From positions 1,139,816 through 1,198,232 of the forward strand of contig NZ_LR812090.1 of NCBI RefSeq assembly GCF_903772925.1: a stretch of 58,417 nt of DNA. Reading direction: 5' to 3'. The translations under genes were made by a program, and so were the position numbers. The notes below the pieces were generated by a model. That model had not been told where the DNA came from and did not search any database. It saw only the letters and a program-made list of their open reading frames with translations. This stretch comes from Alteromonas macleodii. Its GTDB lineage: Bacteria; Pseudomonadota; Gammaproteobacteria; Enterobacterales; Alteromonadaceae. Within the stretch, counting starts at the first letter, position 1. The number at the start of each line of letters is the position of its first letter. Shown here piece after piece: positions 1 to 58,417 of the stretch.

Positions 1-326
1 AAATAGGTACGGCGCTTTACGTTGCTATGCCAAGACCCTTCGTCTTCAATGTGCCCGGATCAGGACGAGACAGACTCGTCCAAATTAAAGTACAGCTATT
101 AGTGCGTGGTTCTGATAATGAAGAATTAGCAAAAACGCATATACCGCTTATTGAAGGTACGCTTTTGCAAGCTTTTAGTACGTCAAATGCAGACGATCTT
201 GTCACAGAGGCAGGTAAAATTGAGCTTCGTGAGCAAGCGGTAACTGAAGTACAAAAAGCATTGAAAGACATTACGGGCAGCGATGTTGTAGAGCGCGTAT
301 TGTTTACAGGTTTTGTCATGCAGTAA
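1..326 (+). CDS. fliL: Flagellar basal body-associated protein FliL (C-terminal part)
   Basis: The reading frame is open from the window edge (first full codon at base 3) to TAA at 324-326, so only about the last 107 residues are present and the real start lies outside. FliL is an inner-membrane protein with a periplasmic domain beside the stator. It supports motor torque and stator engagement. The visible part is the periplasmic domain, with strand-rich sequence such as RLVQIKVQLLVRG and the family-typical end RVLFTGFVMQ. It is followed by fliM after 27 bases, the standard order fliL-fliM-fliN. Identity is firm from both the sequence and the context. Confidence 0.93.
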   Translation, partial: IGTALYVAMPRPFVFNVPGSGRDRLVQIKVQLLVRGSDNEELAKTHIPLIEGTLLQAFSTSNADDLVTEAGKIELREQAVTEVQKALKDITGSDVVERVLFTGFVMQ

Positions 327-353
327 AGCATCGACTAAGTAAGGTAGAAGACG

Positions 354-1412
354 GTGAGTGATTTATTATCTCAAGATGAAATCGATGCCCTGTTACACGG
401 GGTAGATGATGTAGAAGAGGAAGAGGTCGGCAGTAGCGACTCTGACGCTTCTACGCTCGAGTACGACTTCTCCTCGCAAGATAGAATTGTGCGTGGGCGT
501 ATGCCTACGCTCGAAATTGTGAATGAACGTTTTGCCCGTCACATGCGTGTAAGTTTGTTTAACATGATGCGACGTTCAGCTGAAGTATCGATTAACGGTA
601 TTCAGATGATTAAGTTTGGCGAATATATTCATACGTTGTTCGTTCCAACGAGTCTGAACATGGTGCGTTTCCGTCCGCTTAAAGGTACTGGGCTAATTAC
701 TATGGAAGCTCGCTTGGTGTTTATTCTGGTAGATAACTTCTTTGGCGGTGACGGCCGGTACCATGCCAAAATCGAAGGCCGTGAATTCACGCCCACGGAA
801 CGCCGTATTATCCAGATGCTGCTTAAAATAATCTTTGAAGATTATAAAGAAGCCTGGGCACCGGTCATGGATGTGTCGTTTGAATATCTAGACTCAGAAG
901 TAAACCCTGCAATGGCGAACATTGTGAGTCCAACCGAGGTTGTAGTTATCAGCTCGTTTCATATCGAGCTAGATGGTGGCGGTGGCGACTTCCACGTGTC
1001 ATTGCCATACTCAATGTTAGAGCCTATTCGCGAACTCCTAGATGCAGGTGTTCAAAGCGATAAAGAAGATACAGATTTACGTTGGAGTAAGGCACTTCGC
1101 GATGAAATTATGGATGTGAAAGTAGCATTAACTACGCATATGCTAGACGTTGATGTACCGCTTCGCGATGTGATGGAGTTTAAGCCTGGCGATATCATCC
1201 CTGTGGAGATGCCAGAAACCATCACAGTATTGATTGAAGATTTACCCACGTTCAGGGCTAAATTAGGTCGCAGTCGCGACAATTTGGCACTGAAAATTGT
1301 AGAGAAGATTGCAAGACCGACTTCAGTGAAGTCTGAGCTACAGTTATTAACCCGCGGTGGGCGCATTATTGATAATGACGCAGAACTGCAAGTACTCGAA
1401 GAAGACCTGTAA
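354..1412 (+). CDS. fliM: Flagellar motor switch protein FliM
   Basis: This 352-residue protein begins at GTG 354, which gives the classic amino terminus MSDLLSQDEIDALLHGV, the EIDALL motif that binds phosphorylated CheY. The middle domain, roughly residues 50-230, is the CheC-like fold that contacts FliG. The C-terminal SpoA domain, about 265-340, packs with FliN in the C-ring at the cytoplasmic face of the motor. Length matches the family. It follows fliL and precedes fliN by 17 bases in one operon. CheY encoded downstream in the same locus is the expected partner that reverses rotation. Confidence 0.98.
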   Translation: MSDLLSQDEIDALLHGVDDVEEEEVGSSDSDASTLEYDFSSQDRIVRGRMPTLEIVNERFARHMRVSLFNMMRRSAEVSINGIQMIKFGEYIHTLFVPTSLNMVRFRPLKGTGLITMEARLVFILVDNFFGGDGRYHAKIEGREFTPTERRIIQMLLKIIFEDYKEAWAPVMDVSFEYLDSEVNPAMANIVSPTEVVVISSFHIELDGGGGDFHVSLPYSMLEPIRELLDAGVQSDKEDTDLRWSKALRDEIMDVKVALTTHMLDVDVPLRDVMEFKPGDIIPVEMPETITVLIEDLPTFRAKLGRSRDNLALKIVEKIARPTSVKSELQLLTRGGRIIDNDAELQVLEEDL

Positions 1413-1429
1413 GGTAGAGGGGAGTTCCC

Positions 1430-1837
1430 ATGAGTGAAGACGGTATGGACGATTGGGCAGCGGCGATGGCCGAACAAGCCGAATCTGAAGCGGAACAAGA
1501 GGCTGGCGATAACGAAGACGTACAAGTTGCTGAACTTGACGAATTAACTGACGACGCGCCTATCACGCAAGAAGAAAAGAAAAAGCTAGATACTATTCTA
1601 GATATTCCAGTGACTATTTCGATGGAAGTCGGCCGTAGTCAAATAAGTATCCGAAATCTGCTACAGTTGAACCAGGGTTCTGTGGTGGAGCTGGATCGTG
1701 TTGCCGGTGAGCCACTAGATGTATTAGTTAATGGCACGTTGATTGCTCATGGTGAAGTAGTAGTGGTCAACGACAAATTCGGTATTCGATTAACGGATGT
1801 TATTAGTCAAATTGAGAGAATCAAGAAGCTCAGATAA
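1430..1837 (+). CDS. fliN: Flagellar motor switch protein FliN
   Basis: The product has 135 residues and starts at ATG 1430 behind a strong GGGGAG site. It has an acidic, low-complexity N-terminal tail (about residues 1-45, rich in E, D, A and Q) and a C-terminal SpoA domain (about 55-132) with the motif VGRSQISIRNLLQLNQGSV and the end DVISQIERIKKLR. FliN forms the lower ring of the C-ring with FliM and also helps dock export substrates. fliO follows after 28 bases. Confidence 0.98.
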   Translation: MSEDGMDDWAAAMAEQAESEAEQEAGDNEDVQVAELDELTDDAPITQEEKKKLDTILDIPVTISMEVGRSQISIRNLLQLNQGSVVELDRVAGEPLDVLVNGTLIAHGEVVVVNDKFGIRLTDVISQIERIKKLR

Positions 1838-1865
1838 AACTTCTTATAAACTAAGGGGTTGCGCA

Positions 1866-2315
1866 ATGCTGCCCCTTTTATTTAGCCAGATAGCCGTCGC
1901 GCAATCGACCCAGTCAATCACCAATCCCACGTCGATACTGTCAATTTTCCTTTCCCTGCTGGTAGTCGTCGGCGTTATTTTTGCCTTAGCGTACGTAATG
2001 CGTCGGTTTAATGTCACTGCTATGGGCGGAAACCAAATGAAAGTGGCCGCCAGCATGGTTGTTGGCACAAAAGAAAAAATAATGGTAATTCAGGTGGGCG
2101 ATGAGCAGCATCTTATTGGTGTTACTAGCCACAATATTTCACATCTAAGCAAGTTAGACAAAAACCTTGATGTGCCTGTGAAAGGATTAAACAAAGCCAC
2201 AGGCGAGCAACAAAATGGAGCTGAGGTGTTTAAACAAAAGCTTGTTGCTGCGATGGCGGGGAAGCTTAACCCCAGCTTAGAAAAAGAAAAAAAGGAAGAG
2301 TCGAAAAATGCGTAA
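1866..2315 (+). CDS. fliO: Flagellar biosynthetic protein FliO
   Basis: FliO is a small membrane protein that helps assemble the FliP ring of the export gate. I chose ATG 1866 because it follows an AAGGGG ribosome site and gives a signal-like start [13 protein letters not shown]. The longer in-frame start at 1797 would overlap fliN by 41 bases. The 149-residue product has a hydrophobic N-terminus, one clear transmembrane segment ([26 protein letters not shown], cytoplasmic side marked by RR), and a cytoplasmic domain ending in a lysine/glutamate-rich tail. Its stop overlaps the fliP start by 8 bases, suggesting coupled translation. Confidence 0.92.
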
Positions 2316-3063
2316 GTTTGCCTGGCTACTTTTAACCCTACCGTTATTGCTGCTCGTGGAGCCTGCTTATGCTCAGCAGGGGATTTCTGCAGTGACGGTT
2401 ACGACCAACCAAGACGGTTCGCAAGATTACACTATGACGCTTCAAGCGCTGTTTATTATGACAGCGTTAAGCCTTATCCCTGCGTTTATCATGATGATGA
2501 CATCGTTTACGCGTATCATCGTGGTACTGTCTATTCTGCGACAGGCAATTGGCCTTCAACAATCACCTTCGAACCAGATACTAATTGGCGTAAGTTTGTT
2601 TTTATCTATGTTCATTATGGCGCCGGTATTTGAAGAGGTGAACGAGCGCGCCTTGCAGCCCTATCTTAACGAGCAACTCACCAGTTTAGACGCTCTTGAG
2701 CAAGCCAAAGGGCCCATGCGCGCGTTTATGCTTTCTCAAACACGGGTAAAAGACCTAGAAACGTTTGTACGGATAGCCGGAGATGAAGGAAAATATGCAG
2801 ATACCAATGAAGTACCGCTAACCATCCTTATCCCCGCATTTGTAACCAGTGAACTTAAAACCGCGTTTCAAATCGGTTTTATGCTATTTATTCCCTTTCT
2901 TATTATTGACTTGGTGGTAGCGTCTATATTGATGGCCATGGGTATGATGATGCTCTCGCCTATGATTGTATCTTTGCCGTTTAAGCTCATGCTTTTTGTA
3001 TTGGTCGATGGCTGGAACCTTATTTTCGGAACGTTGGCGACCAGTTTTGGTATGGGCGTCTAG
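2308..3063 (+). CDS. fliP: Flagellar type III export gate protein FliP
   Basis: This 251-residue inner-membrane protein is the main subunit of the FliPQR export gate. It starts with a cleavable signal peptide ([16 protein letters not shown] to AYAQ, cut near residue 23), as is usual for FliP. Four membrane helices follow, with the FliP signature in [18 protein letters not shown] and the conserved C-terminal block [23 protein letters not shown]. The fliP stop TAG is part of the AGGAGG site for fliQ, so the two are tightly coupled. Confidence 0.98.
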
Positions 3064-3071
3064 GAGGGCTT

Positions 3072-3341
3072 ATGTCACCAGAAGTCTTTGTAGAAATACT
3101 GCGAGAAGCCATGTTCATGGTTATTGTCTTGGTGTCCGCGGTGATTGTTCCAAGCCTCATCGTGGGCTTAGTAGTGGCTGTATTCCAGGCTGCTACCAGT
3201 ATCAACGAACAAACCATGAGTTTCTTACCTCGCTTGCTTGTCACGCTTCTCGCACTGAGCTGGGGAGGAAACTGGCTGGTACAACAGCTTATGGATTTTA
3301 CTTTCAGAATGGTTGATATGATCCCGCAGGTTGTGGGGTAG
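3072..3341 (+). CDS. fliQ: Flagellar export gate protein FliQ
   Basis: The 89-residue protein has two transmembrane helices around the conserved sequence ATSINEQTMSFLPRL, the FliQ signature. Four FliQ copies wrap around the FliP5-FliR1 core of the secretion gate. The start at ATG 3072 lies 5 bases after AGGAGG. Length and topology are standard. fliR begins 12 bases downstream. Confidence 0.98.
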   Translation: MSPEVFVEILREAMFMVIVLVSAVIVPSLIVGLVVAVFQAATSINEQTMSFLPRLLVTLLALSWGGNWLVQQLMDFTFRMVDMIPQVVG

Positions 3342-3353
3342 AAGGCTGACGCT

Positions 3354-4133
3354 GTGGAAGTAGAACTCGCCACCATCAATCAATTTCTTGCGGACATGCT
3401 GCTGCCATTTATGCGCATTAGCGGCTTGTTCGTGGCCATGATTGGCTTAAGTGCTAAATCAATTCCCCCGCAGGTAAGAGCCCTGCTGGGTATAATGCTA
3501 ACGCTCATCATCATGCCAGTAGTCCCTCCATCACCTATAGAAAACTTGGTGGATGTGGGCACATTTTTAATTGTTATACAGCAGTTGCTTATTGGTATTG
3601 CTATTGGCTTTATTTCCATGATGGTACTTAATACCTTCGTGCTTGCAGGCCAAATCATAGCCATGCAAACAGGTTTGGGGTTCGCGTCTATTGTTGACCC
3701 CGTAAACGGTATAAACGTACCTGCGGTTGGTCAGTTTTATCTAATATTGGCGACCTTATTGTTTTGGACGTTGGATGGGCATTTGTCCATGATCCAAATG
3801 ATAGTAATGAGCTTCGAGGCGTTTCCCATAGGCGAAGCATGGTGGACAGGTGAACAGTTCCGAGATATTGCCCATTGGGGCGGTTGGATGTTTATATCCG
3901 CAGTAACCTTATCTCTAGCGCCCATTGTGTCACTACTTATAGTGAATTTAGCGTTTGGTGTAATGACCAAGGCTGCACCCCAGCTAAACATTTTTAGTAT
4001 TGGCTTTTCCATTGCTCAGGTAATGGGATTACTGATTATTTGGATAACACTTGATAACTTTACTGCACACTTCGAAACCCAATGGTTTAGAGCCGAACAG
4101 TTTATGTGTGAACTATTGAATATTTGTTCGTAG
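3354..4133 (+). CDS. fliR: Flagellar export gate protein FliR
   Basis: This 259-residue polytopic membrane protein starts at GTG 3354, giving MEVELATINQFLADMLLPF. It has about six hydrophobic helices, including the conserved GLGFASIVDPVNG region around residue 110. FliR is the single-copy member of the FliPQR gate. It ends 6 bases before flhB, matching its direct contact with FlhB in the complex. Confidence 0.97.
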   Translation: MEVELATINQFLADMLLPFMRISGLFVAMIGLSAKSIPPQVRALLGIMLTLIIMPVVPPSPIENLVDVGTFLIVIQQLLIGIAIGFISMMVLNTFVLAGQIIAMQTGLGFASIVDPVNGINVPAVGQFYLILATLLFWTLDGHLSMIQMIVMSFEAFPIGEAWWTGEQFRDIAHWGGWMFISAVTLSLAPIVSLLIVNLAFGVMTKAAPQLNIFSIGFSIAQVMGLLIIWITLDNFTAHFETQWFRAEQFMCELLNICS

Positions 4134-4139
4134 GAAAAC

Positions 4140-5264
4140 ATGGCAGATTCAAGCGAAAAAACAGAAGACCCCACGGGGAAAAAACTCGAAGATGCCCGAA
4201 AAAAAGGGCAGCTGGCCCGTTCCCGTGAACTATCTACAACTTTAGTGCTTATTGTCAGCGCCTTTATGTTTTTATTTGTGGGTGAATGGGTTGCTGAATC
4301 TGTTTTCAAGCTTACCCAGCGAATGTTTATTCTCTCTCGCGACGAAACTTATGATACTACCCACATGTTCGGCGCTTGGGGCGAAGCTTTCTCAGCGGTA
4401 GGTCCAGCCGTGTTGCTTTATATGGTGGTTGCCATGATAGCCGGCATCTATGGCTCTATTGCACTTGGTGGTTTTAATTTTACCTGGGAAGGTGCAAAGC
4501 CTAAGGGCTCCAAAATGAGTCCAATTCAGGGCTTCAAGCGAATGTTCGGTATGAACGGCTTGGTTGAGCTATTAAAATCTATCGCTAAAGTTGTGGTTAT
4601 CATCAGTATGGCCATAGGGGCGCTGTTGTTCTTCGAAGATGAAGCGCTGCATTTAGATATGGAGCTCTATCCGGGCAACCTGTTTCACGCTATGGACATA
4701 CTTAAATGGGCATTTCTCATTCTAGTATGTGGCATGATCCCCATCGCGCTCATCGATGTGCCTTATCAAATGTATAAGCACAACAAAGAAATGAAAATGA
4801 CCAAGCAAGAGGTTAAAGACGAGCGCAAAAATGCAGAGGGCGACCCTATGGTTAAAGGCCGTATTCGCCGTTTGCAGTATCAAGCAGCTACCAAGCGCAT
4901 GATGCAGGAAGTACCTCAGGCAGACGTGGTAGTAACCAACCCGACTCACTTTTCAGTAGCGATTAAGTATGATGAACAGGGCGTAAGAGCACCTGTTGTG
5001 GTGGCAAAAGGGGCTGATGAATTGGCCATGCATATCAGAAAAATTGCTACCGCCAATGACGTACCCTTAATACCTTCTCCTGTACTTGCTCGTGCCATCT
5101 TTTATTCGACAGAAGTCGACGATGAAATTCCGAACGCCTTATTTATGGCGGTAGCGCAGGTGCTAGCACACGTCTATCAGCTTAAAGCACATAGGGCAGG
5201 AAAGGGTAAGCGTCCTAAACCACTTAAACGAGATTTGCCTATTCCTCCAGAATACCGTCGCTAA
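4140..5264 (+). CDS. flhB: Flagellar export switch protein FlhB
   Basis: FlhB has 374 residues. It sits around the export gate and switches substrate specificity from rod/hook to filament subunits after self-cleavage. The N-terminal half has four membrane helices after a charged start (SSEKTEDPTGKKLEDARKKG). The cytoplasmic half carries the autocleavage motif NPTH at residues 267-270, intact, with the expected VATKRMMQ-like region before it. The basic tail ends in KPLKRDLPIPPEYRR. The stop TAA is followed at once by a GTG that may open a small gene, described in the next entry. Confidence 0.98.
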   Translation: MADSSEKTEDPTGKKLEDARKKGQLARSRELSTTLVLIVSAFMFLFVGEWVAESVFKLTQRMFILSRDETYDTTHMFGAWGEAFSAVGPAVLLYMVVAMIAGIYGSIALGGFNFTWEGAKPKGSKMSPIQGFKRMFGMNGLVELLKSIAKVVVIISMAIGALLFFEDEALHLDMELYPGNLFHAMDILKWAFLILVCGMIPIALIDVPYQMYKHNKEMKMTKQEVKDERKNAEGDPMVKGRIRRLQYQAATKRMMQEVPQADVVVTNPTHFSVAIKYDEQGVRAPVVVAKGADELAMHIRKIATANDVPLIPSPVLARAIFYSTEVDDEIPNALFMAVAQVLAHVYQLKAHRAGKGKRPKPLKRDLPIPPEYRR

Positions 5265-5413
5265 GTGACTATTTTACTGCGGTTTTTTTTGGCTTTTTTA
5301 TACTTATCGCATACTTTTGGGGTCTATTGGTATATGTAAATGCCGCTTTGTATAAAGCTGGCACGTTAGTTGAAAACTCTATTGAAGATTTACATAAAGC
5401 GTCAATTTTCTGA
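5265..5413 (+). CDS. Candidate small membrane protein between flhB and flhA, interrupted by a frame change
   Basis: The 166 bases between flhB and flhA are not empty. From base 5270 to TGA 5411-5413 one frame reads as a credible small protein: a hydrophobic helix (FFGFFILIAYFWGLLVYV) then an amphipathic tail (LYKAGTLVENSIEDLHKASIF). That frame has no ATG or GTG start. A GTG at 5265, directly after the flhB stop, opens another frame (MTILLRFF) that runs into eight Ts at 5283-5290. A -1 slip there, or one extra T, joins the two into a 49-residue protein. It ends just before the flhA ribosome site GAGAG. I do not recognise the family. It could be a programmed frameshift, a sequencing error in the T run, a rare start codon or a decayed gene. 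Confidence 0.42.
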
Positions 5414-5430
5414 TAGAGAGACACCAAGCC

Positions 5431-7530
5431 ATGCAGTTATCCGGTTATCTTCAGCGATTCGATAAAAATCAGCTGCAAAATTTTACCAGTGGTTTAGGCG
5501 CGCCTATTGTCCTTTTGGCAATCATGGGAATGGTAATACTACCCATGCCGCCGTTTTTACTCGACGTATTGTTTAGCTTTAATATTGCGCTCTCTCTCGT
5601 CATCATTTTGGTGGCGGTACTCACTCAACGGCCTGTGGATTTTGGTATTTTCCCACTTGTGCTACTAATTGCGACAGTTCTGCGTCTGGCACTAAACGTT
5701 GCATCTACGCGGGTTGTATTACTTTACGGTCACGAAGGGGGAGATGCAGCAGGGAAGGTGATTGAAGCCTTCGGTGCGGTTGTTATCGGCGGTAACTATG
5801 CTGTGGGTATTGTTGTCTTCGCTATCCTTCTTATTATTAACTTCAAGGTAGTAACCGCAGGTGCGGGACGTATTTCAGAAGTAAGTGCTCGCTTTACCTT
5901 GGATGCTATGCCAGGTAAGCAAATGGCAATTGACGCTGATCTGAACGCAGGCTATATCGATCAAGACCAAGCGCGTCAGCGTCGCGAAGAAATAACCGCA
6001 GAGGCTGACTTTTACGGGTCGATGGACGGTGCATCAAAGTTTGTAAAAGGTGATGCGGTTGCCGGTCTTTTTATCATGCTCATCAATATCGTTGGCGGGT
6101 TATTTATAGGCATGATTCAGCACGATCTCTCATTTGGAAATGCCATAGAGATCTACACCATCTTGACCATTGGTGATGGTTTGGTGGCGCAGATACCTTC
6201 ATTACTACTTTCGGTAGCTACGGCGATTATCGTTACTCGTGAAAACGAAACCCAGGAAATGGGAAAAGAAATCCGTGGCCAGCTAGGCAATAATCAAGCG
6301 CTTTATATTGCATCAGGCGTGCTTTTCGTCATGGGTATCATCCCGGGTATGCCTCATATCGCATTCTTGGGTTTTTCATTTTTGATTGCAGGGTTTGCGT
6401 ATTGGCAGACAGTTCAAGCTAAGAAGAAAGCTGCAGAACCTCAATTACCAGAGAACATTGCAAAAGACGAAACTGTTGCACCTGAAGTTAAAGAGCTGGG
6501 ATGGGACGACGTTCAGCAGGTGGATACCATTGGTTTAGAAGTGGGCTATCGCTTAATTCCTCTTGTTGATAAATCTCAAGGTGGCGAGTTGTTGACACGA
6601 ATTAAAGGCGTGCGTAAAAAACTTTCCCAAGAACTCGGCTTCCTTATTCCACCTGTTCATATACGCGACAACTTAGACTTAGAGCCTAACACTTACACCA
6701 TCGCTATGCTCGGCGTCACTATTGGCGATTCCGTTATAAGTCACGACGAAGAACTTGCCATTAACCCCGGACAAGTGTTCGGAAAATTAGAGGGGCGCGC
6801 TACTAAAGACCCTGCTTTCGGGTTAGATGCGGTGTGGATTAAGCCTAATAAGCGCGAGCACGCGCAAACTCTTGGATACACGGTTGTTGATGCCGCCACT
6901 GTTGTTGCGACTCATCTTAGTCAGTTACTTTCCAATAACGCCTATCAGTTACTTGGGCATGAAGAAGCGCAGCAGCTTTTAGATATGCTCGCCAAACAGC
7001 ACCCTAAATTAGTTGAAGGTTTAGTACCCGATATTCTGCCGCTTAGTACAGTTGTGAAAGTGCTGCAAACCTTGCTATTTGAAGGTGTGCCTATTCGCGA
7101 TATGCGCACCATTGTTCAGACTCTTAGTGAATACGGTACACGAAGCCAAGACCCAGATGTACTGGTGTCTGCAGTGCGTATAGCACTCAAGCGTTTAATC
7201 GTTCAAGAAATTACCCAAGGGGCGAAAGAGATACCTGTCATAACCTTGGCGCCAGAGTTGGAACAGATGTTGCACCAGTCCCTTCAAGCAGGTGGCGAAG
7301 ACGGTGCTGGTATCGAACCAGGTCTGGCAGACAAGCTGCAAAAATCATTGCAGCAAGCCAGTCAGCAGCAAGAGTTAGAAGGGGAACCTGCAGTACTCCT
7401 TACCTCAGGCATGCTACGACCCGTTCTGTCTCGCTTCTTAAAGTATTCTGTTGTTGGGCTGCATGTTCTTTCATACCAAGAAGTGCCTGACGACAAACAA
7501 ATAAAAATAGTCAGTTCGGTCGGTCAATAA
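5431..7530 (+). CDS. flhA: Flagellar export apparatus protein FlhA
   Basis: FlhA, 699 residues, forms the nonameric ring of the flagellar type III export gate. Residues about 20-330 hold eight membrane helices with the FHIPEP-family signature around RFTLDAMPGKQMAIDADLNAG. The rest is the cytoplasmic domain that binds chaperone-substrate complexes. Start ATG 5431 follows GAGAGACACC. The gap after flhB (166 bases) is far longer than other gaps here. flhF begins 29 bases after the stop. Confidence 0.98.
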   Translation: MQLSGYLQRFDKNQLQNFTSGLGAPIVLLAIMGMVILPMPPFLLDVLFSFNIALSLVIILVAVLTQRPVDFGIFPLVLLIATVLRLALNVASTRVVLLYGHEGGDAAGKVIEAFGAVVIGGNYAVGIVVFAILLIINFKVVTAGAGRISEVSARFTLDAMPGKQMAIDADLNAGYIDQDQARQRREEITAEADFYGSMDGASKFVKGDAVAGLFIMLINIVGGLFIGMIQHDLSFGNAIEIYTILTIGDGLVAQIPSLLLSVATAIIVTRENETQEMGKEIRGQLGNNQALYIASGVLFVMGIIPGMPHIAFLGFSFLIAGFAYWQTVQAKKKAAEPQLPENIAKDETVAPEVKELGWDDVQQVDTIGLEVGYRLIPLVDKSQGGELLTRIKGVRKKLSQELGFLIPPVHIRDNLDLEPNTYTIAMLGVTIGDSVISHDEELAINPGQVFGKLEGRATKDPAFGLDAVWIKPNKREHAQTLGYTVVDAATVVATHLSQLLSNNAYQLLGHEEAQQLLDMLAKQHPKLVEGLVPDILPLSTVVKVLQTLLFEGVPIRDMRTIVQTLSEYGTRSQDPDVLVSAVRIALKRLIVQEITQGAKEIPVITLAPELEQMLHQSLQAGGEDGAGIEPGLADKLQKSLQQASQQQELEGEPAVLLTSGMLRPVLSRFLKYSVVGLHVLSYQEVPDDKQIKIVSSVGQ

Positions 7531-7559
7531 TCTGACACTGGGTGATTGGAGAGGTTGCA

Positions 7560-8969
7560 ATGAAAATTAGACGTTTCTTCGGCAAAGATATGCGTGAGGC
7601 GCTAAGCCAAGTTAAAGCTGAGTTGGGCAGTGATGCTGTGATCATGTCAAATCGCAAAGTCGCTGACGGCATCGAGCTTGTAGCAGCCTACGACAAAGAG
7701 CCTGAAGCTAAGCTTTTCACGCCTAAGGCAGCACCACAAGCCGCGGCAAAAACACCTGGCCAAAAGGCTGTGCCTAGCTTAAGTGAAATTATTGGCGATG
7801 ACGGTCCTGACAGCTTAAAAGCGTTGCTGGAAAAGCAGCATGGTGGAAACCCAGTTGCAAGCAGTTCTGCACAACCAAAACAGCCAATGTCAGCGAACGC
7901 TAAGCACGCCAACGAAATTGCCTCTCACTTAGATTTTTCAGAAGCGTTTATCGACGACCTTGGAACACAATCGCCAGCTCAAGATGTTGTCGAGCAAGAG
8001 ACTTTTCCTGAGCACCAGGCGTCAAGTATGGGTGAAACACCTGTATCCCAGTCAGCTGAACTAGCTCAAATCAAAGAAGAGTTAGCTTCACTTCGCGACG
8101 TATTGCAGTATCAAGTTGCTGACTTAATGGAAGCGAAGAACAAGCGTCAAAAACCTGTTCATCAATATCTGGTCACGCGATTAACCGATATGGGGCTGAG
8201 TAGTGCACTAGCAACACAACTGATTAGCTATACACCGGCTCATTACAACGAACGTGACGCGTGGGTATATCTTCTTAACCTATTGGCTAATCGCATAAAT
8301 GTTACCGGAAACGATATACTTAGCTCACAAGGTGCTGTTGCATTAGTTGGGCCTACTGGTACAGGTAAAACAACCACAGTTGCAAAGTTGGCCGCCCGCT
8401 ACGCGCAGAAATATGGTGCAGAATCGGTGGCTATGATTACTATTGATACGTATAGAATTGCAGCCTATGAGCAACTAGCGACATACGGAAAAATTATTGG
8501 CTGTACTGTGCGAAAAGCGCAAACTAGTGAAGAACTTGCAGATTTATTGTTCCAACTTCGTCATAAGCGACTAGTATTGATTGATACAGCAGGTTTTAGT
8601 CAGCGTGATAGTCGATTAATTAAGCAAATTAAGCAGTTCGACAATGGCCAAATGCCAAAAGTTAAAAAATATTTGGTAGCGCAAGCCAATACGCAATATC
8701 CGGCTTTGCAGAGAATCATTCAAGCCTATGACGATATTGAACTAAGTGGCTGTATTTTCACAAAGTTAGATGAGTGCTACTCTTTAGGAGAGGTACTTAG
8801 TGCAGCGGTTGAATATCAACTACCGGTTAGTTATGTCACCGATGGTCAAAAAGTGCCTGAAGACATTAAGATTGCAGAAGCGAAATCTTTGGTTTCCGCT
8901 GCTGCAAAGCTTTATAAAAAGTACGGTTTGAATCATACTAGTGGTAACAACGCAATTAAAACAGCATAA
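7560..8969 (+). CDS. flhF: Flagellar polar placement GTPase FlhF
   Basis: FlhF is an SRP-type GTPase that marks the pole where the flagellum is built. The start at ATG 7560 follows GGAGAGG and yields MKIRRFFGKDMREALSQVK; a GTG at 7542 is also in frame but lies upstream of that site. The 469-residue product has an N-terminal basic domain, a low-complexity linker (about 60-170), and the NG domain with P-loop GPTGTGKTT at 264-272, later ITIDTYRIAAYEQL and the KLDE guanine-specificity motif. It precedes flhG, its antagonist. Confidence 0.97.
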   Translation: MKIRRFFGKDMREALSQVKAELGSDAVIMSNRKVADGIELVAAYDKEPEAKLFTPKAAPQAAAKTPGQKAVPSLSEIIGDDGPDSLKALLEKQHGGNPVASSSAQPKQPMSANAKHANEIASHLDFSEAFIDDLGTQSPAQDVVEQETFPEHQASSMGETPVSQSAELAQIKEELASLRDVLQYQVADLMEAKNKRQKPVHQYLVTRLTDMGLSSALATQLISYTPAHYNERDAWVYLLNLLANRINVTGNDILSSQGAVALVGPTGTGKTTTVAKLAARYAQKYGAESVAMITIDTYRIAAYEQLATYGKIIGCTVRKAQTSEELADLLFQLRHKRLVLIDTAGFSQRDSRLIKQIKQFDNGQMPKVKKYLVAQANTQYPALQRIIQAYDDIELSGCIFTKLDECYSLGEVLSAAVEYQLPVSYVTDGQKVPEDIKIAEAKSLVSAAAKLYKKYGLNHTSGNNAIKTA

Positions 8970-8974
8970 GCAGT

Positions 8975-9841
8975 ATGATTGACGATCAAGCGAGTAGCTT
9001 AAGAAAAATGAAGCAATCACGGTTAATCAAAGTAATCGCCGTCACTGGTGGTAAAGGTGGCGTAGGTAAAACAAACATTACACTTAACACTGCTATCGCC
9101 ATGGCGAAGCAGGGTAAGCGGGTAATGGTTCTTGACGCGGACCTTGGTCTTGCAAACGTAGATGTGATGTTAGGCCTGCGAGTTGAGAAAAACTTATCTC
9201 ACGTACTCTCTGGCGAGTGCACGTTGGACGAGGTTTTAGTAACCGGCCCACACGGTATTAAGATTGCTCCCGCCACATCTGGTACGCAGTCAATGGCGGA
9301 ACTCTCACCCACACAGCACGCTGGCTTAATAAGAGCGTTTAGCGAGCTGCGTTCTCAAATAGACGTATTAATAGTCGACACCGCTGCTGGCATTTCAGAT
9401 ATGGTATTAAGCTTTTCTAAAGCCTCCCAAGATATCATGGTGGTGGTTTGCGATGAGCCAACATCACTAACTGATGCGTATGCGCTGATAAAAATCCTTA
9501 ACCGTGAGCACGGTGTTTTTCGCTTTAAAGTTGTGGCCAATATGGTTCGCGATGTGCGAGAAGGTCAGGAATTATTTAGCAAATTAAGTAAAGTGACAGG
9601 GCGTTTTCTTGATGTTGCACTAGAATTAGTGGCGACGGTGCCATTTGACGAAAATATTCGCAAAGCAGTGCGTAAGCAAACAGCTATTGTAGATGCTTTT
9701 CCGGGCTCTCCTGCAGCCGTAGCGATAACTAAGCTAGCAAACAGGGCGCTTACTTGGCCTATTCCGGCGCAGCCTGGAGGTCACTTAGAATTTTTCATTG
9801 AACAATTAGTTGCAGAAAAAGCCGTAGGAAGTCAACGTTGA
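8975..9841 (+). CDS. flhG: Flagellar number regulator FlhG (FleN), MinD-like ATPase
   Basis: This 288-residue MinD/ParA-family ATPase restricts the number of polar flagella by acting on FlhF and on the flagellar master regulator. The deviant Walker A motif GGKGGVGKT is at residues 25-33, followed by MVLDADLGLANVDVMLGLR and DTAAGISD. The N-terminal DQASSLRKM segment is the helix that activates FlhF GTPase in relatives, which supports the start at ATG 8975. The stop TGA overlaps the fliA start (TTGA). Confidence 0.96.
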   Translation: MIDDQASSLRKMKQSRLIKVIAVTGGKGGVGKTNITLNTAIAMAKQGKRVMVLDADLGLANVDVMLGLRVEKNLSHVLSGECTLDEVLVTGPHGIKIAPATSGTQSMAELSPTQHAGLIRAFSELRSQIDVLIVDTAAGISDMVLSFSKASQDIMVVVCDEPTSLTDAYALIKILNREHGVFRFKVVANMVRDVREGQELFSKLSKVTGRFLDVALELVATVPFDENIRKAVRKQTAIVDAFPGSPAAVAITKLANRALTWPIPAQPGGHLEFFIEQLVAEKAVGSQR

Positions 9842-10569
9842 ACAGCAAGGCAGCCGCTTATCAACAGCAAACAGATAAATCGCAGTTAGTCGAAAGACAT
9901 GCGCCTCTGGTTAAGCGTATTGCGCACCATTTGATGGCGCGCCTGCCTGCGAGTGTTCTTGTTGATGACCTTATCCAATCAGGAATGATTGGTTTGTTAG
10001 AGGCCGCTCGAAACTTTGATGGGTCAAAAGGCGCAAGCTTCGAAACCTTCGCAGGTATCCGCATTCGCGGTGCCATGCTGGATGAAATACGCAAAGGTGA
10101 TTGGACGCCACGTTCTGTTCACCGAAATGGTCGCGCAATAACAGAAGCGATATCTCAGGTAGAAAGTGAAACTGGGCGCGACGCACGAGATTCCGATATT
10201 GCTGACAAGCTTAATGTGAGCTTGCAGGATTATCACCAGATGCTCAATGAAGTAAATGCCGGGAAGCTGGTGGGCATTGAAGATTTAGGTGTGTCGGAAG
10301 ATGTAATCACTACCGAGCAAAGTCGAGGCAGTGATGCACCGTTAGAAGATTTAATGCAGGGCGCATTTCAAAAAGCGCTGGCCCATGCAATAACGACATT
10401 ACCCGAGCGAGAAGCGATTGTTCTTTCACTTTACTATGATGAAGAACTAAACTTAAGAGAAATAGGCGAGGTTCTCGACGTAAGTGAGTCGAGAGTCAGT
10501 CAAATTCATAGTCAAGCCATGTTAAAACTCAAATCACGAATGAAGTCGTGGCAAGCTGACGAAGAATAG
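9838..10569 (+). CDS. fliA: RNA polymerase sigma factor FliA (sigma-28)
   Basis: FliA directs transcription of late flagellar and chemotaxis genes. The 243-residue protein has regions 2-4 in order: LVERHAPLVKRIAHHLMARL, DDLIQSGMIGLLEAARNFD (2.1-2.4), and a C-terminal helix-turn-helix LREIGEVLDVSESRVSQIHSQ. The start is TTG 9838, overlapping the flhG stop by four bases, which explains a weak start codon through coupling. Length is normal for the family. Its anti-sigma FlgM is not in this window. Confidence 0.97.
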   Translation: MNSKAAAYQQQTDKSQLVERHAPLVKRIAHHLMARLPASVLVDDLIQSGMIGLLEAARNFDGSKGASFETFAGIRIRGAMLDEIRKGDWTPRSVHRNGRAITEAISQVESETGRDARDSDIADKLNVSLQDYHQMLNEVNAGKLVGIEDLGVSEDVITTEQSRGSDAPLEDLMQGAFQKALAHAITTLPEREAIVLSLYYDEELNLREIGEVLDVSESRVSQIHSQAMLKLKSRMKSWQADEE

Positions 10570-10605
10570 AAATTAAAAACAATTAACCCCTCAGTGGAGG
10601 CTATT

Positions 10606-10989
10606 TTGGACAAAAGCATGAAAATTCTCGTGGTCGATGACTTTTCAACCATGAGACGAATCATCAAAAACCTGCTTAAAGATTTGGGTTTTGCCAATAT
10701 CCAGGAAGCGGATGACGGAAGCACCGCATTACCTATGTTACAACAAGGCGATTTCGACTTTGTTGTTACTGATTGGAACATGCCTGGTATGCAGGGTATA
10801 GATCTGCTCCGAGCAATTAGAGCCGATGACAAACTTAAGCATCTGCCAGTACTTATGGTGACCGCCGAAGCGAAGAAGGAACAGATCGTTGCCGCCGCCC
10901 AAGCGGGTGTGAATGGTTACGTTGTTAAACCTTTTACCGCGGCAACGCTTAAAGAAAAATTAGATAAAATATTCGAACGTTTAGGTTGA
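10606..10989 (+). CDS. cheY: Chemotaxis response regulator CheY
   Basis: CheY is the diffusible response regulator that binds FliM when phosphorylated. I chose TTG 10606 because it lies five bases after GGAGG (10596-10600) and gives the family start [18 protein letters not shown]. The GTG at 10594 overlaps the ribosome site, and the ATG at 10618 is too far from it. The 127-residue receiver domain has acidic residues D11 and D12, phosphoacceptor D56 in [10 protein letters not shown], and the conserved lysine in YVVKPF. Confidence 0.97.
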
Positions 10990-11023
10990 TCCAGACGCTC
11001 ACCAGATAAATGAGGTTTACTGG

Positions 11024-11779
11024 ATGTCAACGAATGTAAACGTTCCAATATCGTTAGAAGAAGCAAAGCAGCTTGTCACTTTTCTTGAAGAAGGTGACAA
11101 GACTTCAGCTAATGCACTACTTGAAGCCGTCTCAATGAAAGAAAACGTTGAGCTATTCGCTGAAGTAGGCAAGTTGACGCGTCAACTCCACGACGCATTA
11201 AACAACTTTCAAATAGACGACCGCATCAAAAATTTAGCTACAGACGATATCCCTGATGCTCAGTCCCGCCTTACCTACGTAATTGAAGAAACCGAGAAAG
11301 CTGCTAATACTACTATGGATGCCGTAGAGGCGAGTATGCCCATCGCTGAACTGCTCGCAGAGCGAATCGAAAAGGTTATGCCAGAGTGGAAAAAGCTGAT
11401 GAACCGCCAAATCGAGTTGGGTGAGTTTAAGGTTTTATGTGCAGACTTAGACGAATTGTTGGAAGACGGTTCGAATCAGTCGGCTAAACTTACACAGTTA
11501 CTTACTGAAGTTTTGATGGCACAAGGTTATCAAGACTTGACTGGACAGGTTATTCGTCGCGTTATCGACTTGGTTAAAGAAGTCGAAGATAGCCTTGTAA
11601 ACATGCTTACTATGTTTGGCGAACGGGACGGTGCAGAACAAACTAAACCTTCCAGCGTTAAGGCCGATAAGGTTGATGGTGTAGAGGCAGAAGGCCCAAT
11701 TATTGATGCTGACAAACGAGATGACGTCGTTTCAGGTCAAGATGATGTAGATGATCTTCTGTCTAGCTTAGGTTTTTAG
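11024..11779 (+). CDS. cheZ: CheY-P phosphatase CheZ
   Basis: CheZ removes phosphate from CheY. The 251-residue protein is largely helical, with the active-site segment MAQGYQDLTGQVIRRVIDLV (the glutamine and aspartate of QDLTGQ are catalytic in relatives). The C-terminal tail DDVDDLLSSLGF is the CheY-binding helix. Start ATG 11024 follows GAGG with good spacing. cheA begins 12 bases after the stop. Confidence 0.97.
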   Translation: MSTNVNVPISLEEAKQLVTFLEEGDKTSANALLEAVSMKENVELFAEVGKLTRQLHDALNNFQIDDRIKNLATDDIPDAQSRLTYVIEETEKAANTTMDAVEASMPIAELLAERIEKVMPEWKKLMNRQIELGEFKVLCADLDELLEDGSNQSAKLTQLLTEVLMAQGYQDLTGQVIRRVIDLVKEVEDSLVNMLTMFGERDGAEQTKPSSVKADKVDGVEAEGPIIDADKRDDVVSGQDDVDDLLSSLGF

Positions 11780-11791
11780 GGGAGCGGGTGC

Positions 11792-14065
11792 ATGTCGTTT
11801 GATGTTGACGAGGAAATATTACAGGACTTTCTAGTGGAAGCTGGAGAGATACTTGAACAATTACAAGAACAGCTCGTTGATCTTGAGAACAATCCTGAAG
11901 ACGCGGACTTGCTTAACGCAATTTTTCGCGGCTATCACACAGTAAAAGGGGGAGCGGGCTTCCTTTCTCTTACTGAGTTAGTTGAAATTTGTCACGGTGC
12001 TGAAAACGTCTTTGACGTTATGCGCAATGGCCAACGAACGCTAACGCCTGAGTTAATGGATATCATTTTGCAAGCCACTGATGTGGTAGTTGAAATGTTT
12101 GAACGAGTAAAAGCACAAGAGCCGCTAGAGCCGGCAGATGCACACCTCGTCGACCTGTTACACAAACTCAGTCGCCCAGAATCTCCAGATGAAAACATTT
12201 TCGACAATGCAAGTGCGCCTGCCGCCGAGCCAGAAGTTGTCGCGGCTGAGCCCGAGGTCGTTGCAGAAGAGCCGGAACTAGTTATAGATGAACCAGTGCC
12301 AGCAGCGTCAGATACCAGTGAAAGTAGCGGTGGTATAGAAGAAATTACCGAAGATGAGTTTGAGGCTCTTCTTGATGAGCTTCATGGAGGTGGTGCTCCA
12401 GGACAAGCTGCATCAACCAATACAAAACCCGCCAAAACGGAGCCTGCGCAAACGTCAGCACCAGCGGCGAGCACTGACAGTGATGACATTACTGATGAAG
12501 AGTTCGAAGCACTGTTAGATGATCTGCACGGAAAAGGTCAGTTTGGTGGAGACGAAAAAAGTGCTGCAGAACCAGCATCAGCAGCTGCTCCGGCAAGTAG
12601 TGCCGGTGATGAAGAAATTACCGACGATGAATTTGAAGCTCTGCTTGATCAGCTTCACGGCTCAGGTCAAGGGCCAACTAAACAAAGCTCTGCTCCAGCA
12701 GCACCTGAACCTCCTGTAGACAAAGCGGCTACCGAGGCTGTTCAAAAAGCAAAGCAAGCGGCGAGTGCCCCGGCTGCGCCTAAGGCGAAGCCCGCACCTA
12801 GTGCAGCAAGCCCAGCTAAAACGAGTAAAGCAGCTGCACCTAAAGCGCCTTCCAAGAAAGATGATAAAAAAGGGGCTCCTGCTCCACCACCTGCTGAGAC
12901 AACGGTACGTGTAGACACAAAGCGTTTAGACCAAATTATGAATATGGTCGGTGAACTCGTACTCGTTAGAAACCGACTGATAAGTTTGGGGATCAACAGC
13001 AACGACGAGAGCATGTCAAAGGCCATTGCTAACCTAGATGTAGTGACGGGAGACTTGCAAGGTGCGGTAATGAAAACCCGCATGCAGCCTATCAAGAAAG
13101 TGTTTGGCCGTTTTCCTCGCGTTGTACGTGACCTAGCTAGAAGCTTAAAGAAAGAAATTACCTTAGAGCTTGTAGGTGAAGAGACAGACTTAGATAAAAA
13201 CTTGGTTGAAGCATTGGCCGACCCGCTAGTGCATTTGGTGAGAAACTCTGTCGACCACGGGATAGAAATGCCGGATGATCGTGCTGCGGCAGGTAAGCCT
13301 CGCATGGGTACAGTTCAGCTATCAGCATCTCAAGAAGGCGACCATATTCTTCTTACTATCGAAGACGACGGTAAAGGTATGGACGCCGAGAAGCTAAAAG
13401 AGATCGCAATTAGCCGTGGCGTATTGGATGTAGATGCAGCAGCACGCATGTCTGATGTTGAAGCGTTCAACCTTATCTTTGCACCTGGCTTTTCTACTAA
13501 AACCGAAATCAGCGATATTTCAGGTCGTGGTGTGGGCATGGACGTGGTTAAAACCAAAATTAACCAGCTCAACGGTACCATCAATATTGACTCGCAGTTA
13601 GGAAAAGGTACACGATTAGATATCAAGGTGCCGTTAACGCTCGCGATTCTACCTACGTTAATGATTGTTGTAGGAAAACAGACCTTTGCGTTACCATTAG
13701 GTGCGGTGAACGAAATAATAAATATGGACATCAAGAAGACCAATACGGTGGATGGCCAATTAACAATGATAGTTCGTTCAAAAGCAATCCCTCTGTTTTT
13801 CCTTGGCGAATGGTTAATCCGAGGCCCTAAAAATATAAATAAAGAAAAGGGGCATGTTGTTGTAGTGCAAATTGGTACACAGCAAGTCGGGTTTGTCGTA
13901 GACGCGCTAATAGGCCAGGAAGAAGTGGTTATCAAACCGCTGGATGCATTGTTGCAAGGAACGCCTGGTATGGCGGGAGCTACAATTACCTCAGACGGTG
14001 GTATTGCATTAATTTTAGATATTCCGAGCCTGCTAAAACGGTACGCGCGTAAACCCATTAAGTAA
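11792..14065 (+). CDS. cheA: Chemotaxis histidine kinase CheA
   Basis: CheA, 757 residues, is the kinase of the chemoreceptor array. The P1 Hpt domain carries the phosphorylated H49 in GYHTVKGGAG. Residues about 130-365 form a long Ala/Pro/Glu-rich linker that holds three copies of an acidic motif near ITDEEFEALLDDLHG (separate entry). Then follow P3 dimerisation (from DTKRLDQIMNMVGELVLVRN), P4 ATPase (LVRNSVDHGIE, DDGKGMD, GRGVGMDVVK) and P5 CheW-like domain. I could not recognise a compact P2 domain in the linker. The linker repeats probably dock ParP/ParC. Confidence 0.97.
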   Translation: MSFDVDEEILQDFLVEAGEILEQLQEQLVDLENNPEDADLLNAIFRGYHTVKGGAGFLSLTELVEICHGAENVFDVMRNGQRTLTPELMDIILQATDVVVEMFERVKAQEPLEPADAHLVDLLHKLSRPESPDENIFDNASAPAAEPEVVAAEPEVVAEEPELVIDEPVPAASDTSESSGGIEEITEDEFEALLDELHGGGAPGQAASTNTKPAKTEPAQTSAPAASTDSDDITDEEFEALLDDLHGKGQFGGDEKSAAEPASAAAPASSAGDEEITDDEFEALLDQLHGSGQGPTKQSSAPAAPEPPVDKAATEAVQKAKQAASAPAAPKAKPAPSAASPAKTSKAAAPKAPSKKDDKKGAPAPPPAETTVRVDTKRLDQIMNMVGELVLVRNRLISLGINSNDESMSKAIANLDVVTGDLQGAVMKTRMQPIKKVFGRFPRVVRDLARSLKKEITLELVGEETDLDKNLVEALADPLVHLVRNSVDHGIEMPDDRAAAGKPRMGTVQLSASQEGDHILLTIEDDGKGMDAEKLKEIAISRGVLDVDAAARMSDVEAFNLIFAPGFSTKTEISDISGRGVGMDVVKTKINQLNGTINIDSQLGKGTRLDIKVPLTLAILPTLMIVVGKQTFALPLGAVNEIINMDIKKTNTVDGQLTMIVRSKAIPLFFLGEWLIRGPKNINKEKGHVVVVQIGTQQVGFVVDALIGQEEVVIKPLDALLQGTPGMAGATITSDGGIALILDIPSLLKRYARKPIK
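12344..12661 (+). repeat. Three copies of a 15-residue acidic motif inside the CheA linker
   Basis: The motif ITEDEFEALLDELHG lies at 12344-12388 (residues 185-199), ITDEEFEALLDDLHG at 12488-12532 (233-247) and ITDDEFEALLDQLHG at 12617-12661 (276-290). Spacing is 48 and 43 residues, joined by Ala/Pro/Gln-rich spacers. The DNA copies differ at many third positions, so this is an old protein-level repeat and not a recent duplication. In Vibrio the corresponding linker region (LID) binds ParP and ParC; the match in place and context is inference. Confidence 0.9.
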
Positions 14066-14093
14066 GGCGATGAATTAACAGGAATGATAATCC

Positions 14094-15224
14094 ATGGTCT
14101 TTAAAGTCCTAGTCGTGGACGACTCGACCTTTTATCGCCGTCGAGTAAGAGAAATACTCGATGGTGATAGAGAACTTGAAGTTGTTGGGGAAGCGAGAAA
14201 CGGGCGTGATGCACTGGATAAAACAGAAGCACTAAAACCCGATGTAATAACCATGGACGTTGAAATGCCTGTTATGGACGGTATTTCGGCGGTAAAGGCT
14301 ATTATGGATAAACGCCCTACGCCTATTTTGATGTTTTCTTCATTGACGCATCATGGCGCTCAGGCAACGCTTGATGCGTTAGAGGCAGGCGCGCTAGATT
14401 TTTTACCCAAAAAATTCGAAGACATTGCCCAAGATAGAAAAGATGCTTCGCGACTGCTTTGTACTAAAGTTAGGTTGATAGCGCGAAGAGGATTGGGCTT
14501 GAAGCGCCCATCTCTTCGCACAGCGGAGACCAGAAAACTTCCTGATAATGCGCCCAAACAGGCTTTTTTCAAAACATCGGGTTTACTTTCAGGCCATAAA
14601 GGCGCCGACAAGCAGCCTACCGTTTCCTCAGTCAGGGCAACGGGTAAGCAGTACAGATGTTTAGCTATTGGGGCGTCCACAGGTGGACCTGTTGCACTTC
14701 AAAAAGTGCTTTCTCCACTACCTGCAGATTTTCCTCATCCTATTTTACTTGTGCAGCATATGCCTGGAACTTTCACTACTGCATTTGCACAGCGTTTAGA
14801 TAGTAACTGTAAAATTAAAGTGAAAGAAGCAGAGCATGGCGATGTTTTAGCACCTGGGCACGCTTATCTTGCCCCGGGGGGAAAGCAAATGTTGCTCGAA
14901 TCTATCGGTAGCAATAAGCGAATTTCCATCGTTGATGCAAGCCAGTCTGATAAGGTGAATTATAAGCCAAGCGTAGATCTAACCTTTAGCTCGTTGGCTA
15001 AAGTTTATGGTGGCGACGTGCTGGGAATCATCTTAACGGGTATGGGGGCAGACGGTCGAGAGGGCTGTCGAATACTCAAGGATAAGGGCGCGACTATTTG
15101 GGCGCAAGACCAAGACTCCTGTGTGGTTTACGGTATGCCTCAAGCTGTCGCTGTGGCTAATATATCGAGTAAAAATATTAATATCGATGATATAAGCAGT
15201 TGCGTTCAAACCGAAATGCGATAG
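14094..15224 (+). CDS. cheB: Chemotaxis glutamate methylesterase CheB
   Basis: CheB, 376 residues, demethylates and deamidates chemoreceptors for adaptation. The receiver domain (1-125) has phosphoacceptor D55 in VITMDVEMPVMDG. The C-terminal esterase domain has the catalytic serine S195 in GASTGGPV, the histidine in LLVQHMPGTFT and the aspartate in GMGADGREG. The partner methyltransferase CheR is not in this window. Start ATG 14094 gives MVFKVLVVDDSTFYRRR, with the receiver fold beginning at once. Confidence 0.97.
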   Translation: MVFKVLVVDDSTFYRRRVREILDGDRELEVVGEARNGRDALDKTEALKPDVITMDVEMPVMDGISAVKAIMDKRPTPILMFSSLTHHGAQATLDALEAGALDFLPKKFEDIAQDRKDASRLLCTKVRLIARRGLGLKRPSLRTAETRKLPDNAPKQAFFKTSGLLSGHKGADKQPTVSSVRATGKQYRCLAIGASTGGPVALQKVLSPLPADFPHPILLVQHMPGTFTTAFAQRLDSNCKIKVKEAEHGDVLAPGHAYLAPGGKQMLLESIGSNKRISIVDASQSDKVNYKPSVDLTFSSLAKVYGGDVLGIILTGMGADGREGCRILKDKGATIWAQDQDSCVVYGMPQAVAVANISSKNINIDDISSCVQTEMR

Positions 15225-15252
15225 CAGTTTGAACAGTAATGGAACAGTGATT

Positions 15253-16017
15253 ATGAAAGTGTGGACTGTGGCAAATCAAAAAGGCGGGGTAGGTAAAACT
15301 ACCACAACCGTAAGCCTTGGCGGCTTGCTAGCTCAAAAGGGCAAGCGAGTGCTCATGATAGATACCGATCCCCACGCATCGCTTAGTTACTATTTTGGTA
15401 TTGATGCAGAAGCGACAAGCCATTCTGTTTACGACATTTTTATTAAGTCTAACGAGATTACTGCCGATAATGTTATGGACTGTCTCAGTCCTACAAAACT
15501 CGACAATTTATATGTGTTACCCGCAACCATGGCATTGGCGACGTTAGACCGAACCATGGGAAGCGAGCAGGGGATGGGCTTAGTGCTAAAAAAAGCACTA
15601 GCTAAAATATCCAGTGAGTTCGACTTTGCTATCATCGACTGCCCGCCTGTATTGGGCGTGTTAATGGTTAATGCCTTAGCGGCATGCGATAAGGTTATTG
15701 TTCCGACTCAGACAGAATATTTGGCGCTTAAAGGCTTAGATAGAATGATACGCACTATGGAAATAATGGGGCGTTCATTAGATAAGTCTTTTGATACTCT
15801 GATCATCCCTACTTTATTCGATAAGCGAACAAACGCCGCACTAGCGTCGAGAAAACGCTTAATGAGTGATTACGGTGAACGTGTATGGGAAGGTGTCATC
15901 CCGGTGGATACTCATTTTAGGGATGCTAGTTTGGTGCAGCTTCCTATCTCTGCTGCGTATCCAAAGACAAGAGGTGTAAATGCCTACGATAAACTGTTAG
16001 CCGTATTGGAGAAATAA
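15253..16017 (+). CDS. parC: ParC, ParA-like ATPase for polar placement of chemotaxis arrays
   Basis: This is a 254-residue ParA/Soj-family ATPase with Walker A QKGGVGKTT at residues 9-17, DTDPHASLSYYFG and a later IIDCPPVLG motif. In Vibrio, ParC sits at the cell pole and recruits chemotaxis arrays through ParP. Gene order cheB-parC-parP-cheW here is the same as in V. cholerae, which is the main reason for this name over a plasmid-type ParA. I chose ATG 15253 because it gives MKVWTVANQKGGVGK; a TTG at 15229 would add eight residues. Confidence 0.9.
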   Translation: MKVWTVANQKGGVGKTTTTVSLGGLLAQKGKRVLMIDTDPHASLSYYFGIDAEATSHSVYDIFIKSNEITADNVMDCLSPTKLDNLYVLPATMALATLDRTMGSEQGMGLVLKKALAKISSEFDFAIIDCPPVLGVLMVNALAACDKVIVPTQTEYLALKGLDRMIRTMEIMGRSLDKSFDTLIIPTLFDKRTNAALASRKRLMSDYGERVWEGVIPVDTHFRDASLVQLPISAAYPKTRGVNAYDKLLAVLEK

Positions 16018-16024
16018 CAAGACC

Positions 16025-16828
16025 ATGAGCAAGCAATCGCCATTTGCCCGTGAAGAAGTGATGGAGGCATACCTAGACAGTCTTCTGAAAGAGCCTGAAA
16101 CTCCTGAAGATGTCACTGCGCGCACGGCAAAATTGCTTGAGCAGGCCTCTCAGCAAATGGCTGAGTCAGCCCTTGTATCAACGGCTAGCGATAGCGAAGC
16201 GCACGTCAACAAAGAAGAAGCGTTAGCTGAAGAGGTCTCTTCGTTAATTGAAAGTCAAAATTTAAAGACGATTGATAGCGAAAAGCAGCATTCATCCGTT
16301 GAGGTACCTGTACAGGCAGAAGAAAGTGAGGTAAGTGTTCCTGAGAGTTTAAAAACTCCACTAAAGGATACTCTCGGTTTCCGCTTTCAGGCGCTATTCT
16401 TTGAGGTTGCAGGGCTAACGCTTGCGGTTCCCTTAACTTCGCTAGGGGGGATCCACCAAATTGAAAAAATTGGCCCTTTATTTGGAAAACCTGACTGGTT
16501 TATGGGTGTAATGTTGCACAGAGAGTCTAAACTAAGTGTTGTTGACTCTGCAAAATGGGTAATGCCAGAAAAATACGACGAAAATCTCGCACAATCGCTC
16601 AACTACCGATATCTTATAATGTTAGGAGAGAGTGCGTGGGGACTAGCAAGCGAAAAGCTTGTAAACACGGTCAATTTGACTACCGATGACGTAAAATGGC
16701 GCGAGTCCACAGGTAAACGTCCCTGGTTAGCAGGGATGGTTAAAGAAAAAATGTGTGCGTTAATTGACGTTGAAGAATTAATATCTATGCTTAACAAAGG
16801 CTTAGGCAGTAACGACCAGACGCCATAG
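16025..16828 (+). CDS. parP: ParP, CheW-like adaptor linking arrays to ParC
   Basis: The 267-residue protein has an acidic, low-complexity N-terminal half (about 1-115, rich in E, S, A and V) and a C-terminal CheW-like domain (about 120-260; FRFQALFFEVAGLTLAVPL, then LIDVEELISML). This layout and its place between parC and cheW match Vibrio ParP, whose C-terminal AIF domain binds CheA and receptors while the N-terminal part binds ParC. It could simply be called a CheW-domain protein; the context makes ParP the better name. Confidence 0.87.
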   Translation: MSKQSPFAREEVMEAYLDSLLKEPETPEDVTARTAKLLEQASQQMAESALVSTASDSEAHVNKEEALAEEVSSLIESQNLKTIDSEKQHSSVEVPVQAEESEVSVPESLKTPLKDTLGFRFQALFFEVAGLTLAVPLTSLGGIHQIEKIGPLFGKPDWFMGVMLHRESKLSVVDSAKWVMPEKYDENLAQSLNYRYLIMLGESAWGLASEKLVNTVNLTTDDVKWRESTGKRPWLAGMVKEKMCALIDVEELISMLNKGLGSNDQTP

Positions 16829-16845
16829 TATTGGGAGCCAGGTTC

Positions 16846-17337
16846 ATGAGCGATGAAAGAATGAATAATAACGCTAGCGACAGTAACGATGAAGTCCTTC
16901 AATGGGTGACGTATCGCTTAGGTGAAGAAACGTACGGTATTAACGTAATGCAAGTACAAGAAGTATTGCGTTATACCGAAATAGCCCCTGTACCCGGTGC
17001 GCCTGATTATGTGCTTGGTATTATTAACTTGCGTGGTAACGTGGTAACCGTCATCGATACCCGTGCGCGTTTTGGGCTACCACCAACGGAAATCACAGAC
17101 AACACTCGTATAGTGATCATAGAGTCTGACGAACAGGTTGTCGGTATCTTAGTGGATAGTGTCGCCGAAGTGGTGTACTTAAAATCTTCAGAAATCGACA
17201 GCGCCCCTAACGTTGGTACTGAAGAAAGTGCTAAATTTATCCAAGGCGTTAGCAATCGTGATGGCGAATTGCTTATTCTTGTCGATTTGAATAAATTGCT
17301 CAGCGACGAAGAGTGGGATGAGCTTAGCAATATCTAA
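16846..17337 (+). CDS. cheW: Chemotaxis coupling protein CheW
   Basis: CheW couples chemoreceptors to CheA in the membrane array. The 163-residue product consists of one CheW domain after a short acidic tail, with typical motifs VTYRLGEETYGINVMQVQEV, GAPDYVLGIINLRGNVV and ILVDLNKLL. ATG 16846 lies 9 bases after GGAG; a TTG at 16831 is in frame but sits over that site. Together with parP it supplies two CheW-type domains to the array, as in Vibrio. Confidence 0.97.
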   Translation: MSDERMNNNASDSNDEVLQWVTYRLGEETYGINVMQVQEVLRYTEIAPVPGAPDYVLGIINLRGNVVTVIDTRARFGLPPTEITDNTRIVIIESDEQVVGILVDSVAEVVYLKSSEIDSAPNVGTEESAKFIQGVSNRDGELLILVDLNKLLSDEEWDELSNI

Positions 17338-17347
17338 ACAATGAATA

Positions 17348-17372
17348 GGCGGCATGTATTGTCTATGTCGCC
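17348..17372 (+). other. Hairpin between cheW and the DUF2802 gene
   Basis: GGCGGCATG and TATGTCGCC can pair over nine positions, two of them G-U, around a seven-base loop. No T run follows, so a simple terminator is unlikely. It may be a processing or stability element in the operon transcript, or chance. Confidence 0.3.
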
Positions 17373-17396
17373 ACCATTTCCCCAAGGGTTATGTCC

Positions 17397-17831
17397 ATGG
17401 AATGGCAGCTTGCTGCACCTACCTTAATTGAACTTATCTTGTGCGGTTTTATCATAGTGCTTGCTGTTACTGTAAGTATTCTGTATTCGCACATTAAGCA
17501 GTTACGTACAGCTTTAAGCGATAGCGAGCAAAATAGTGCATCGGCCATTGCGCGAATTGAGGCGCTCGCTAACAACGCAAATAATCAACAAACCGAGGCG
17601 CAAGCACGCACTCTGGTTATCACTCGCCACCTTCAAGAACTAGACGAAAAGCAAACTGATATAGAAAATCAGCTTCGCGAACTCAAAATGCAGGACCCTT
17701 CACTACGTTTATATCAGCGTGCTGCAGACTTAGTTAAGCAAGGCGCCAGCGTTGAAGAAATCATCGAGGCCTGTGACATTCCTCGCGCTGAAGCTGAGAT
17801 GTTAATGATGGTGCATAAGCAAAATAGCTAG
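17397..17831 (+). CDS. DUF2802 membrane-anchored protein of the chemotaxis operon
   Basis: The 144-residue protein has one N-terminal membrane helix (LIELILCGFIIVLAVTVSILY), a coiled-coil stretch (about 30-95, rich in Q, E, A and L) and a small C-terminal helical domain with VEEIIEACDIPRAEAEMLMMV, which looks like a helix-turn-helix. ATG 17397 is eight bases after AAGGG; an ATG at 17391 is too close to it. The same family sits after cheW in Vibrio and Shewanella. Its role is not established. A scaffold or array-related function is only a guess from position. Confidence 0.82.
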   Translation: MEWQLAAPTLIELILCGFIIVLAVTVSILYSHIKQLRTALSDSEQNSASAIARIEALANNANNQQTEAQARTLVITRHLQELDEKQTDIENQLRELKMQDPSLRLYQRAADLVKQGASVEEIIEACDIPRAEAEMLMMVHKQNS

Positions 17832-17863
17832 TTGTTTGTATCGATAGGCTCGTCTTAAAAAAG

Positions 17864-17895
17864 AAACGTTTAGACGTCTAGACGTAAAGATGTTG
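17864..17895 (+). promoter_or_regulatory. MetJ operator: four tandem 8-bp met boxes
   Basis: AAACGTTT, AGACGTCT, AGACGTAA and AGATGTTG follow each other without gaps at 17864-17871, 17872-17879, 17880-17887 and 17888-17895. The second is a perfect match to the MetJ consensus AGACGTCT and the third keeps AGACGT. MetJ with S-adenosylmethionine binds such tandem boxes to repress methionine genes. The array runs into the -35 element of the metA promoter. metJ itself is not in the window. Confidence 0.88.
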
Positions 17896-17920
17896 ACATA
17901 TCGCCAGTTATAGACACAAT
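17893..17920 (+). promoter_or_regulatory. Probable sigma-70 promoter of metA
   Basis: TTGACA at 17893-17898 is a perfect -35 element. CACAAT at 17915-17920, 16 bases further on, is a fair -10 element (4 of 6). The -35 overlaps the last met box, so MetJ binding would block polymerase. A perfect inverted repeat CAATAC-AG-GTATTG lies at 17917-17930 near the start site, with unknown role. Confidence 0.65.
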
Positions 17921-17952
17921 ACAGGTATTGTAATTTATCACTGGAGTCCTCT

Positions 17953-18891
17953 ATGCCAATTCGTATTCCTGAGCAATTACCCGCGCAGAATGTACTACTA
18001 GGTGAAAATATTTTTACCATGGACATGGACAGGGCTGCCAATCAGGATATTCGTCCTCTCGAAGTCGGCATTCTTAATTTGATGCCGAACAAGATAGAAA
18101 CGGAAGTGCAGTTGCTTCGCCTATTGTCAAATACGCCGCTGCAAATAAACGTAGACTTGATTCGAATTGATAATCAAGCACCAAAAAATACTCCCCAATC
18201 ACACATGGATGCCTTCTACCACGACTTTTCAGCAGTCGCGAACAAAAAATACGATGGCCTTATTGTTACTGGCGCACCCCTAGCGCTTATCGACTATGAA
18301 GAAGTGAAGTATTGGGAAACCATGACCAAAATATTGGAATGGGCACAGCGGCACGTTAACTCTACTTTATACCTGTGCTGGGCTGCTCACGCTGCTATGT
18401 ATCACTTTTATGGTATTACTCGAAAGATTAGAGACGAAAAGTTTTCAGGAGTTTTTCAACATAAAGTGAACGACCCGAACAATGAGCTTTTAAGAGGCTT
18501 CGACCCAACTTTTCATGCCCCTCACTCTCGTTACGGGCATATCGATACTTCTCTGTATAACAGTGTCGAAGGCCTTAGCGTTGTGGCAGAATCTGAGGAC
18601 GTGGGTGCCTATATCGTAGCGTCAGAAGACAAGCGAATGGTGTTTGTAACAGGCCATCCAGAATATGACCCTGATACGCTTAAAGACGAGTACTTACGGG
18701 ATATTGCCGCGGGTCAAACCCCAGCAATGCCAAAAAATTATTTTGAAGGGGATGATCCAGCCAAGTCTCCTATTGTACAGTGGCGCTCGCACGGCAGCCT
18801 ATTGTTTACAAACTGGCTGAATTATTATGTCTATCAGACCACGCCTTACGATTTAAGTCAGCTTGCTGAAAAGTCACAGCCAAAGAGGTAG
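17953..18891 (+). CDS. metA: Homoserine O-acyltransferase MetA (probable succinyltransferase)
   Basis: MetA makes the first committed step of methionine synthesis by acylating homoserine. The 312-residue protein matches the E. coli enzyme along its length, with active-site C142 in LYLCWAAHAA and the later FVTGHPEYD and WRSHGSLLFTNWLNYYVYQ motifs. Position 111 by E. coli numbering, reported to steer acyl-CoA choice (Gly in the succinyl enzyme, Glu in acetyl enzymes), is alanine here (TGAPLALIDY). A small residue fits succinyl-CoA, but this is inference. GGAG at 17943 precedes ATG 17953. metH follows after 3 bases. Confidence 0.95.
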   Translation: MPIRIPEQLPAQNVLLGENIFTMDMDRAANQDIRPLEVGILNLMPNKIETEVQLLRLLSNTPLQINVDLIRIDNQAPKNTPQSHMDAFYHDFSAVANKKYDGLIVTGAPLALIDYEEVKYWETMTKILEWAQRHVNSTLYLCWAAHAAMYHFYGITRKIRDEKFSGVFQHKVNDPNNELLRGFDPTFHAPHSRYGHIDTSLYNSVEGLSVVAESEDVGAYIVASEDKRMVFVTGHPEYDPDTLKDEYLRDIAAGQTPAMPKNYFEGDDPAKSPIVQWRSHGSLLFTNWLNYYVYQTTPYDLSQLAEKSQPKR

Positions 18892-18894
18892 CAC

Positions 18895-19962
18895 GTGAGC
18901 CAAAGAGAAATTTCTAGCGCGCAGGCAACGCTTACAGAAGCCGCTAAAAAACGCATTCTTATACTAGACGGTGCAATGGGCACCATGATCCAGCGCCACA
19001 AGTTGGAAGAAGAAGATTACCGCGGGACACAGTTTGCAGACTGGCATTGCGACGTAAAGGGTAATAACGACCTATTAGTGCTTACCCAGCCAGACATTAT
19101 TTATCAGATTCACTGTGATTATTTTGAAGCTGGCGCGGATATTATAGAAACCAATACCTTTAACGCGACGACTATCGCTATGGCCGACTATGATATGCAG
19201 GCTCAATCACGGGATATCAATGTGGCTGCGGCTAAGTTAGCGCGCAAAGCTGCCGATGAATTCACCGCAAAAACTCCTGAGAAACCCCGTTTCGTAGCCG
19301 GTGTGCTAGGTCCAACAAACCGCACCGCTTCTATTTCACCTGACGTGAACGACCCAGGTAAGCGCAATGTCACATTTGACGAACTAGTGGAAGCGTATAG
19401 CGAGTCTACCGAAGCCCTCATTGAAGGCGGCGTTGACCTAATTATGCTTGAAACTATTTTCGATACGTTAAATGCCAAGGCAGCAGCGTTTGCCGTAGAG
19501 TCGGTATTTGAAAAACTCGGTAAGTCTTTGCCCGTGATGGTATCAGGCACTATCACCGACGCTTCAGGGCGCACGCTTTCGGGGCAAACCGCGGAAGCAT
19601 TTTATTACTCAATGCGGCATATTAGCCCGTTTTCCTTCGGCTTAAACTGCGCACTGGGCCCAGATCTATTGCGCCAATACGTAGATGAAGTAGCCAATGT
19701 GAGTGAGTGCTTCATATCCGCGCACCCTAATGCAGGCCTGCCTAACGAATTTGGTGAATACGATATGGAAGGTCCGGAGATGGCCGAGCACATCAAAGAA
19801 TGGGCGCAGTCAGGGCTAGTGAATATTGTAGGCGGCTGTTGTGGCAGTACCCCAGAGCACATTCGCGATATTGCCAATGCGGTTGAACATATCGCGCCAC
19901 GCAAGATTCCTGAATTTGAACCTAAAATGCGTTTGTCAGGCCTAGAGCCGTTTGTACACTAG
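18895..19962 (+). CDS. metH: Split methionine synthase, part 1: homocysteine-binding domain
   Basis: This 355-residue protein equals the first domain of cobalamin-dependent methionine synthase, which normally has about 1227 residues in one chain. It starts [21 protein letters not shown] and carries the zinc cysteines C252 (GLNCALGPD), C315 and C316 ([10 protein letters not shown]). It stops after LSGLEPFVH, exactly in the linker before the folate domain. The stop TAG is followed by AGGAGG and a new ATG in the next gene, so this looks like two designed genes, not a frameshift. GTG 18895 follows the metA stop by three bases. Confidence 0.94.
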
Positions 19963-19971
19963 GAGGGCATT

Positions 19972-22596
19972 ATGAGCGCAGAATTTTCTACATTTATTAA
20001 TATCGGTGAGCGTACCAATGTTACAGGCTCCGCTCGCTTTAAACGTCTTATTCTTGAAGGTGATTACGAAACCGCACTTGATGTCGCAAGACAGCAGGTA
20101 GAAAACGGTGCCCAAATCATTGATATCAATATGGACGAGGCCATGCTTGATTCAAAGCAGGCTATGATCACCTTTTTAAACCTAATTGCCTCTGAGCCAG
20201 ATATTAGCCGAGTCCCCATTATGATAGATTCGTCTAAATGGGAGATTATCGAAGCCGGGCTTAAGTGTGTGCAGGGCAAAGCGATTGTTAACTCTATTAG
20301 CTTAAAAGAAGGGGAAGAACTCTTCTTAAGTCAAGCTAAGCTAATAAAGCGCTATGGTGCTGCAACCGTAGTGATGGCGTTTGACGAAACCGGCCAGGCC
20401 GATACACAAGCCCGCAAAGTTGAAATATGTCAGCGTAGCTACAAGCTTTTGACTGAAGAAGTTGGCTTTCCGCCCGAAGATATTATCTTCGACCCCAATA
20501 TTTTTGCTGTAGCGACAGGTATTGAAGAGCACGATAATTATGCGGTCGATTTTATCGAAGCGACCCGCGAAATACGTAAAACCTGCCCTTACTCACATAT
20601 TTCCGGTGGCCTTTCTAATATTTCTTTCTCGTTCAGGGGGAACAACCCAGTTCGAGAGGCCATGCACTCTGTGTTCCTATACCACGCAATTCGCGCTGGT
20701 ATGGATATGGCTATTGTTAATGCCGGTCAGTTAGAGGTATACGACGAGATACCAGCAGAGCTTCGCGATGCAGTGGAAGACGTTATTTTAAACCGCAGAA
20801 GCGATGCCACCGAGCGTCTGCTTGATATAGCCCCTAATTATCAAGGTGATGGTAAGGCTGCCGCGAAAGAAGATTTAAGCTGGCGCGAGCAAGAAGTGAA
20901 TAAGCGCTTAGAGCATGCGCTTGTTAAAGGCATCACCGATTATATTATTGAAGATACCGAAGAAGCGCGTCAGCAAGCTGAGCGTCCATTACACGTTATC
21001 GAAGGGCCATTAATGGATGGCATGAACGTAGTAGGGGATTTATTCGGTGAAGGTAAGATGTTCCTTCCACAGGTGGTAAAGTCGGCTCGCGTTATGAAAA
21101 AAGCGGTTGCCCATTTACAGCCATACATTGAAGAAGAAAAGTCAGACGACGCTAAAAGCAACGGTAAAATTCTTCTCGCTACGGTAAAAGGTGACGTTCA
21201 CGATATTGGTAAAAATATCGTAGGCGTGGTACTTCAGTGCAATAACTTTGAAGTGATTGATCTTGGCGTAATGGTGCCGGCGGCGACAATCTTACAGACC
21301 GCCAAAGATGAAAACGTCGACATGATTGGTTTGTCAGGCCTTATTACACCATCACTTGATGAGATGGTTCACGTAGCTAAAGAAATGGAGCGTCAGGGCT
21401 TGGATATTCCGCTTCTTATTGGCGGGGCGACTACGTCTAAAGCGCACACTGCGGTAAAAATTGAACAAAATTATCATGCACCTGTGGCTTATGTTCCAAA
21501 CGCAAGTCGAGCAGTAGGCGTGTGCCAGCGTCTTTTAAACAAAGCGTCTCGCGATATTTACGCGCAGGAACTGGCAAAAGAATACGATACGGTACGCGAA
21601 CAGCACGCCCGTAAGAAGCCGCGCAGCAAGCCGGTGACGTTAGAACAGGCCAGAGAAAACGCTTTTAAGCCAGATTTTACGACTTTGCCTGTAAAGCCCG
21701 CTAGCCTAGGTGTTACACCAGTAACCGCAGATTTAGCTACGCTGCGCAACTACATTGATTGGACACCGTTCTTCTTAACCTGGTCTTTAGCAGGGAAGTA
21801 CCCGCGTATACTCGAAGATGAAGTAGTGGGGGAGCAGGCACAGTCACTGTTTAACGACGCCAACGCCATGCTGGATAAAATTATCGAAGAGAACAGCCTT
21901 CAGGCGAAAGGCGTTATCGGCTTGTTTCCTGCCAACCGCGTTAATGACGATGTTGAAATTTATACCGATGAGTCGAGAAACCAAGTTCAAGGTGTTGCCC
22001 ATCATTTGCGTCAGCAAACGCTAAAAGACAAATTTGCTAATTATTGCTTAGCAGACTTTGTGGCTGAAAAGTCGAGTGGCATAAATGATTATGTGGGCGC
22101 TTTTGCCGTTACCGGTGGTATAGGGGAAGACGAGCTTGCTGATAGCTATATTCAAGCAGGCGATGACTACAACGGTATTATGGTTAAAGCGGTGGCAGAC
22201 AGACTTGCCGAAGCGTTTGCGGAATATCTTCACGAGCAGGTGCGTAAGCACTATTGGGGCTACGCCGCTAACGAATCACTGAGTAACGAAGAACTTATCC
22301 GCGAAAAATATCAGGGCATTAGACCGGCGCCAGGCTACGCCGCGTGTCCAGAACACACCGAAAAGCAGCTTATTTGGGATTTATTGTCAGCAGAGCAGCA
22401 TACAGGTATGAAGCTTACGGAAAGTTACGCCATGTGGCCGGGTGCTTCGGTATCGGGTTGGTATTTCGCTCATCCTGATTCGAAATACTTTGCGGTTGCC
22501 AAAATTCAAGCCGACCAGGTAGAAGATTACGCTACACGTAAAGGCTGGACCTTGGAAGAAGCTGAAAAGTGGTTGGGTCCTAACCTAAGTGATTAA
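19972..22596 (+). CDS. metH: Split methionine synthase, part 2: folate, cobalamin and reactivation domains
   Basis: The 874-residue protein covers the rest of MetH: the methyltetrahydrofolate domain (from [20 protein letters not shown]), the helical cap and cobalamin domain with ligand H410 in [12 protein letters not shown], and the C-terminal AdoMet-binding reactivation domain ([15 protein letters not shown]; ends [10 protein letters not shown]). With part 1 the total is 1229 residues, the length of normal MetH. Its start ATG 19972 follows AGGAGG. The two chains must presumably meet so that methylcobalamin can reach homocysteine. Confidence 0.96.
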
Positions 22597-23201
22597 TGCT
22601 GGTAAGGTATATGCAAATCGAAAAGCCTTTTAGTCAGGCCTGTGAGAACAACAAGCGCGCTATTTTGAGCGTGCTTGAACGTACATTTGCTAACTGCCGA
22701 CAGGTATTAGAGATAGGAAGCGGGACAGGTCAACATGCCGTATTTTTGGCTGAACACTTACCCCATCTTATTTGGCACACAAGCGACCAACCACACTATC
22801 ACGAAGGCATTGCCGCGTGGCTGAGTGATTCAAATTCGGGGAATATAAAACCTCCCATAGCATTTACCGTTGGGCAAGATGACTTTCCCAATCTCGACGT
22901 AGACGGCATTTTTACGGCGAACACCGCACATATCATGCAGAAAGAAGAGGCGAAGCTACTCATGGAATCAGTAGCGTTGCACTTACCTAAAGGGGGCATA
23001 TTCTGTCAGTATGGCCCTTTTACACACAGCGGTAAGTTTACTTCTGAAAGTAACCAAGCCTTCCATACTTCGCTTTTAGCGCGTGGTTATGGTGGCTACC
23101 GCGATATCAATGAGCTTACTGCTTGGGCAGGCGAGTTAAGCTTGCAAGACATAATCGACATGCCCGCCAATAACCATATGCTTATTTGGCAAAAACGCTA
23201 A
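22596..23201 (+). CDS. DUF938 family SAM-dependent methyltransferase-like protein
   Basis: The 201-residue protein begins [22 protein letters not shown] and has the SAM-binding motif [20 protein letters not shown] followed by [17 protein letters not shown] and [13 protein letters not shown], all typical of the DUF938 family. The substrate is unknown. ATG 22596 overlaps the metH stop (TAATG), suggesting coupling to a methionine/SAM operon; ATG 22611 is an alternative start. The co-transcription is suggestive only. Confidence 0.85.
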
Positions 23202-23222
23202 AGAAGTATCAAGGCTGCAGCA

Positions 23223-23250
23223 CTTTGCTTTAAAAACAGTTAAAGCAAAG
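23223..23250 (+). other. Perfect 11-bp inverted repeat upstream of ppnP
   Basis: CTTTGCTTTAA and TTAAAGCAAAG are exact complements around a six-base loop. No T run follows on either strand, so it is a poor intrinsic terminator. It lies 30 bases before the ppnP start and may be an operator or mRNA leader hairpin. Confidence 0.45.
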
Positions 23251-23280
23251 AAAGTCAGCACTCACATCAAAGGAGTAACT

Positions 23281-23565
23281 ATGAGCTTTAAAGTAAACCA
23301 TTATTTCGACAACAAAGTGAGCTCGATTGGGTTTGAATCTGCAAACGGACCTTGTACGTCTGGGGTAATGTCACCAGGTGAATACACATTTTCTACCTCT
23401 CAAAAAGAGCTGATGAAAGTGGTTGAAGGTGAGCTAGTGGTGAAGCTACCGGGAAGTGATGAATGGCAATCTTTCGCCACAGGTACCAGTTTTAATGTGC
23501 CTGCAGATGCATCTTTTGACGTAAAAGTGTCTACGCCTACCGCTTACCTTTGCTTTTACAGCTAA
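23281..23565 (+). CDS. ppnP: Pyrimidine/purine nucleoside phosphorylase PpnP
   Basis: PpnP (formerly DUF1255/YaiE) is a small cupin that splits many nucleosides with phosphate. The 94-residue sequence matches the family over its full length: [39 protein letters not shown] and [25 protein letters not shown] sits at the usual distance before ATG 23281. It has its own leader with a strong inverted repeat. Confidence 0.95.
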
Positions 23566-23581
23566 ACGTTAATGATTAACT

Positions 23582-23621
23582 AGCTACGCGATCTTGCCAT
23601 CTACGTCATTATTGCGTAGCT
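23582..23621 (+). terminator. Possible terminator after ppnP
   Basis: AGCTACGC at 23582-23589 and GCGTAGCT at 23614-23621 can pair, with a 24-base loop, followed by TTATAAAA. The loop is long and the T run is poor, so this is a weak call. Confidence 0.3.
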
Positions 23622-23655
23622 TTATAAAAAAACAAATCAAGGATGAAACGTTGCC

Positions 23656-24879
23656 ATGACGGATGACAATGCATATACCCCCATGCCCGACTACGAAAGT
23701 TATAGTCTAGAAGAACTTGCCCAAGCGTTAAATTCCATAGACGCTACTGAGTATCCAGAACGCGCTGCCAAGATTTCAGCCTTAATCGCTGAAAGAAAAA
23801 GTAAGTTGCACGCATCGCACGAAACAATTAGTAAAGCGAATGATAAAATAATCCGTACCGAGCAGGTTAAGTTTCATGGTAAAGCGGGTGAGTTTTTTTC
23901 TATATGGATAGTTAATTTACTTCTAAGTATTGTTACCTTAGGTATTTATTCTGCATGGGCGACGGTGCGTACCAAACGCTATTTCTATAGCAATACAGAG
24001 CTTGATGGTCATCGCTTTTCTTACCTTGCTGAACCGCTACAAATTTTAAAGGGGCGGATAATTGCCGTAATTTTATTCGGTGGTTATTTTTTTCTAACTA
24101 CGATAAACCCCGCTGCTGCGCTTATTTTCGCACTTGTTCTTATGGCATTAACGCCTGCTTTAATTATTATGAGTATGCGTTTTAGGCTTCGTATGACGGC
24201 ATATAGAAACGTTAGATTTTCTTTTAAAGGCCGGTGGGGAGAAGCCTTTGCGTTATTTGTACTCTTGCCTATTGCAAGCGTATTCACCCTGTACTTGCTT
24301 ATGCCTTGGGTATTAAAAAAGATTGATGCGTTTTTAGTAAACGAATCATGTTTTGGCAATAAATCCTTTTCCACCACGCTGGATACGGGCAAATACTATC
24401 GAACATCAGTTGGTGTGCTGTTTATCTCTCTTTGCTTAATGCTAATTTCGTCTTTTGTGTTAGGTATTGGCGCTGTGGCAATGTCTAACGGTGGATCACC
24501 GTCTGTTTCAGCTCTAGCTACAATACTGTTAGTTCTGTTTTACTTAGTAGCCTACGCTGTAGTATCAGGTTACTACAATGCTCGAATTAGGAATCACATT
24601 TTCCAAAACACACAACTTGAAAACGTTGCTCAGTTTAATTCATCGCTAGCAGCAGGTGCACTCATCAAACTGCGCTTAGTCAATGCGCTAGCGATTGTTC
24701 TAACTTTAGGAATGGCGCTTCCTTGGGCAAAAGTGAGAAGTGCAAAATTATACGCCGACGCCACTGAAGTAAAAATGTTTGAAGGTTTTGATCAGGTACT
24801 TGTTGGTAGTTCTGGTTCTGCTGGTGCGGTGGCAGAGGAAGCTGCGACTTTATTTGATGTAGACGTTGCTTTAGGTTAA
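23656..24879 (+). CDS. DUF898 (YjgN-like) polytopic membrane protein
   Basis: The 407-residue protein has a charged cytoplasmic N-terminus (about 1-75) and then repeated hydrophobic segments in the DUF898 pattern. There are two similar halves: one contains SIWIVNLLLSIVTLGIYSAW then RTKRYFYSNTELDGHRFSY, and the other contains LRLVNALAIVLTLGMALPWA with NARIRNHIFQNTQLEN. So the family core is an internal duplication. No function is established. It ends 5 bases before an M48 protease gene and the two are almost certainly co-transcribed, suggesting a joint envelope role. Confidence 0.88.
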   Translation: MTDDNAYTPMPDYESYSLEELAQALNSIDATEYPERAAKISALIAERKSKLHASHETISKANDKIIRTEQVKFHGKAGEFFSIWIVNLLLSIVTLGIYSAWATVRTKRYFYSNTELDGHRFSYLAEPLQILKGRIIAVILFGGYFFLTTINPAAALIFALVLMALTPALIIMSMRFRLRMTAYRNVRFSFKGRWGEAFALFVLLPIASVFTLYLLMPWVLKKIDAFLVNESCFGNKSFSTTLDTGKYYRTSVGVLFISLCLMLISSFVLGIGAVAMSNGGSPSVSALATILLVLFYLVAYAVVSGYYNARIRNHIFQNTQLENVAQFNSSLAAGALIKLRLVNALAIVLTLGMALPWAKVRSAKLYADATEVKMFEGFDQVLVGSSGSAGAVAEEAATLFDVDVALG

Positions 24880-24884
24880 ATGCC

Positions 24885-25895
24885 GTGTCGGTATCACATT
24901 ACTATTACGCAAGCGGTGTTAGTTCAGATATTGTGACCTGTAATATTGAGGGCGACGAACTGGTTATTTTCTTTGACCAAAATGGCACTTCTAAACGGGT
25001 ACATAGGTCAGAGATGACTACTCGCACAAAACTTGCGGGGTTACCACGAGAAGTGTCTTTGGATGGCGGTGATTTACTTATGTGGTCGTCTAGCCCAGAG
25101 GAAGATGCTTGGCTTGATAAAAATCAATTGGTAGGAGTGAGTAAATTAGAGTCGAAAAAGTCGTACTTAATGGCAAGTATAATACTTGTGCCTTTGCTTC
25201 TTTATGGACTATTCACCCAAGCACTTCCTCGAATTGCCGTGTCGTTTTCTCAATATGTTCCCTACGGCATAAAAGAAATCGGTTCTAAACATACCTTGGC
25301 CGCGCTCGATAGCACTTTACTTAAGCCATCTGAACTTAGTACCGAATCAAAGGAATTGCACGCTAACAGTTTTTATTCACTATTAGCTAAAATAGAGACG
25401 GAAAATAAAAATTACCGCGTGCACTTTCGCCACTCTAACGTACTAGGTCCCAATGCTTTTGCCTTACCTGATGGCACTATTGTGTTTACCGACCAACTCA
25501 TTGCTTTGGTTGAGGAAAATCAAAACGTATTAAACGCTATTTTTCTGCATGAAGTAGGGCATGTAGAAAACAATCATTCCATGCAGCTTATTGCAGAGTC
25601 ACTATTTGCAACTCTTGCGATAAGTTATATTTTTGGCGACTTAAGTGGCGTTTTAGATGGTGTTTTAGGCGTAGGAACAAGTGTAGTTCAAAATCAATTT
25701 AGCAAAGCTCACGAATGGGAAGCGGACAACTACGCCATTGGTCAATTAAAAGCATTGGGTAAAGATCCCGCTGACTTCGCGGCTGCTATGGAAGCATTCC
25801 AAACGTTAGCCACAGAGCAGTCAGACGTTGATAGCTGGTTTAGTTCCCATCCACTTGTACAAGACCGTATTGATAATGCACGAAGCGCGAAATAA
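24885..25895 (+). CDS. M48 family zinc metalloprotease with N-terminal membrane domain
   Basis: The 336-residue protein starts at GTG 24885. Residues 1-90 form a soluble domain of unknown fold, residues about 92-113 a membrane helix (SYLMASIILVPLLLYGLF), and the rest an M48 peptidase. Zinc ligands are visible: HEVGH at 222-226 and E279 in HEWEADNYAIG, with the typical later SSHPLVQDRI. It is coupled to the DUF898 gene. The stop lies one base from the stop of the convergent metR-like gene, so no terminator fits between them. Confidence 0.9.
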   Translation: MSVSHYYYASGVSSDIVTCNIEGDELVIFFDQNGTSKRVHRSEMTTRTKLAGLPREVSLDGGDLLMWSSSPEEDAWLDKNQLVGVSKLESKKSYLMASIILVPLLLYGLFTQALPRIAVSFSQYVPYGIKEIGSKHTLAALDSTLLKPSELSTESKELHANSFYSLLAKIETENKNYRVHFRHSNVLGPNAFALPDGTIVFTDQLIALVEENQNVLNAIFLHEVGHVENNHSMQLIAESLFATLAISYIFGDLSGVLDGVLGVGTSVVQNQFSKAHEWEADNYAIGQLKALGKDPADFAAAMEAFQTLATEQSDVDSWFSSHPLVQDRIDNARSAK

Positions 25896-25896
25896 C

Positions 25897-26793
25897 CTAT
25901 TTGCTACCCATCGAAAGGGTTTGAGACATTGCAATAAAGTCATCTACGAACCCCAACACGTCAGTAGCTTTTCGATGACCTAAATAAAGGGTTTTAGTCA
26001 CGCCAGCTTCTCCCATAGATTTCGTGCATAGCAGTTCACTTTCCTTTGCTTCTTCCACAAGCCACTTAGGCAAAGCAGTAACACCACGTCCCGCAGCTAC
26101 CATTTGTAAGATAATCTCCGTGGTTTCAATGGTTTTGTGCTGTTTGACTGTGCAATTGGCAGGTGTAAGAAAATGCGTAAAAACGTCCAGTCGACTATGC
26201 TCCACCGGATAAGTTATAAGGGTTTCATTACTTAAGTCTTTTGGAGTTACAAATGATTTTTCTGCTAAGTTATGATGTTTATCCATAACCAGTACTTGCT
26301 CGTATTCAAATACGGGGGTGTAGGTAATAGTGTCTAGATGCAGTGGGTCTGGCGTAAGTAAAATGTCTATATCGTACCCGTGTAGTGCTTGTAACCCACC
26401 AAACGAAAATGCACGGCGTACATCAACATCAACATCGGGGAAGGCCTTTAAAAACGGCGCGACAACTTTTAACAGCCATTCGAAGCATGGGTAGCATTCC
26501 ATACCAATACGCAATATGCCCTGTTTTCCGTCGGCAAACTTTTGAAGCTGGGCTTCGGTGTGTTCAAACTGTGGTAAAACTCTGTGGGCAAGACCTAAAA
26601 CACTTTGACCTGCTTGGGTAAGCGTTAGCCTTCTCCCTTCTTTTTTCCACAGCGGTACGTCAAAATGCGCTTCTAATTTTTTCATTGCGTGACTCAACGC
26701 TGACTGGGTAAGGAAAAGCGATTTTGCTGCTTCCGTCATAGTACCTTCAGCATCAATTGCTCGTACTATTTTTAGATGTTGTCTATCAATCAT
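25897..26793 (-). CDS. metR: MetR-like LysR-family regulator
   Basis: This 298-residue LysR protein starts at 26793 (MIDRQHLKIVRAIDAEG). The N-terminal helix-turn-helix contains SLFLTQSALSHAMKKLE. The effector domain resembles MetR, the homocysteine-responsive activator of met genes: LRIGMECYPCFEWL, ETLITYPVEHSRLDVFTHFL and LQMVAAGRGVTALPKWLVE all have close MetR counterparts. It lies 16 bases behind the OxyR-like gene on the same strand, so they may share a transcript. A target is not visible here, since metE is absent and the nearby met operon shows MetJ boxes. Confidence 0.8.
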   Translation of the reverse strand: MIDRQHLKIVRAIDAEGTMTEAAKSLFLTQSALSHAMKKLEAHFDVPLWKKEGRRLTLTQAGQSVLGLAHRVLPQFEHTEAQLQKFADGKQGILRIGMECYPCFEWLLKVVAPFLKAFPDVDVDVRRAFSFGGLQALHGYDIDILLTPDPLHLDTITYTPVFEYEQVLVMDKHHNLAEKSFVTPKDLSNETLITYPVEHSRLDVFTHFLTPANCTVKQHKTIETTEIILQMVAAGRGVTALPKWLVEEAKESELLCTKSMGEAGVTKTLYLGHRKATDVLGFVDDFIAMSQTLSMGSK

Positions 26794-26809
26794 AGTGGGC
26801 ACACTTGGA

Positions 26810-27778
26810 CTAACGTTTCTGATAAGAGCTAGATGCAGAACTAACAATAGTGACTGCGTCAGAAAGACGAGATTCAATGATCTCCTTTATGATAATAGAG
26901 ATCTCTCTAAAGGTCTTCCTACCTGGCGCCGTGTTTCTCCAAGCCAAAGAGTGCTGACGCTCTATGGGCATATCTGCTATTTCACACACGTGCAAAGCTT
27001 CAGGTTTGTGTAGCTCAGAGTGAATATAAAGGCCGGGTAGAAAGGCTACGCCCATACCCATTACTACCATCTGGCGCAGCGTGTCTAGGCTAGTACCCTC
27101 ATAGTCCCGCTGTAAGTCGGCACCAATTTCATCGCAAATACGCTGTACTTGATGGTGAAAATGATGTCGGTCTTCTAGCGTTAGTACTTTTTCACCACTT
27201 ATTTCCTCCGGCTTAACATAGGCTTTACCCGCTAATTTATGATCGGAAGGTGTGACAAATTTTAATGGCTCTTTGAAAAGTGGCTGAGTAATCAACTGTG
27301 AGTTTTCGCCCGAAAGTGGCGATAAAATTAAGTCATACTCGCCCCGTAAAAGACCATGCTGTAGGGCATTAGGCGCGCCTTCACGTACGTAAAAACGCAA
27401 GCCAGGTTTACGTTTGTGTAAATCGGGCAAAACAAAGGGGAGTAAATAGGGCCCCAACGTTGGAGGAATACCCAATCTAAATGTCACCATCTCACCTTGA
27501 GACAAATCGCGAGCGATTTCGCCAAACCTCTGAGACGCCTGTAATACTTCTTCAGCCGCATCTAGCAGTGCTTTTCCTTGCGGAGATAAAAGCGTGCCGG
27601 TGCGTGAGCGCTCAAATAAAGTTAGGCCTAAAAGGTTTTCCAGTGCACTAATTTGACTGGTCAGAGTAGGCTGACTAATTCCTAGTATTCCCGCAGCCTG
27701 TCTGAAGCTCAAGTACTTAGCCACAGCTACAAAATAGCGGATTTGGTTTATTGAGGGGGTCTTTCCGTTAAATTGCAT
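26810..27778 (-). CDS. OxyR-like LysR regulator lacking the peroxidatic cysteine
   Basis: The 322-residue protein matches OxyR along its length: SFRQAAGILGISQPTLTSQI, LGIPPTLGPYLLPFVLP, KVLTLEDRHH and GTSLDTLRQMVVMGMGVAFLP. In E. coli OxyR, C199 and C208 form the peroxide-sensing disulfide. Here C199 aligns with H206 and only the second cysteine remains (C215). The site reads RHHFHHQVQRIC, four histidines in five residues, which could bind a metal. Classic peroxide sensing is therefore unlikely. It is divergent from a carbonic anhydrase gene, with an OxyR-type operator between them, so it probably regulates that gene. Its true signal is unknown. Confidence 0.85.
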   Translation of the reverse strand: MQFNGKTPSINQIRYFVAVAKYLSFRQAAGILGISQPTLTSQISALENLLGLTLFERSRTGTLLSPQGKALLDAAEEVLQASQRFGEIARDLSQGEMVTFRLGIPPTLGPYLLPFVLPDLHKRKPGLRFYVREGAPNALQHGLLRGEYDLILSPLSGENSQLITQPLFKEPLKFVTPSDHKLAGKAYVKPEEISGEKVLTLEDRHHFHHQVQRICDEIGADLQRDYEGTSLDTLRQMVVMGMGVAFLPGLYIHSELHKPEALHVCEIADMPIERQHSLAWRNTAPGRKTFREISIIIKEIIESRLSDAVTIVSSASSSYQKR

Positions 27779-27830
27779 GTGAAAATAGCCTTCTCTTACT
27801 AGACTTATAGTTGATGATGTTTTGGTTGTG

Positions 27831-27867
27831 ATAGTATTTAGCTATCGCGAGTTAGTATATTAAACTA
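27831..27867. promoter_or_regulatory. OxyR-type double operator between the LysR gene and carbonic anhydrase
   Basis: ATAG-N7-CTAT lies at 27831-27845 and TAGT-N7-ACTA at 27853-27867. Their centres are 22 bp apart, the same geometry as the OxyR tetramer site (ATAG-N7-CTAT-N7-ATAG-N7-CTAT). The element lies about 53 bp from the LysR start and 70 bp from the carbonic anhydrase start, suited to autoregulation and activation. The motif match is seen; binding is inferred. Confidence 0.6.
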
Positions 27868-27936
27868 TTAATCTATCAGGTGAAACTGGCGTAATTACAT
27901 AATCATTACAATTATTAAAAAAATTGGGAGTTATCT

Positions 27937-28590
27937 ATGGATCACGTTATCTCTGGTGTGGCTAAATTTCAGAAAGAAGTTTATCCGAATAAAAAAGCTA
28001 CGTTTCAAAAGCTAGCGAACGGTCAAAACCCAGAAGTGCTTTTCATTACGTGTTCAGACTCACGTATCGACCCTAACCTCGTAACACAAACTGACCCAGG
28101 TGAGCTTTTTATCTGCCGTAACGCGGGCAATATCGTTCCTCCTCACAGCAATCAAACCGGTGGCATGACAGCGTCTATTGAATTTGCTGTTGCTGCGTTA
28201 GGTGTTTCTCATATCGTTATTTGTGGTCACACTGACTGTGGTGCAATGAAAGGTGCGATCAACCCAGAAGGTTTGAGTTCACTTCCGCATGTTAAAGAAT
28301 GGTTAGGCCATTGTCGTGTGGCAACTGACGTAGTTAAAGAGCGCTGCGGTCATTCAGACTTGTCGCTAGAAGACTTGGAAGCGGTAACGAAAGAAAACGT
28401 TGTTCAACAAATTCAGCATCTTCGTACTCACCCGTCTGTTGCTGCGAAAATCGCTACAGGCCAGGTTAAGCTGCACGGCTGGGTTTATAACATCGGCGAA
28501 GGTGATGTACTTTGCTACAACGCTGAAAGCGGTGAATTTGAAGCCATGGACCAAAGCGCGGCTGAAGCACAGCTAACGCGTGGCGAATAA
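27937..28590 (+). CDS. can: Beta-class carbonic anhydrase
   Basis: The enzyme interconverts CO2 and bicarbonate. The 217-residue protein has the beta-class zinc site: C39 with the D41-R43 dyad in CSDSRIDP, and H98 and C101 in GHTDCGAMKG. GGGAG sits before ATG 27937. A SulP-type anion transporter follows 11 bases after its stop, forming a likely bicarbonate uptake and conversion unit. The OxyR-like LysR gene is divergent and may control both. Confidence 0.96.
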   Translation: MDHVISGVAKFQKEVYPNKKATFQKLANGQNPEVLFITCSDSRIDPNLVTQTDPGELFICRNAGNIVPPHSNQTGGMTASIEFAVAALGVSHIVICGHTDCGAMKGAINPEGLSSLPHVKEWLGHCRVATDVVKERCGHSDLSLEDLEAVTKENVVQQIQHLRTHPSVAAKIATGQVKLHGWVYNIGEGDVLCYNAESGEFEAMDQSAAEAQLTRGE

Positions 28591-28601
28591 GGTCAAACAC
28601 T

Positions 28602-30236
28602 ATGGTTAAAATTAATCTCTCTAATTTACGAGGCGATTTTACCGGCGGTTTAACAGCCGGTATCGTTGCCTTACCACTAGCGCTCGCGCTGGGTGTGGCG
28701 TCAGGCCTTGGCCCAATGGCTGGCCTTTACGGTGCTATCGCCGTTGGCTTTTTTGCTGCGCTGTTTGGTGGAACGCCTGCGCAAATTTCAGGTCCTACAG
28801 GGCCAATGGTGGTGGTACTTGCCGGCTTATTCGCAAGTCTTTCTGGCGACGCCAGCCTGATATTCACAGCAGTGATATTGGCGGGTATATTCCAGATTGT
28901 ATTTGGTGTACTTGGCGTCGGTCAGTACATTCGATTAGTGCCATACCCGGTAATTTCTGGCTTTATGTCGGGCATCGGTGCCATTATTATTATCCTTCAA
29001 TTAGGAAGGCTATTGGGTCATGAGCCTCCAGGTGGAACAATTGGTGCACTGTCATACCTACCTACAGCGCTTGCTGATATTGACTTCGCTACCCTTGCAT
29101 TAGGTTTAGGTACATTAGTCATTGCCTACAAATGGCCACCTCAATTAGGCAAGTATGTGCCAGGTGCACTTGCTGCGCTAATCATTGGTACGCTCGTAAG
29201 TTTAGCGCTTTCAGTACCAATTCTTGGCGATATCCCTACTGGTTTACCAAGTCTACACCTACCTGTTTTCGACCAAAGTAAGGCACTGCTAATCCTTGAA
29301 GCAGCATTCATTCTTGCTGTATTGGGCGCTATCGATAGTCTGTTGACGTCACTGGTTGCTGATAACATGACACGTACTCGTCACGACAGTAATAAAGAGC
29401 TTATCGGACAAGGTATCGGTAACACATTTGCTGGCCTTATTGGCGGTATCGCAGGTGCGGGCGCGACAATGCGTACGGTTGTTAACATTCGCAGCGGTGG
29501 TAAGTACAACATTTCAGGTATGGTTCACGCGCTAGTACTTCTTGCTATTGTGTTGGGTCTTAGCCCACTAGCCGCGCAAATTCCTCACGCAGTACTTGCA
29601 GGTATTCTAGTTAAAGTTGGTTTAGACATCATCGACTGGAGCTACCTGAAACGTGCACACAAAGGCCCCCGTTGGGACTTCGGCCTAATGATTATGGTGC
29701 TTGCACTTACGGTATTTGTAGACTTAATTACCGCAGTCGGTGTGGGCGTCGTATTTGCGGCACTTGCATACGTTAAGCAAATCGCACAGCTTCAAATTGA
29801 AGAGCTTAAGAAGATCCCTGAGTCGCTAAACGACCCTAAAGAGAATGACCTACTAGAGTCGCTTAAAGACAAAGTATCAATCTTTAGTTTTGGTGGACCA
29901 CTTAGCTTTGGCGCGGCAGCCGATTTAGGTCACCACGTACGCGAGCGAGTAAGACCTGGTGCGAAAGTCACTATACTAGACTTCTCTCGAGTACCTTTGA
30001 TGGATGTATCGGCGGCTATGGCAGTTGATACAGTAACATCAGATGCTCTTGCGGCTGGTCGACAGCTTGTTATTTGCGGTGCTAACGCTGAAGTCAATAA
30101 GGTACTTGAAGGTGTAAATGAAGCCCATCCAGGTATACCTAACTTCGAAACGCTTCACGACGCTTTGCTTTATGCAAAAAAGCAAGTAGCCGGGACTGAA
30201 AGCAACACGAGCTTTCAAGCCGCAACGCAATCGTAA
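28602..30236 (+). CDS. SulP family anion transporter with STAS domain (probable bicarbonate transporter)
   Basis: The 544-residue protein has about 10-12 membrane helices from residue 10 (GGLTAGIVALPLALALGVAS, the SulP signature; then SGPTGPMVVV) and a C-terminal STAS domain from about residue 420 (VSIFSFGGPLSFGAA, VTILDFSRVPLMDVSAA). SulP proteins carry sulfate, bicarbonate or other anions. The direct linkage to carbonic anhydrase favours bicarbonate, as inferred for similar pairs, but sulfate cannot be excluded. An intrinsic terminator follows. Confidence 0.9.
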   Translation: MVKINLSNLRGDFTGGLTAGIVALPLALALGVASGLGPMAGLYGAIAVGFFAALFGGTPAQISGPTGPMVVVLAGLFASLSGDASLIFTAVILAGIFQIVFGVLGVGQYIRLVPYPVISGFMSGIGAIIIILQLGRLLGHEPPGGTIGALSYLPTALADIDFATLALGLGTLVIAYKWPPQLGKYVPGALAALIIGTLVSLALSVPILGDIPTGLPSLHLPVFDQSKALLILEAAFILAVLGAIDSLLTSLVADNMTRTRHDSNKELIGQGIGNTFAGLIGGIAGAGATMRTVVNIRSGGKYNISGMVHALVLLAIVLGLSPLAAQIPHAVLAGILVKVGLDIIDWSYLKRAHKGPRWDFGLMIMVLALTVFVDLITAVGVGVVFAALAYVKQIAQLQIEELKKIPESLNDPKENDLLESLKDKVSIFSFGGPLSFGAAADLGHHVRERVRPGAKVTILDFSRVPLMDVSAAMAVDTVTSDALAAGRQLVICGANAEVNKVLEGVNEAHPGIPNFETLHDALLYAKKQVAGTESNTSFQAATQS

Positions 30237-30273
30237 TAAGAGTTTGACGTAAACAAAACCTTTCCCTTTTTTA

Positions 30274-30296
30274 GCCCTCCTCTGGAGGGCTTTTTT
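30274..30296 (+). terminator. Intrinsic terminator after the CA-SulP operon
   Basis: GCCCTCC and GGAGGGC form a perfect seven-base-pair stem with loop TCT, followed by six Ts at 30291-30296. Confidence 0.92.
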
Positions 30297-30402
30297 ATAC
30301 CCATAGCTTAATTTTTCCTGTAGTACGGCGATTTATTGAGGAAGGTTTACAACTTCTAAGTCGAATTAAACACACCCTCCCAGGAAAAACTTAGCACTTA
30401 AA

Positions 30403-30422
30403 TTAATTGATTGTTCAATTAA
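30403..30422. promoter_or_regulatory. Perfect dyad in the TonB-receptor promoter region, possible TetR/BetI operator
   Basis: TTAATTGA and TCAATTAA are exact complements around TTGT, giving a 20-bp dyad 71 bases before the receptor start. TetR-family regulators bind such sites, and a BetI-like gene follows the receptor. The core ATTGA-N4-TCAAT looks reminiscent of BetI-type sites, from memory and not checked. Confidence 0.45.
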
Positions 30423-30492
30423 ACTTAACCTAAGTGTAACAATACCCTACTAAAGTAGTGTGCAAACAATACACAACTACTTTGGGAAACAC

Positions 30493-32916
30493 ATGAAATC
30501 ACACAATAAATTGTCTATAGCAATACTTGCTGCCCTTTCATCTATGGCTGCCTCGTCACAAGTTTTGGCTGAAGAGGCTGAACGCGCAGAGGAAGAGCGT
30601 ATAGAAGAAATCACCGTTGTAGGGCGCAGCGTTTCTTACGCAAATAACGCAACCAGCGACGACATGTTTAAACAGCAGGCAAATCTTAGCAGTGTTTTAG
30701 CCGCGGTGGACAATTTACCCGGCGTACTCATTAACGAAGGCGATACCTTTGGCGCTGATGATTGGTCAACGTCTATCGTTATTCGTGGGTTTCAGGTAAA
30801 CCTAAACGAACAGCAAATAGGTATGACGGTAGATGGCATTGCCAACGGTAATTCAAACTACGGTGGTGGCGCAAAAGCAAATCGCTATATCGATACTGAA
30901 AACGTAAATGGTGTAGAGGTGTCACAGGGTACTGCAGATATCGCTTCTCGTTCTCATGAAGCATTAGGCGGCACACTAAACTTCACCACCATAGACCCGT
31001 CGATGGAGCAAGGCTTAGTCACCAGCGTAACCGCAGGCTCGTTCGATGCATCTAAATACTATGTTCGTTATGAAACGGGTGAAATATTCAAAGACACTTA
31101 CGCTTGGATAAGCCTTTCAAGTCAAGAAAGCTCTGACTTTATGCAGCAGGCGGCGGAAAATACCCGCGACCATTTAGCTATGAAGTTTATCTCTACTGTT
31201 AACGATGTATCACTTACTGGTTATCTGTCTTACGACGATACACACGAAGACAACTACCAGCGCATTTATGGTTTAGCGCAATATGAGCAAAACCCAGACT
31301 GGGACCAGCTAACTGACGAATGGACAGGTGTACCGTATCAGGATCAGGCATATCGCAGAGGTTGGTCTACATTACGGGAAAACCTTTTTGCCTATCTTCA
31401 GGCTGAATTCACCATTGGCCAAGTCGATTTTATGACTAACGTGTATTATCACGACAATGAAGGCCGTGGAGAGTGGGTGCCTCCATATATCGTTGATGTT
31501 ACTGATGACGGCGCAGAAGGCCATTCAGAGCTTGTGGTCGGTAATACGGTTTACGGCGGGCAAGAACTCGGTCAAATTTACTTTGTGGATAGACAAGGTA
31601 ATCAGCTAAGTCCAATTGAAGGTTGTCAAAGCTCATTGACTTTCCCTTATGGTGGCGCAGGCGCTGAGTATGATCCGGGGTGTCACGTGCAAGGCGCAAT
31701 TCCTGTGGGCTCATATCGTCATACTCATTATGATAAAGAACGTATTGGTATTAATGCTGATGCAGTCTGGTACACCAAAATTGAAGATTTTGACAATACG
31801 GTTCGTTTCGGAATTTGGTGGGAAGACTATGAGCGAGGTGAGTCACGTGACTGGCACAAGATCACCAATTCATCTATCAGTGTAGATTATGACAACGTGC
31901 CTTATTGGGTGCAGTACGACAGAACATTCCCGGTAGATACCCTAATGTACTATGTGGAAGACGAGCTAGACCTAGGTTTTGCTCGCATCCGTGCCGGTGC
32001 GAAGAAGTTTAACGTCGATATTGAAAAAACGGACAATTTCGATTCAGCCAACAACTTAGCGGTAAATACTGATTCAGATACGCTATTCTCAGCGGGTATC
32101 GTCGCACCACTACCCATTGAAGGAGTAGAGGTTTTTGCGGGTTACGGTGAAAACTTTGCGGCAATAAAAGACGCCCAGCTTGAACGCAACGATACCGACC
32201 TTCGTTTTATAAAGCCAGAAACCGCTGACAACATCGACGTGGGTTTCCGCTATGCATCACCAGGCTTTAATGCCAGTGTGACCTACTACAATATAGAGTT
32301 TAACGACCGTATCCAATTTACCAGTAACGAGACTTCAGAGGGTATAGACTTTCTGGAAGCGGCCGCTGGTGGTTATAAAAATGTGGGGGGGATCGAATCT
32401 AGTGGTTTTGAAATTTCAGCAGACGTTATGCTAACTGAAGAGTTCTCGTTGTTTACCTCTATTACCCTAAGCGACTCTGAGTACGTTGCGACGGTAGGCA
32501 GTTCAGGTACGCAATACGATACACTTGCTGATGCCCAAGCTGCTATTGCAGACGCTGAAAACCCTGAGGTATCGCTGGTAGCTATTGAAGGTAATACGGT
32601 TATCGGTACACCTGATACTATGGCAGTTGTGAGCCTAGACTGGGCACGCGACAACTACTTTGCTGGCTTATCGACTAAGTACGTTGATAGCCGCTACCTA
32701 GATATCGAAAATGCGGCGCAAGTAGATGACTACATTGTTAGCGACTTCTATGTGGGAGGTTTTATTGAAAACATAGGGCCGGGTGTTGAAGAACTCGAAG
32801 TGCGTCTAACCGTCAATAACTTGTTCGATGAAGATTACGCTTCGACCATAGCGCCGGGGGCATTTTGGATTGGTGCACCGCGGGCGGTAGCAGTCAACGC
32901 ACGCTTAACCTTTTAA
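30493..32916 (+). CDS. TonB-dependent outer-membrane receptor
   Basis: This 807-residue protein starts at ATG 30493 with a signal peptide (MKSHNKLSIAILAALSSMAA, cut after VLA). A TonB-box-like EEITVVGR follows, then a plug domain (LPGVLINEGDTFGADDWSTS, IVIRGFQVN) and a beta barrel ending VNNLFDEDYASTIAPGAFW and a terminal aromatic ARLTF. One extracellular loop holds two cysteines (near residues 390-410). The substrate is not evident; many such receptors in Alteromonas take up iron chelates, sugars or other large nutrients. The BetI-like regulator behind it is the best clue to control. Confidence 0.92.
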   Translation: MKSHNKLSIAILAALSSMAASSQVLAEEAERAEEERIEEITVVGRSVSYANNATSDDMFKQQANLSSVLAAVDNLPGVLINEGDTFGADDWSTSIVIRGFQVNLNEQQIGMTVDGIANGNSNYGGGAKANRYIDTENVNGVEVSQGTADIASRSHEALGGTLNFTTIDPSMEQGLVTSVTAGSFDASKYYVRYETGEIFKDTYAWISLSSQESSDFMQQAAENTRDHLAMKFISTVNDVSLTGYLSYDDTHEDNYQRIYGLAQYEQNPDWDQLTDEWTGVPYQDQAYRRGWSTLRENLFAYLQAEFTIGQVDFMTNVYYHDNEGRGEWVPPYIVDVTDDGAEGHSELVVGNTVYGGQELGQIYFVDRQGNQLSPIEGCQSSLTFPYGGAGAEYDPGCHVQGAIPVGSYRHTHYDKERIGINADAVWYTKIEDFDNTVRFGIWWEDYERGESRDWHKITNSSISVDYDNVPYWVQYDRTFPVDTLMYYVEDELDLGFARIRAGAKKFNVDIEKTDNFDSANNLAVNTDSDTLFSAGIVAPLPIEGVEVFAGYGENFAAIKDAQLERNDTDLRFIKPETADNIDVGFRYASPGFNASVTYYNIEFNDRIQFTSNETSEGIDFLEAAAGGYKNVGGIESSGFEISADVMLTEEFSLFTSITLSDSEYVATVGSSGTQYDTLADAQAAIADAENPEVSLVAIEGNTVIGTPDTMAVVSLDWARDNYFAGLSTKYVDSRYLDIENAAQVDDYIVSDFYVGGFIENIGPGVEELEVRLTVNNLFDEDYASTIAPGAFWIGAPRAVAVNARLTF

Positions 32917-32930
32917 TCGTGATATCATAC

Positions 32931-32965
32931 CTGCGACAGCATAGCGCTGTTGCAGGTTATTTTTT
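32931..32965 (+). terminator. Intrinsic terminator after the TonB receptor
   Basis: CTGCGACAGC and GCTGTTGCAG pair over ten positions (one G-U) around ATAGC, followed by GTTA and six Ts at 32960-32965. It separates the receptor from the BetI-like gene. Confidence 0.8.
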
Positions 32966-32989
32966 AGATTTAAGGTTTGGAGTTGTAGC

Positions 32990-33565
32990 ATGCCCAAGGT
33001 GGGAATGGAGCCAGTTCGCAAGAAGCAATTAATTGAAGCAACGCTGGAAGTGATGGCAGAGGTTGGCTATCACGGCACAACGATTAGCTTAATTAGCAAA
33101 AAAGCTGGGCTTTCTTCAGGGATAATCAGTCACTATTTCGGTGATAAGCAAGGGTTAATTGAAGCAACTATGCGCCATCTTCTCGATGCGCTAAAAATTA
33201 CGCAGCGTATTGACGACCCGCTGCAGCGTATCGACTTCATTATCGAAAACAATTTTTCGCAAACGCAAGGGGCAAGTTCAGCCACCAATACTTGGTTTAA
33301 CTTTTGGGCGCTATCGCTACACAATGAAGGGCTGCACCGTTTGCAAACTATCAACCATAAGCGCTTAGAGCGGAATTTAGCTTTTAGCTACCGCAAGCTG
33401 CTTCAACCTGCACAGGTCAAAAACGCCGCTGCGTCCACCGCTGCGCTAATTGATGGTTATTGGCTGCGCTATTCAATGGGAAGCGTAGGAAACGGTGATT
33501 TTTCGGAAGCTGTAGCGCGCTGTAAGCAATACGTTCGCGATTTAGTTGCCCAATACGGAAAATAA
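32990..33565 (+). CDS. betI: BetI-like TetR-family repressor
   Basis: The 191-residue protein follows E. coli BetI closely, from MPKVGMEPVRKKQLIEATLE through the helix-turn-helix and the helix-3 motif SGIISHYFGDKQGLIEATMR, to WFNFWALSLHNEGLHRLQ and AALIDGYWLR. BetI represses choline-to-betaine genes and responds to choline. No betA, betB or betT is near; the neighbours are a TonB receptor and a convergent M13 peptidase. The name therefore rests on the sequence. It may control the receptor upstream via the dyad at 30403, or distant bet genes. Confidence 0.82.
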   Translation: MPKVGMEPVRKKQLIEATLEVMAEVGYHGTTISLISKKAGLSSGIISHYFGDKQGLIEATMRHLLDALKITQRIDDPLQRIDFIIENNFSQTQGASSATNTWFNFWALSLHNEGLHRLQTINHKRLERNLAFSYRKLLQPAQVKNAAASTAALIDGYWLRYSMGSVGNGDFSEAVARCKQYVRDLVAQYGK

Positions 33566-33634
33566 ACAAGCTCACGAAAAATAAGCGCTGCTTTTATGTG
33601 CGATTGAATACCCAAGATATTGATTTAAAATTAA

Positions 33635-33666
33635 AAAGGCGGTAGGACATAAGTCGTACCGCCTTT
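33635..33666. terminator. Bidirectional terminator between betI-like and M13 genes
   Basis: AAAGGCGGTA (33635-33644) and TACCGCCTTT (33657-33666) form a perfect ten-pair stem around a 12-base loop. The flanks are A-rich on the left and T-containing on the right, so it can stop both convergent transcripts. Confidence 0.85.
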
Positions 33667-33755
33667 CTTATATGTTAAGCAGTTGGTGCCCAATGCATCA
33701 TGCTATCCGGCGCAGTGAGCCAATATATGGCTCACAAAACTGCTCAATCAACACG

Positions 33756-35831
33756 TTACCATATTCTCACGCGCTCTTCTGGCGCAAGATATAGTGCATC
33801 ACCTGGCTTCACATCAAATGCCTCATACCATGCATCATGGTTTCTTGGTGCTTGAGCACGATAACGACCCGGTGCGTGGGTACCTGCACGCAGCTGGTTA
33901 AGCATACTCTCTTCCGTACGCTTTTCTTTCCACACTTGTGCCCAAGCTAGGAAGAACCGTTGATCGCCCGTAAGGCCGTCAATTACCGGAGCTTCTTTGC
34001 CGTTAAGGCTAAGCTTGTAAGCGTGGTAGGCCATAGCTAGACCGCCCACATCGCCAATGTTCTCACCTAGACTGTTGCGACCGTTTACGAAGTTACCTTC
34101 GATTGGCTCGTATTGGCTGTATTGCTCGGCTAGCATGTCTGCTTTTTCTTCAAATGATGCACGGTCGGCATCTGTCCACCAGTTGCGCTGAATACCGTTG
34201 GCATCAGACTTCGAACCTTGGTCGTCAAAACCGTGGCCCATCTCGTGGCCGATTACCGCACCAATAGCACCGTAGTTAACAGCTGCATCGGCATTAGGAT
34301 CGAAAAATGGCGGTTGTAAAATAGCCGCTGGGAATACAATTTCATTAAATGAGCTATTGTAGTAGGCATTCACGCGCTGCGGTGTCATACCCCAACGATT
34401 GCGGTCAGTTTTTTCTAGCTCGCGCTCAACTGACTGGTCTTGAAAGAATGTACGTAAGTTACGAACATTGCCCACTAAGTCTTTGTCGCTAATGGTTACG
34501 CCGTCGAATGACTGCCATTCATCTGGGTAGCCAATTTTAGGGTTAAACGCCATTAGCTTTTCTTTTGCGTTAACCTTAGTTTCTTCGCTCATCCAGTCTA
34601 GGTTTTCAATACGCTCACCTAGTGCTGTACGCAAGTTCTCAACCAACTCCGCCATTTGCTCTTTTGAGCTCTCTGGGAAGTATTCATTAACGTAAATTTT
34701 ACCAATAGCAAAGCCTAGAGACTCAGTGCCTGACATTTGGCTTACCGCGCGTTTCCAGCGTGGACGTGGCTCTTGCTGGCCGCTCAGTGTGCGACCGAAG
34801 AAGTCAAAATTAGCTAAGTAGATATCTTCAGAAAGGAAGCCAGCGTTATTTGAAATAGTGTGATACTTCAAATACGATTTCCAGTCGGCTAAGTCAGCCT
34901 CGTTAATAATTTTGATAACGTCTTTGACTGGCTCTGGTTGAGTAATATTTAGCTCAGGTACCTTGTAGCCGGTTTGAGCAAAATATGTGTCCCAATCAAA
35001 ACCCGGGTATGCGTCAGATAATTTACTACGTTCAATTTGGTTAAGCGTTAGGTCGCGGTCACGGCGTTTTTCGCGGGGCCACTGAATATCTGCAATTTGT
35101 GTCTCAAGAGCAAGAATGTTCGCTGCTTTTTCTGCTGCGTTTTCTTCGCCTGCAAAATTAAGCATTTCCTCAATATGCGCTACATAAGCTTCGCGGATCT
35201 TAACAAAACGTTCGCTATCGCTTAGGTAGTAATCGCGATCAGGAAGACCTAAACCACCTACACCAACACTTAGCTGGTATTCATTCGGGTCAAGGCGGTT
35301 GTACCACATACCACCATAAATAGGTGTGCTTGAACCCACCAGCCAGCTATTGCCAAACGCTTTGGTTAAGTCAGTTCTATTTTCAATGCTTTCTATCGAA
35401 GTAAGTACGTCCTGAATTGGCTCAATACCTTTTTCATTAATGGTATCGGTGTCCATGTAGGCAACAAAGAAGTCATGAACAAGCTGCTCTTCTTCATTTA
35501 AAGACGTTTTTTCCATAAGCCCATCAATGATGTTTTTAACCTGCTCTTCACTGCGTTCAGCTAGACCAGTAAACGCGCCATAGCGGGTTTTATCTGCAGG
35601 AAGCTCATAGTTGTCGTACCATGTTCCGCTGGCGTACATAAAGAAGTCATCACCAGGTTTTACTGCTTCGTTGCGGGCGCTTAAGTCAACGCCGAAAGAA
35701 CCTAGCTCTGCTTCACCTTTCGCCTCAACAGCGGTTTCCTGAGTTTGTTCTTTTGCTTGCTCAGGCTGACTACAGCCTGCAATGCCCAAAGATGCCGCAA
35801 TCGCTACGGCTAAAAGTTTATGTTTCATCAT
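33756..35831 (-). CDS. M13 family (neprilysin/PepO-like) zinc endopeptidase lipoprotein
   Basis: The 691-residue protein begins MMKHKLLAVAIAASLGIAGC, a lipoprotein signal with lipobox IAGC, so it is probably anchored in the envelope. M13 features are clear: NAYYNSSFNEIVFPAAILQP, the zinc motif HEMGH followed by GFDDQGSKSDANG, ENIGDVGGLAMAYHAY with the third ligand, and the typical Trp end (EERVRIW). Such enzymes cut oligopeptides. I chose 35831 over the longer frame start at 35876, which would place charged residues before the signal. The coding region overlaps the upstream GNAT-like gene by 14 bases. Confidence 0.94.
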   Translation of the reverse strand: MMKHKLLAVAIAASLGIAGCSQPEQAKEQTQETAVEAKGEAELGSFGVDLSARNEAVKPGDDFFMYASGTWYDNYELPADKTRYGAFTGLAERSEEQVKNIIDGLMEKTSLNEEEQLVHDFFVAYMDTDTINEKGIEPIQDVLTSIESIENRTDLTKAFGNSWLVGSSTPIYGGMWYNRLDPNEYQLSVGVGGLGLPDRDYYLSDSERFVKIREAYVAHIEEMLNFAGEENAAEKAANILALETQIADIQWPREKRRDRDLTLNQIERSKLSDAYPGFDWDTYFAQTGYKVPELNITQPEPVKDVIKIINEADLADWKSYLKYHTISNNAGFLSEDIYLANFDFFGRTLSGQQEPRPRWKRAVSQMSGTESLGFAIGKIYVNEYFPESSKEQMAELVENLRTALGERIENLDWMSEETKVNAKEKLMAFNPKIGYPDEWQSFDGVTISDKDLVGNVRNLRTFFQDQSVERELEKTDRNRWGMTPQRVNAYYNSSFNEIVFPAAILQPPFFDPNADAAVNYGAIGAVIGHEMGHGFDDQGSKSDANGIQRNWWTDADRASFEEKADMLAEQYSQYEPIEGNFVNGRNSLGENIGDVGGLAMAYHAYKLSLNGKEAPVIDGLTGDQRFFLAWAQVWKEKRTEESMLNQLRAGTHAPGRYRAQAPRNHDAWYEAFDVKPGDALYLAPEERVRIW

Positions 35832-37107
35832 TTTTCTCGTTGTGATTATAAGTGTCGTCGTTAGGTGCAGTGACACTCATTGTTTTTAAAGTAGGCACAA
35901 ATTCCTTGTTAAACGGTAAAGCATTCCGTGCCTGATTAAAATAGCTGGCGATATGCGGCGTTTCGCGCTGTAAAAAGTCTGCTACAGCACTGTGGAACGA
36001 TGCATGTCTTAATTTGTGGTGTGAACGACAATAAATAGGCTCGAAACCTCGAAGTATTTTATGCTCACCTTGGGTGCCGGGGTTAAATAGCTTTAGCTTT
36101 TTCGAAATGGCAAATTCGATGCCTTCAAAATAACAGCAGGCAAAGTGTAACCCGTCTATTTCTTTAAGTGCTCCCCAGTATCGGCCATACAGCCCTGTTT
36201 CATCATAGAAAAATAGGGCGCTGGCTACCGCAACTTCATTTTCCATTGCAGTTACAACAAGCATGTTGTCGCTCATGGTGTCGACAAGTTGCTCAAAGAA
36301 CGCATCATTTAAATATCCCACGTGGCCGCTGCGTTTTAAATAGGTTGCTTTGTAACATTTTGTGAAAAACTGCAGAGTTTCTGGGCTAATTTCACTTCCC
36401 GTATGGTGGGTAAAACGAACGCCTTGCTCACTGAGTCTACGGCGGCTTTTCTTGATATCTTTTCTTTTGCGGGATGTCAGTGCATTAAGAAAATCGTCGA
36501 AGTCACCATACCCGTAGTTATGCCACTGAAACTGAACGGCGTAACGGGTTAAATATCGCCTTGCAGCGTGGGTCAAATCCGAAGCTTGCGTTTCGCTGCT
36601 AACTGAAAGTTGTGCCGACGTTCTCTCATTGGGAAACAGGTAATGAAAAGAAGAAAGCTCTTCCCCAAACACTGATGCTACATACTCTGTCAAAGTATGC
36701 TCCAGTTTCTCCATAAGAGTGTGCGTTAGGGGCACGCTATCATCGCAAAGTATCCTTGGGCCTGTAACAGGGGTGAAAGGAATTGCTGATATCCATTTAG
36801 GATAATAGTCGAGCCCGTGCTGCTCGTATGCGTTGGCCCATGCATGGTCAAACACATACTCGCCATAGCTATGCGTTTTAAGAAAGCCAGGAATAAGGAT
36901 GCTGACTTTTTCTTGCTGGTCATGGCTTATAGCAATATGACAAGGTTGCCAGCCCGATTCATTTTTACACGAACCACTGCTTTCTAACGCATGCAAAAAC
37001 TCATAGGAAAGAAAAGGGCCTGCATTTTTTGCAAGTTGTTGCCAACGCTCCTTCGAAAGCTGTTCGATAGAATCAATTATTTTTATGCGATAGTCAGGTG
37101 CTGTCAT
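35818..37107 (-). CDS. COG3146/DUF482 GNAT-like protein (FemX-type fold)
   Basis: The 429-residue protein matches the COG3146 family: GPFLSYEFLHALE, ILIPGFLKTHSYGEYVFDHAWANAY (split here), HYLFPNERT, QFQWHNYGYGDFDDFLNAL, SRKRKDIKKSRR and FNPGTQGEHKILRGFEP. Members have two GNAT-like domains and are annotated as putative acyltransferases or peptidoglycan-related, without a proven substrate. It starts at ATG 37107 and overlaps the M13 lipoprotein start, so the two are translated together. A joint envelope role is possible but not shown. Confidence 0.85.
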   Translation of the reverse strand: MTAPDYRIKIIDSIEQLSKERWQQLAKNAGPFLSYEFLHALESSGSCKNESGWQPCHIAISHDQQEKVSILIPGFLKTHSYGEYVFDHAWANAYEQHGLDYYPKWISAIPFTPVTGPRILCDDSVPLTHTLMEKLEHTLTEYVASVFGEELSSFHYLFPNERTSAQLSVSSETQASDLTHAARRYLTRYAVQFQWHNYGYGDFDDFLNALTSRKRKDIKKSRRRLSEQGVRFTHHTGSEISPETLQFFTKCYKATYLKRSGHVGYLNDAFFEQLVDTMSDNMLVVTAMENEVAVASALFFYDETGLYGRYWGALKEIDGLHFACCYFEGIEFAISKKLKLFNPGTQGEHKILRGFEPIYCRSHHKLRHASFHSAVADFLQRETPHIASYFNQARNALPFNKEFVPTLKTMSVTAPNDDTYNHNEKNDET

Positions 37108-37226
37108 GCAGTTAACATCATGTAGAAGGTTTATGCGTAAAACGCTTAGATAGTCGCAATATACGAGTATTTAGCGCTAAAATAACGCGGTTTCTACGTT
37201 TAATACAGAAGAGTAAGTTTACAAAA

Positions 37227-37676
37227 ATGTCAGAGTTCGATCGAAAAATCATTACCGACGCGATTACTCGCATGCTGGCACGACGAGAGCATAGCTTTAA
37301 CGAGGTAGTGCGCAAGCTACAGCAGAAAGGAATAGCGAGTGAGGCTTTTATGCCTATTCTGGAGGAGTTTAAAGACGCTGATATTCAAAGTGACGCCAGG
37401 TTTGCTGAAAGCCGAGCGCGCGCACTGTATTTGAAAGGGAAGGGACCTCGTGCAATAAAACTAGACTTACAGCAATATGGCGTAGATGAGAGTACTGCTG
37501 AGCATGCAATGGCAGAGATTGATGCTGACTGGTTTGAAAGCGCGAAAAAAGTAAAAGAAAAGAAGTTTGGCGAGTTTTATGAAACAGAATTCGCCTTAAG
37601 GCAAAAGCAAAAACAATTTTTGCAGTACCGTGGTTTTTACCAAGAACACATCGATTACGCGGTTAGTGCTAATTAA
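37227..37676 (+). CDS. recX: RecA regulator RecX
   Basis: RecX caps and limits RecA filaments. The 149-residue protein has the three-helix repeat pattern of the family (ITRMLARREHSFNEVVRKLQQKG split over residues 13-35, ARALYLKGKGPRAIKLDL, QKQFLQYRGFYQEHIDYAV). In most gammaproteobacteria recA lies just upstream, often recA-recX-alaS-csrA. Here the upstream gene is on the other strand, so recX has lost recA as its neighbour. No clear LexA site (CTGT-N8-ACAG) is visible in the 119-base leader. Confidence 0.92.
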   Translation: MSEFDRKIITDAITRMLARREHSFNEVVRKLQQKGIASEAFMPILEEFKDADIQSDARFAESRARALYLKGKGPRAIKLDLQQYGVDESTAEHAMAEIDADWFESAKKVKEKKFGEFYETEFALRQKQKQFLQYRGFYQEHIDYAVSAN

Positions 37677-37831
37677 ACTAAACGTTTCTTTTCGGCCAGT
37701 TTTGCCAAGCTACGCACCTTCTTACTAATCACCTAAATGAATATCCGCTATTTTTTGCTAAATTAAGGTAAAATTTGGCGGTATAGCGTGCCCTTGCCAC
37801 TTAACAAAATTGCGCTTTCCGTGGTATTGTT

Positions 37832-37853
37832 GCGCAAATTTGTGCGCATTTTT
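37832..37853 (+). terminator. Possible terminator between recX and alaS
   Basis: GCGCA and TGCGC pair around AATTTG and are followed by ATTTTT. The stem is only five pairs. The whole 300-base gap (37677-37976) holds no convincing reading frame; it probably carries the recX terminator and the alaS promoter. Confidence 0.45.
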
Positions 37854-37976
37854 ACTATTCAAAGAATGGTAATAGGGTATGGCACATTGAGTAATGACGA
37901 AATGTCCCGATTATAAGTCTTATCAAATAGGCAATTCGCACGTTTCAAAAATAGAATAAAGGAAGTTAGGTTTTCA

Positions 37977-40574
37977 ATGACATTATCAACTGCTGACTTA
38001 CGTAACAAGTTTATCGATTATTTTAAAAGCCATGGCCATCAGGCGGTGGCAAGCTCGTCACTGGTGCCGGCAGATGATCCCACGCTTCTTTTTACTAATG
38101 CGGGCATGAACCAGTTTAAAGACTGCTTCTTAGGTGCAGAAAAGCGTAGTTATACCCGAGCAGTCTCTTCGCAGCGTTGTGTGCGCGCCGGTGGTAAACA
38201 CAACGACCTTGAAAACGTAGGCTATACTGCCCGTCACCATACTTTTTTCGAAATGATGGGTAACTTTAGCTTCGGCGATTATTTCAAAAAAGAAGCGATT
38301 GAGTTTGCGTGGAACTTTCTAACTAAAGAAGTAGGTTTACCAAAAGAAAAGTTACTCGTTACCGTTTACTCTGACGACGATGAAGCGTTCGACATCTGGG
38401 AAAACGACATTGGCGTGCCAAAAGAAAAGATTATTCGCATTAGCACGTCAGATAACTTCTGGTCTATGGGTGATACTGGCCCCTGTGGTCCTTGCTCTGA
38501 AATCTTTTATGACCACGGTGCACACATCTGGGGTGGTCCTCCAGGAACGCCTGAAGAAGACGGCGACCGTTTTATCGAAATTTGGAACCTGGTATTTATG
38601 CAGTTTAACAAACAAGCTGACGGTACCATGGAGCCATTACCAAAGCCTTCTATCGATACGGGCATGGGTCTTGAGCGTATTTCAGCTATCTTGCAAAACG
38701 TGCACAGTAACTACGAGATTGACCTGTTCCAAAACTTGATCAAGTCAGCGGCATCAATTGTTGGTACTGACGACCTAGAAAACAAATCTCTGCGTGTTAT
38801 TGCCGATCATATCCGTTCGTGCAGTTTCTTAATTTGTGATGGCGTAATGCCTACCAATGAAGGGCGTGGTTATGTGTTGCGCCGTATTATTCGTCGTGCG
38901 GTTCGACATGGCTACCAGCTAGGCGCAAACGATATTTTCTTCTATAAGCTAGTGGCATCACTGGCAAAAGAAATGGGTGAAGCATACCCAGAACTTGTAG
39001 ACCAGCTACCGGTAATTGAAAAAGTACTGCGTGTTGAAGAAGAGCAATTTAGCAAAACCCTAGCTCGTGGTATGGCTATTCTAAACGACACTCTGGAAAC
39101 CCTAGAAGGCGATACAGTACCAGGTGATGTAGTGTTTAAGCTTTACGACACTTACGGCTTTCCTACAGATTTAACTAATGATGTGGCTCGTGAGCACGAC
39201 CTTAAGATTGACGAAGAAGGTTTTGAAGCTGCAATGCAAGCACAGCGTGCCCGTGCTCAGCAGGCTAGTAACTTTGGTGCAGACTACAACAGCAAGCTTG
39301 CCATTGACCACACAACCTCATTCACAGGTTATACCGATGTGGAAGGACAGGCTAATGTGGTTGAACTTATTGCCGACAATGCGTTTGTAGAAAAGCTAGA
39401 AGACGGTCAGGAAGGCGTGGTTGTACTAGACAGTACGCCGTTCTACGCTGAGAGCGGCGGTCAGGCTGGTGACAAAGGTGTACTTCGCGTTGCTAACGGT
39501 GAGTTCATTGTGACAGACACCCAAAAAATGGGTAATGCATTTGCACACAAAGGTATTGCTAAGGGCTCGGTGTCTAAAGGTGATACGGCAACGGCTGCGA
39601 TTGATGCAGCAAATCGTGAAGCCATCAAAAAGAACCACAGTGCTACCCACTTACTTCACGCGGCGCTGCGTGAAATTCTTGGCGAGCACGTAACGCAAAA
39701 AGGCTCACTGGTTGAAGCGTCTCGTATGCGTTTTGACTTTTCGCATTTTGAGGCAGTTACCGCTGAGCAACTTACAGAGATTGAAAAACGCGTTAACCAA
39801 GAGATACGCGCAAACCATACGCTAGCCACTGAACTTATGGACCTAGAAGAAGCCAAAGCATCAGGTGCTATGGCGCTATTTGGCGAAAAGTACGATGAAA
39901 AAGTTCGCGTTGTAACCATGGGCCCATTCTCTGTTGAGCTATGTGGCGGTACACACGTTGCGCGCACAGGTGACATTGGGTTATTTAAAATTACCAGTGA
40001 GGCGGGTATTGCATCGGGCGTTCGACGCATTGAAGCGGTTACAGGTGAGCAAGCCCTTGAAGTTGTGCAAGCACAGCAGGCTACTTTAGCTTCGTTGTCT
40101 GGTTTACTGAAAACTGACAGCCAAAATGTACTCGATCGCGTAGTTTCTCTGCAAAATCAGACTAAAGAACTAGAAAAAGCACTCAATTCTGCTAAACAAA
40201 AACTGGCGAGTCAGCAAGGTGCTGATATGCTTAGTAATGCAGTAGAGATAAATGGCGTTAAAGTTCTTGTTGCGAATTTGGAAGGTGTTGAAGCTAAGTC
40301 ATTACGTTCAATGATGGATGACATTAAAAACCGAATTGGCGAAGGGATCGTAGTACTAGGTGTGGCCAACGATGCGAAAGTGAATCTTATTGCTGGCGTT
40401 ACTAAAAACCTCACAGGTAAAGTAAAGGCAGGCGAGCTGGTTAACTTTGTTGCATCTCAAGTAGGTGGCAAAGGAGGCGGTCGTCCTGACATGGCACAGG
40501 CAGGTGGAGACCAGCCTGAAAACTTGAACCAGGCACTAGATTCGGTTAACGCTTGGTTACAAGATAAGCTATAA
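37977..40574 (+). CDS. alaS: Alanyl-tRNA synthetase
   Basis: AlaS, 865 residues, charges tRNA-Ala and edits mischarged Ser/Gly. The catalytic domain starts [16 protein letters not shown] and includes [18 protein letters not shown]. The editing domain has the zinc motif [11 protein letters not shown] and the later [13 protein letters not shown]. The C-terminal part has a coiled coil and the glycine-rich [16 protein letters not shown] that ends the family. Length is as expected. csrA follows, as in most relatives. Confidence 0.98.
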
Positions 40575-40708
40575 TTATTTTTGTGTATAACAGTGAGTTT
40601 TTGAAGTGACACAGAAACAGGGAATCACTGTCGCTACCATCGGGTCGTGCCGTTGGGTTGGCAAATCTTAATGGATGATGTTCAGTATTAAGGAACAGGA
40701 GCAAGCGA

Positions 40709-40900
40709 ATGCTTATTTTGACTCGTCGAGTTGGTGAAACGCTTATGGTAGGTGACGATGTAACCGTTACCGTACTAGGCGTAAAAGGGAATCAGGTACG
40801 TATAGGTGTTAATGCACCAAAAGAAGTTTCTGTGCACCGTGAAGAAATATATATGCGCATTCAGGCAGAAAAAGGCGGCCAGCCAGATTCTGCAGAATAA
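40709..40900 (+). CDS. csrA: Carbon storage regulator CsrA
   Basis: CsrA binds GGA motifs in mRNA leaders and controls carbon use, motility and biofilms. The 63-residue sequence is near-canonical: [34 protein letters not shown] and [14 protein letters not shown]. It has its own 134-base leader after alaS and a strong terminator behind it. Confidence 0.98.
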
Positions 40901-40921
40901 TTGCATTGTACGCTTCATTGG

Positions 40922-40948
40922 AAAGGTCAGCTTTAGCTGACCTTTTTT
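40922..40948 (+). terminator. Intrinsic terminator after csrA
   Basis: AAAGGTCAGC and GCTGACCTTT form a perfect ten-pair stem with loop TTTA, and the T run continues to 40948. Confidence 0.93.
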
Positions 40949-41222
40949 GTTTTGGGCCAGAAATTCTTTCTTGGCTTTTTACGTTAAATCAAAATCGAAA
41001 CGGCGTAGTGAAGAGGTAAACTCAAAAATTAATCACGTTATTTCTGAATAATTGACTAAAATTCAGTTAAGAGTATTAAGTGGCGGACTGAATTCAGACG
41101 TAAACTGATAGCAAGCAATTAATAACTTTCCATTTAATTGTTTGTATTGCGAACAAATTACTGGTTTTTTGTTCGAATCGTTTAAAATGGCAGCGGGTGA
41201 ACAATTTCTTTATAAAAAAGGT
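40949..41222. other. AT-rich gap before the tRNA operon, no gene seen
   Basis: No reading frame with a credible start and ribosome site, and no recognisable RNA, is visible here. The stretch is AT-rich, and probably serves as an upstream (UP-type) region for the strong tRNA promoter that follows. Confidence 0.5.
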
Positions 41223-41250
41223 TTGACTCAGGCCAATGAATCCGTAAAAT
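41223..41250 (+). promoter_or_regulatory. Promoter of the tRNA-Ser/tRNA-Arg operon
   Basis: TTGACT (41223-41228) and TAAAAT (41245-41250) are separated by 16 bases. GCACCCCGC follows, a GC-rich discriminator typical of stable-RNA promoters under stringent control. The likely start site is about 10 bases before the tRNA-Ser gene. Confidence 0.75.
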
Positions 41251-41265
41251 GCACCCCGCAGTCAA

Positions 41266-41359
<94 letters not shown>

Positions 41360-41394
41360 ATTAGTTGGCAGTGGCGGTCAACAGCAAGTTTTGC

Positions 41395-41471
41395 GCGTGT
41401 GTAGCTCAGCTGGATAGAGTACCTGGCTACGAACCAGGCGGTCGGAGGTTCGAATCCTTCCACACGCGCCA
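41395..41471 (+). tRNA. tRNA-Arg (anticodon ACG), copy 1
   Basis: The acceptor GCGTGTG pairs with CACACGC, then G and CCA. The anticodon stem CCTGG/CCAGG holds loop CTACGAA, so the anticodon is ACG, read as ICG for CGU/CGC/CGA. D arm GCTCAGCTGGATAGAG and T arm GGAGGTTCGAATCCTTC are standard. Length 77 bases with CCA. Confidence 0.97.
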
Positions 41472-41524
41472 CTTATTTTAAAGCGTCACCTTTTGAAGTA
41501 AAATTCAAAAGTAAACAAGTTAAC

Positions 41525-41601
41525 GCGTGTGTAGCTCAGCTGGATAGAGTACCTGGCTACGAACCAGGCGGTCGGAGGTTCGAATCCTTCCACACGCGCC
41601 A
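41525..41601 (+). tRNA. tRNA-Arg (anticodon ACG), copy 2
   Basis: This gene is identical over all 77 bases to the copy at 41395. A 53-base spacer with unrelated sequence lies between them. It is followed within ten bases by a terminator, so the three tRNAs form one transcript. Confidence 0.97.
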
Positions 41602-41609
41602 TATTGAAG

Positions 41610-41635
41610 AGCCCACCTTTTTAGGTGGGCTTTTT
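41610..41635 (+). terminator. Intrinsic terminator of the tRNA operon
   Basis: AGCCCACCT and AGGTGGGCT form a strong stem with a TTTT loop, followed by TTTTTC. The gap from here to 41861 shows no further gene. Confidence 0.92.
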
Positions 41636-41861
41636 CATTTCTTGAATCCTTCAATTCTTCTTTTCTTTTTACGCTACTTTCGCATAAAGCCCCAACTTCA
41701 TATAAATACAATGTATATGTTGCAAATTTATTAAGTAATAATGCATTAAGTTTCATATTGTGGGGTTTTATTCAATTTTTAGCGGTTTTTTATGCTGTTT
41801 TGTTGTGTTTTGAAAAACCTCGTGATACTTATTCAGGTACAAAATAACAACAGGATTGAAT

Positions 41862-42149
41862 ATGAATTCGGAATCCGTCGCTAGTTTGCTCATTGAAGCA
41901 GGCTCTCTTATGCTCATAGGAATGGTATTTGTCTTTTCGTTCTTGGGACTGCTTATTGTCGGCATTCATTTGATTGCACGTTTTTGTGAAGCATTTCCAG
42001 GTGAAACATCAGACCCTTTAGCCAATGTGACCCGGCCTTCAGCCAATTTGGCTCGAAATAATCAAGCGGTACAACCGGGAATAGACGGTAATGTCATCGC
42101 TGCTATTTCTGCCGCAATTCATACCCATCGCCAAAATTCTAAAAAATAA
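41862..42149 (+). CDS. oadG: Oxaloacetate decarboxylase gamma chain OadG
   Basis: OadG is the small membrane subunit that assembles the sodium-pumping oxaloacetate decarboxylase. The 95-residue protein has one membrane helix (LMLIGMVFVFSFLGLLIVGI) and a cytoplasmic tail ending in IAAISAAIHTHRQNSKK, the usual subunit-contact and metal-binding end. ATG 41862 follows AGGA with good spacing; a TTG at 41856 would touch that site. oadA follows after 18 bases. Confidence 0.93.
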   Translation: MNSESVASLLIEAGSLMLIGMVFVFSFLGLLIVGIHLIARFCEAFPGETSDPLANVTRPSANLARNNQAVQPGIDGNVIAAISAAIHTHRQNSKK

Positions 42150-42167
42150 TCCATATCAGGAGTTACC

Positions 42168-43982
42168 ATGTCTAAGCCTCTGGCCCTTACCGAGCTGGTC
42201 CTGCGTGATGCCCATCAATCGCTTCTTGCTACACGTATGCGTATTGAGGATATGCTTCCCATTGCTGAAAAGTTAGATAAGGCAGGCTTTTGGTCTGTTG
42301 AATCTTGGGGCGGTGCGACCTTTGACGCCTGTATCCGTTATTTGGGAGAAGACCCATGGGAGCGCATTCGTAAGTTAAAGGCAGCCATGCCCAATACCAA
42401 ACAGCAAATGTTATTGCGTGGTCAAAACCTATTGGGTTATCGCCACTATGCTGACGATGTCGTTACTCGCTTTGTAGAGCGCGCTCACGAAAGCGGTGTA
42501 GACGTATTTAGGATTTTTGATGCCATGAATGACATCAGAAATTTAAAAACTGCCATTAAAGCTACCATAGATAGCGGCGCTCATGCGCAAGGCACGATTT
42601 CTTACACTGTAAGTCCAGTGCATAATCTAGAGCTATGGCTAGATATGGCTAAACAACTTGAAGACCTCGGCGTGCACTCTATTTGTGTTAAAGATATGGC
42701 AGGGCTTTTAAAACCTTATGAATGCGAAGCGTTAATTACAGGGTTAAAAGAAACCGTCGATGTACCTATCGCCATGCAGTGCCACGCCACAACAGGGTTG
42801 AGCACCGCAACTTACCAAAAAGCCACTGATGCCGGTATTGATATGCTCGATACAGCTATCTCATCAATGAGCATGACCTACGGTCACAGCGCAACTGAGA
42901 CTATGGTTTCAATCGTTGAAGGCACAGAACGCGACACGGGTATTGCGCTACCTGAGTTGGAAGAAATTGCGAGTTATTTTAGAGAAGTCAGAAAGAAATA
43001 CAGCAAATTTGAAGGAAGCCTTAAAGGTGTAGATGCACGTATTCTGCTGGCCCAAGTGCCAGGAGGCATGCTAACCAACATGGAGAGTCAGCTAAAAGAG
43101 CAGGGTGCTGAAGATAAGTTTGAAGAGGTGTTAAAAGAAATCCCTCGGGTACGTGAAGACCTTGGATATATTCCTCTTGTAACACCCACCTCGCAAATTG
43201 TCGGCACGCAGTCGGTACTCAATGTGCTAACAGGCGAGCGCTATAAGAGTATCACTAAAGAAACGGCTGGTGTACTCAAAGGCGAGTACGGTGCTACTGC
43301 AGCGCCAGTAAACAATGAGTTACAAGAGCGTGTGCTAGATGGTGCAGAGCCTGTAACATGCAGACCTGCTGATAACATTGCGCCTGAGCTTGATGCGCTG
43401 AGCAAAGAGCTAGATGAACTGGCTGAGAAAAAACAACTTTCGCTGTCAGATGACAAAATCGATGATGTACTGACTTATGCTCTATTTCCACAGATAGGCC
43501 TTAAGTTTATCGAAAATCGTGGCAATCCTGATGCGTTTGAACCTGCACCGGGCGCTCAAGAGTCGCAAGGCACCCATGCGCCTAGTCCTGCTGAAGCTAA
43601 GTCGAACTCACAAGGGGCTACTGCGGGTGAAACTTACGACGTGAACGTAGAAGGGAAAGTGTATCGCGTAGAAGTGGCACCCTCAGGTACGCTAACGAGC
43701 GTTACGCCTGCCGATACGGCTCAACCCCAGCCACAAACTGTAAGCACAGCTTCACCTGCCGCTGCGTCGTCGCAGTCAATTGATGCGCCACTAGCGGGTA
43801 ACGTATTTAAAGTATTAATACGAACTGGCGATAGTGTATCCGAAGGTGATGTAGTGATGATCCTTGAAGCCATGAAAATGGAAACCGAGATCCGCTCTGC
43901 GTTTTCCGGTACGGTCAATGACATTACCGTGGGTGAAGGCGATGCTGTAACTAGCGGCCAACCGTTAATCTTATTGGGGTAA
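42168..43982 (+). CDS. oadA: Oxaloacetate decarboxylase alpha chain OadA
   Basis: OadA (604 residues) transfers carboxyl from oxaloacetate to its biotin. The carboxyltransferase domain begins [18 protein letters not shown], with metal ligands in RDAH and [14 protein letters not shown] and the lysine motif [13 protein letters not shown] conserved PYC/OadA domain follows (about 290-460), then an Ala/Pro/Ser linker and a biotinyl domain with K570 in EAMKMETEI. OadB receives carboxybiotin and drives sodium export. Context oadG-oadA-oadB is standard. Confidence 0.97.
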
Positions 43983-43985
43983 TAC

Positions 43986-45116
43986 ATGGATAAGTTAATG
44001 GTACTTTGGGATAGTACCGCGCTTGCGCATTTTGAAGCGGGCCAGCTCATAATGATGGCGGTAGGCTTCGGGTTACTCTATTTAGCAATTGTTAAAAAGT
44101 TTGAGCCGCTACTCTTGCTACCCATTGGTTTTGGCGCGCTGCTGACGAATATTCCAATTGCTGGTTTTTCAGAAGCGGGTGGCTTATTGCACTACATCTA
44201 TAAAATTGGCATTGATACAGGTGTATTCCCATTGCTCATTTTTATGGGGGTCGGGGCAATGACAGACTTCAGCGCGCTTATTGCAAACCCCAAAATGTTG
44301 CTGCTTGGCGCTGCCGCACAGTTCGGTATTTTTGCTACCTTATTTGGCGCAATAGCGTTAAATCTTATTCCGGGTTTTGAATTTACGTTAAAAGATGCCA
44401 GTGCCATTGCCATAATAGGGGGCGCAGATGGGCCGACGGCTATCTTTCTTGCTTCACGTTTAGCACCTGACTTGCTAGGTGCTATTGCGGTCGCTGCATA
44501 TTCTTATATGGCGCTGGTGCCTATTATCCAGCCGCCCATTATGAAAGCACTGACCACAAAAGAGGAACGCGAAATTAAAATGGGTCAACTTCGGCCTGTA
44601 TCAAAGCGTGAAAAAATTATCTTTCCACTCGCCGTGTTATTTATGACCATCTTGTTTTTACCAGCTGCCACGCCGCTAGTAGGCATGTTCTGCTTTGGTA
44701 ATTTGATGAAAGAATGTGGCGTTGTCGACAGGTTAAGTAAAACAGCCCAAAACGAGCTAATCAACACAGTGACCATTTTCCTTGGTTTAGCTGTAGGCTC
44801 TAAGCTATCAGCTGAGGCATTCCTTACGGTGGAAACTTTGGGTATTTTGGGCCTAGGCGCAATTGCCTTTGGTATAGGTACTGCTGCTGGCGTGTTGATG
44901 GCTAAGTTAATGAGTAAGCTATCCGGTGGGAGTATAAACCCGCTTATTGGTGCTGCGGGCGTCTCTGCAGTGCCTATGGCGGCGAGGGTCGTAAATAAGG
45001 TTGGCCTAGAAGCAAACCCTCACAACTTCCTGCTGATGCATGCAATGGGGCCTAATGTAGCTGGTGTGTTAGGTAGTGCAGTCGCTGCAGGTATTTTGCT
45101 AGCGCTGGTTGGCTAA
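43986..45116 (+). CDS. oadB: Oxaloacetate decarboxylase beta chain OadB (sodium pump)
   Basis: OadB, 376 residues with about nine membrane helices, decarboxylates carboxybiotin and pumps sodium out. Conserved motifs are [53 protein letters not shown] and [13 protein letters not shown]. It starts three bases after oadA. A short stem-loop follows before the convergent sap genes. Confidence 0.97.
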
Positions 45117-45142
45117 CAAGCGTATACATATTTAATATGGAA

Positions 45143-45160
45143 GGGGCAGTTTACTGCCCC
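45143..45160. terminator. Short stem-loop between oadB and sapF
   Basis: GGGGCAG and CTGCCCC form a perfect seven-pair stem with loop TTTA in the convergent gap. There is no good T run on either side, so the terminator call is tentative. Confidence 0.5.
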
Positions 45161-45167
45161 CAGCGCT

Positions 45168-45971
45168 TTAACGAATTGTATTTTGCGGCACTAGCGACTG
45201 GTAAGCGGTGACCAGTTTCTTAGTGCGAGTGTGCTGCGGCCACCTGAAAATAGTTTCAGTTTTACCTTCCTCTACAATTTCGCCGCCTTCCATTACCACA
45301 ACTCTATCTGCAATATGCCGGACAATCCCTAAATTATGGCTTATGAAGATAAACGCCAAACCGAGTTCTTGCTGTAGTTGCAGTATTAGGTTCACCGTCT
45401 GCGAGCGAATAGTAGGGTCTAATGCAGCAAAGGGTTCATCTGCAACGAGCACTTTGGGTTTTAGTACTATAGCTCTAGCCAAGGCTACGCGCTGTTGTTG
45501 GCCGTCAGAAAGCATGTGCCGGTAAAAGTAATAGTGCTCGCGAAGTAACCCTACCTTTACCAACATATCTTCGATAATAGGCTTGCGCTCGGCTTCGCTA
45601 AGACCCGTATTCAAACGCAAGGGTTCGTCTAGGATTTTGCCCACCGGAACCGATGGGTTCATCGATTCCGCACTGTGTTGCAGAATCATACGAATGTCGT
45701 GGGTCCGCTTGCGTTGGCCCTCTTTTGACTGGTACTTGGCTAAATACTTGTGAGTGTTTATTTCAATTTCACCCGCATCGGCAGGTAGGGCGCCAACTAA
45801 TAATTTAGCAAGAAGGGATTTACCCGAACGGTTTTCCCCTATGATGGCAATAGTTTCCCCTCGTTTAACGCTCATATTAACCGGGCCAAGTTGAAATACC
45901 TCAGGCCGCTTTAACCAGCGCTTCTTTTCGTTATGTATAAACGTAAGGTCTTTTACCTGCAAAATGTCCAT
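45168..45971 (-). CDS. sapF: Sap peptide ABC transporter ATPase SapF
   Basis: This 267-residue ATPase has Walker A GENRSGKS, signature LSDGQQQR, Walker B VLVADEPFAALD and the switch histidine in ISHNLG. Together with SapD it powers the SapBC permease. ATG 45971 overlaps the sapD stop (TGATG); a GTG at 45974 is also possible. In E. coli SapF and SapD are linked to peptide, putrescine and potassium (Trk) transport. The last gene of the pspF-sapABCDF run. Confidence 0.93.
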   Translation of the reverse strand: MDILQVKDLTFIHNEKKRWLKRPEVFQLGPVNMSVKRGETIAIIGENRSGKSLLAKLLVGALPADAGEIEINTHKYLAKYQSKEGQRKRTHDIRMILQHSAESMNPSVPVGKILDEPLRLNTGLSEAERKPIIEDMLVKVGLLREHYYFYRHMLSDGQQQRVALARAIVLKPKVLVADEPFAALDPTIRSQTVNLILQLQQELGLAFIFISHNLGIVRHIADRVVVMEGGEIVEEGKTETIFRWPQHTRTKKLVTAYQSLVPQNTIR

Positions 45972-46966
45972 CACAGCTTCTCCATATGTAGCGGGTAATG
46001 ACAGCTGTAGCTATGATCGTGAATTTTGCGTACGGCGGGCGTTTGCACACAAGCGCGCTGGGCTCGTGGACAGCGGGGGCCTAAACGACAACCAATAGGC
46101 AAATGTTGTAGCGTTGGTATAGAGCCGCTCAACGTAGGTAGTGCAGACTTAGGCGGTAAGTCCTTTCTGAAGCTTGGTGCACTGTCTAATAGCGCTTTAG
46201 TGTAAGGGTGAAGAGGGCGCTTTTTAATGTGCTTCATCTTTCCCGATTCTACCGTTTGCCCCGCGTAGAGGACGGTCATTGAATGTGACATACTTGCAAT
46301 GGCAAGCAAATCATGGCTGACAAACAAAATCGATAGAGAGCGAGTTTGATTAAGGCGCGTAAAGAGTTTTAGGATCTGCGTCTTAGTTGTGGGCTCCATG
46401 CCTCGAGTGGGATCATCTGCGATAAGTAATTTGGGTTGAGACACTAGCGCCATGGCTATCATGAACTTTTGCCCAATATCAGCGGGAATTTGGTGAGGGA
46501 ATGCACTTAAGTAATGCTTGTGATGCTTTATTCCCACCTTGTGTACAGTACTTATTGCTATCTTTTTTCTGTGCTGCGCACGTTGCCAAAACCAGCTACC
46601 TTCAACGAATTCGTCAGGAATGCTTTCTTCAAGTTGCTCACCAAGCGTGGCTGACGGGTCAAGCGCCGCTTGCGGGTTTTGAAAAACCACCGCAATTTCA
46701 CGACGCATCACTTCGCGGCGTTGTTGAACCGACATACCTAATAGGTTTTCTCCATTCCAGCTCATGCGGTCGGCGGTTAAATTCCACTGGTTTGGAAGCG
46801 CTCCGCAAATTGCCGACACAATAAGGCTTTTACCAGAACCCGATTCGCCCACCAAAGCACGAATCTCTCCTGAACTCACTGACAAATTTACCTTATCCAA
46901 AGCCTTTATGGTGCTATCACCGTTCTGCATTTCTAGGGTGAGGTTTTTGATATCAAGCATTGGCAT
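45971..46966 (-). CDS. sapD: Sap peptide ABC transporter ATPase SapD, with degenerate signature
   Basis: The 331-residue protein matches E. coli SapD from MPMLDIKNLTLEM to IGCRLGPRCPRAQRAC, the oligopeptide-transporter C-terminal region. Walker A is intact (GESGSGKS). The ABC signature is replaced by IPADIGQK, and Walker B reads LLIADDPT, with Asp where the catalytic Glu normally is. E. coli SapD also has a weak signature. So SapD/SapF may form an asymmetric pair with one good ATP site. It overlaps sapF. Confidence 0.93.
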   Translation of the reverse strand: MPMLDIKNLTLEMQNGDSTIKALDKVNLSVSSGEIRALVGESGSGKSLIVSAICGALPNQWNLTADRMSWNGENLLGMSVQQRREVMRREIAVVFQNPQAALDPSATLGEQLEESIPDEFVEGSWFWQRAQHRKKIAISTVHKVGIKHHKHYLSAFPHQIPADIGQKFMIAMALVSQPKLLIADDPTRGMEPTTKTQILKLFTRLNQTRSLSILFVSHDLLAIASMSHSMTVLYAGQTVESGKMKHIKKRPLHPYTKALLDSAPSFRKDLPPKSALPTLSGSIPTLQHLPIGCRLGPRCPRAQRACVQTPAVRKIHDHSYSCHYPLHMEKL

Positions 46967-46967
46967 G

Positions 46968-47861
46968 TTAGTGACTCACCCTTTTTCTCAATGAAGAACG
47001 CAAGCCGTCACCCACGATATTGATGGACAGCACAATAAAAAATATCGCCATACCGGGTACCGCTACATTCCAAGGCGCTAGGTAAGTAACGTCTAGTCCG
47101 TCGGCCAGAATTACACCTAATTCAGGTAACGGCGATTGAGCGCCCAAGTTTAAGAAACCAAGAGCCGATATATCAATCACTGCAATTGAAAGAGCCAGCG
47201 TTCCTTGAACAACAAGCATTTCCGTCATATTAGGTAAAATAGAGTGAACAAAAAGCTGCCACTTGCTAGCACCGTCAAGCGTTGACGCAACAATGTAGTC
47301 TTTCTTCATTTCTGCGCGCACGAAACTGCGCGTGTGGTGCACAAACTGGGGAATAAGGGCTAGGGTAATAGCCCACATACTGTTGACCAAACCCGTACCA
47401 AGTATTGCAACTATGATAATAGCAATCAGTAGTGTAGGGATCGCCATAAGCGCATCAAGTAAGTGATTCGCAACACTTGAGCGGACTCCACGTAACATAC
47501 CAGCAAGGGTACCTAAACTAACACCAACTAGCATCGCAAGTACTACGGTCAAGAAGGCCGAGCCCAGTGTTGTTCGGCAGCCGTAAATAATACGGGTAAA
47601 TAAATCTCTTCCTAGCGCGTCTGTGCCGAATAAATGGGTGATAGAACCATTCGCTAACCAGCTAGGTGGAATCAACAATCCGTCAATGTTCTGCTCCACA
47701 GCGTCATATGGGGTAATGAGAGGGGCGAATACGGCACATACCACAAATAGCGCTAGCATAATTAAACCCAGCATAGAAATGTGGCTGTTCTTGAACGAAG
47801 CCCAGGTCCGTTGCCAAGGTGATGGGTGAAACTCTTCTTCGTACAAACTAAACTGTGGCAC
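46968..47861 (-). CDS. sapC: Sap transporter permease SapC
   Basis: SapC is an inner-membrane permease of the Dpp/Opp type. I chose GTG 47861, which gives MPQFSLYEEEFHPSPWQRTW, aligning with the E. coli start and giving 297 residues, against 296 in E. coli. A TTG at 47888 would overlap sapB by 41 bases. Motifs include LFGTDALGRDLFTRIIYG and, in the permease loop, EMKKDYIVASTLDGASKWQL. About six helices are visible. It overlaps sapB by 14 bases. Confidence 0.92.
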   Translation of the reverse strand: MPQFSLYEEEFHPSPWQRTWASFKNSHISMLGLIMLALFVVCAVFAPLITPYDAVEQNIDGLLIPPSWLANGSITHLFGTDALGRDLFTRIIYGCRTTLGSAFLTVVLAMLVGVSLGTLAGMLRGVRSSVANHLLDALMAIPTLLIAIIIVAILGTGLVNSMWAITLALIPQFVHHTRSFVRAEMKKDYIVASTLDGASKWQLFVHSILPNMTEMLVVQGTLALSIAVIDISALGFLNLGAQSPLPELGVILADGLDVTYLAPWNVAVPGMAIFFIVLSINIVGDGLRSSLRKRVSH

Positions 47862-48879
47862 GCTCGTATTTCTCTCTACTTGGGTCAATCATACGGTTTA
47901 ATACATCGACCAGAATCGTCAGGGTAATTACTACCGTAGATACCGCCATCATACCAATACGTAAAGCAGGGTAATCCCGTTGATAGATGGCTTGAATTAG
48001 CCAGTTGCCAATTCCTGGCCATGAAAACAAGGTTTCAACAATCATTGCATTGGTTATAAGCGTAGTAATTTGAATCGCCATCAGCGGCAAAATGGGAAGT
48101 AGTGCATTACGTAGTATATGGCGAAAGAATATTTGCCAACTAGAAAGCCCGCGCGACACGGCTGCAGCAATATAGGGGCGATGTTTTACATCTATAACTG
48201 AGCGCCGAGTTATGCGTATCATTGATGCCGTGGTTATGGCGCCAATAGCGAATGTGGGCAGCGCTAAGTGTGATAGTGCATCTTTAAATGCTAAGGATTT
48301 GTTTTCGATATCCGACAGCAAAACGTCAAATAGAATAAAGCCGGTTACTGGCTCTATGTCGTAAATTAAACTTATTCGACCAGACAGTGGGGCCAAGTCC
48401 AATTCCAAACTAAATACCAGAATAAGCAGCAGAGCGAACCAAAAGACAGGGAAAGAATAGGTAGTAATACTTGCACTATTTATTAAGTGGTCAGACGTTG
48501 AATAACAGCGAATGCCGGCGTAATAGCCTAAGGGGATTCCAATAAACAAGGCCATCAGCATTGCGTACGTTGCCAGTTCTATAGTTGCTGGCATCGCTAT
48601 ACCTACTTCCTCTCTTAAGGGCAGACCAGACGTGAAACTATAGCCCCAATCACCGGTCAGCAAATTACCTACATAGTAAATAAACTGAAAAATATAAGAC
48701 TGGTCTAGCTTAAACTGCTTCTCTAACGCGGCGCGCTGCATCTCATTTTGTGGCACAAGTCCGGTCAGGTTTTCCAACGTATCGCCTGGAAAAAGGTAGG
48801 CCAGCGAGAACGAAATAATCGTTAACACTAAAAGCGTTAATATGAATAATGTGCAATATCTAAGGAGAATTTGGATCAC
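47848..48879 (-). CDS. sapB: Sap transporter permease SapB
   Basis: SapB, 343 residues, pairs with SapC in the membrane. The N-terminal helix (LFILTLLVLTIISFSLAYLFPGD, spread over residues 11-33) is followed by LTGDWGYSFTSGLPL and the permease loop YIAAAVSRGLSSWQIFFRH. The start is GTG 48879, overlapping the sapA stop by four bases (GTGA). The set sapABCDF is complete. Confidence 0.94.
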   Translation of the reverse strand: MIQILLRYCTLFILTLLVLTIISFSLAYLFPGDTLENLTGLVPQNEMQRAALEKQFKLDQSYIFQFIYYVGNLLTGDWGYSFTSGLPLREEVGIAMPATIELATYAMLMALFIGIPLGYYAGIRCYSTSDHLINSASITTYSFPVFWFALLLILVFSLELDLAPLSGRISLIYDIEPVTGFILFDVLLSDIENKSLAFKDALSHLALPTFAIGAITTASMIRITRRSVIDVKHRPYIAAAVSRGLSSWQIFFRHILRNALLPILPLMAIQITTLITNAMIVETLFSWPGIGNWLIQAIYQRDYPALRIGMMAVSTVVITLTILVDVLNRMIDPSREKYERATV

Positions 48880-50564
48880 AGTGCTTTCTCTACCCCGCCA
48901 AAACGCACACCGCCAAAGGGATTAATAGTCATGCCTTCTAACTCATTTCTATATGCTTGATAACGATAGGCATGTGCAATGGGGACCACAGGGAGACGTT
49001 CGTACAATAGCCTATTTACTTGCTTGTAAATAGCCGCTCTCTCGTCAATGTCATCGGTTTGAAGCGCCTCGTTGAGTAGCTTGTCATAACTGTCGTTGCA
49101 CCACATTGCCCGGTTTGTTCCAGATGGGATTGCTCCGCAGCTCAACAAGGGGCGATAAAAGTTGTCAGGGTCGCCGTTATCGGCAGACCAGCCGATTAAT
49201 ACGGAGTCGTGCAGGCCTTCTTGTAGATGACGTCTAAATGTCGCCCAATCGTAACTAACGATAGTTGCATCTACACCTACATCGCGAAGGTATCGCTGAA
49301 TCAGCTCGGCCATCTTCGTTGCGTTGGGGTTATAAGCGCGCTCGACCGGCATGGCCCATATCGTCATTGAAAACCCAGGAGCTATTCCCGCATCGGCCAA
49401 TAATTTACGCGCTAGAACAGGGTTGTAAGCTGTGTCATCGGCATCGTTTTGAAATGCCCAGCTAGCCGCAGGCAGCAGGGTCTTAGCCCGTGTTGCACTG
49501 TCGAAATAAACTGCTTCTAATAAGGTGTTTTTATCAATAGCCGCGGCGAGCGCTCGCCTTACATCGGGGTTATCAAACGGCGGGCGCTGAGTATTAAAGG
49601 CCCAAAAGCCCACATTTAGCCCTGGTTTTTCCGCTAATGTCAGATCATCCTCTGTTCGAATCACTTCAAGTTCAGTTTGTGCTGGGAATGCAGTTGCATC
49701 ACATTCCCCTGTCATCAGCTTAGCCAAGCGTAACGAACTCCGAGGTGTTATATCGAAAATAAGTTGTTCAACGTCGGGCTTGTTTTGGGCTTCGCTCACA
49801 TCTTGTGGCGCTGAAGCCATATTACTTCCATTTTCTTTAAGAGCTTGTGTGCGCCAATAGTTGTCGTGGCGAAGATACTTAATAAAGTGGTCCTTTCGGT
49901 AACTTTCAAATTTGAAGGGCCCAGTGCCAATTGGAAGCTGGTCAATTTTGCTGGGCGTACCAGCCTGTGCAAGCTTATTGGCATATTCTTCTGACAGAAT
50001 AACGGCGAAATCGGTCGCTAAATTTGCCAAAAATGAGCTGTCACGGCGTTTAAGTGTAATTTCAACACGATAACCATTTACCCGTTCAACAGACGCGATA
50101 TTTTGGGCAAGGCCAATACTTTCAAAATAAGGGTAGCTTCCGCCCGACACGTAGTGATAGGGATGTGAGCTTAAGCGCCAGCGGTCGATACTAAAAATAA
50201 CATCGTCGGCATTGAAGTTTCTGCTTGGTTCAAAATAGCGGGTAGTGTGAAACCATACGTCTCTACGTAGCTGAAAGGCGTAGGTGAGTCCGTCATCACT
50301 GACTAACCAGCTACTAGCTAGACTTGGTACTATGCGACCAGAATCGGGGTCGAAGTCGAGAAGTCTGTCGTACAGTTGGTGAGATGAGGCATCAGAGGTT
50401 GTGCTCGATGTATCAAGCTGCGGATTAAAAGTTACTGGGTTGCTTTCAGAACAATAAATAATACCCGTATTATAAAACGCTTGTTTATTCTGCTTCGCAC
50501 AGGATGCAACAAGAAGCGCTGTACATAAACATAATGACAAACGCTTCATCAAACCATGGGACAT
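48876..50564 (-). CDS. sapA: Sap periplasmic substrate-binding protein SapA (lipoprotein)
   Basis: The 562-residue protein has the signal MKRLSLCLCTALLVASC with a lipobox, then a family 5 extracellular solute-binding domain: CSESNPVTFNPQLDTSS, LYDRLLDFDP, IPIGTGPFKFE-like and WSADNGDPDNF. SapA binds peptides, and heme in some pathogens. ATG 50564 follows GAGG by eight bases. It sits three bases behind pspF, the order pspF-sapA also found in E. coli. Confidence 0.93.
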   Translation of the reverse strand: MSHGLMKRLSLCLCTALLVASCAKQNKQAFYNTGIIYCSESNPVTFNPQLDTSSTTSDASSHQLYDRLLDFDPDSGRIVPSLASSWLVSDDGLTYAFQLRRDVWFHTTRYFEPSRNFNADDVIFSIDRWRLSSHPYHYVSGGSYPYFESIGLAQNIASVERVNGYRVEITLKRRDSSFLANLATDFAVILSEEYANKLAQAGTPSKIDQLPIGTGPFKFESYRKDHFIKYLRHDNYWRTQALKENGSNMASAPQDVSEAQNKPDVEQLIFDITPRSSLRLAKLMTGECDATAFPAQTELEVIRTEDDLTLAEKPGLNVGFWAFNTQRPPFDNPDVRRALAAAIDKNTLLEAVYFDSATRAKTLLPAASWAFQNDADDTAYNPVLARKLLADAGIAPGFSMTIWAMPVERAYNPNATKMAELIQRYLRDVGVDATIVSYDWATFRRHLQEGLHDSVLIGWSADNGDPDNFYRPLLSCGAIPSGTNRAMWCNDSYDKLLNEALQTDDIDERAAIYKQVNRLLYERLPVVPIAHAYRYQAYRNELEGMTINPFGGVRFGGVEKAL

Positions 50565-50567
50565 GCT

Positions 50568-51689
50568 CTACGCCTCGACGTTTTCAGCGGAAGAATCTAG
50601 TAAGTTATATTTTTTGAGATAGCCTCGCAGCTGATGATAAGTCAGGCTCAATTTTTCAGCGGTTTTCTTTTGATTAAACTGACTGTCAGCAAGTGCCTGT
50701 TTTATCATATCTATCTCATGTTGTTGAGAGCGTTCTTTCAAATCTATGGGGTATTCGACAATTTCCTGCTTTTTGGCAGGGATGAGTGGTGTAACGTCAG
50801 CACCTTCAATATGTTCATTTACCATTGGCGTGTCTGTTTGTGCAACCACGTTAGGCGAATCTGGGGTGCTCACTCTATCATTTGTTTTTACTCTGCCTTT
50901 CGGACGGAAGGCTGACTCGAAGGGGTCTAACACTATTTCATGGACTGGGAGGTGAGGGTTATTCGTTCTGTAAACTGCACGTTCGACAACATTCTTAAGT
51001 TCACGGATATTACCAGGCCAATCATAATCAAGCAGAGTACGCTTCGCTTTTTCAGTGAAGCCGCTAAACAGTTCCATTTCCATTTCACGGGCCATATTGA
51101 TGGCGAAGTTTTCGGCTAACATCATGATATCTTCTCGACGCTCGCGAAGTGGAGGGATGGTAATAACATCAAAAGCAAGACGGTCGAGAAGGTCTGCGCG
51201 AAATTCACCGGCATCGGCAAGCGCTGGCAAATCTTCGTTGGTAGCTGCGATAAGGCGTACATCGGTTTTCACTGACTTACTGCCACCTACGCGCTCAAAT
51301 TCACCATATTCCACTACCCGCAGTAGCTTTTCCTGAATAAGACCCGATGTGTTAGCAAGTTCGTCAAGAAATAGGGTACCGTTGTGCGCCACTTCAAAGC
51401 GACCTTCGCGACGTTTCGAAGCGCCGGTAAAGGCGCCGGCTTCATAACCGAAAAGCTCACTTTCTAATAGGCTTTCACTTAGTGCCGCGCAATTCAGCTT
51501 AATATAGTTTTGATCCCAGCGCTTTGATAAGAAGTGCAGACGGGCAGCAATCAGCTCTTTACCAGTACCTCGTTCGCCAATGACGAGAACGGGTTTGTCT
51601 AGTGGGGCAATCTGTGAAATTTGCTCTAAAACTTCTAGAAAACTATTCGCTTGGCCAAGTAAATTGTCTTGCTGTCGATACCTACTCAT
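50568..51689 (-). CDS. pspF: Phage shock transcription activator PspF
   Basis: PspF is a sigma-54 enhancer-binding protein without a receiver domain. The 373-residue product starts with ATG 51689, five bases after GAGGG; a TTG at 51701 is also in frame. The AAA+ domain has Walker A GERGTGKE, the sigma-54 loop GAFTGA and LFLDELANTS. The C-terminal helix-turn-helix contains KTAEKLSLTYHQLRGYLKKY. A low-complexity insert (about 260-325) makes it longer than E. coli PspF (325). PspA normally inhibits it. Confidence 0.95.
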   Translation of the reverse strand: MSRYRQQDNLLGQANSFLEVLEQISQIAPLDKPVLVIGERGTGKELIAARLHFLSKRWDQNYIKLNCAALSESLLESELFGYEAGAFTGASKRREGRFEVAHNGTLFLDELANTSGLIQEKLLRVVEYGEFERVGGSKSVKTDVRLIAATNEDLPALADAGEFRADLLDRLAFDVITIPPLRERREDIMMLAENFAINMAREMEMELFSGFTEKAKRTLLDYDWPGNIRELKNVVERAVYRTNNPHLPVHEIVLDPFESAFRPKGRVKTNDRVSTPDSPNVVAQTDTPMVNEHIEGADVTPLIPAKKQEIVEYPIDLKERSQQHEIDMIKQALADSQFNQKKTAEKLSLTYHQLRGYLKKYNLLDSSAENVEA

Positions 51690-51814
51690 TAAATCCCTCA
51701 AAAATTAGTCATTTCGACCAATTAATAGTGTAGAACAAAAAATATTGATAAACGAGCATTATTTGACCTCATGAAAAATGTATAAAAAATAATAGGTTAG
51801 CATATGAACAAAGT

Positions 51815-51830
51815 TGGCAAGTATATTGAA
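51815..51830 (+). promoter_or_regulatory. Candidate sigma-54 promoter of pspABC
   Basis: TGGCAAG-TATA-TTGAA fits the -24/-12 consensus TGGCACG-N4-TTGCA with two mismatches, including A for the -12 C. It lies 81 bases before the pspA start in the pspF-pspA gap, where PspF-driven sigma-54 transcription is expected. The flanks toward pspF are AT-rich and would hold the PspF sites. Confidence 0.6.
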
Positions 51831-51910
51831 TACTACCTATACCAAGAGTAACCTATTTATCAAGTGTGGTGTTTTCTAACACTTACCATTTTTAGCAAGA
51901 GGTAATTATT

Positions 51911-52594
51911 ATGGGTATCTTCTCGCGTTTTACAGATATTGTGAATTCGAATATTAATGCGATTTTAGACAAAGCCGAAGATCCTGAGAAAATGGTTAGA
52001 TTAATCATTCAGGAAATGGAAGACACATTGGTTGAGGTGCGCTCTGCATCTGCAAAGACGCTAGCCAATAAAAAGGAAATAGTTAATCAAATTGCAAAGT
52101 ATGAAAGCAATGCAAATGATTGGGAAGCAAAAGCAGAGCTTGCGTTAAGCAAAGATAGAGAAGACTTAGCCCGAGCTGCGCTACAAGAAAAGAAAAAGTC
52201 TGCAGAAGCTGCAGAAGCGCTAAGTAAAGAATTGGCCGTTGTTGAAGAACAAATCAGCAAGCTTCAGGATGAAATTGGCCAGCTTCAAGAAAAGCTTGCA
52301 GATGCTAAGAGCCGTCAAAAAGCGATTATTATGCGTCAGAAAACTGCAAGCTCTCGTCTAGAAGTCAAGAAGACACTAGATAGTACGAGAGTAGATAATG
52401 CAATGGGGCGCTTTGAGCAATACGAGCGTAAAATCGATGACCTTGAATCACAGGTAGAAGCTTATGATTTGGGTAAAAAGACGCTGCAAGATGAGTTTGC
52501 AGAGCTAGAAGCCAGCGACAAGGTCGAGGACGAACTAGCTGCACTTAAAGCCAAGGTAAAAGGTGCAAATAAAAGCACTGAAAAATCAGAATAA
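51911..52594 (+). CDS. pspA: Phage shock protein A
   Basis: PspA, 227 residues, binds stressed inner membrane and inhibits PspF. It starts MGIFSRFTDIVNSNINAILD, the amphipathic helix, and continues as a long coiled coil of the PspA/Vipp1 (ESCRT-III-like) family, with LDKAEDPEKMVRLIIQEMED. Length matches E. coli (222). Confidence 0.97.
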   Translation: MGIFSRFTDIVNSNINAILDKAEDPEKMVRLIIQEMEDTLVEVRSASAKTLANKKEIVNQIAKYESNANDWEAKAELALSKDREDLARAALQEKKKSAEAAEALSKELAVVEEQISKLQDEIGQLQEKLADAKSRQKAIIMRQKTASSRLEVKKTLDSTRVDNAMGRFEQYERKIDDLESQVEAYDLGKKTLQDEFAELEASDKVEDELAALKAKVKGANKSTEKSE

Positions 52595-52669
52595 TAAAAA
52601 TAAGGTATGCCCTCTTGATGGAAAACCGTGAAGAGGGTAGTTACATCAGAGTTTGTAGGAGACATTGAG

Positions 52670-52909
52670 ATGGATGAAGGTACAATTGCAGTGTTGGTTA
52701 TGCCCCTTGTGGTGTTCTCAATATTTGTCGCTCCCATTTGGCTAATTTTACACTATCGAAGCAAAAAGCAGGTCAATCAAGGGTTGAGTGCAGAGGAACA
52801 CGCATCTTTACAAGACCTTGCTGAAAAAGCAGAGAAAATGAGTGAGCGCATTGAGACACTAGAAGCCATTCTAGATAGTGAGGCGCCAGAGTGGAGGAAT
52901 AGAGCATGA
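52670..52909 (+). CDS. pspB: Phage shock protein B
   Basis: PspB is a small inner-membrane protein that, with PspC, passes the stress signal to PspA. The 79-residue product has one membrane helix (IAVLVMPLVVFSIFVAPIWL) and a leucine-zipper-like tail (LQDLAEKAEKMSERIETLE). ATG 52670 follows TAGGAG; an upstream GTG at 52628 in the same frame is not needed. Its stop overlaps the pspC start (ATGA). Confidence 0.95.
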   Translation: MDEGTIAVLVMPLVVFSIFVAPIWLILHYRSKKQVNQGLSAEEHASLQDLAEKAEKMSERIETLEAILDSEAPEWRNRA

Positions 52910-53352
52910 GAAATGGTAAGCAGCTCTATCGTAACCCCGAAAATGCGCGCATTGCAGGTGTGTGTTCAGGCATAGCAGACTACTTTGGACTAGAAACCTG
53001 GCTTGTAAGAATTCTCGTTGTTACTGGTTTCTTTTTACTTGCAGGACCCTTTATCTTTGTTGCCTACATTGCTGCATGGTTTATCTTAGACAAGAAGCCA
53101 GCCGGTCTAGAAAATACAGCTACTCCACCGGTTTTTTCAAAAGGTAAAGGTTGGACGAATTCAAACGCTGGACAGGTGAAAAGTCCTAAAGTTGAGGTTA
53201 AAACTAAAGTTTGGCAGGCTGGAGAGCCACCAAAACAGGCGTTTCACGATATTCGCAATCGTTTTGAAAAAGCAGAAGTTCGTCTACGTAAAATGGAAAC
53301 GTATGTAACCTCTCGTGAATATCAGCTAAATAAAGAAATTAGTCGTCTATAA
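52906..53352 (+). CDS. pspC: Phage shock protein C
   Basis: The 148-residue protein has the PspC domain at the start (LYRNPENARIAGVCSGIADY), one membrane helix (GFFLLAGPFIFVAYIAAWFI), and a longer cytoplasmic or periplasmic tail with a helical end (IRNRFEKAEVRLRKMETYV). It works with PspB. No pspD or pspE follows; a terminator closes the operon. Confidence 0.95.
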   Translation: MRNGKQLYRNPENARIAGVCSGIADYFGLETWLVRILVVTGFFLLAGPFIFVAYIAAWFILDKKPAGLENTATPPVFSKGKGWTNSNAGQVKSPKVEVKTKVWQAGEPPKQAFHDIRNRFEKAEVRLRKMETYVTSREYQLNKEISRL

Positions 53353-53385
53353 CTGGCCTTACAGCTCAAAAAATCTAAAAAGAAG

Positions 53386-53408
53386 CCGCTCGCAATGAGC
53401 GGTTTTTT
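53386..53408 (+). terminator. Intrinsic terminator after pspC
   Basis: CCGCTC and GAGCGG pair around GCAAT, followed by six Ts. An A-rich stretch lies upstream. Confidence 0.9.
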
Positions 53409-53438
53409 ATTATCTAAATCAAAAGCTTTAGTTACCTA

Positions 53439-53456
53439 TGTAAAATTCCTGTTACA
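53439..53456 (+). promoter_or_regulatory. TyrR/PhhR box upstream of phhA
   Basis: TGTAAA-ATTCCT-GTTACA matches the TyrR consensus TGTAAA-N6-TTTACA in 11 of 12 positions. It is about 99 bases before the phhA start. With the tyrR gene next door this suggests direct control of phenylalanine catabolism. Confidence 0.78.
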
Positions 53457-53554
53457 CCAAATATGAAGGTGCCATGAGGTCATCCACTTTTCGGCATCGT
53501 GAAATTCATTAGACTAAAAGGTAAGTTATTTCACACCTATTGGTCACAGAAGTT

Positions 53555-54355
53555 ATGCCAAAATCAACACAATACCAGTCGAGACAATCTGATGAGAATG
53601 GCATTATCCATTGGTCAGATGAAGAAAACCAAATTTGGTCAGAGTTGTATGCGAGACAAATTCCACTGGTAAAAGAAAGAGCGTGCCAAGAATACTTGGA
53701 CGGACTTGATTTGTTGAAATTAAACGAAAAAGAAATCCCCCAGTTGCCAGACATTAATAAAGTTCTGATGGAAAAAACAGGGTGGCAAACCGCTGAGGTG
53801 CCTGCATTAATAAACTTCGGAGAATTTTTTAGGTTGCTGGCAAACAAGCAATTTCCTGTCGCTACTTTTATTCGTACGCGAGAAGAATTCGATTACCTTC
53901 AAGAGCCCGATATCTTTCATGAGGTATTTGGACACTGCCCGTTGTTAACAAACCCAGCTTTTGCTCATTTTACCCACACATATGGAAAGTTGGGTTTAGC
54001 GGCAAGTAAGGAAGACCGAGTTTACTTAGCGCGCCTTTATTGGTTCACCGTAGAGTTCGGACTAGTGCGAGCTAAGGATGAATTAAAAATATATGGCGGG
54101 GGTATCCTGTCTTCACCAGGCGAAACTATTTACGCGTTAGATAGCGACACACCATTACGCAATCCACTAACTGCTATCGACGCTCTGCGAACGCCTTATC
54201 GTATCGATATTATGCAGCCTCTTTATTATATCTTGCCGGAATTCGACCATTTGTTCGAATTAGCAGAAATGGACATCATGGCACTAGTGGAAAAGGCAAA
54301 ATCGTTAGGGTTGTTTTCCCCTCTTTTCCCACCGAAAGAGAAAAAAGCTAGCTAA
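53555..54355 (+). CDS. phhA: Phenylalanine 4-hydroxylase PhhA
   Basis: PhhA converts phenylalanine to tyrosine with tetrahydropterin and iron. The 266-residue bacterial-type protein has iron ligands H122 and H127 in HEVFGHCP and E167 in WFTVEFGL, plus YGGGILSSPGETIYAL. ATG 53555 is chosen over TTG 53540, since bacterial enzymes begin near here. The usual partner phhB (pterin carbinolamine dehydratase) is missing from the locus. A terminator follows, then tyrR. Confidence 0.96.
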   Translation: MPKSTQYQSRQSDENGIIHWSDEENQIWSELYARQIPLVKERACQEYLDGLDLLKLNEKEIPQLPDINKVLMEKTGWQTAEVPALINFGEFFRLLANKQFPVATFIRTREEFDYLQEPDIFHEVFGHCPLLTNPAFAHFTHTYGKLGLAASKEDRVYLARLYWFTVEFGLVRAKDELKIYGGGILSSPGETIYALDSDTPLRNPLTAIDALRTPYRIDIMQPLYYILPEFDHLFELAEMDIMALVEKAKSLGLFSPLFPPKEKKAS

Positions 54356-54387
54356 CGCTATTGTTAATTAAATGTGTTTTATATAGG

Positions 54388-54414
54388 ATGCCGCTCATCG
54401 AAGCGGCATTTTTT
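54388..54414 (+). terminator. Intrinsic terminator after phhA
   Basis: ATGCCGCT and AGCGGCAT form a perfect eight-pair stem around CATCGA, and T54409 begins a six-T run. Confidence 0.92.
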
Positions 54415-54532
54415 GTTTCTGGGGTTTAGTCCTTTATTCTTGCGCAATTTACGCCTTAAAATAAGCTGCTCATCGCAATTTTAAAGTTCTGTAACATTTA
54501 TCTTGTTATCTTTTTGTAAAAGTATGATATCC

Positions 54533-54550
54533 TGTACATATATGTTTACA
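54533..54550 (+). promoter_or_regulatory. TyrR box in front of tyrR (autoregulation)
   Basis: TGTACA-TATATG-TTTACA matches the TyrR consensus in 11 of 12 positions. A perfect left half-site TGTAAA lies 18 bases upstream at 54515-54520 in phase. The box ends 18 bases before the start codon and would block initiation, fitting autorepression. Confidence 0.75.
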
Positions 54551-54568
54551 ATAAAGCTATAACACCCT

Positions 54569-56125
54569 ATGCGTCTAGAAATAAGCTGTCAGGACCGTCT
54601 TGGAATCACTCAAGATGTTTTAGATATCCTCGTTACCAAAGAAATAGATTTGCGTGGTATTGAAATTGATCCCGCAGGTAAAATTTTCCTCAATTTTCCC
54701 AATATCGAGTTTGCTGATTTTCAGCACTTAATGCCTCAAATACGCCGCATCGATGGTATTGATGATGTAAAAACAACTTTATTCATGCCGGGAGAGCGAG
54801 AGAAAAACCAACTCTCCGCCATTTTACGAACATTACCTGATCCCGTTTTCTCTATAGATGCAAAAGGCAATATTTTATTGTGTAACGAAGCGGTAAGCGC
54901 AGGGCTTGAAATGCCAAGCAGTGAAATCATAGGAACAGAAATTAGTGAGATTGTTAAGGGGTTCAACTTCACTAAATGGATGGATGGAAAGTCTCCGGGC
55001 CCACAGTCTTCAAAAGTGAAGTTTATTCAGCAGGATTATCTTGCTGATATGCTGCCAATCACCGTACCCGATGGTGAGCAAAATATGATTATGGCAGGTG
55101 CCGTTGTTATATTGAAATCGGAAATGCGCCTAGGACAACAATTTACTGCTTTTCACCAATCGCCTACTGACAGTTTCGATCGCTTTATCACTCAGTCGCC
55201 GTTTATGAAGCGCGTGGTTCACGAAGCTAAGCGCATAGCAGACCTAGACGCGCCAGTACTAATTTTTGGCGAGACAGGCACGGGTAAAGAGATGATTGCG
55301 AGGGCATGTCATCAGTCTAGCCGCCGCAGCGAAGGTGCATTTTTAGCACTTAATTGCGCATCACTACCTGACAGCGTGGCTGAAACTGAGCTATTTGGCT
55401 ACGCTGCAGGTGCGTTTAACCAGCCAAGCGCAAAGGTGGGGCTCTTAGAGCAGGCGAAAGGTGGTACGCTTTTACTTGATGAAATAGCCGATATGTCTTC
55501 ACAGCTTCAGGCTAAACTGCTTCGAGTTTTAGAGGATGGTGAATTTAGACGCGTGGGAGACTCGGAACCGGTTAAAGTCGATGTGCGATTTATTTGTACT
55601 ACGTGCCGTGACTTAGGTCAGTTAGTGGAAGAGGGGCGATTTAGAAAAGAGTTGTATTATCGCCTAAACGTGTTGAGCTTGGTTATGCCGTCTTTAAAAG
55701 ATAGAAGGCAAGATATAGTACCTCTCGCCGAATCTTTTATTGTGCAGCACAGTACTAAACTGGGCCGCCGTCCAGCAAAACTAAGCAAGTCTTGTGTAGA
55801 TTTTCTTCAGCAATATCCATGGCCTGGCAATGTAAGGCAGCTTCAAAATGCCCTTTACCGCGCATTATCATTGCTAGATGGAAAGGAAATTACCAAAGAA
55901 GATATTCAACTGCCAAGCTGCGCTCCTAGTGTTACCTATATAGATGAGAACTTCGACGGAACATTAGATGAGGAAGTGAAGAAGTTTGAGAAAGACCTGC
56001 TCAAGCGCTTATACCCTTCCTATCCAAGTACACGCCAATTAGCGAAAAAGCTAGGCTTGAGCCATACTGCTATTGCCAATAAGTTGCGAGAGTATGGCAT
56101 CAACAAAGCGACCGTTAAGCTCTAA
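54569..56125 (+). CDS. tyrR: Aromatic amino acid regulator TyrR/PhhR
   Basis: The 518-residue regulator has an ACT domain (1-70; MRLEISCQDRLGITQDVLDI), a PAS domain (about 80-190), an AAA+ domain with Walker A GETGTGKE (234-241), and a C-terminal helix-turn-helix (TRQLAKKLGLSHTAIANKLR). The sigma-54 loop GAFTGA reads GAFNQPS (281-287), so sigma-54 activation is unlikely and it should act with sigma-70, as E. coli TyrR does. Ligands are tyrosine, phenylalanine or tryptophan. It stands between phhA and homogentisate-pathway genes. Confidence 0.95.
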   Translation: MRLEISCQDRLGITQDVLDILVTKEIDLRGIEIDPAGKIFLNFPNIEFADFQHLMPQIRRIDGIDDVKTTLFMPGEREKNQLSAILRTLPDPVFSIDAKGNILLCNEAVSAGLEMPSSEIIGTEISEIVKGFNFTKWMDGKSPGPQSSKVKFIQQDYLADMLPITVPDGEQNMIMAGAVVILKSEMRLGQQFTAFHQSPTDSFDRFITQSPFMKRVVHEAKRIADLDAPVLIFGETGTGKEMIARACHQSSRRSEGAFLALNCASLPDSVAETELFGYAAGAFNQPSAKVGLLEQAKGGTLLLDEIADMSSQLQAKLLRVLEDGEFRRVGDSEPVKVDVRFICTTCRDLGQLVEEGRFRKELYYRLNVLSLVMPSLKDRRQDIVPLAESFIVQHSTKLGRRPAKLSKSCVDFLQQYPWPGNVRQLQNALYRALSLLDGKEITKEDIQLPSCAPSVTYIDENFDGTLDEEVKKFEKDLLKRLYPSYPSTRQLAKKLGLSHTAIANKLREYGINKATVKL

Positions 56126-56137
56126 CCAACTAAAAAA

Positions 56138-56178
56138 GTATTGCTCTTTGTTTCACTCACAATAGCAAAGGGCAATAC
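56138..56178. other. Long 13-bp stem-loop after tyrR
   Basis: GTATTGCTCTTTG and CAAAGGGCAATAC pair over 13 positions (one G-U) with a 15-base loop. The T run that a terminator needs is on the minus-strand side (AAAAAA just before 56138), although no minus-strand gene is here. On the plus strand it may protect the tyrR mRNA end. The rest of the gap to 56439 shows no other gene. Confidence 0.5.
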
Positions 56179-56439
56179 CGCTTGGGGGCTTTCTGGTAAG
56201 GCTACGTCCCCCGTTACGATAAATTTACATCACCTAGGAAGCAGACACTCAGCGCCTTTCGTGCACGATTGACAATATTGTGCGTACACCCTTTCTTACA
56301 GCCAAACAAAACTTCGTAACCCCAACACTTCTCAATGTATACCAACTAGTGGCATAACTATATTCACATAATGCTTACAATCTGCTGGCGCAATAAGGCT
56401 ATTCTCATTTCACATTCTACAAATTGAGAGGTTAGGCAC

Positions 56440-56496
56440 ATGGCCGAAGCAAAAGAGATATGTCGAGGAACGAATAATGAAACTAGCTACCTATAA
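56440..56496 (+). CDS. Possible 18-residue leader ORF overlapping the fahA start
   Basis: ATG 56440 has a good ribosome site (GAGAGG, seven bases upstream) and opens MAEAKEICRGTNNETSYL, ending at TAA 56494-56496, 20 bases inside fahA in another frame. The fahA start has its own site (GAGGAA). The peptide could couple or attenuate translation, or be the stub of a lost upstream gene. I see no homology. Confidence 0.3.
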   Translation: MAEAKEICRGTNNETSYL

Positions 56497-57487
56497 AAAT
56501 GAAACTCGCGATGGCTGCCTGATGGTAGTGTCAAAAGATCTTTCTCGCGCTTGCAGTGCAAAGGACATTGCAAAAACAATGCAGCACGCACTGGATAATT
56601 GGAAAGAGATAGCGCCTCAGCTTCAGATGAAGTACCAAGCACTTAATGACGACACCTGCGAAAGCGTTCCGTTCGATGCTTCTCGCTGCGAGTCTCCTTT
56701 ACCGCGTGCGTATCAATGGGCTGACGGTAGCGCTTATGTGAACCACGTTGAATTGGTGAGAAAGGCACGAAATGCAGAAATGCCCGAAAGTTTTTGGACC
56801 GATCCGCTAATGTATCAAGGTGGTTCAGATGACTTTATAGGGCCTCGTGATGACATTATCTTGCCAAGTGACGATTGGGGCATAGATTTTGAGGGAGAAG
56901 TTGCCGTTGTTACCGATGATGTGCCAATGGCATGTTCACCTGAACAAGCGTCAGAGCGTATCCGCCTTATAATGCTGGTTAACGATGTATCCCTCCGTGG
57001 ATTGATTCCTGGTGAACTAGCCAAAGGGTTCGGTTTCTTTCAGTCTAAACCGGCTTCTAGCTTCTCGCCGGTTGCAGTAACACCAGACGAGTTAGGTGAT
57101 GCATGGAAAGAGAGTAAAGTTCACCTGCCGTTACGTTCAACCTATAACGGAGAATTGTTCGGCAAGCCCGAAGCGGGACAAGATATGACCTTTGATTTTG
57201 GTCAGCTAGTTGCACACGCTGCAAAAAGCAGAAATTTAGGCGCAGGAGCAATTATTGGCTCTGGTACGGTGTCAAATAAGCAAGGTACCGATTATGGTTC
57301 AGCTATTTCTGAAGGTGGGGTAGGTTACTCATGCATTGCAGAAGTGCGCATGATTGAAACAATACGCGATGGCAAACCTTCTACGCCTTTCATGCAGTTT
57401 GGTGACCGTATTCGCATCGAAATGCTAGATACAGAGGGTAACTCAGTGTTCGGTGCTATCGAACAGCAAGTGAAACCACTGAACTAG
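56477..57487 (+). CDS. fahA: Fumarylacetoacetate hydrolase family protein
   Basis: The 336-residue protein has the FAH fold: DDIILPSDDWGIDFEGEVAV, MLVNDVSLRGL, GFGFFQSKPASSFSPVAV, SRNLGAGAIIGSGTVSN and EGGVGYSCIAE with the metal-binding acidic residues (DFEGEVAVV). This is the bacterial fumarylacetoacetase type in tyrosine degradation, splitting fumarylacetoacetate to fumarate and acetoacetate. maiA, the preceding step, follows 177 bases later. The genes for hppD and hmgA are not in this window. Confidence 0.9.
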   Translation: MKLATYKNETRDGCLMVVSKDLSRACSAKDIAKTMQHALDNWKEIAPQLQMKYQALNDDTCESVPFDASRCESPLPRAYQWADGSAYVNHVELVRKARNAEMPESFWTDPLMYQGGSDDFIGPRDDIILPSDDWGIDFEGEVAVVTDDVPMACSPEQASERIRLIMLVNDVSLRGLIPGELAKGFGFFQSKPASSFSPVAVTPDELGDAWKESKVHLPLRSTYNGELFGKPEAGQDMTFDFGQLVAHAAKSRNLGAGAIIGSGTVSNKQGTDYGSAISEGGVGYSCIAEVRMIETIRDGKPSTPFMQFGDRIRIEMLDTEGNSVFGAIEQQVKPLN

Positions 57488-57664
57488 AGATTTAGTAGCG
57501 ATTTAGTGGTAATAGCGGCAACGATCTTTTTGTTCACAGTGCTGGCCATTATCAACCGTGCTGGCCATTGTTTCCCACACTATTATTTATAGTAGAGAAA
57601 GCGCTAATGCGTAATGACAACCAGCGCTTTCTTTGACTATATGTTTGACCAATGGAGTATTCCC

Positions 57665-58318
57665 ATGAGCATCAAGCTTTACGGTTATTGGCGTTCAACC
57701 GCTTCGTATCGAACGCGTATTGCACTTAACTTAAAGGGCGTTGACTACGAGTATGTGCCGGTGCACCTTGTCAATAACGGCGGTGAGCAACATAGCAGTG
57801 AATATTCACGATTAAATCCAGCACACCTCGTCCCCACATTTGTTGATGAAGACGAAGATATAATTCTCAATCAATCTTTAGCCATTATTGAGTATCTTGA
57901 TGAGCGGTATGAAAGTGAGTACAAGCTAGTGCCAGAGCACAGAACAGAACGTGCAAGAGTAAGAGCGTTAGCGCAAGATATCGCCTGTGATATTCAGCCC
58001 ATAGGTAACCTTCGTGTGTTGAATGCGCTTAAAGGTAATTTTGAGGCCTCTCAAGATGATGTGGCCAAGTGGGCTGCGCATTGGATCACATTGGGGTTTG
58101 ATGGAATTGAACAACGCCTACAAACCCAAGCTGGCAAGTATTGTTTCGACTTTGACGTTACCCTTGCTGATATCTGTTTAGTACCGCAAGTGTACAACGC
58201 ACAGCGCTTTAATGTGGATATGACTCGCTATCCGCTAATCAGTAAAATAGCGAGCAACTGTAATGAGTTGAATGCATTTGAGCAGGCGAGACCTGAGAAT
58301 CAAACCGACGCACTTTAA
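57665..58318 (+). CDS. maiA: Maleylacetoacetate isomerase MaiA (zeta-class GST)
   Basis: MaiA isomerises maleylacetoacetate to fumarylacetoacetate using glutathione. The 217-residue zeta GST has the signature SSCX-type site here as RSTASYRTRIAL (residues 10-21), NPAHLVPTFVDED, and LNQSLAIIEYLDERY. The C-terminal domain includes VTLADICLVPQVYNA. I chose ATG 57665, eight bases after GGAG; the frame extends up to 57614. The active-site cysteine of the classical SSCS motif reads SSTASY-like here, with alanine at the Cys position, so the chemistry rests on the serine. Confidence 0.93.
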   Translation: MSIKLYGYWRSTASYRTRIALNLKGVDYEYVPVHLVNNGGEQHSSEYSRLNPAHLVPTFVDEDEDIILNQSLAIIEYLDERYESEYKLVPEHRTERARVRALAQDIACDIQPIGNLRVLNALKGNFEASQDDVAKWAAHWITLGFDGIEQRLQTQAGKYCFDFDVTLADICLVPQVYNAQRFNVDMTRYPLISKIASNCNELNAFEQARPENQTDAL

Positions 58319-58339
58319 TATGTAGAGTCATGAACGATG

Positions 58340-58363
58340 GGGTCAGAGTCATGACTCTGACCC
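58340..58363. repeat. REP-like perfect palindrome
   Basis: GGGTCAGAGTCA and TGACTCTGACCC meet to form a perfect 24-bp palindrome, with an extra G in front and a partial copy AGAGTCATGA at 58325-58334. The core GGGTCAGAGTC resembles dispersed repeats often found near REP-associated tyrosine transposases in marine gammaproteobacteria. No transposase is in the window. Confidence 0.6.
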
Positions 58364-58417
58364 TGAGGTATCCCCACAAATAATGTAACGATATCAGTAA
58401 GATAAAAAAGACAGGAA

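Follow-up and report, generated by a model that had tools for sequence, protein, structure and literature searches.

An OxyR-derived LysR-type regulator without the peroxidatic cysteine in Alteromonas macleodii, probably dedicated to inorganic-carbon supply

The window, by which we mean the whole stretch of 58,417 nucleotides of Alteromonas macleodii DNA that was analyzed, contains a gene for an OxyR-like regulator that is divergent from genes for a carbonic anhydrase (CA) and a SulP-family transporter. The features are as follows:

26810..27778, minus strand: OxyR-like LysR-type regulator of 322 amino acid residues (HTH_1, residues 10-69; LysR_substrate, residues 96-292)
27134..27136, minus strand: codon of C215, the equivalent of OxyR C208, kept in 80/80 aligned members of the family
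27152..27166, minus strand: HHFHH, residues 205-209, in which H206 replaces OxyR C199, H205 corresponds to H198 and H208 to R201
27830..27846, no strand assigned: predicted operator GATAG-N7-CTATC between the divergent genes, an OxyR-type ATAG-N7-CTAT palindrome
27865..27878, no strand assigned: predicted activation half-site CTAT-N4-CTATCA, conserved and situated 34-47 bp away from the first ATAG
27937..28590, plus strand: beta-class CA of 217 amino acid residues (Pfam Pro_CA, E=4.9e-50)
28602..30236, plus strand: SulP-family transporter with a STAS domain, a predicted bicarbonate transporter nearest to the BicA model

The regulator is assigned to the LysR type by its Pfam HTH_1 and LysR_substrate domains (7.1e-19 and 1.2e-43), and the loop region of the translated product contains the sequence LEDRHHFHHQVQRIC. 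Alignment with Pseudomonas aeruginosa OxyR (4x6g, the C199D protein; E=2.5e-44 over residues 9-291) and with Escherichia coli OxyR equates H205 with H198, H206 with C199, F207 with L200, H208 with R201 and H209 with D202; further equivalences are C215 with C208, T107 with T100, P136 with T129 and R274 with R266. The original prediction, which placed an HHFHH cluster here, with a histidine at the position of C199 and C215 as the second cysteine, was thus right about the residues. The NCBIfam OxyR equivalog is the top model for the protein, at 188.3 bits, which is below its cut-off of 329; the two-cysteine OxyR of the same genome likewise scores under this value (183.6 bits).

Conservation was assessed in two sets of relatives. 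Among the query and the best 120 of 1859 homologous proteins found (121 in all), HHxH is present in 117, HHxHH in 73 and C215 in 120, with position 206 being His in 117, Gln in 3 and Tyr in 1. The second set, hereafter the family, was drawn from a scan of one genome per species and consists of the window protein plus 79 of the best 80 loci out of at least 572 relatives (n=80). The locus left out, from Alteromonas sp. KUL49 (L107), has a regulator frame that appears to be broken; its SulP gene remains, and no CA match is present in the locus. Position 206 of the family is occupied by His (51), Leu (22), Ser (2), Ala (2), Tyr, Pro or Thr (1 each) and never by Cys, which is found at this site in all 28 canonical OxyR rows. 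H205 is kept in 79 of the 80 members, position 208 is His in 72, Tyr in 4, Arg in 3 and Asn in 1, and position 209 is His in 35 and Arg in 27. C215, the counterpart of the resolving cysteine, is invariant and is the sole cysteine of the loop, none having been found elsewhere in it among the aligned members that were read.

The histidine cluster, whose absence from close relatives was the outcome that the original prediction had named as speaking against it, is present in those relatives, and because it is conserved among them it is not a product of chance. The full HHxHH motif, on the other hand, occurs in just 33 of the 80 members, and the complete ligand set of HHxHH plus the cysteine is not conserved. 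Judged from these alignments, the change that defines the family is the loss of C199 with the equivalents of H198 and C208 retained, and the four-histidine cluster is a variant largely confined to Alteromonas and its closer relatives.

This pattern bears upon the proposal that four histidines and a cysteine form a metal or heme site, which would couple zinc status to CA, a zinc enzyme. H205, H208 and C215 are conserved as such a sensor would have it, but H206 and H209 are not, and both vary among members whose regulator genes adjoin CA and SulP genes; for this reason the site was rejected as the main reading. In the predicted structure a helix spanning residues 208-218 carries both H208 and C215, and a rise of 1.5 Å per residue would separate these two, seven residues apart, by about 10 Å along the helix, probably too far for a single site without refolding. 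For comparison, the distance between C199 and C208 in reduced OxyR is given as 18 Å in the available part of PMC2881104. The regulator is, furthermore, linked to CAs of the COG4337-type iota class, the tested members of which are metal-free according to PMC8132391. We regard a metal or heme sensor as improbable.

Relative to the OxyR proteins of E. coli, P. aeruginosa and Neisseria meningitidis, the family has lost C199 throughout, has His in place of R201 in most members and has Pro in place of T129 in 69 of 80. The last residue is named as part of the H2O2 binding environment in the accessible text of PMC7038661; the other residues of that site persist, T100 in 78, H198 in 79 and R266 in 80 members. 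Three substitutions, H218D, R220E and A221G, are each found in 80/80 members, each letter occurring in one of the 28 canonical rows, and A233M is found in 79/80. A likeness to always-active OxyR mutants, considered from the part of the literature available, was not borne out at most positions. In a tree built without the loop columns a fully supported branch separates the family from the 28 canonical OxyR rows, with the long branches being flagged. The branch and the residues agree that the regulator is OxyR-derived, having lost C199 and kept the C208 equivalent, as was originally predicted, and it probably does not sense peroxide by a C199-type mechanism. Two members, L099 and L115, constitute a possible sister lineage in which the loop reads SSYH and both the cysteine and the operator are kept; the branch separating them from the other 78 members receives no support.

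The nearest solved chain to the window CA is 5swc (E=2.3e-55), also a beta-CA. For the transporter it is 6ki1 (E=1.5e-111), a chain labelled "Low affinity sulfate transporter" which we take to be cyanobacterial BicA. These two nearest relatives have their counterparts here side by side, divergent from the regulator gene, and the arrangement first predicted for this locus, a divergent zinc CA followed by SulP, is the one found. A CA and/or SulP gene lies close by in 78 of the 80 loci, nearly always divergent from the regulator. The classes are beta-CA with SulP (59 loci), iota-CA with SulP (8), beta-CA only (3), SulP only (8) and neither (2), although some loci end with their contigs, so that not every absence of CA or SulP is real. 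CA genes, of the beta and two iota types, are thus present in 70 loci, including one of the 59 (L070) in which only CA-like stretches of 38 and 26 residues are found. At another locus (L110) the CA and SulP proteins are just 27-28% identical to those of the window.

In the CA position some loci carry a different class of the enzyme. The gene between regulator and SulP in L103 encodes a homologue of the solved COG4337-type iota-CAs 7c5x and 7c5v, and BLAST places the same type between these genes in L100 and L102; a relative of COG4875-type iota-CAs (homologue of 3h51) takes the CA place in L120, and likewise in L125. An exception to the divergent layout is L076, where, as in genomes G006 and G788, the iota-CA gene lies beyond the end of the regulator gene. 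Both iota classes are described in PMC8132391, the available part of which mentions no regulator for a bacterial iota-CA. The exchange of one CA class for another at a fixed position is the strongest indication that the locus has to do with inorganic carbon. Seven loci (L055, L062-L066 and L068) encode an additional SulP-family protein, with 26-28% identity to that of the window, in the interval from the first CA gene to the usual SulP gene, and in six of these (L055, L062-L065 and L068, but not L066) a second CA open reading frame also precedes the usual SulP gene.

The original prediction spoke of a metal- or CO2-related sensor. With CA and/or SulP genes linked to the regulator across 78 of 80 loci, the CO2/bicarbonate half of that guess is strengthened and now has strong support, as does the link of the family with CA and SulP; the metal or heme half is weakly supported. 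The transporter could instead be a sulfate carrier, with the regulator governing sulfate or general anion uptake and the CA being incidental. SulP is a broad anion family that also carries sulfate, the label of 6ki1 is in keeping with this, and LysR-type regulators of sulfur metabolism, such as CysB, are common. Against it, the window transporter scores 542 bits with the NCBIfam BicA model (cut-off 880, not reached) versus 301 with DauA and 282 with sulP, 70 of the 80 loci carry a CA of one of three types (L070 in short stretches only), and one target predicted in trans is itself a CA. This reading appears the least probable of those considered.

The link to carbon is not universal. The two loci without CA or SulP, L099 and L115, lie near genes of Mrp/Mnh-type antiporters. 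Among four class-level loci (L131-L134), one adjoins a CA-SulP pair, and the other three (L131-L133; 42-45% identity) adjoin instead a pair of genes for a protease and a small protein, with no CA or SulP found within 1.5 kb. One genome, G627, has two paralogues of the family, L133 next to the protease pair and L134 next to CA-SulP, which gives the impression of a divided regulon.

The region between the divergent genes possesses a palindrome of the kind bound by OxyR. When the 210 bp preceding the regulator gene were scanned, 52 of 81 intergenic regions contained an exact ATAG-N7-CTAT and the other 29 did not; in 100 dinucleotide shuffles of the 81 regions the mean was 0.55 and the maximum 3. 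Alignment of the 52 gives the consensus TGATAG-N7-CTATCACGAA, followed by CTAT at +34 and CTATCA at +42, and CTATC lies at exactly +42 in 33 of the 52 aligned regions, compared with none of the 52 in a control stretch upstream. The published OxyR repeat unit consists of two tandem ATAG-N7-CTAT elements 7-10 bp apart (PMC8787470), a layout from which the second repeat departs. A scan of positions 27700-27960 found no sigma-70 consensus promoter.

The 4.67-Mb genome to which the window belongs contains five copies of GATAGN7CTATC, as against three matches to the reversed pattern used as control. Apart from the copy between the regulator and CA genes, there is one at 2066725-2066741, some 50 bp upstream of an iota-CA gene (G000:C1:2066170-2066673; 7c5v, E=1.6e-29). 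From 395 genomes of the taxonomic family 30 iota-CA loci were listed, and the 19 close ones (at least 81% identity) were used for comparison. Of 14 genomes with the regulator, 12 have an exact site within 300 bp of the iota-CA gene, the exceptions being G980 and G348; of five without it, none does (Fisher p=0.0018, a value weakened by the relatedness of the genomes). On the tree this amounts to three independent pairs on supported branches, about two in favor, none against and one showing no difference, a comparison of little power. In one genus (g14), G936 lacks both the regulator and the iota-CA site, and G844, G867, G819 and G950 have both.

The third site of this genome (3331054-3331070) lies between a gene for a retropepsin-like protease and a gene for a small secreted protein. 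The two are divergent (G000:C1:3330358-3331509; L129, L239), and the small protein exhibits repeated GKPPFKR/GKPPYRR/TRPPFKR motifs and has no Pfam family match; one might guess at a protease paired with its repetitive substrate, or with a peptide precursor. The pair was found in 23 of the 395 genomes, all of which carry the regulator, and the site between its genes is exact in 15, has one mismatch in 5 and is weaker in 3. 22 of these 23 genomes come from a single genus, and the regulator is also present in at least 16 genomes outside this set, so the co-occurrence carries less weight than the sites. ATAG-N7-CTAT recurs between the same two genes in L132 and L133; L131 has no exact copy. The two remaining matches of the genome, L127 and L130, lie inside genes and are probably due to chance. 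Six relatives gave 36 exact sites versus 20 for the reversed control, or 4-8 matches per genome for the real pattern and 0-7 for the reversed one. Because 15 of 20 further sites from these relatives are at no known target (four are at the protease pair and one, L238, is near a weak match), single sites elsewhere mean little.

The main rival to a role in carbon supply is that the protein is a one-cysteine OxyR, in which peroxide oxidizes C215 to sulfenic acid and CA and SulP are simply among the targets. It gains from the retention of C215 in every family member and in 120 of 121 proteins (the query and the best 120 of 1859 homologues), from the OxyR type of the operator, which canonical OxyR could in principle bind as well, and from Deinococcus radiodurans OxyR (DR0615), in which the C208 equivalent is likewise the only one of the two cysteines left and for which PMC2881104 reports a response to peroxide. 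The likeness to DR0615, compared here by description, ends at the gene neighborhood, where no peroxide gene was identified: no catalase, peroxidase or peroxiredoxin is among the identified neighbors at the 80 loci (few of the 119 open reading frames without a CA or SulP match being identified), and neither catalase nor peroxidase is among the identified genes at the operator sites of the window's own genome. The replacement of T129, a residue of the H2O2 environment in PMC7038661, by Pro in 69 of 80 members also argues against it. The same genome, moreover, encodes a separate OxyR of 302 amino acid residues (L010) with both cysteines (EHCMTGHAVSAC). With this protein as query, matches were obtained in all 12 regulator-bearing genomes checked, three of them only 27-31% identical, and in 11 of the genomes the best match carries both cysteines; by the alignment used, the exception (G418) has C199 alone. 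Taken together, a peroxide sensor of this kind seems unlikely here.

In its setting the regulator resembles CmpR and NdhR/CcmR, which the available text of PMC4390856 describes as LysR-type regulators of cyanobacterial carbon uptake, CmpR being divergent from a bicarbonate transporter operon and answering to carbon metabolites. Divergence from genes of carbon uptake is a property shared by the family at the 78 loci with CA and/or SulP. By sequence it is nearer OxyR, with 155 bits to 4x6g versus 89 to 5y2v (CcmR) and 28 to 5z49 (the effector-domain chain of CmpR). To our knowledge the hosts of the family are mostly marine bacteria that are not known as autotrophs.

We consider it likely that this protein is an OxyR-derived LysR-type regulator, devoid of the peroxidatic cysteine, which is dedicated to the supply of inorganic carbon (CO2/bicarbonate), with predicted control over the divergent CA-SulP genes and, in trans, over the iota-CA gene. 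The features on which this proposal is built are legible in the DNA and its translations: loss of C199, equivalents of C208, H198, R266 and T100, linkage to CA and SulP, a motif shared by three loci of the genome, and its recurrence in relatives. A tetramer of the regulator would occupy 27830-27846 and, upon receiving a signal, extend to the CA-side element CTAT-N4-CTATCA (27865-27878), thereby activating CA-SulP. Such activation would most likely occur under inorganic-carbon shortage, the regulator being mostly an activator.

More tentatively, and with greater doubt attached than to the role in carbon supply, the peroxide pocket of OxyR may have been turned into a receptor for bicarbonate or CO2 which senses inorganic carbon directly, with the OxyR DNA code kept and a regulon of beta-CA, BicA-like SulP, metal-free iota-CA and the secreted protease-peptide pair. 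Bicarbonate or CO2 as ligand is an inference. In what is the weakest part of this scheme, the old pocket (T107, H205, H208 and R274, with Pro in place of T129 and His or Leu in place of C199) might hold a small ligand that reports carbon status, for which bicarbonate, the simplest candidate, is a first guess, and C215 together with H205/H208 might serve an allosteric switch rather than peroxide reduction. The invariance of C215 is a loose end, as a pure ligand sensor would not need it, and the protein may, with low probability, take a redox input, whether as its only signal or combined with one from carbon.

The component kinds are already known. Their combination, in which an OxyR-derived regulator lacking C199 is linked to several CA classes and SulP, was not found in the open-licence literature searched by title and the start of the abstract. 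For marine bacteria other than cyanobacteria, the locus offers a candidate regulator of inorganic-carbon supply for which the operator is mapped, three regulon targets are predicted and residues are named, and, if the proposal is true, a testable example of CO2 or bicarbonate sensing in such bacteria. It suggests a route by which the OxyR scaffold could change its signal and keep its DNA code, and it ties a previously uncharacterized pair of protease and small-secreted-protein genes to the same operator. Many source names among the best 120 of 1859 homologues read "hydrogen peroxide-inducible genes activator," and family records so named are probably wrong in function. Two close homologues (P0003 and P0087) are named "hyaluronan synthase" at source, an evident annotation error.

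Other genes flank the locus in the window. Following the regulator on the minus strand is a MetR-like LysR gene (25897-26877), whose longest open reading frame shares 68 bases with the end of the regulator gene, an overlap that would disappear with a later ATG start. Beyond the SulP gene, the region 30460-33565 contains a large open reading frame that by eye resembles an outer-membrane receptor, and then a BetI-type TetR regulator that scores over the cut-off of its family.
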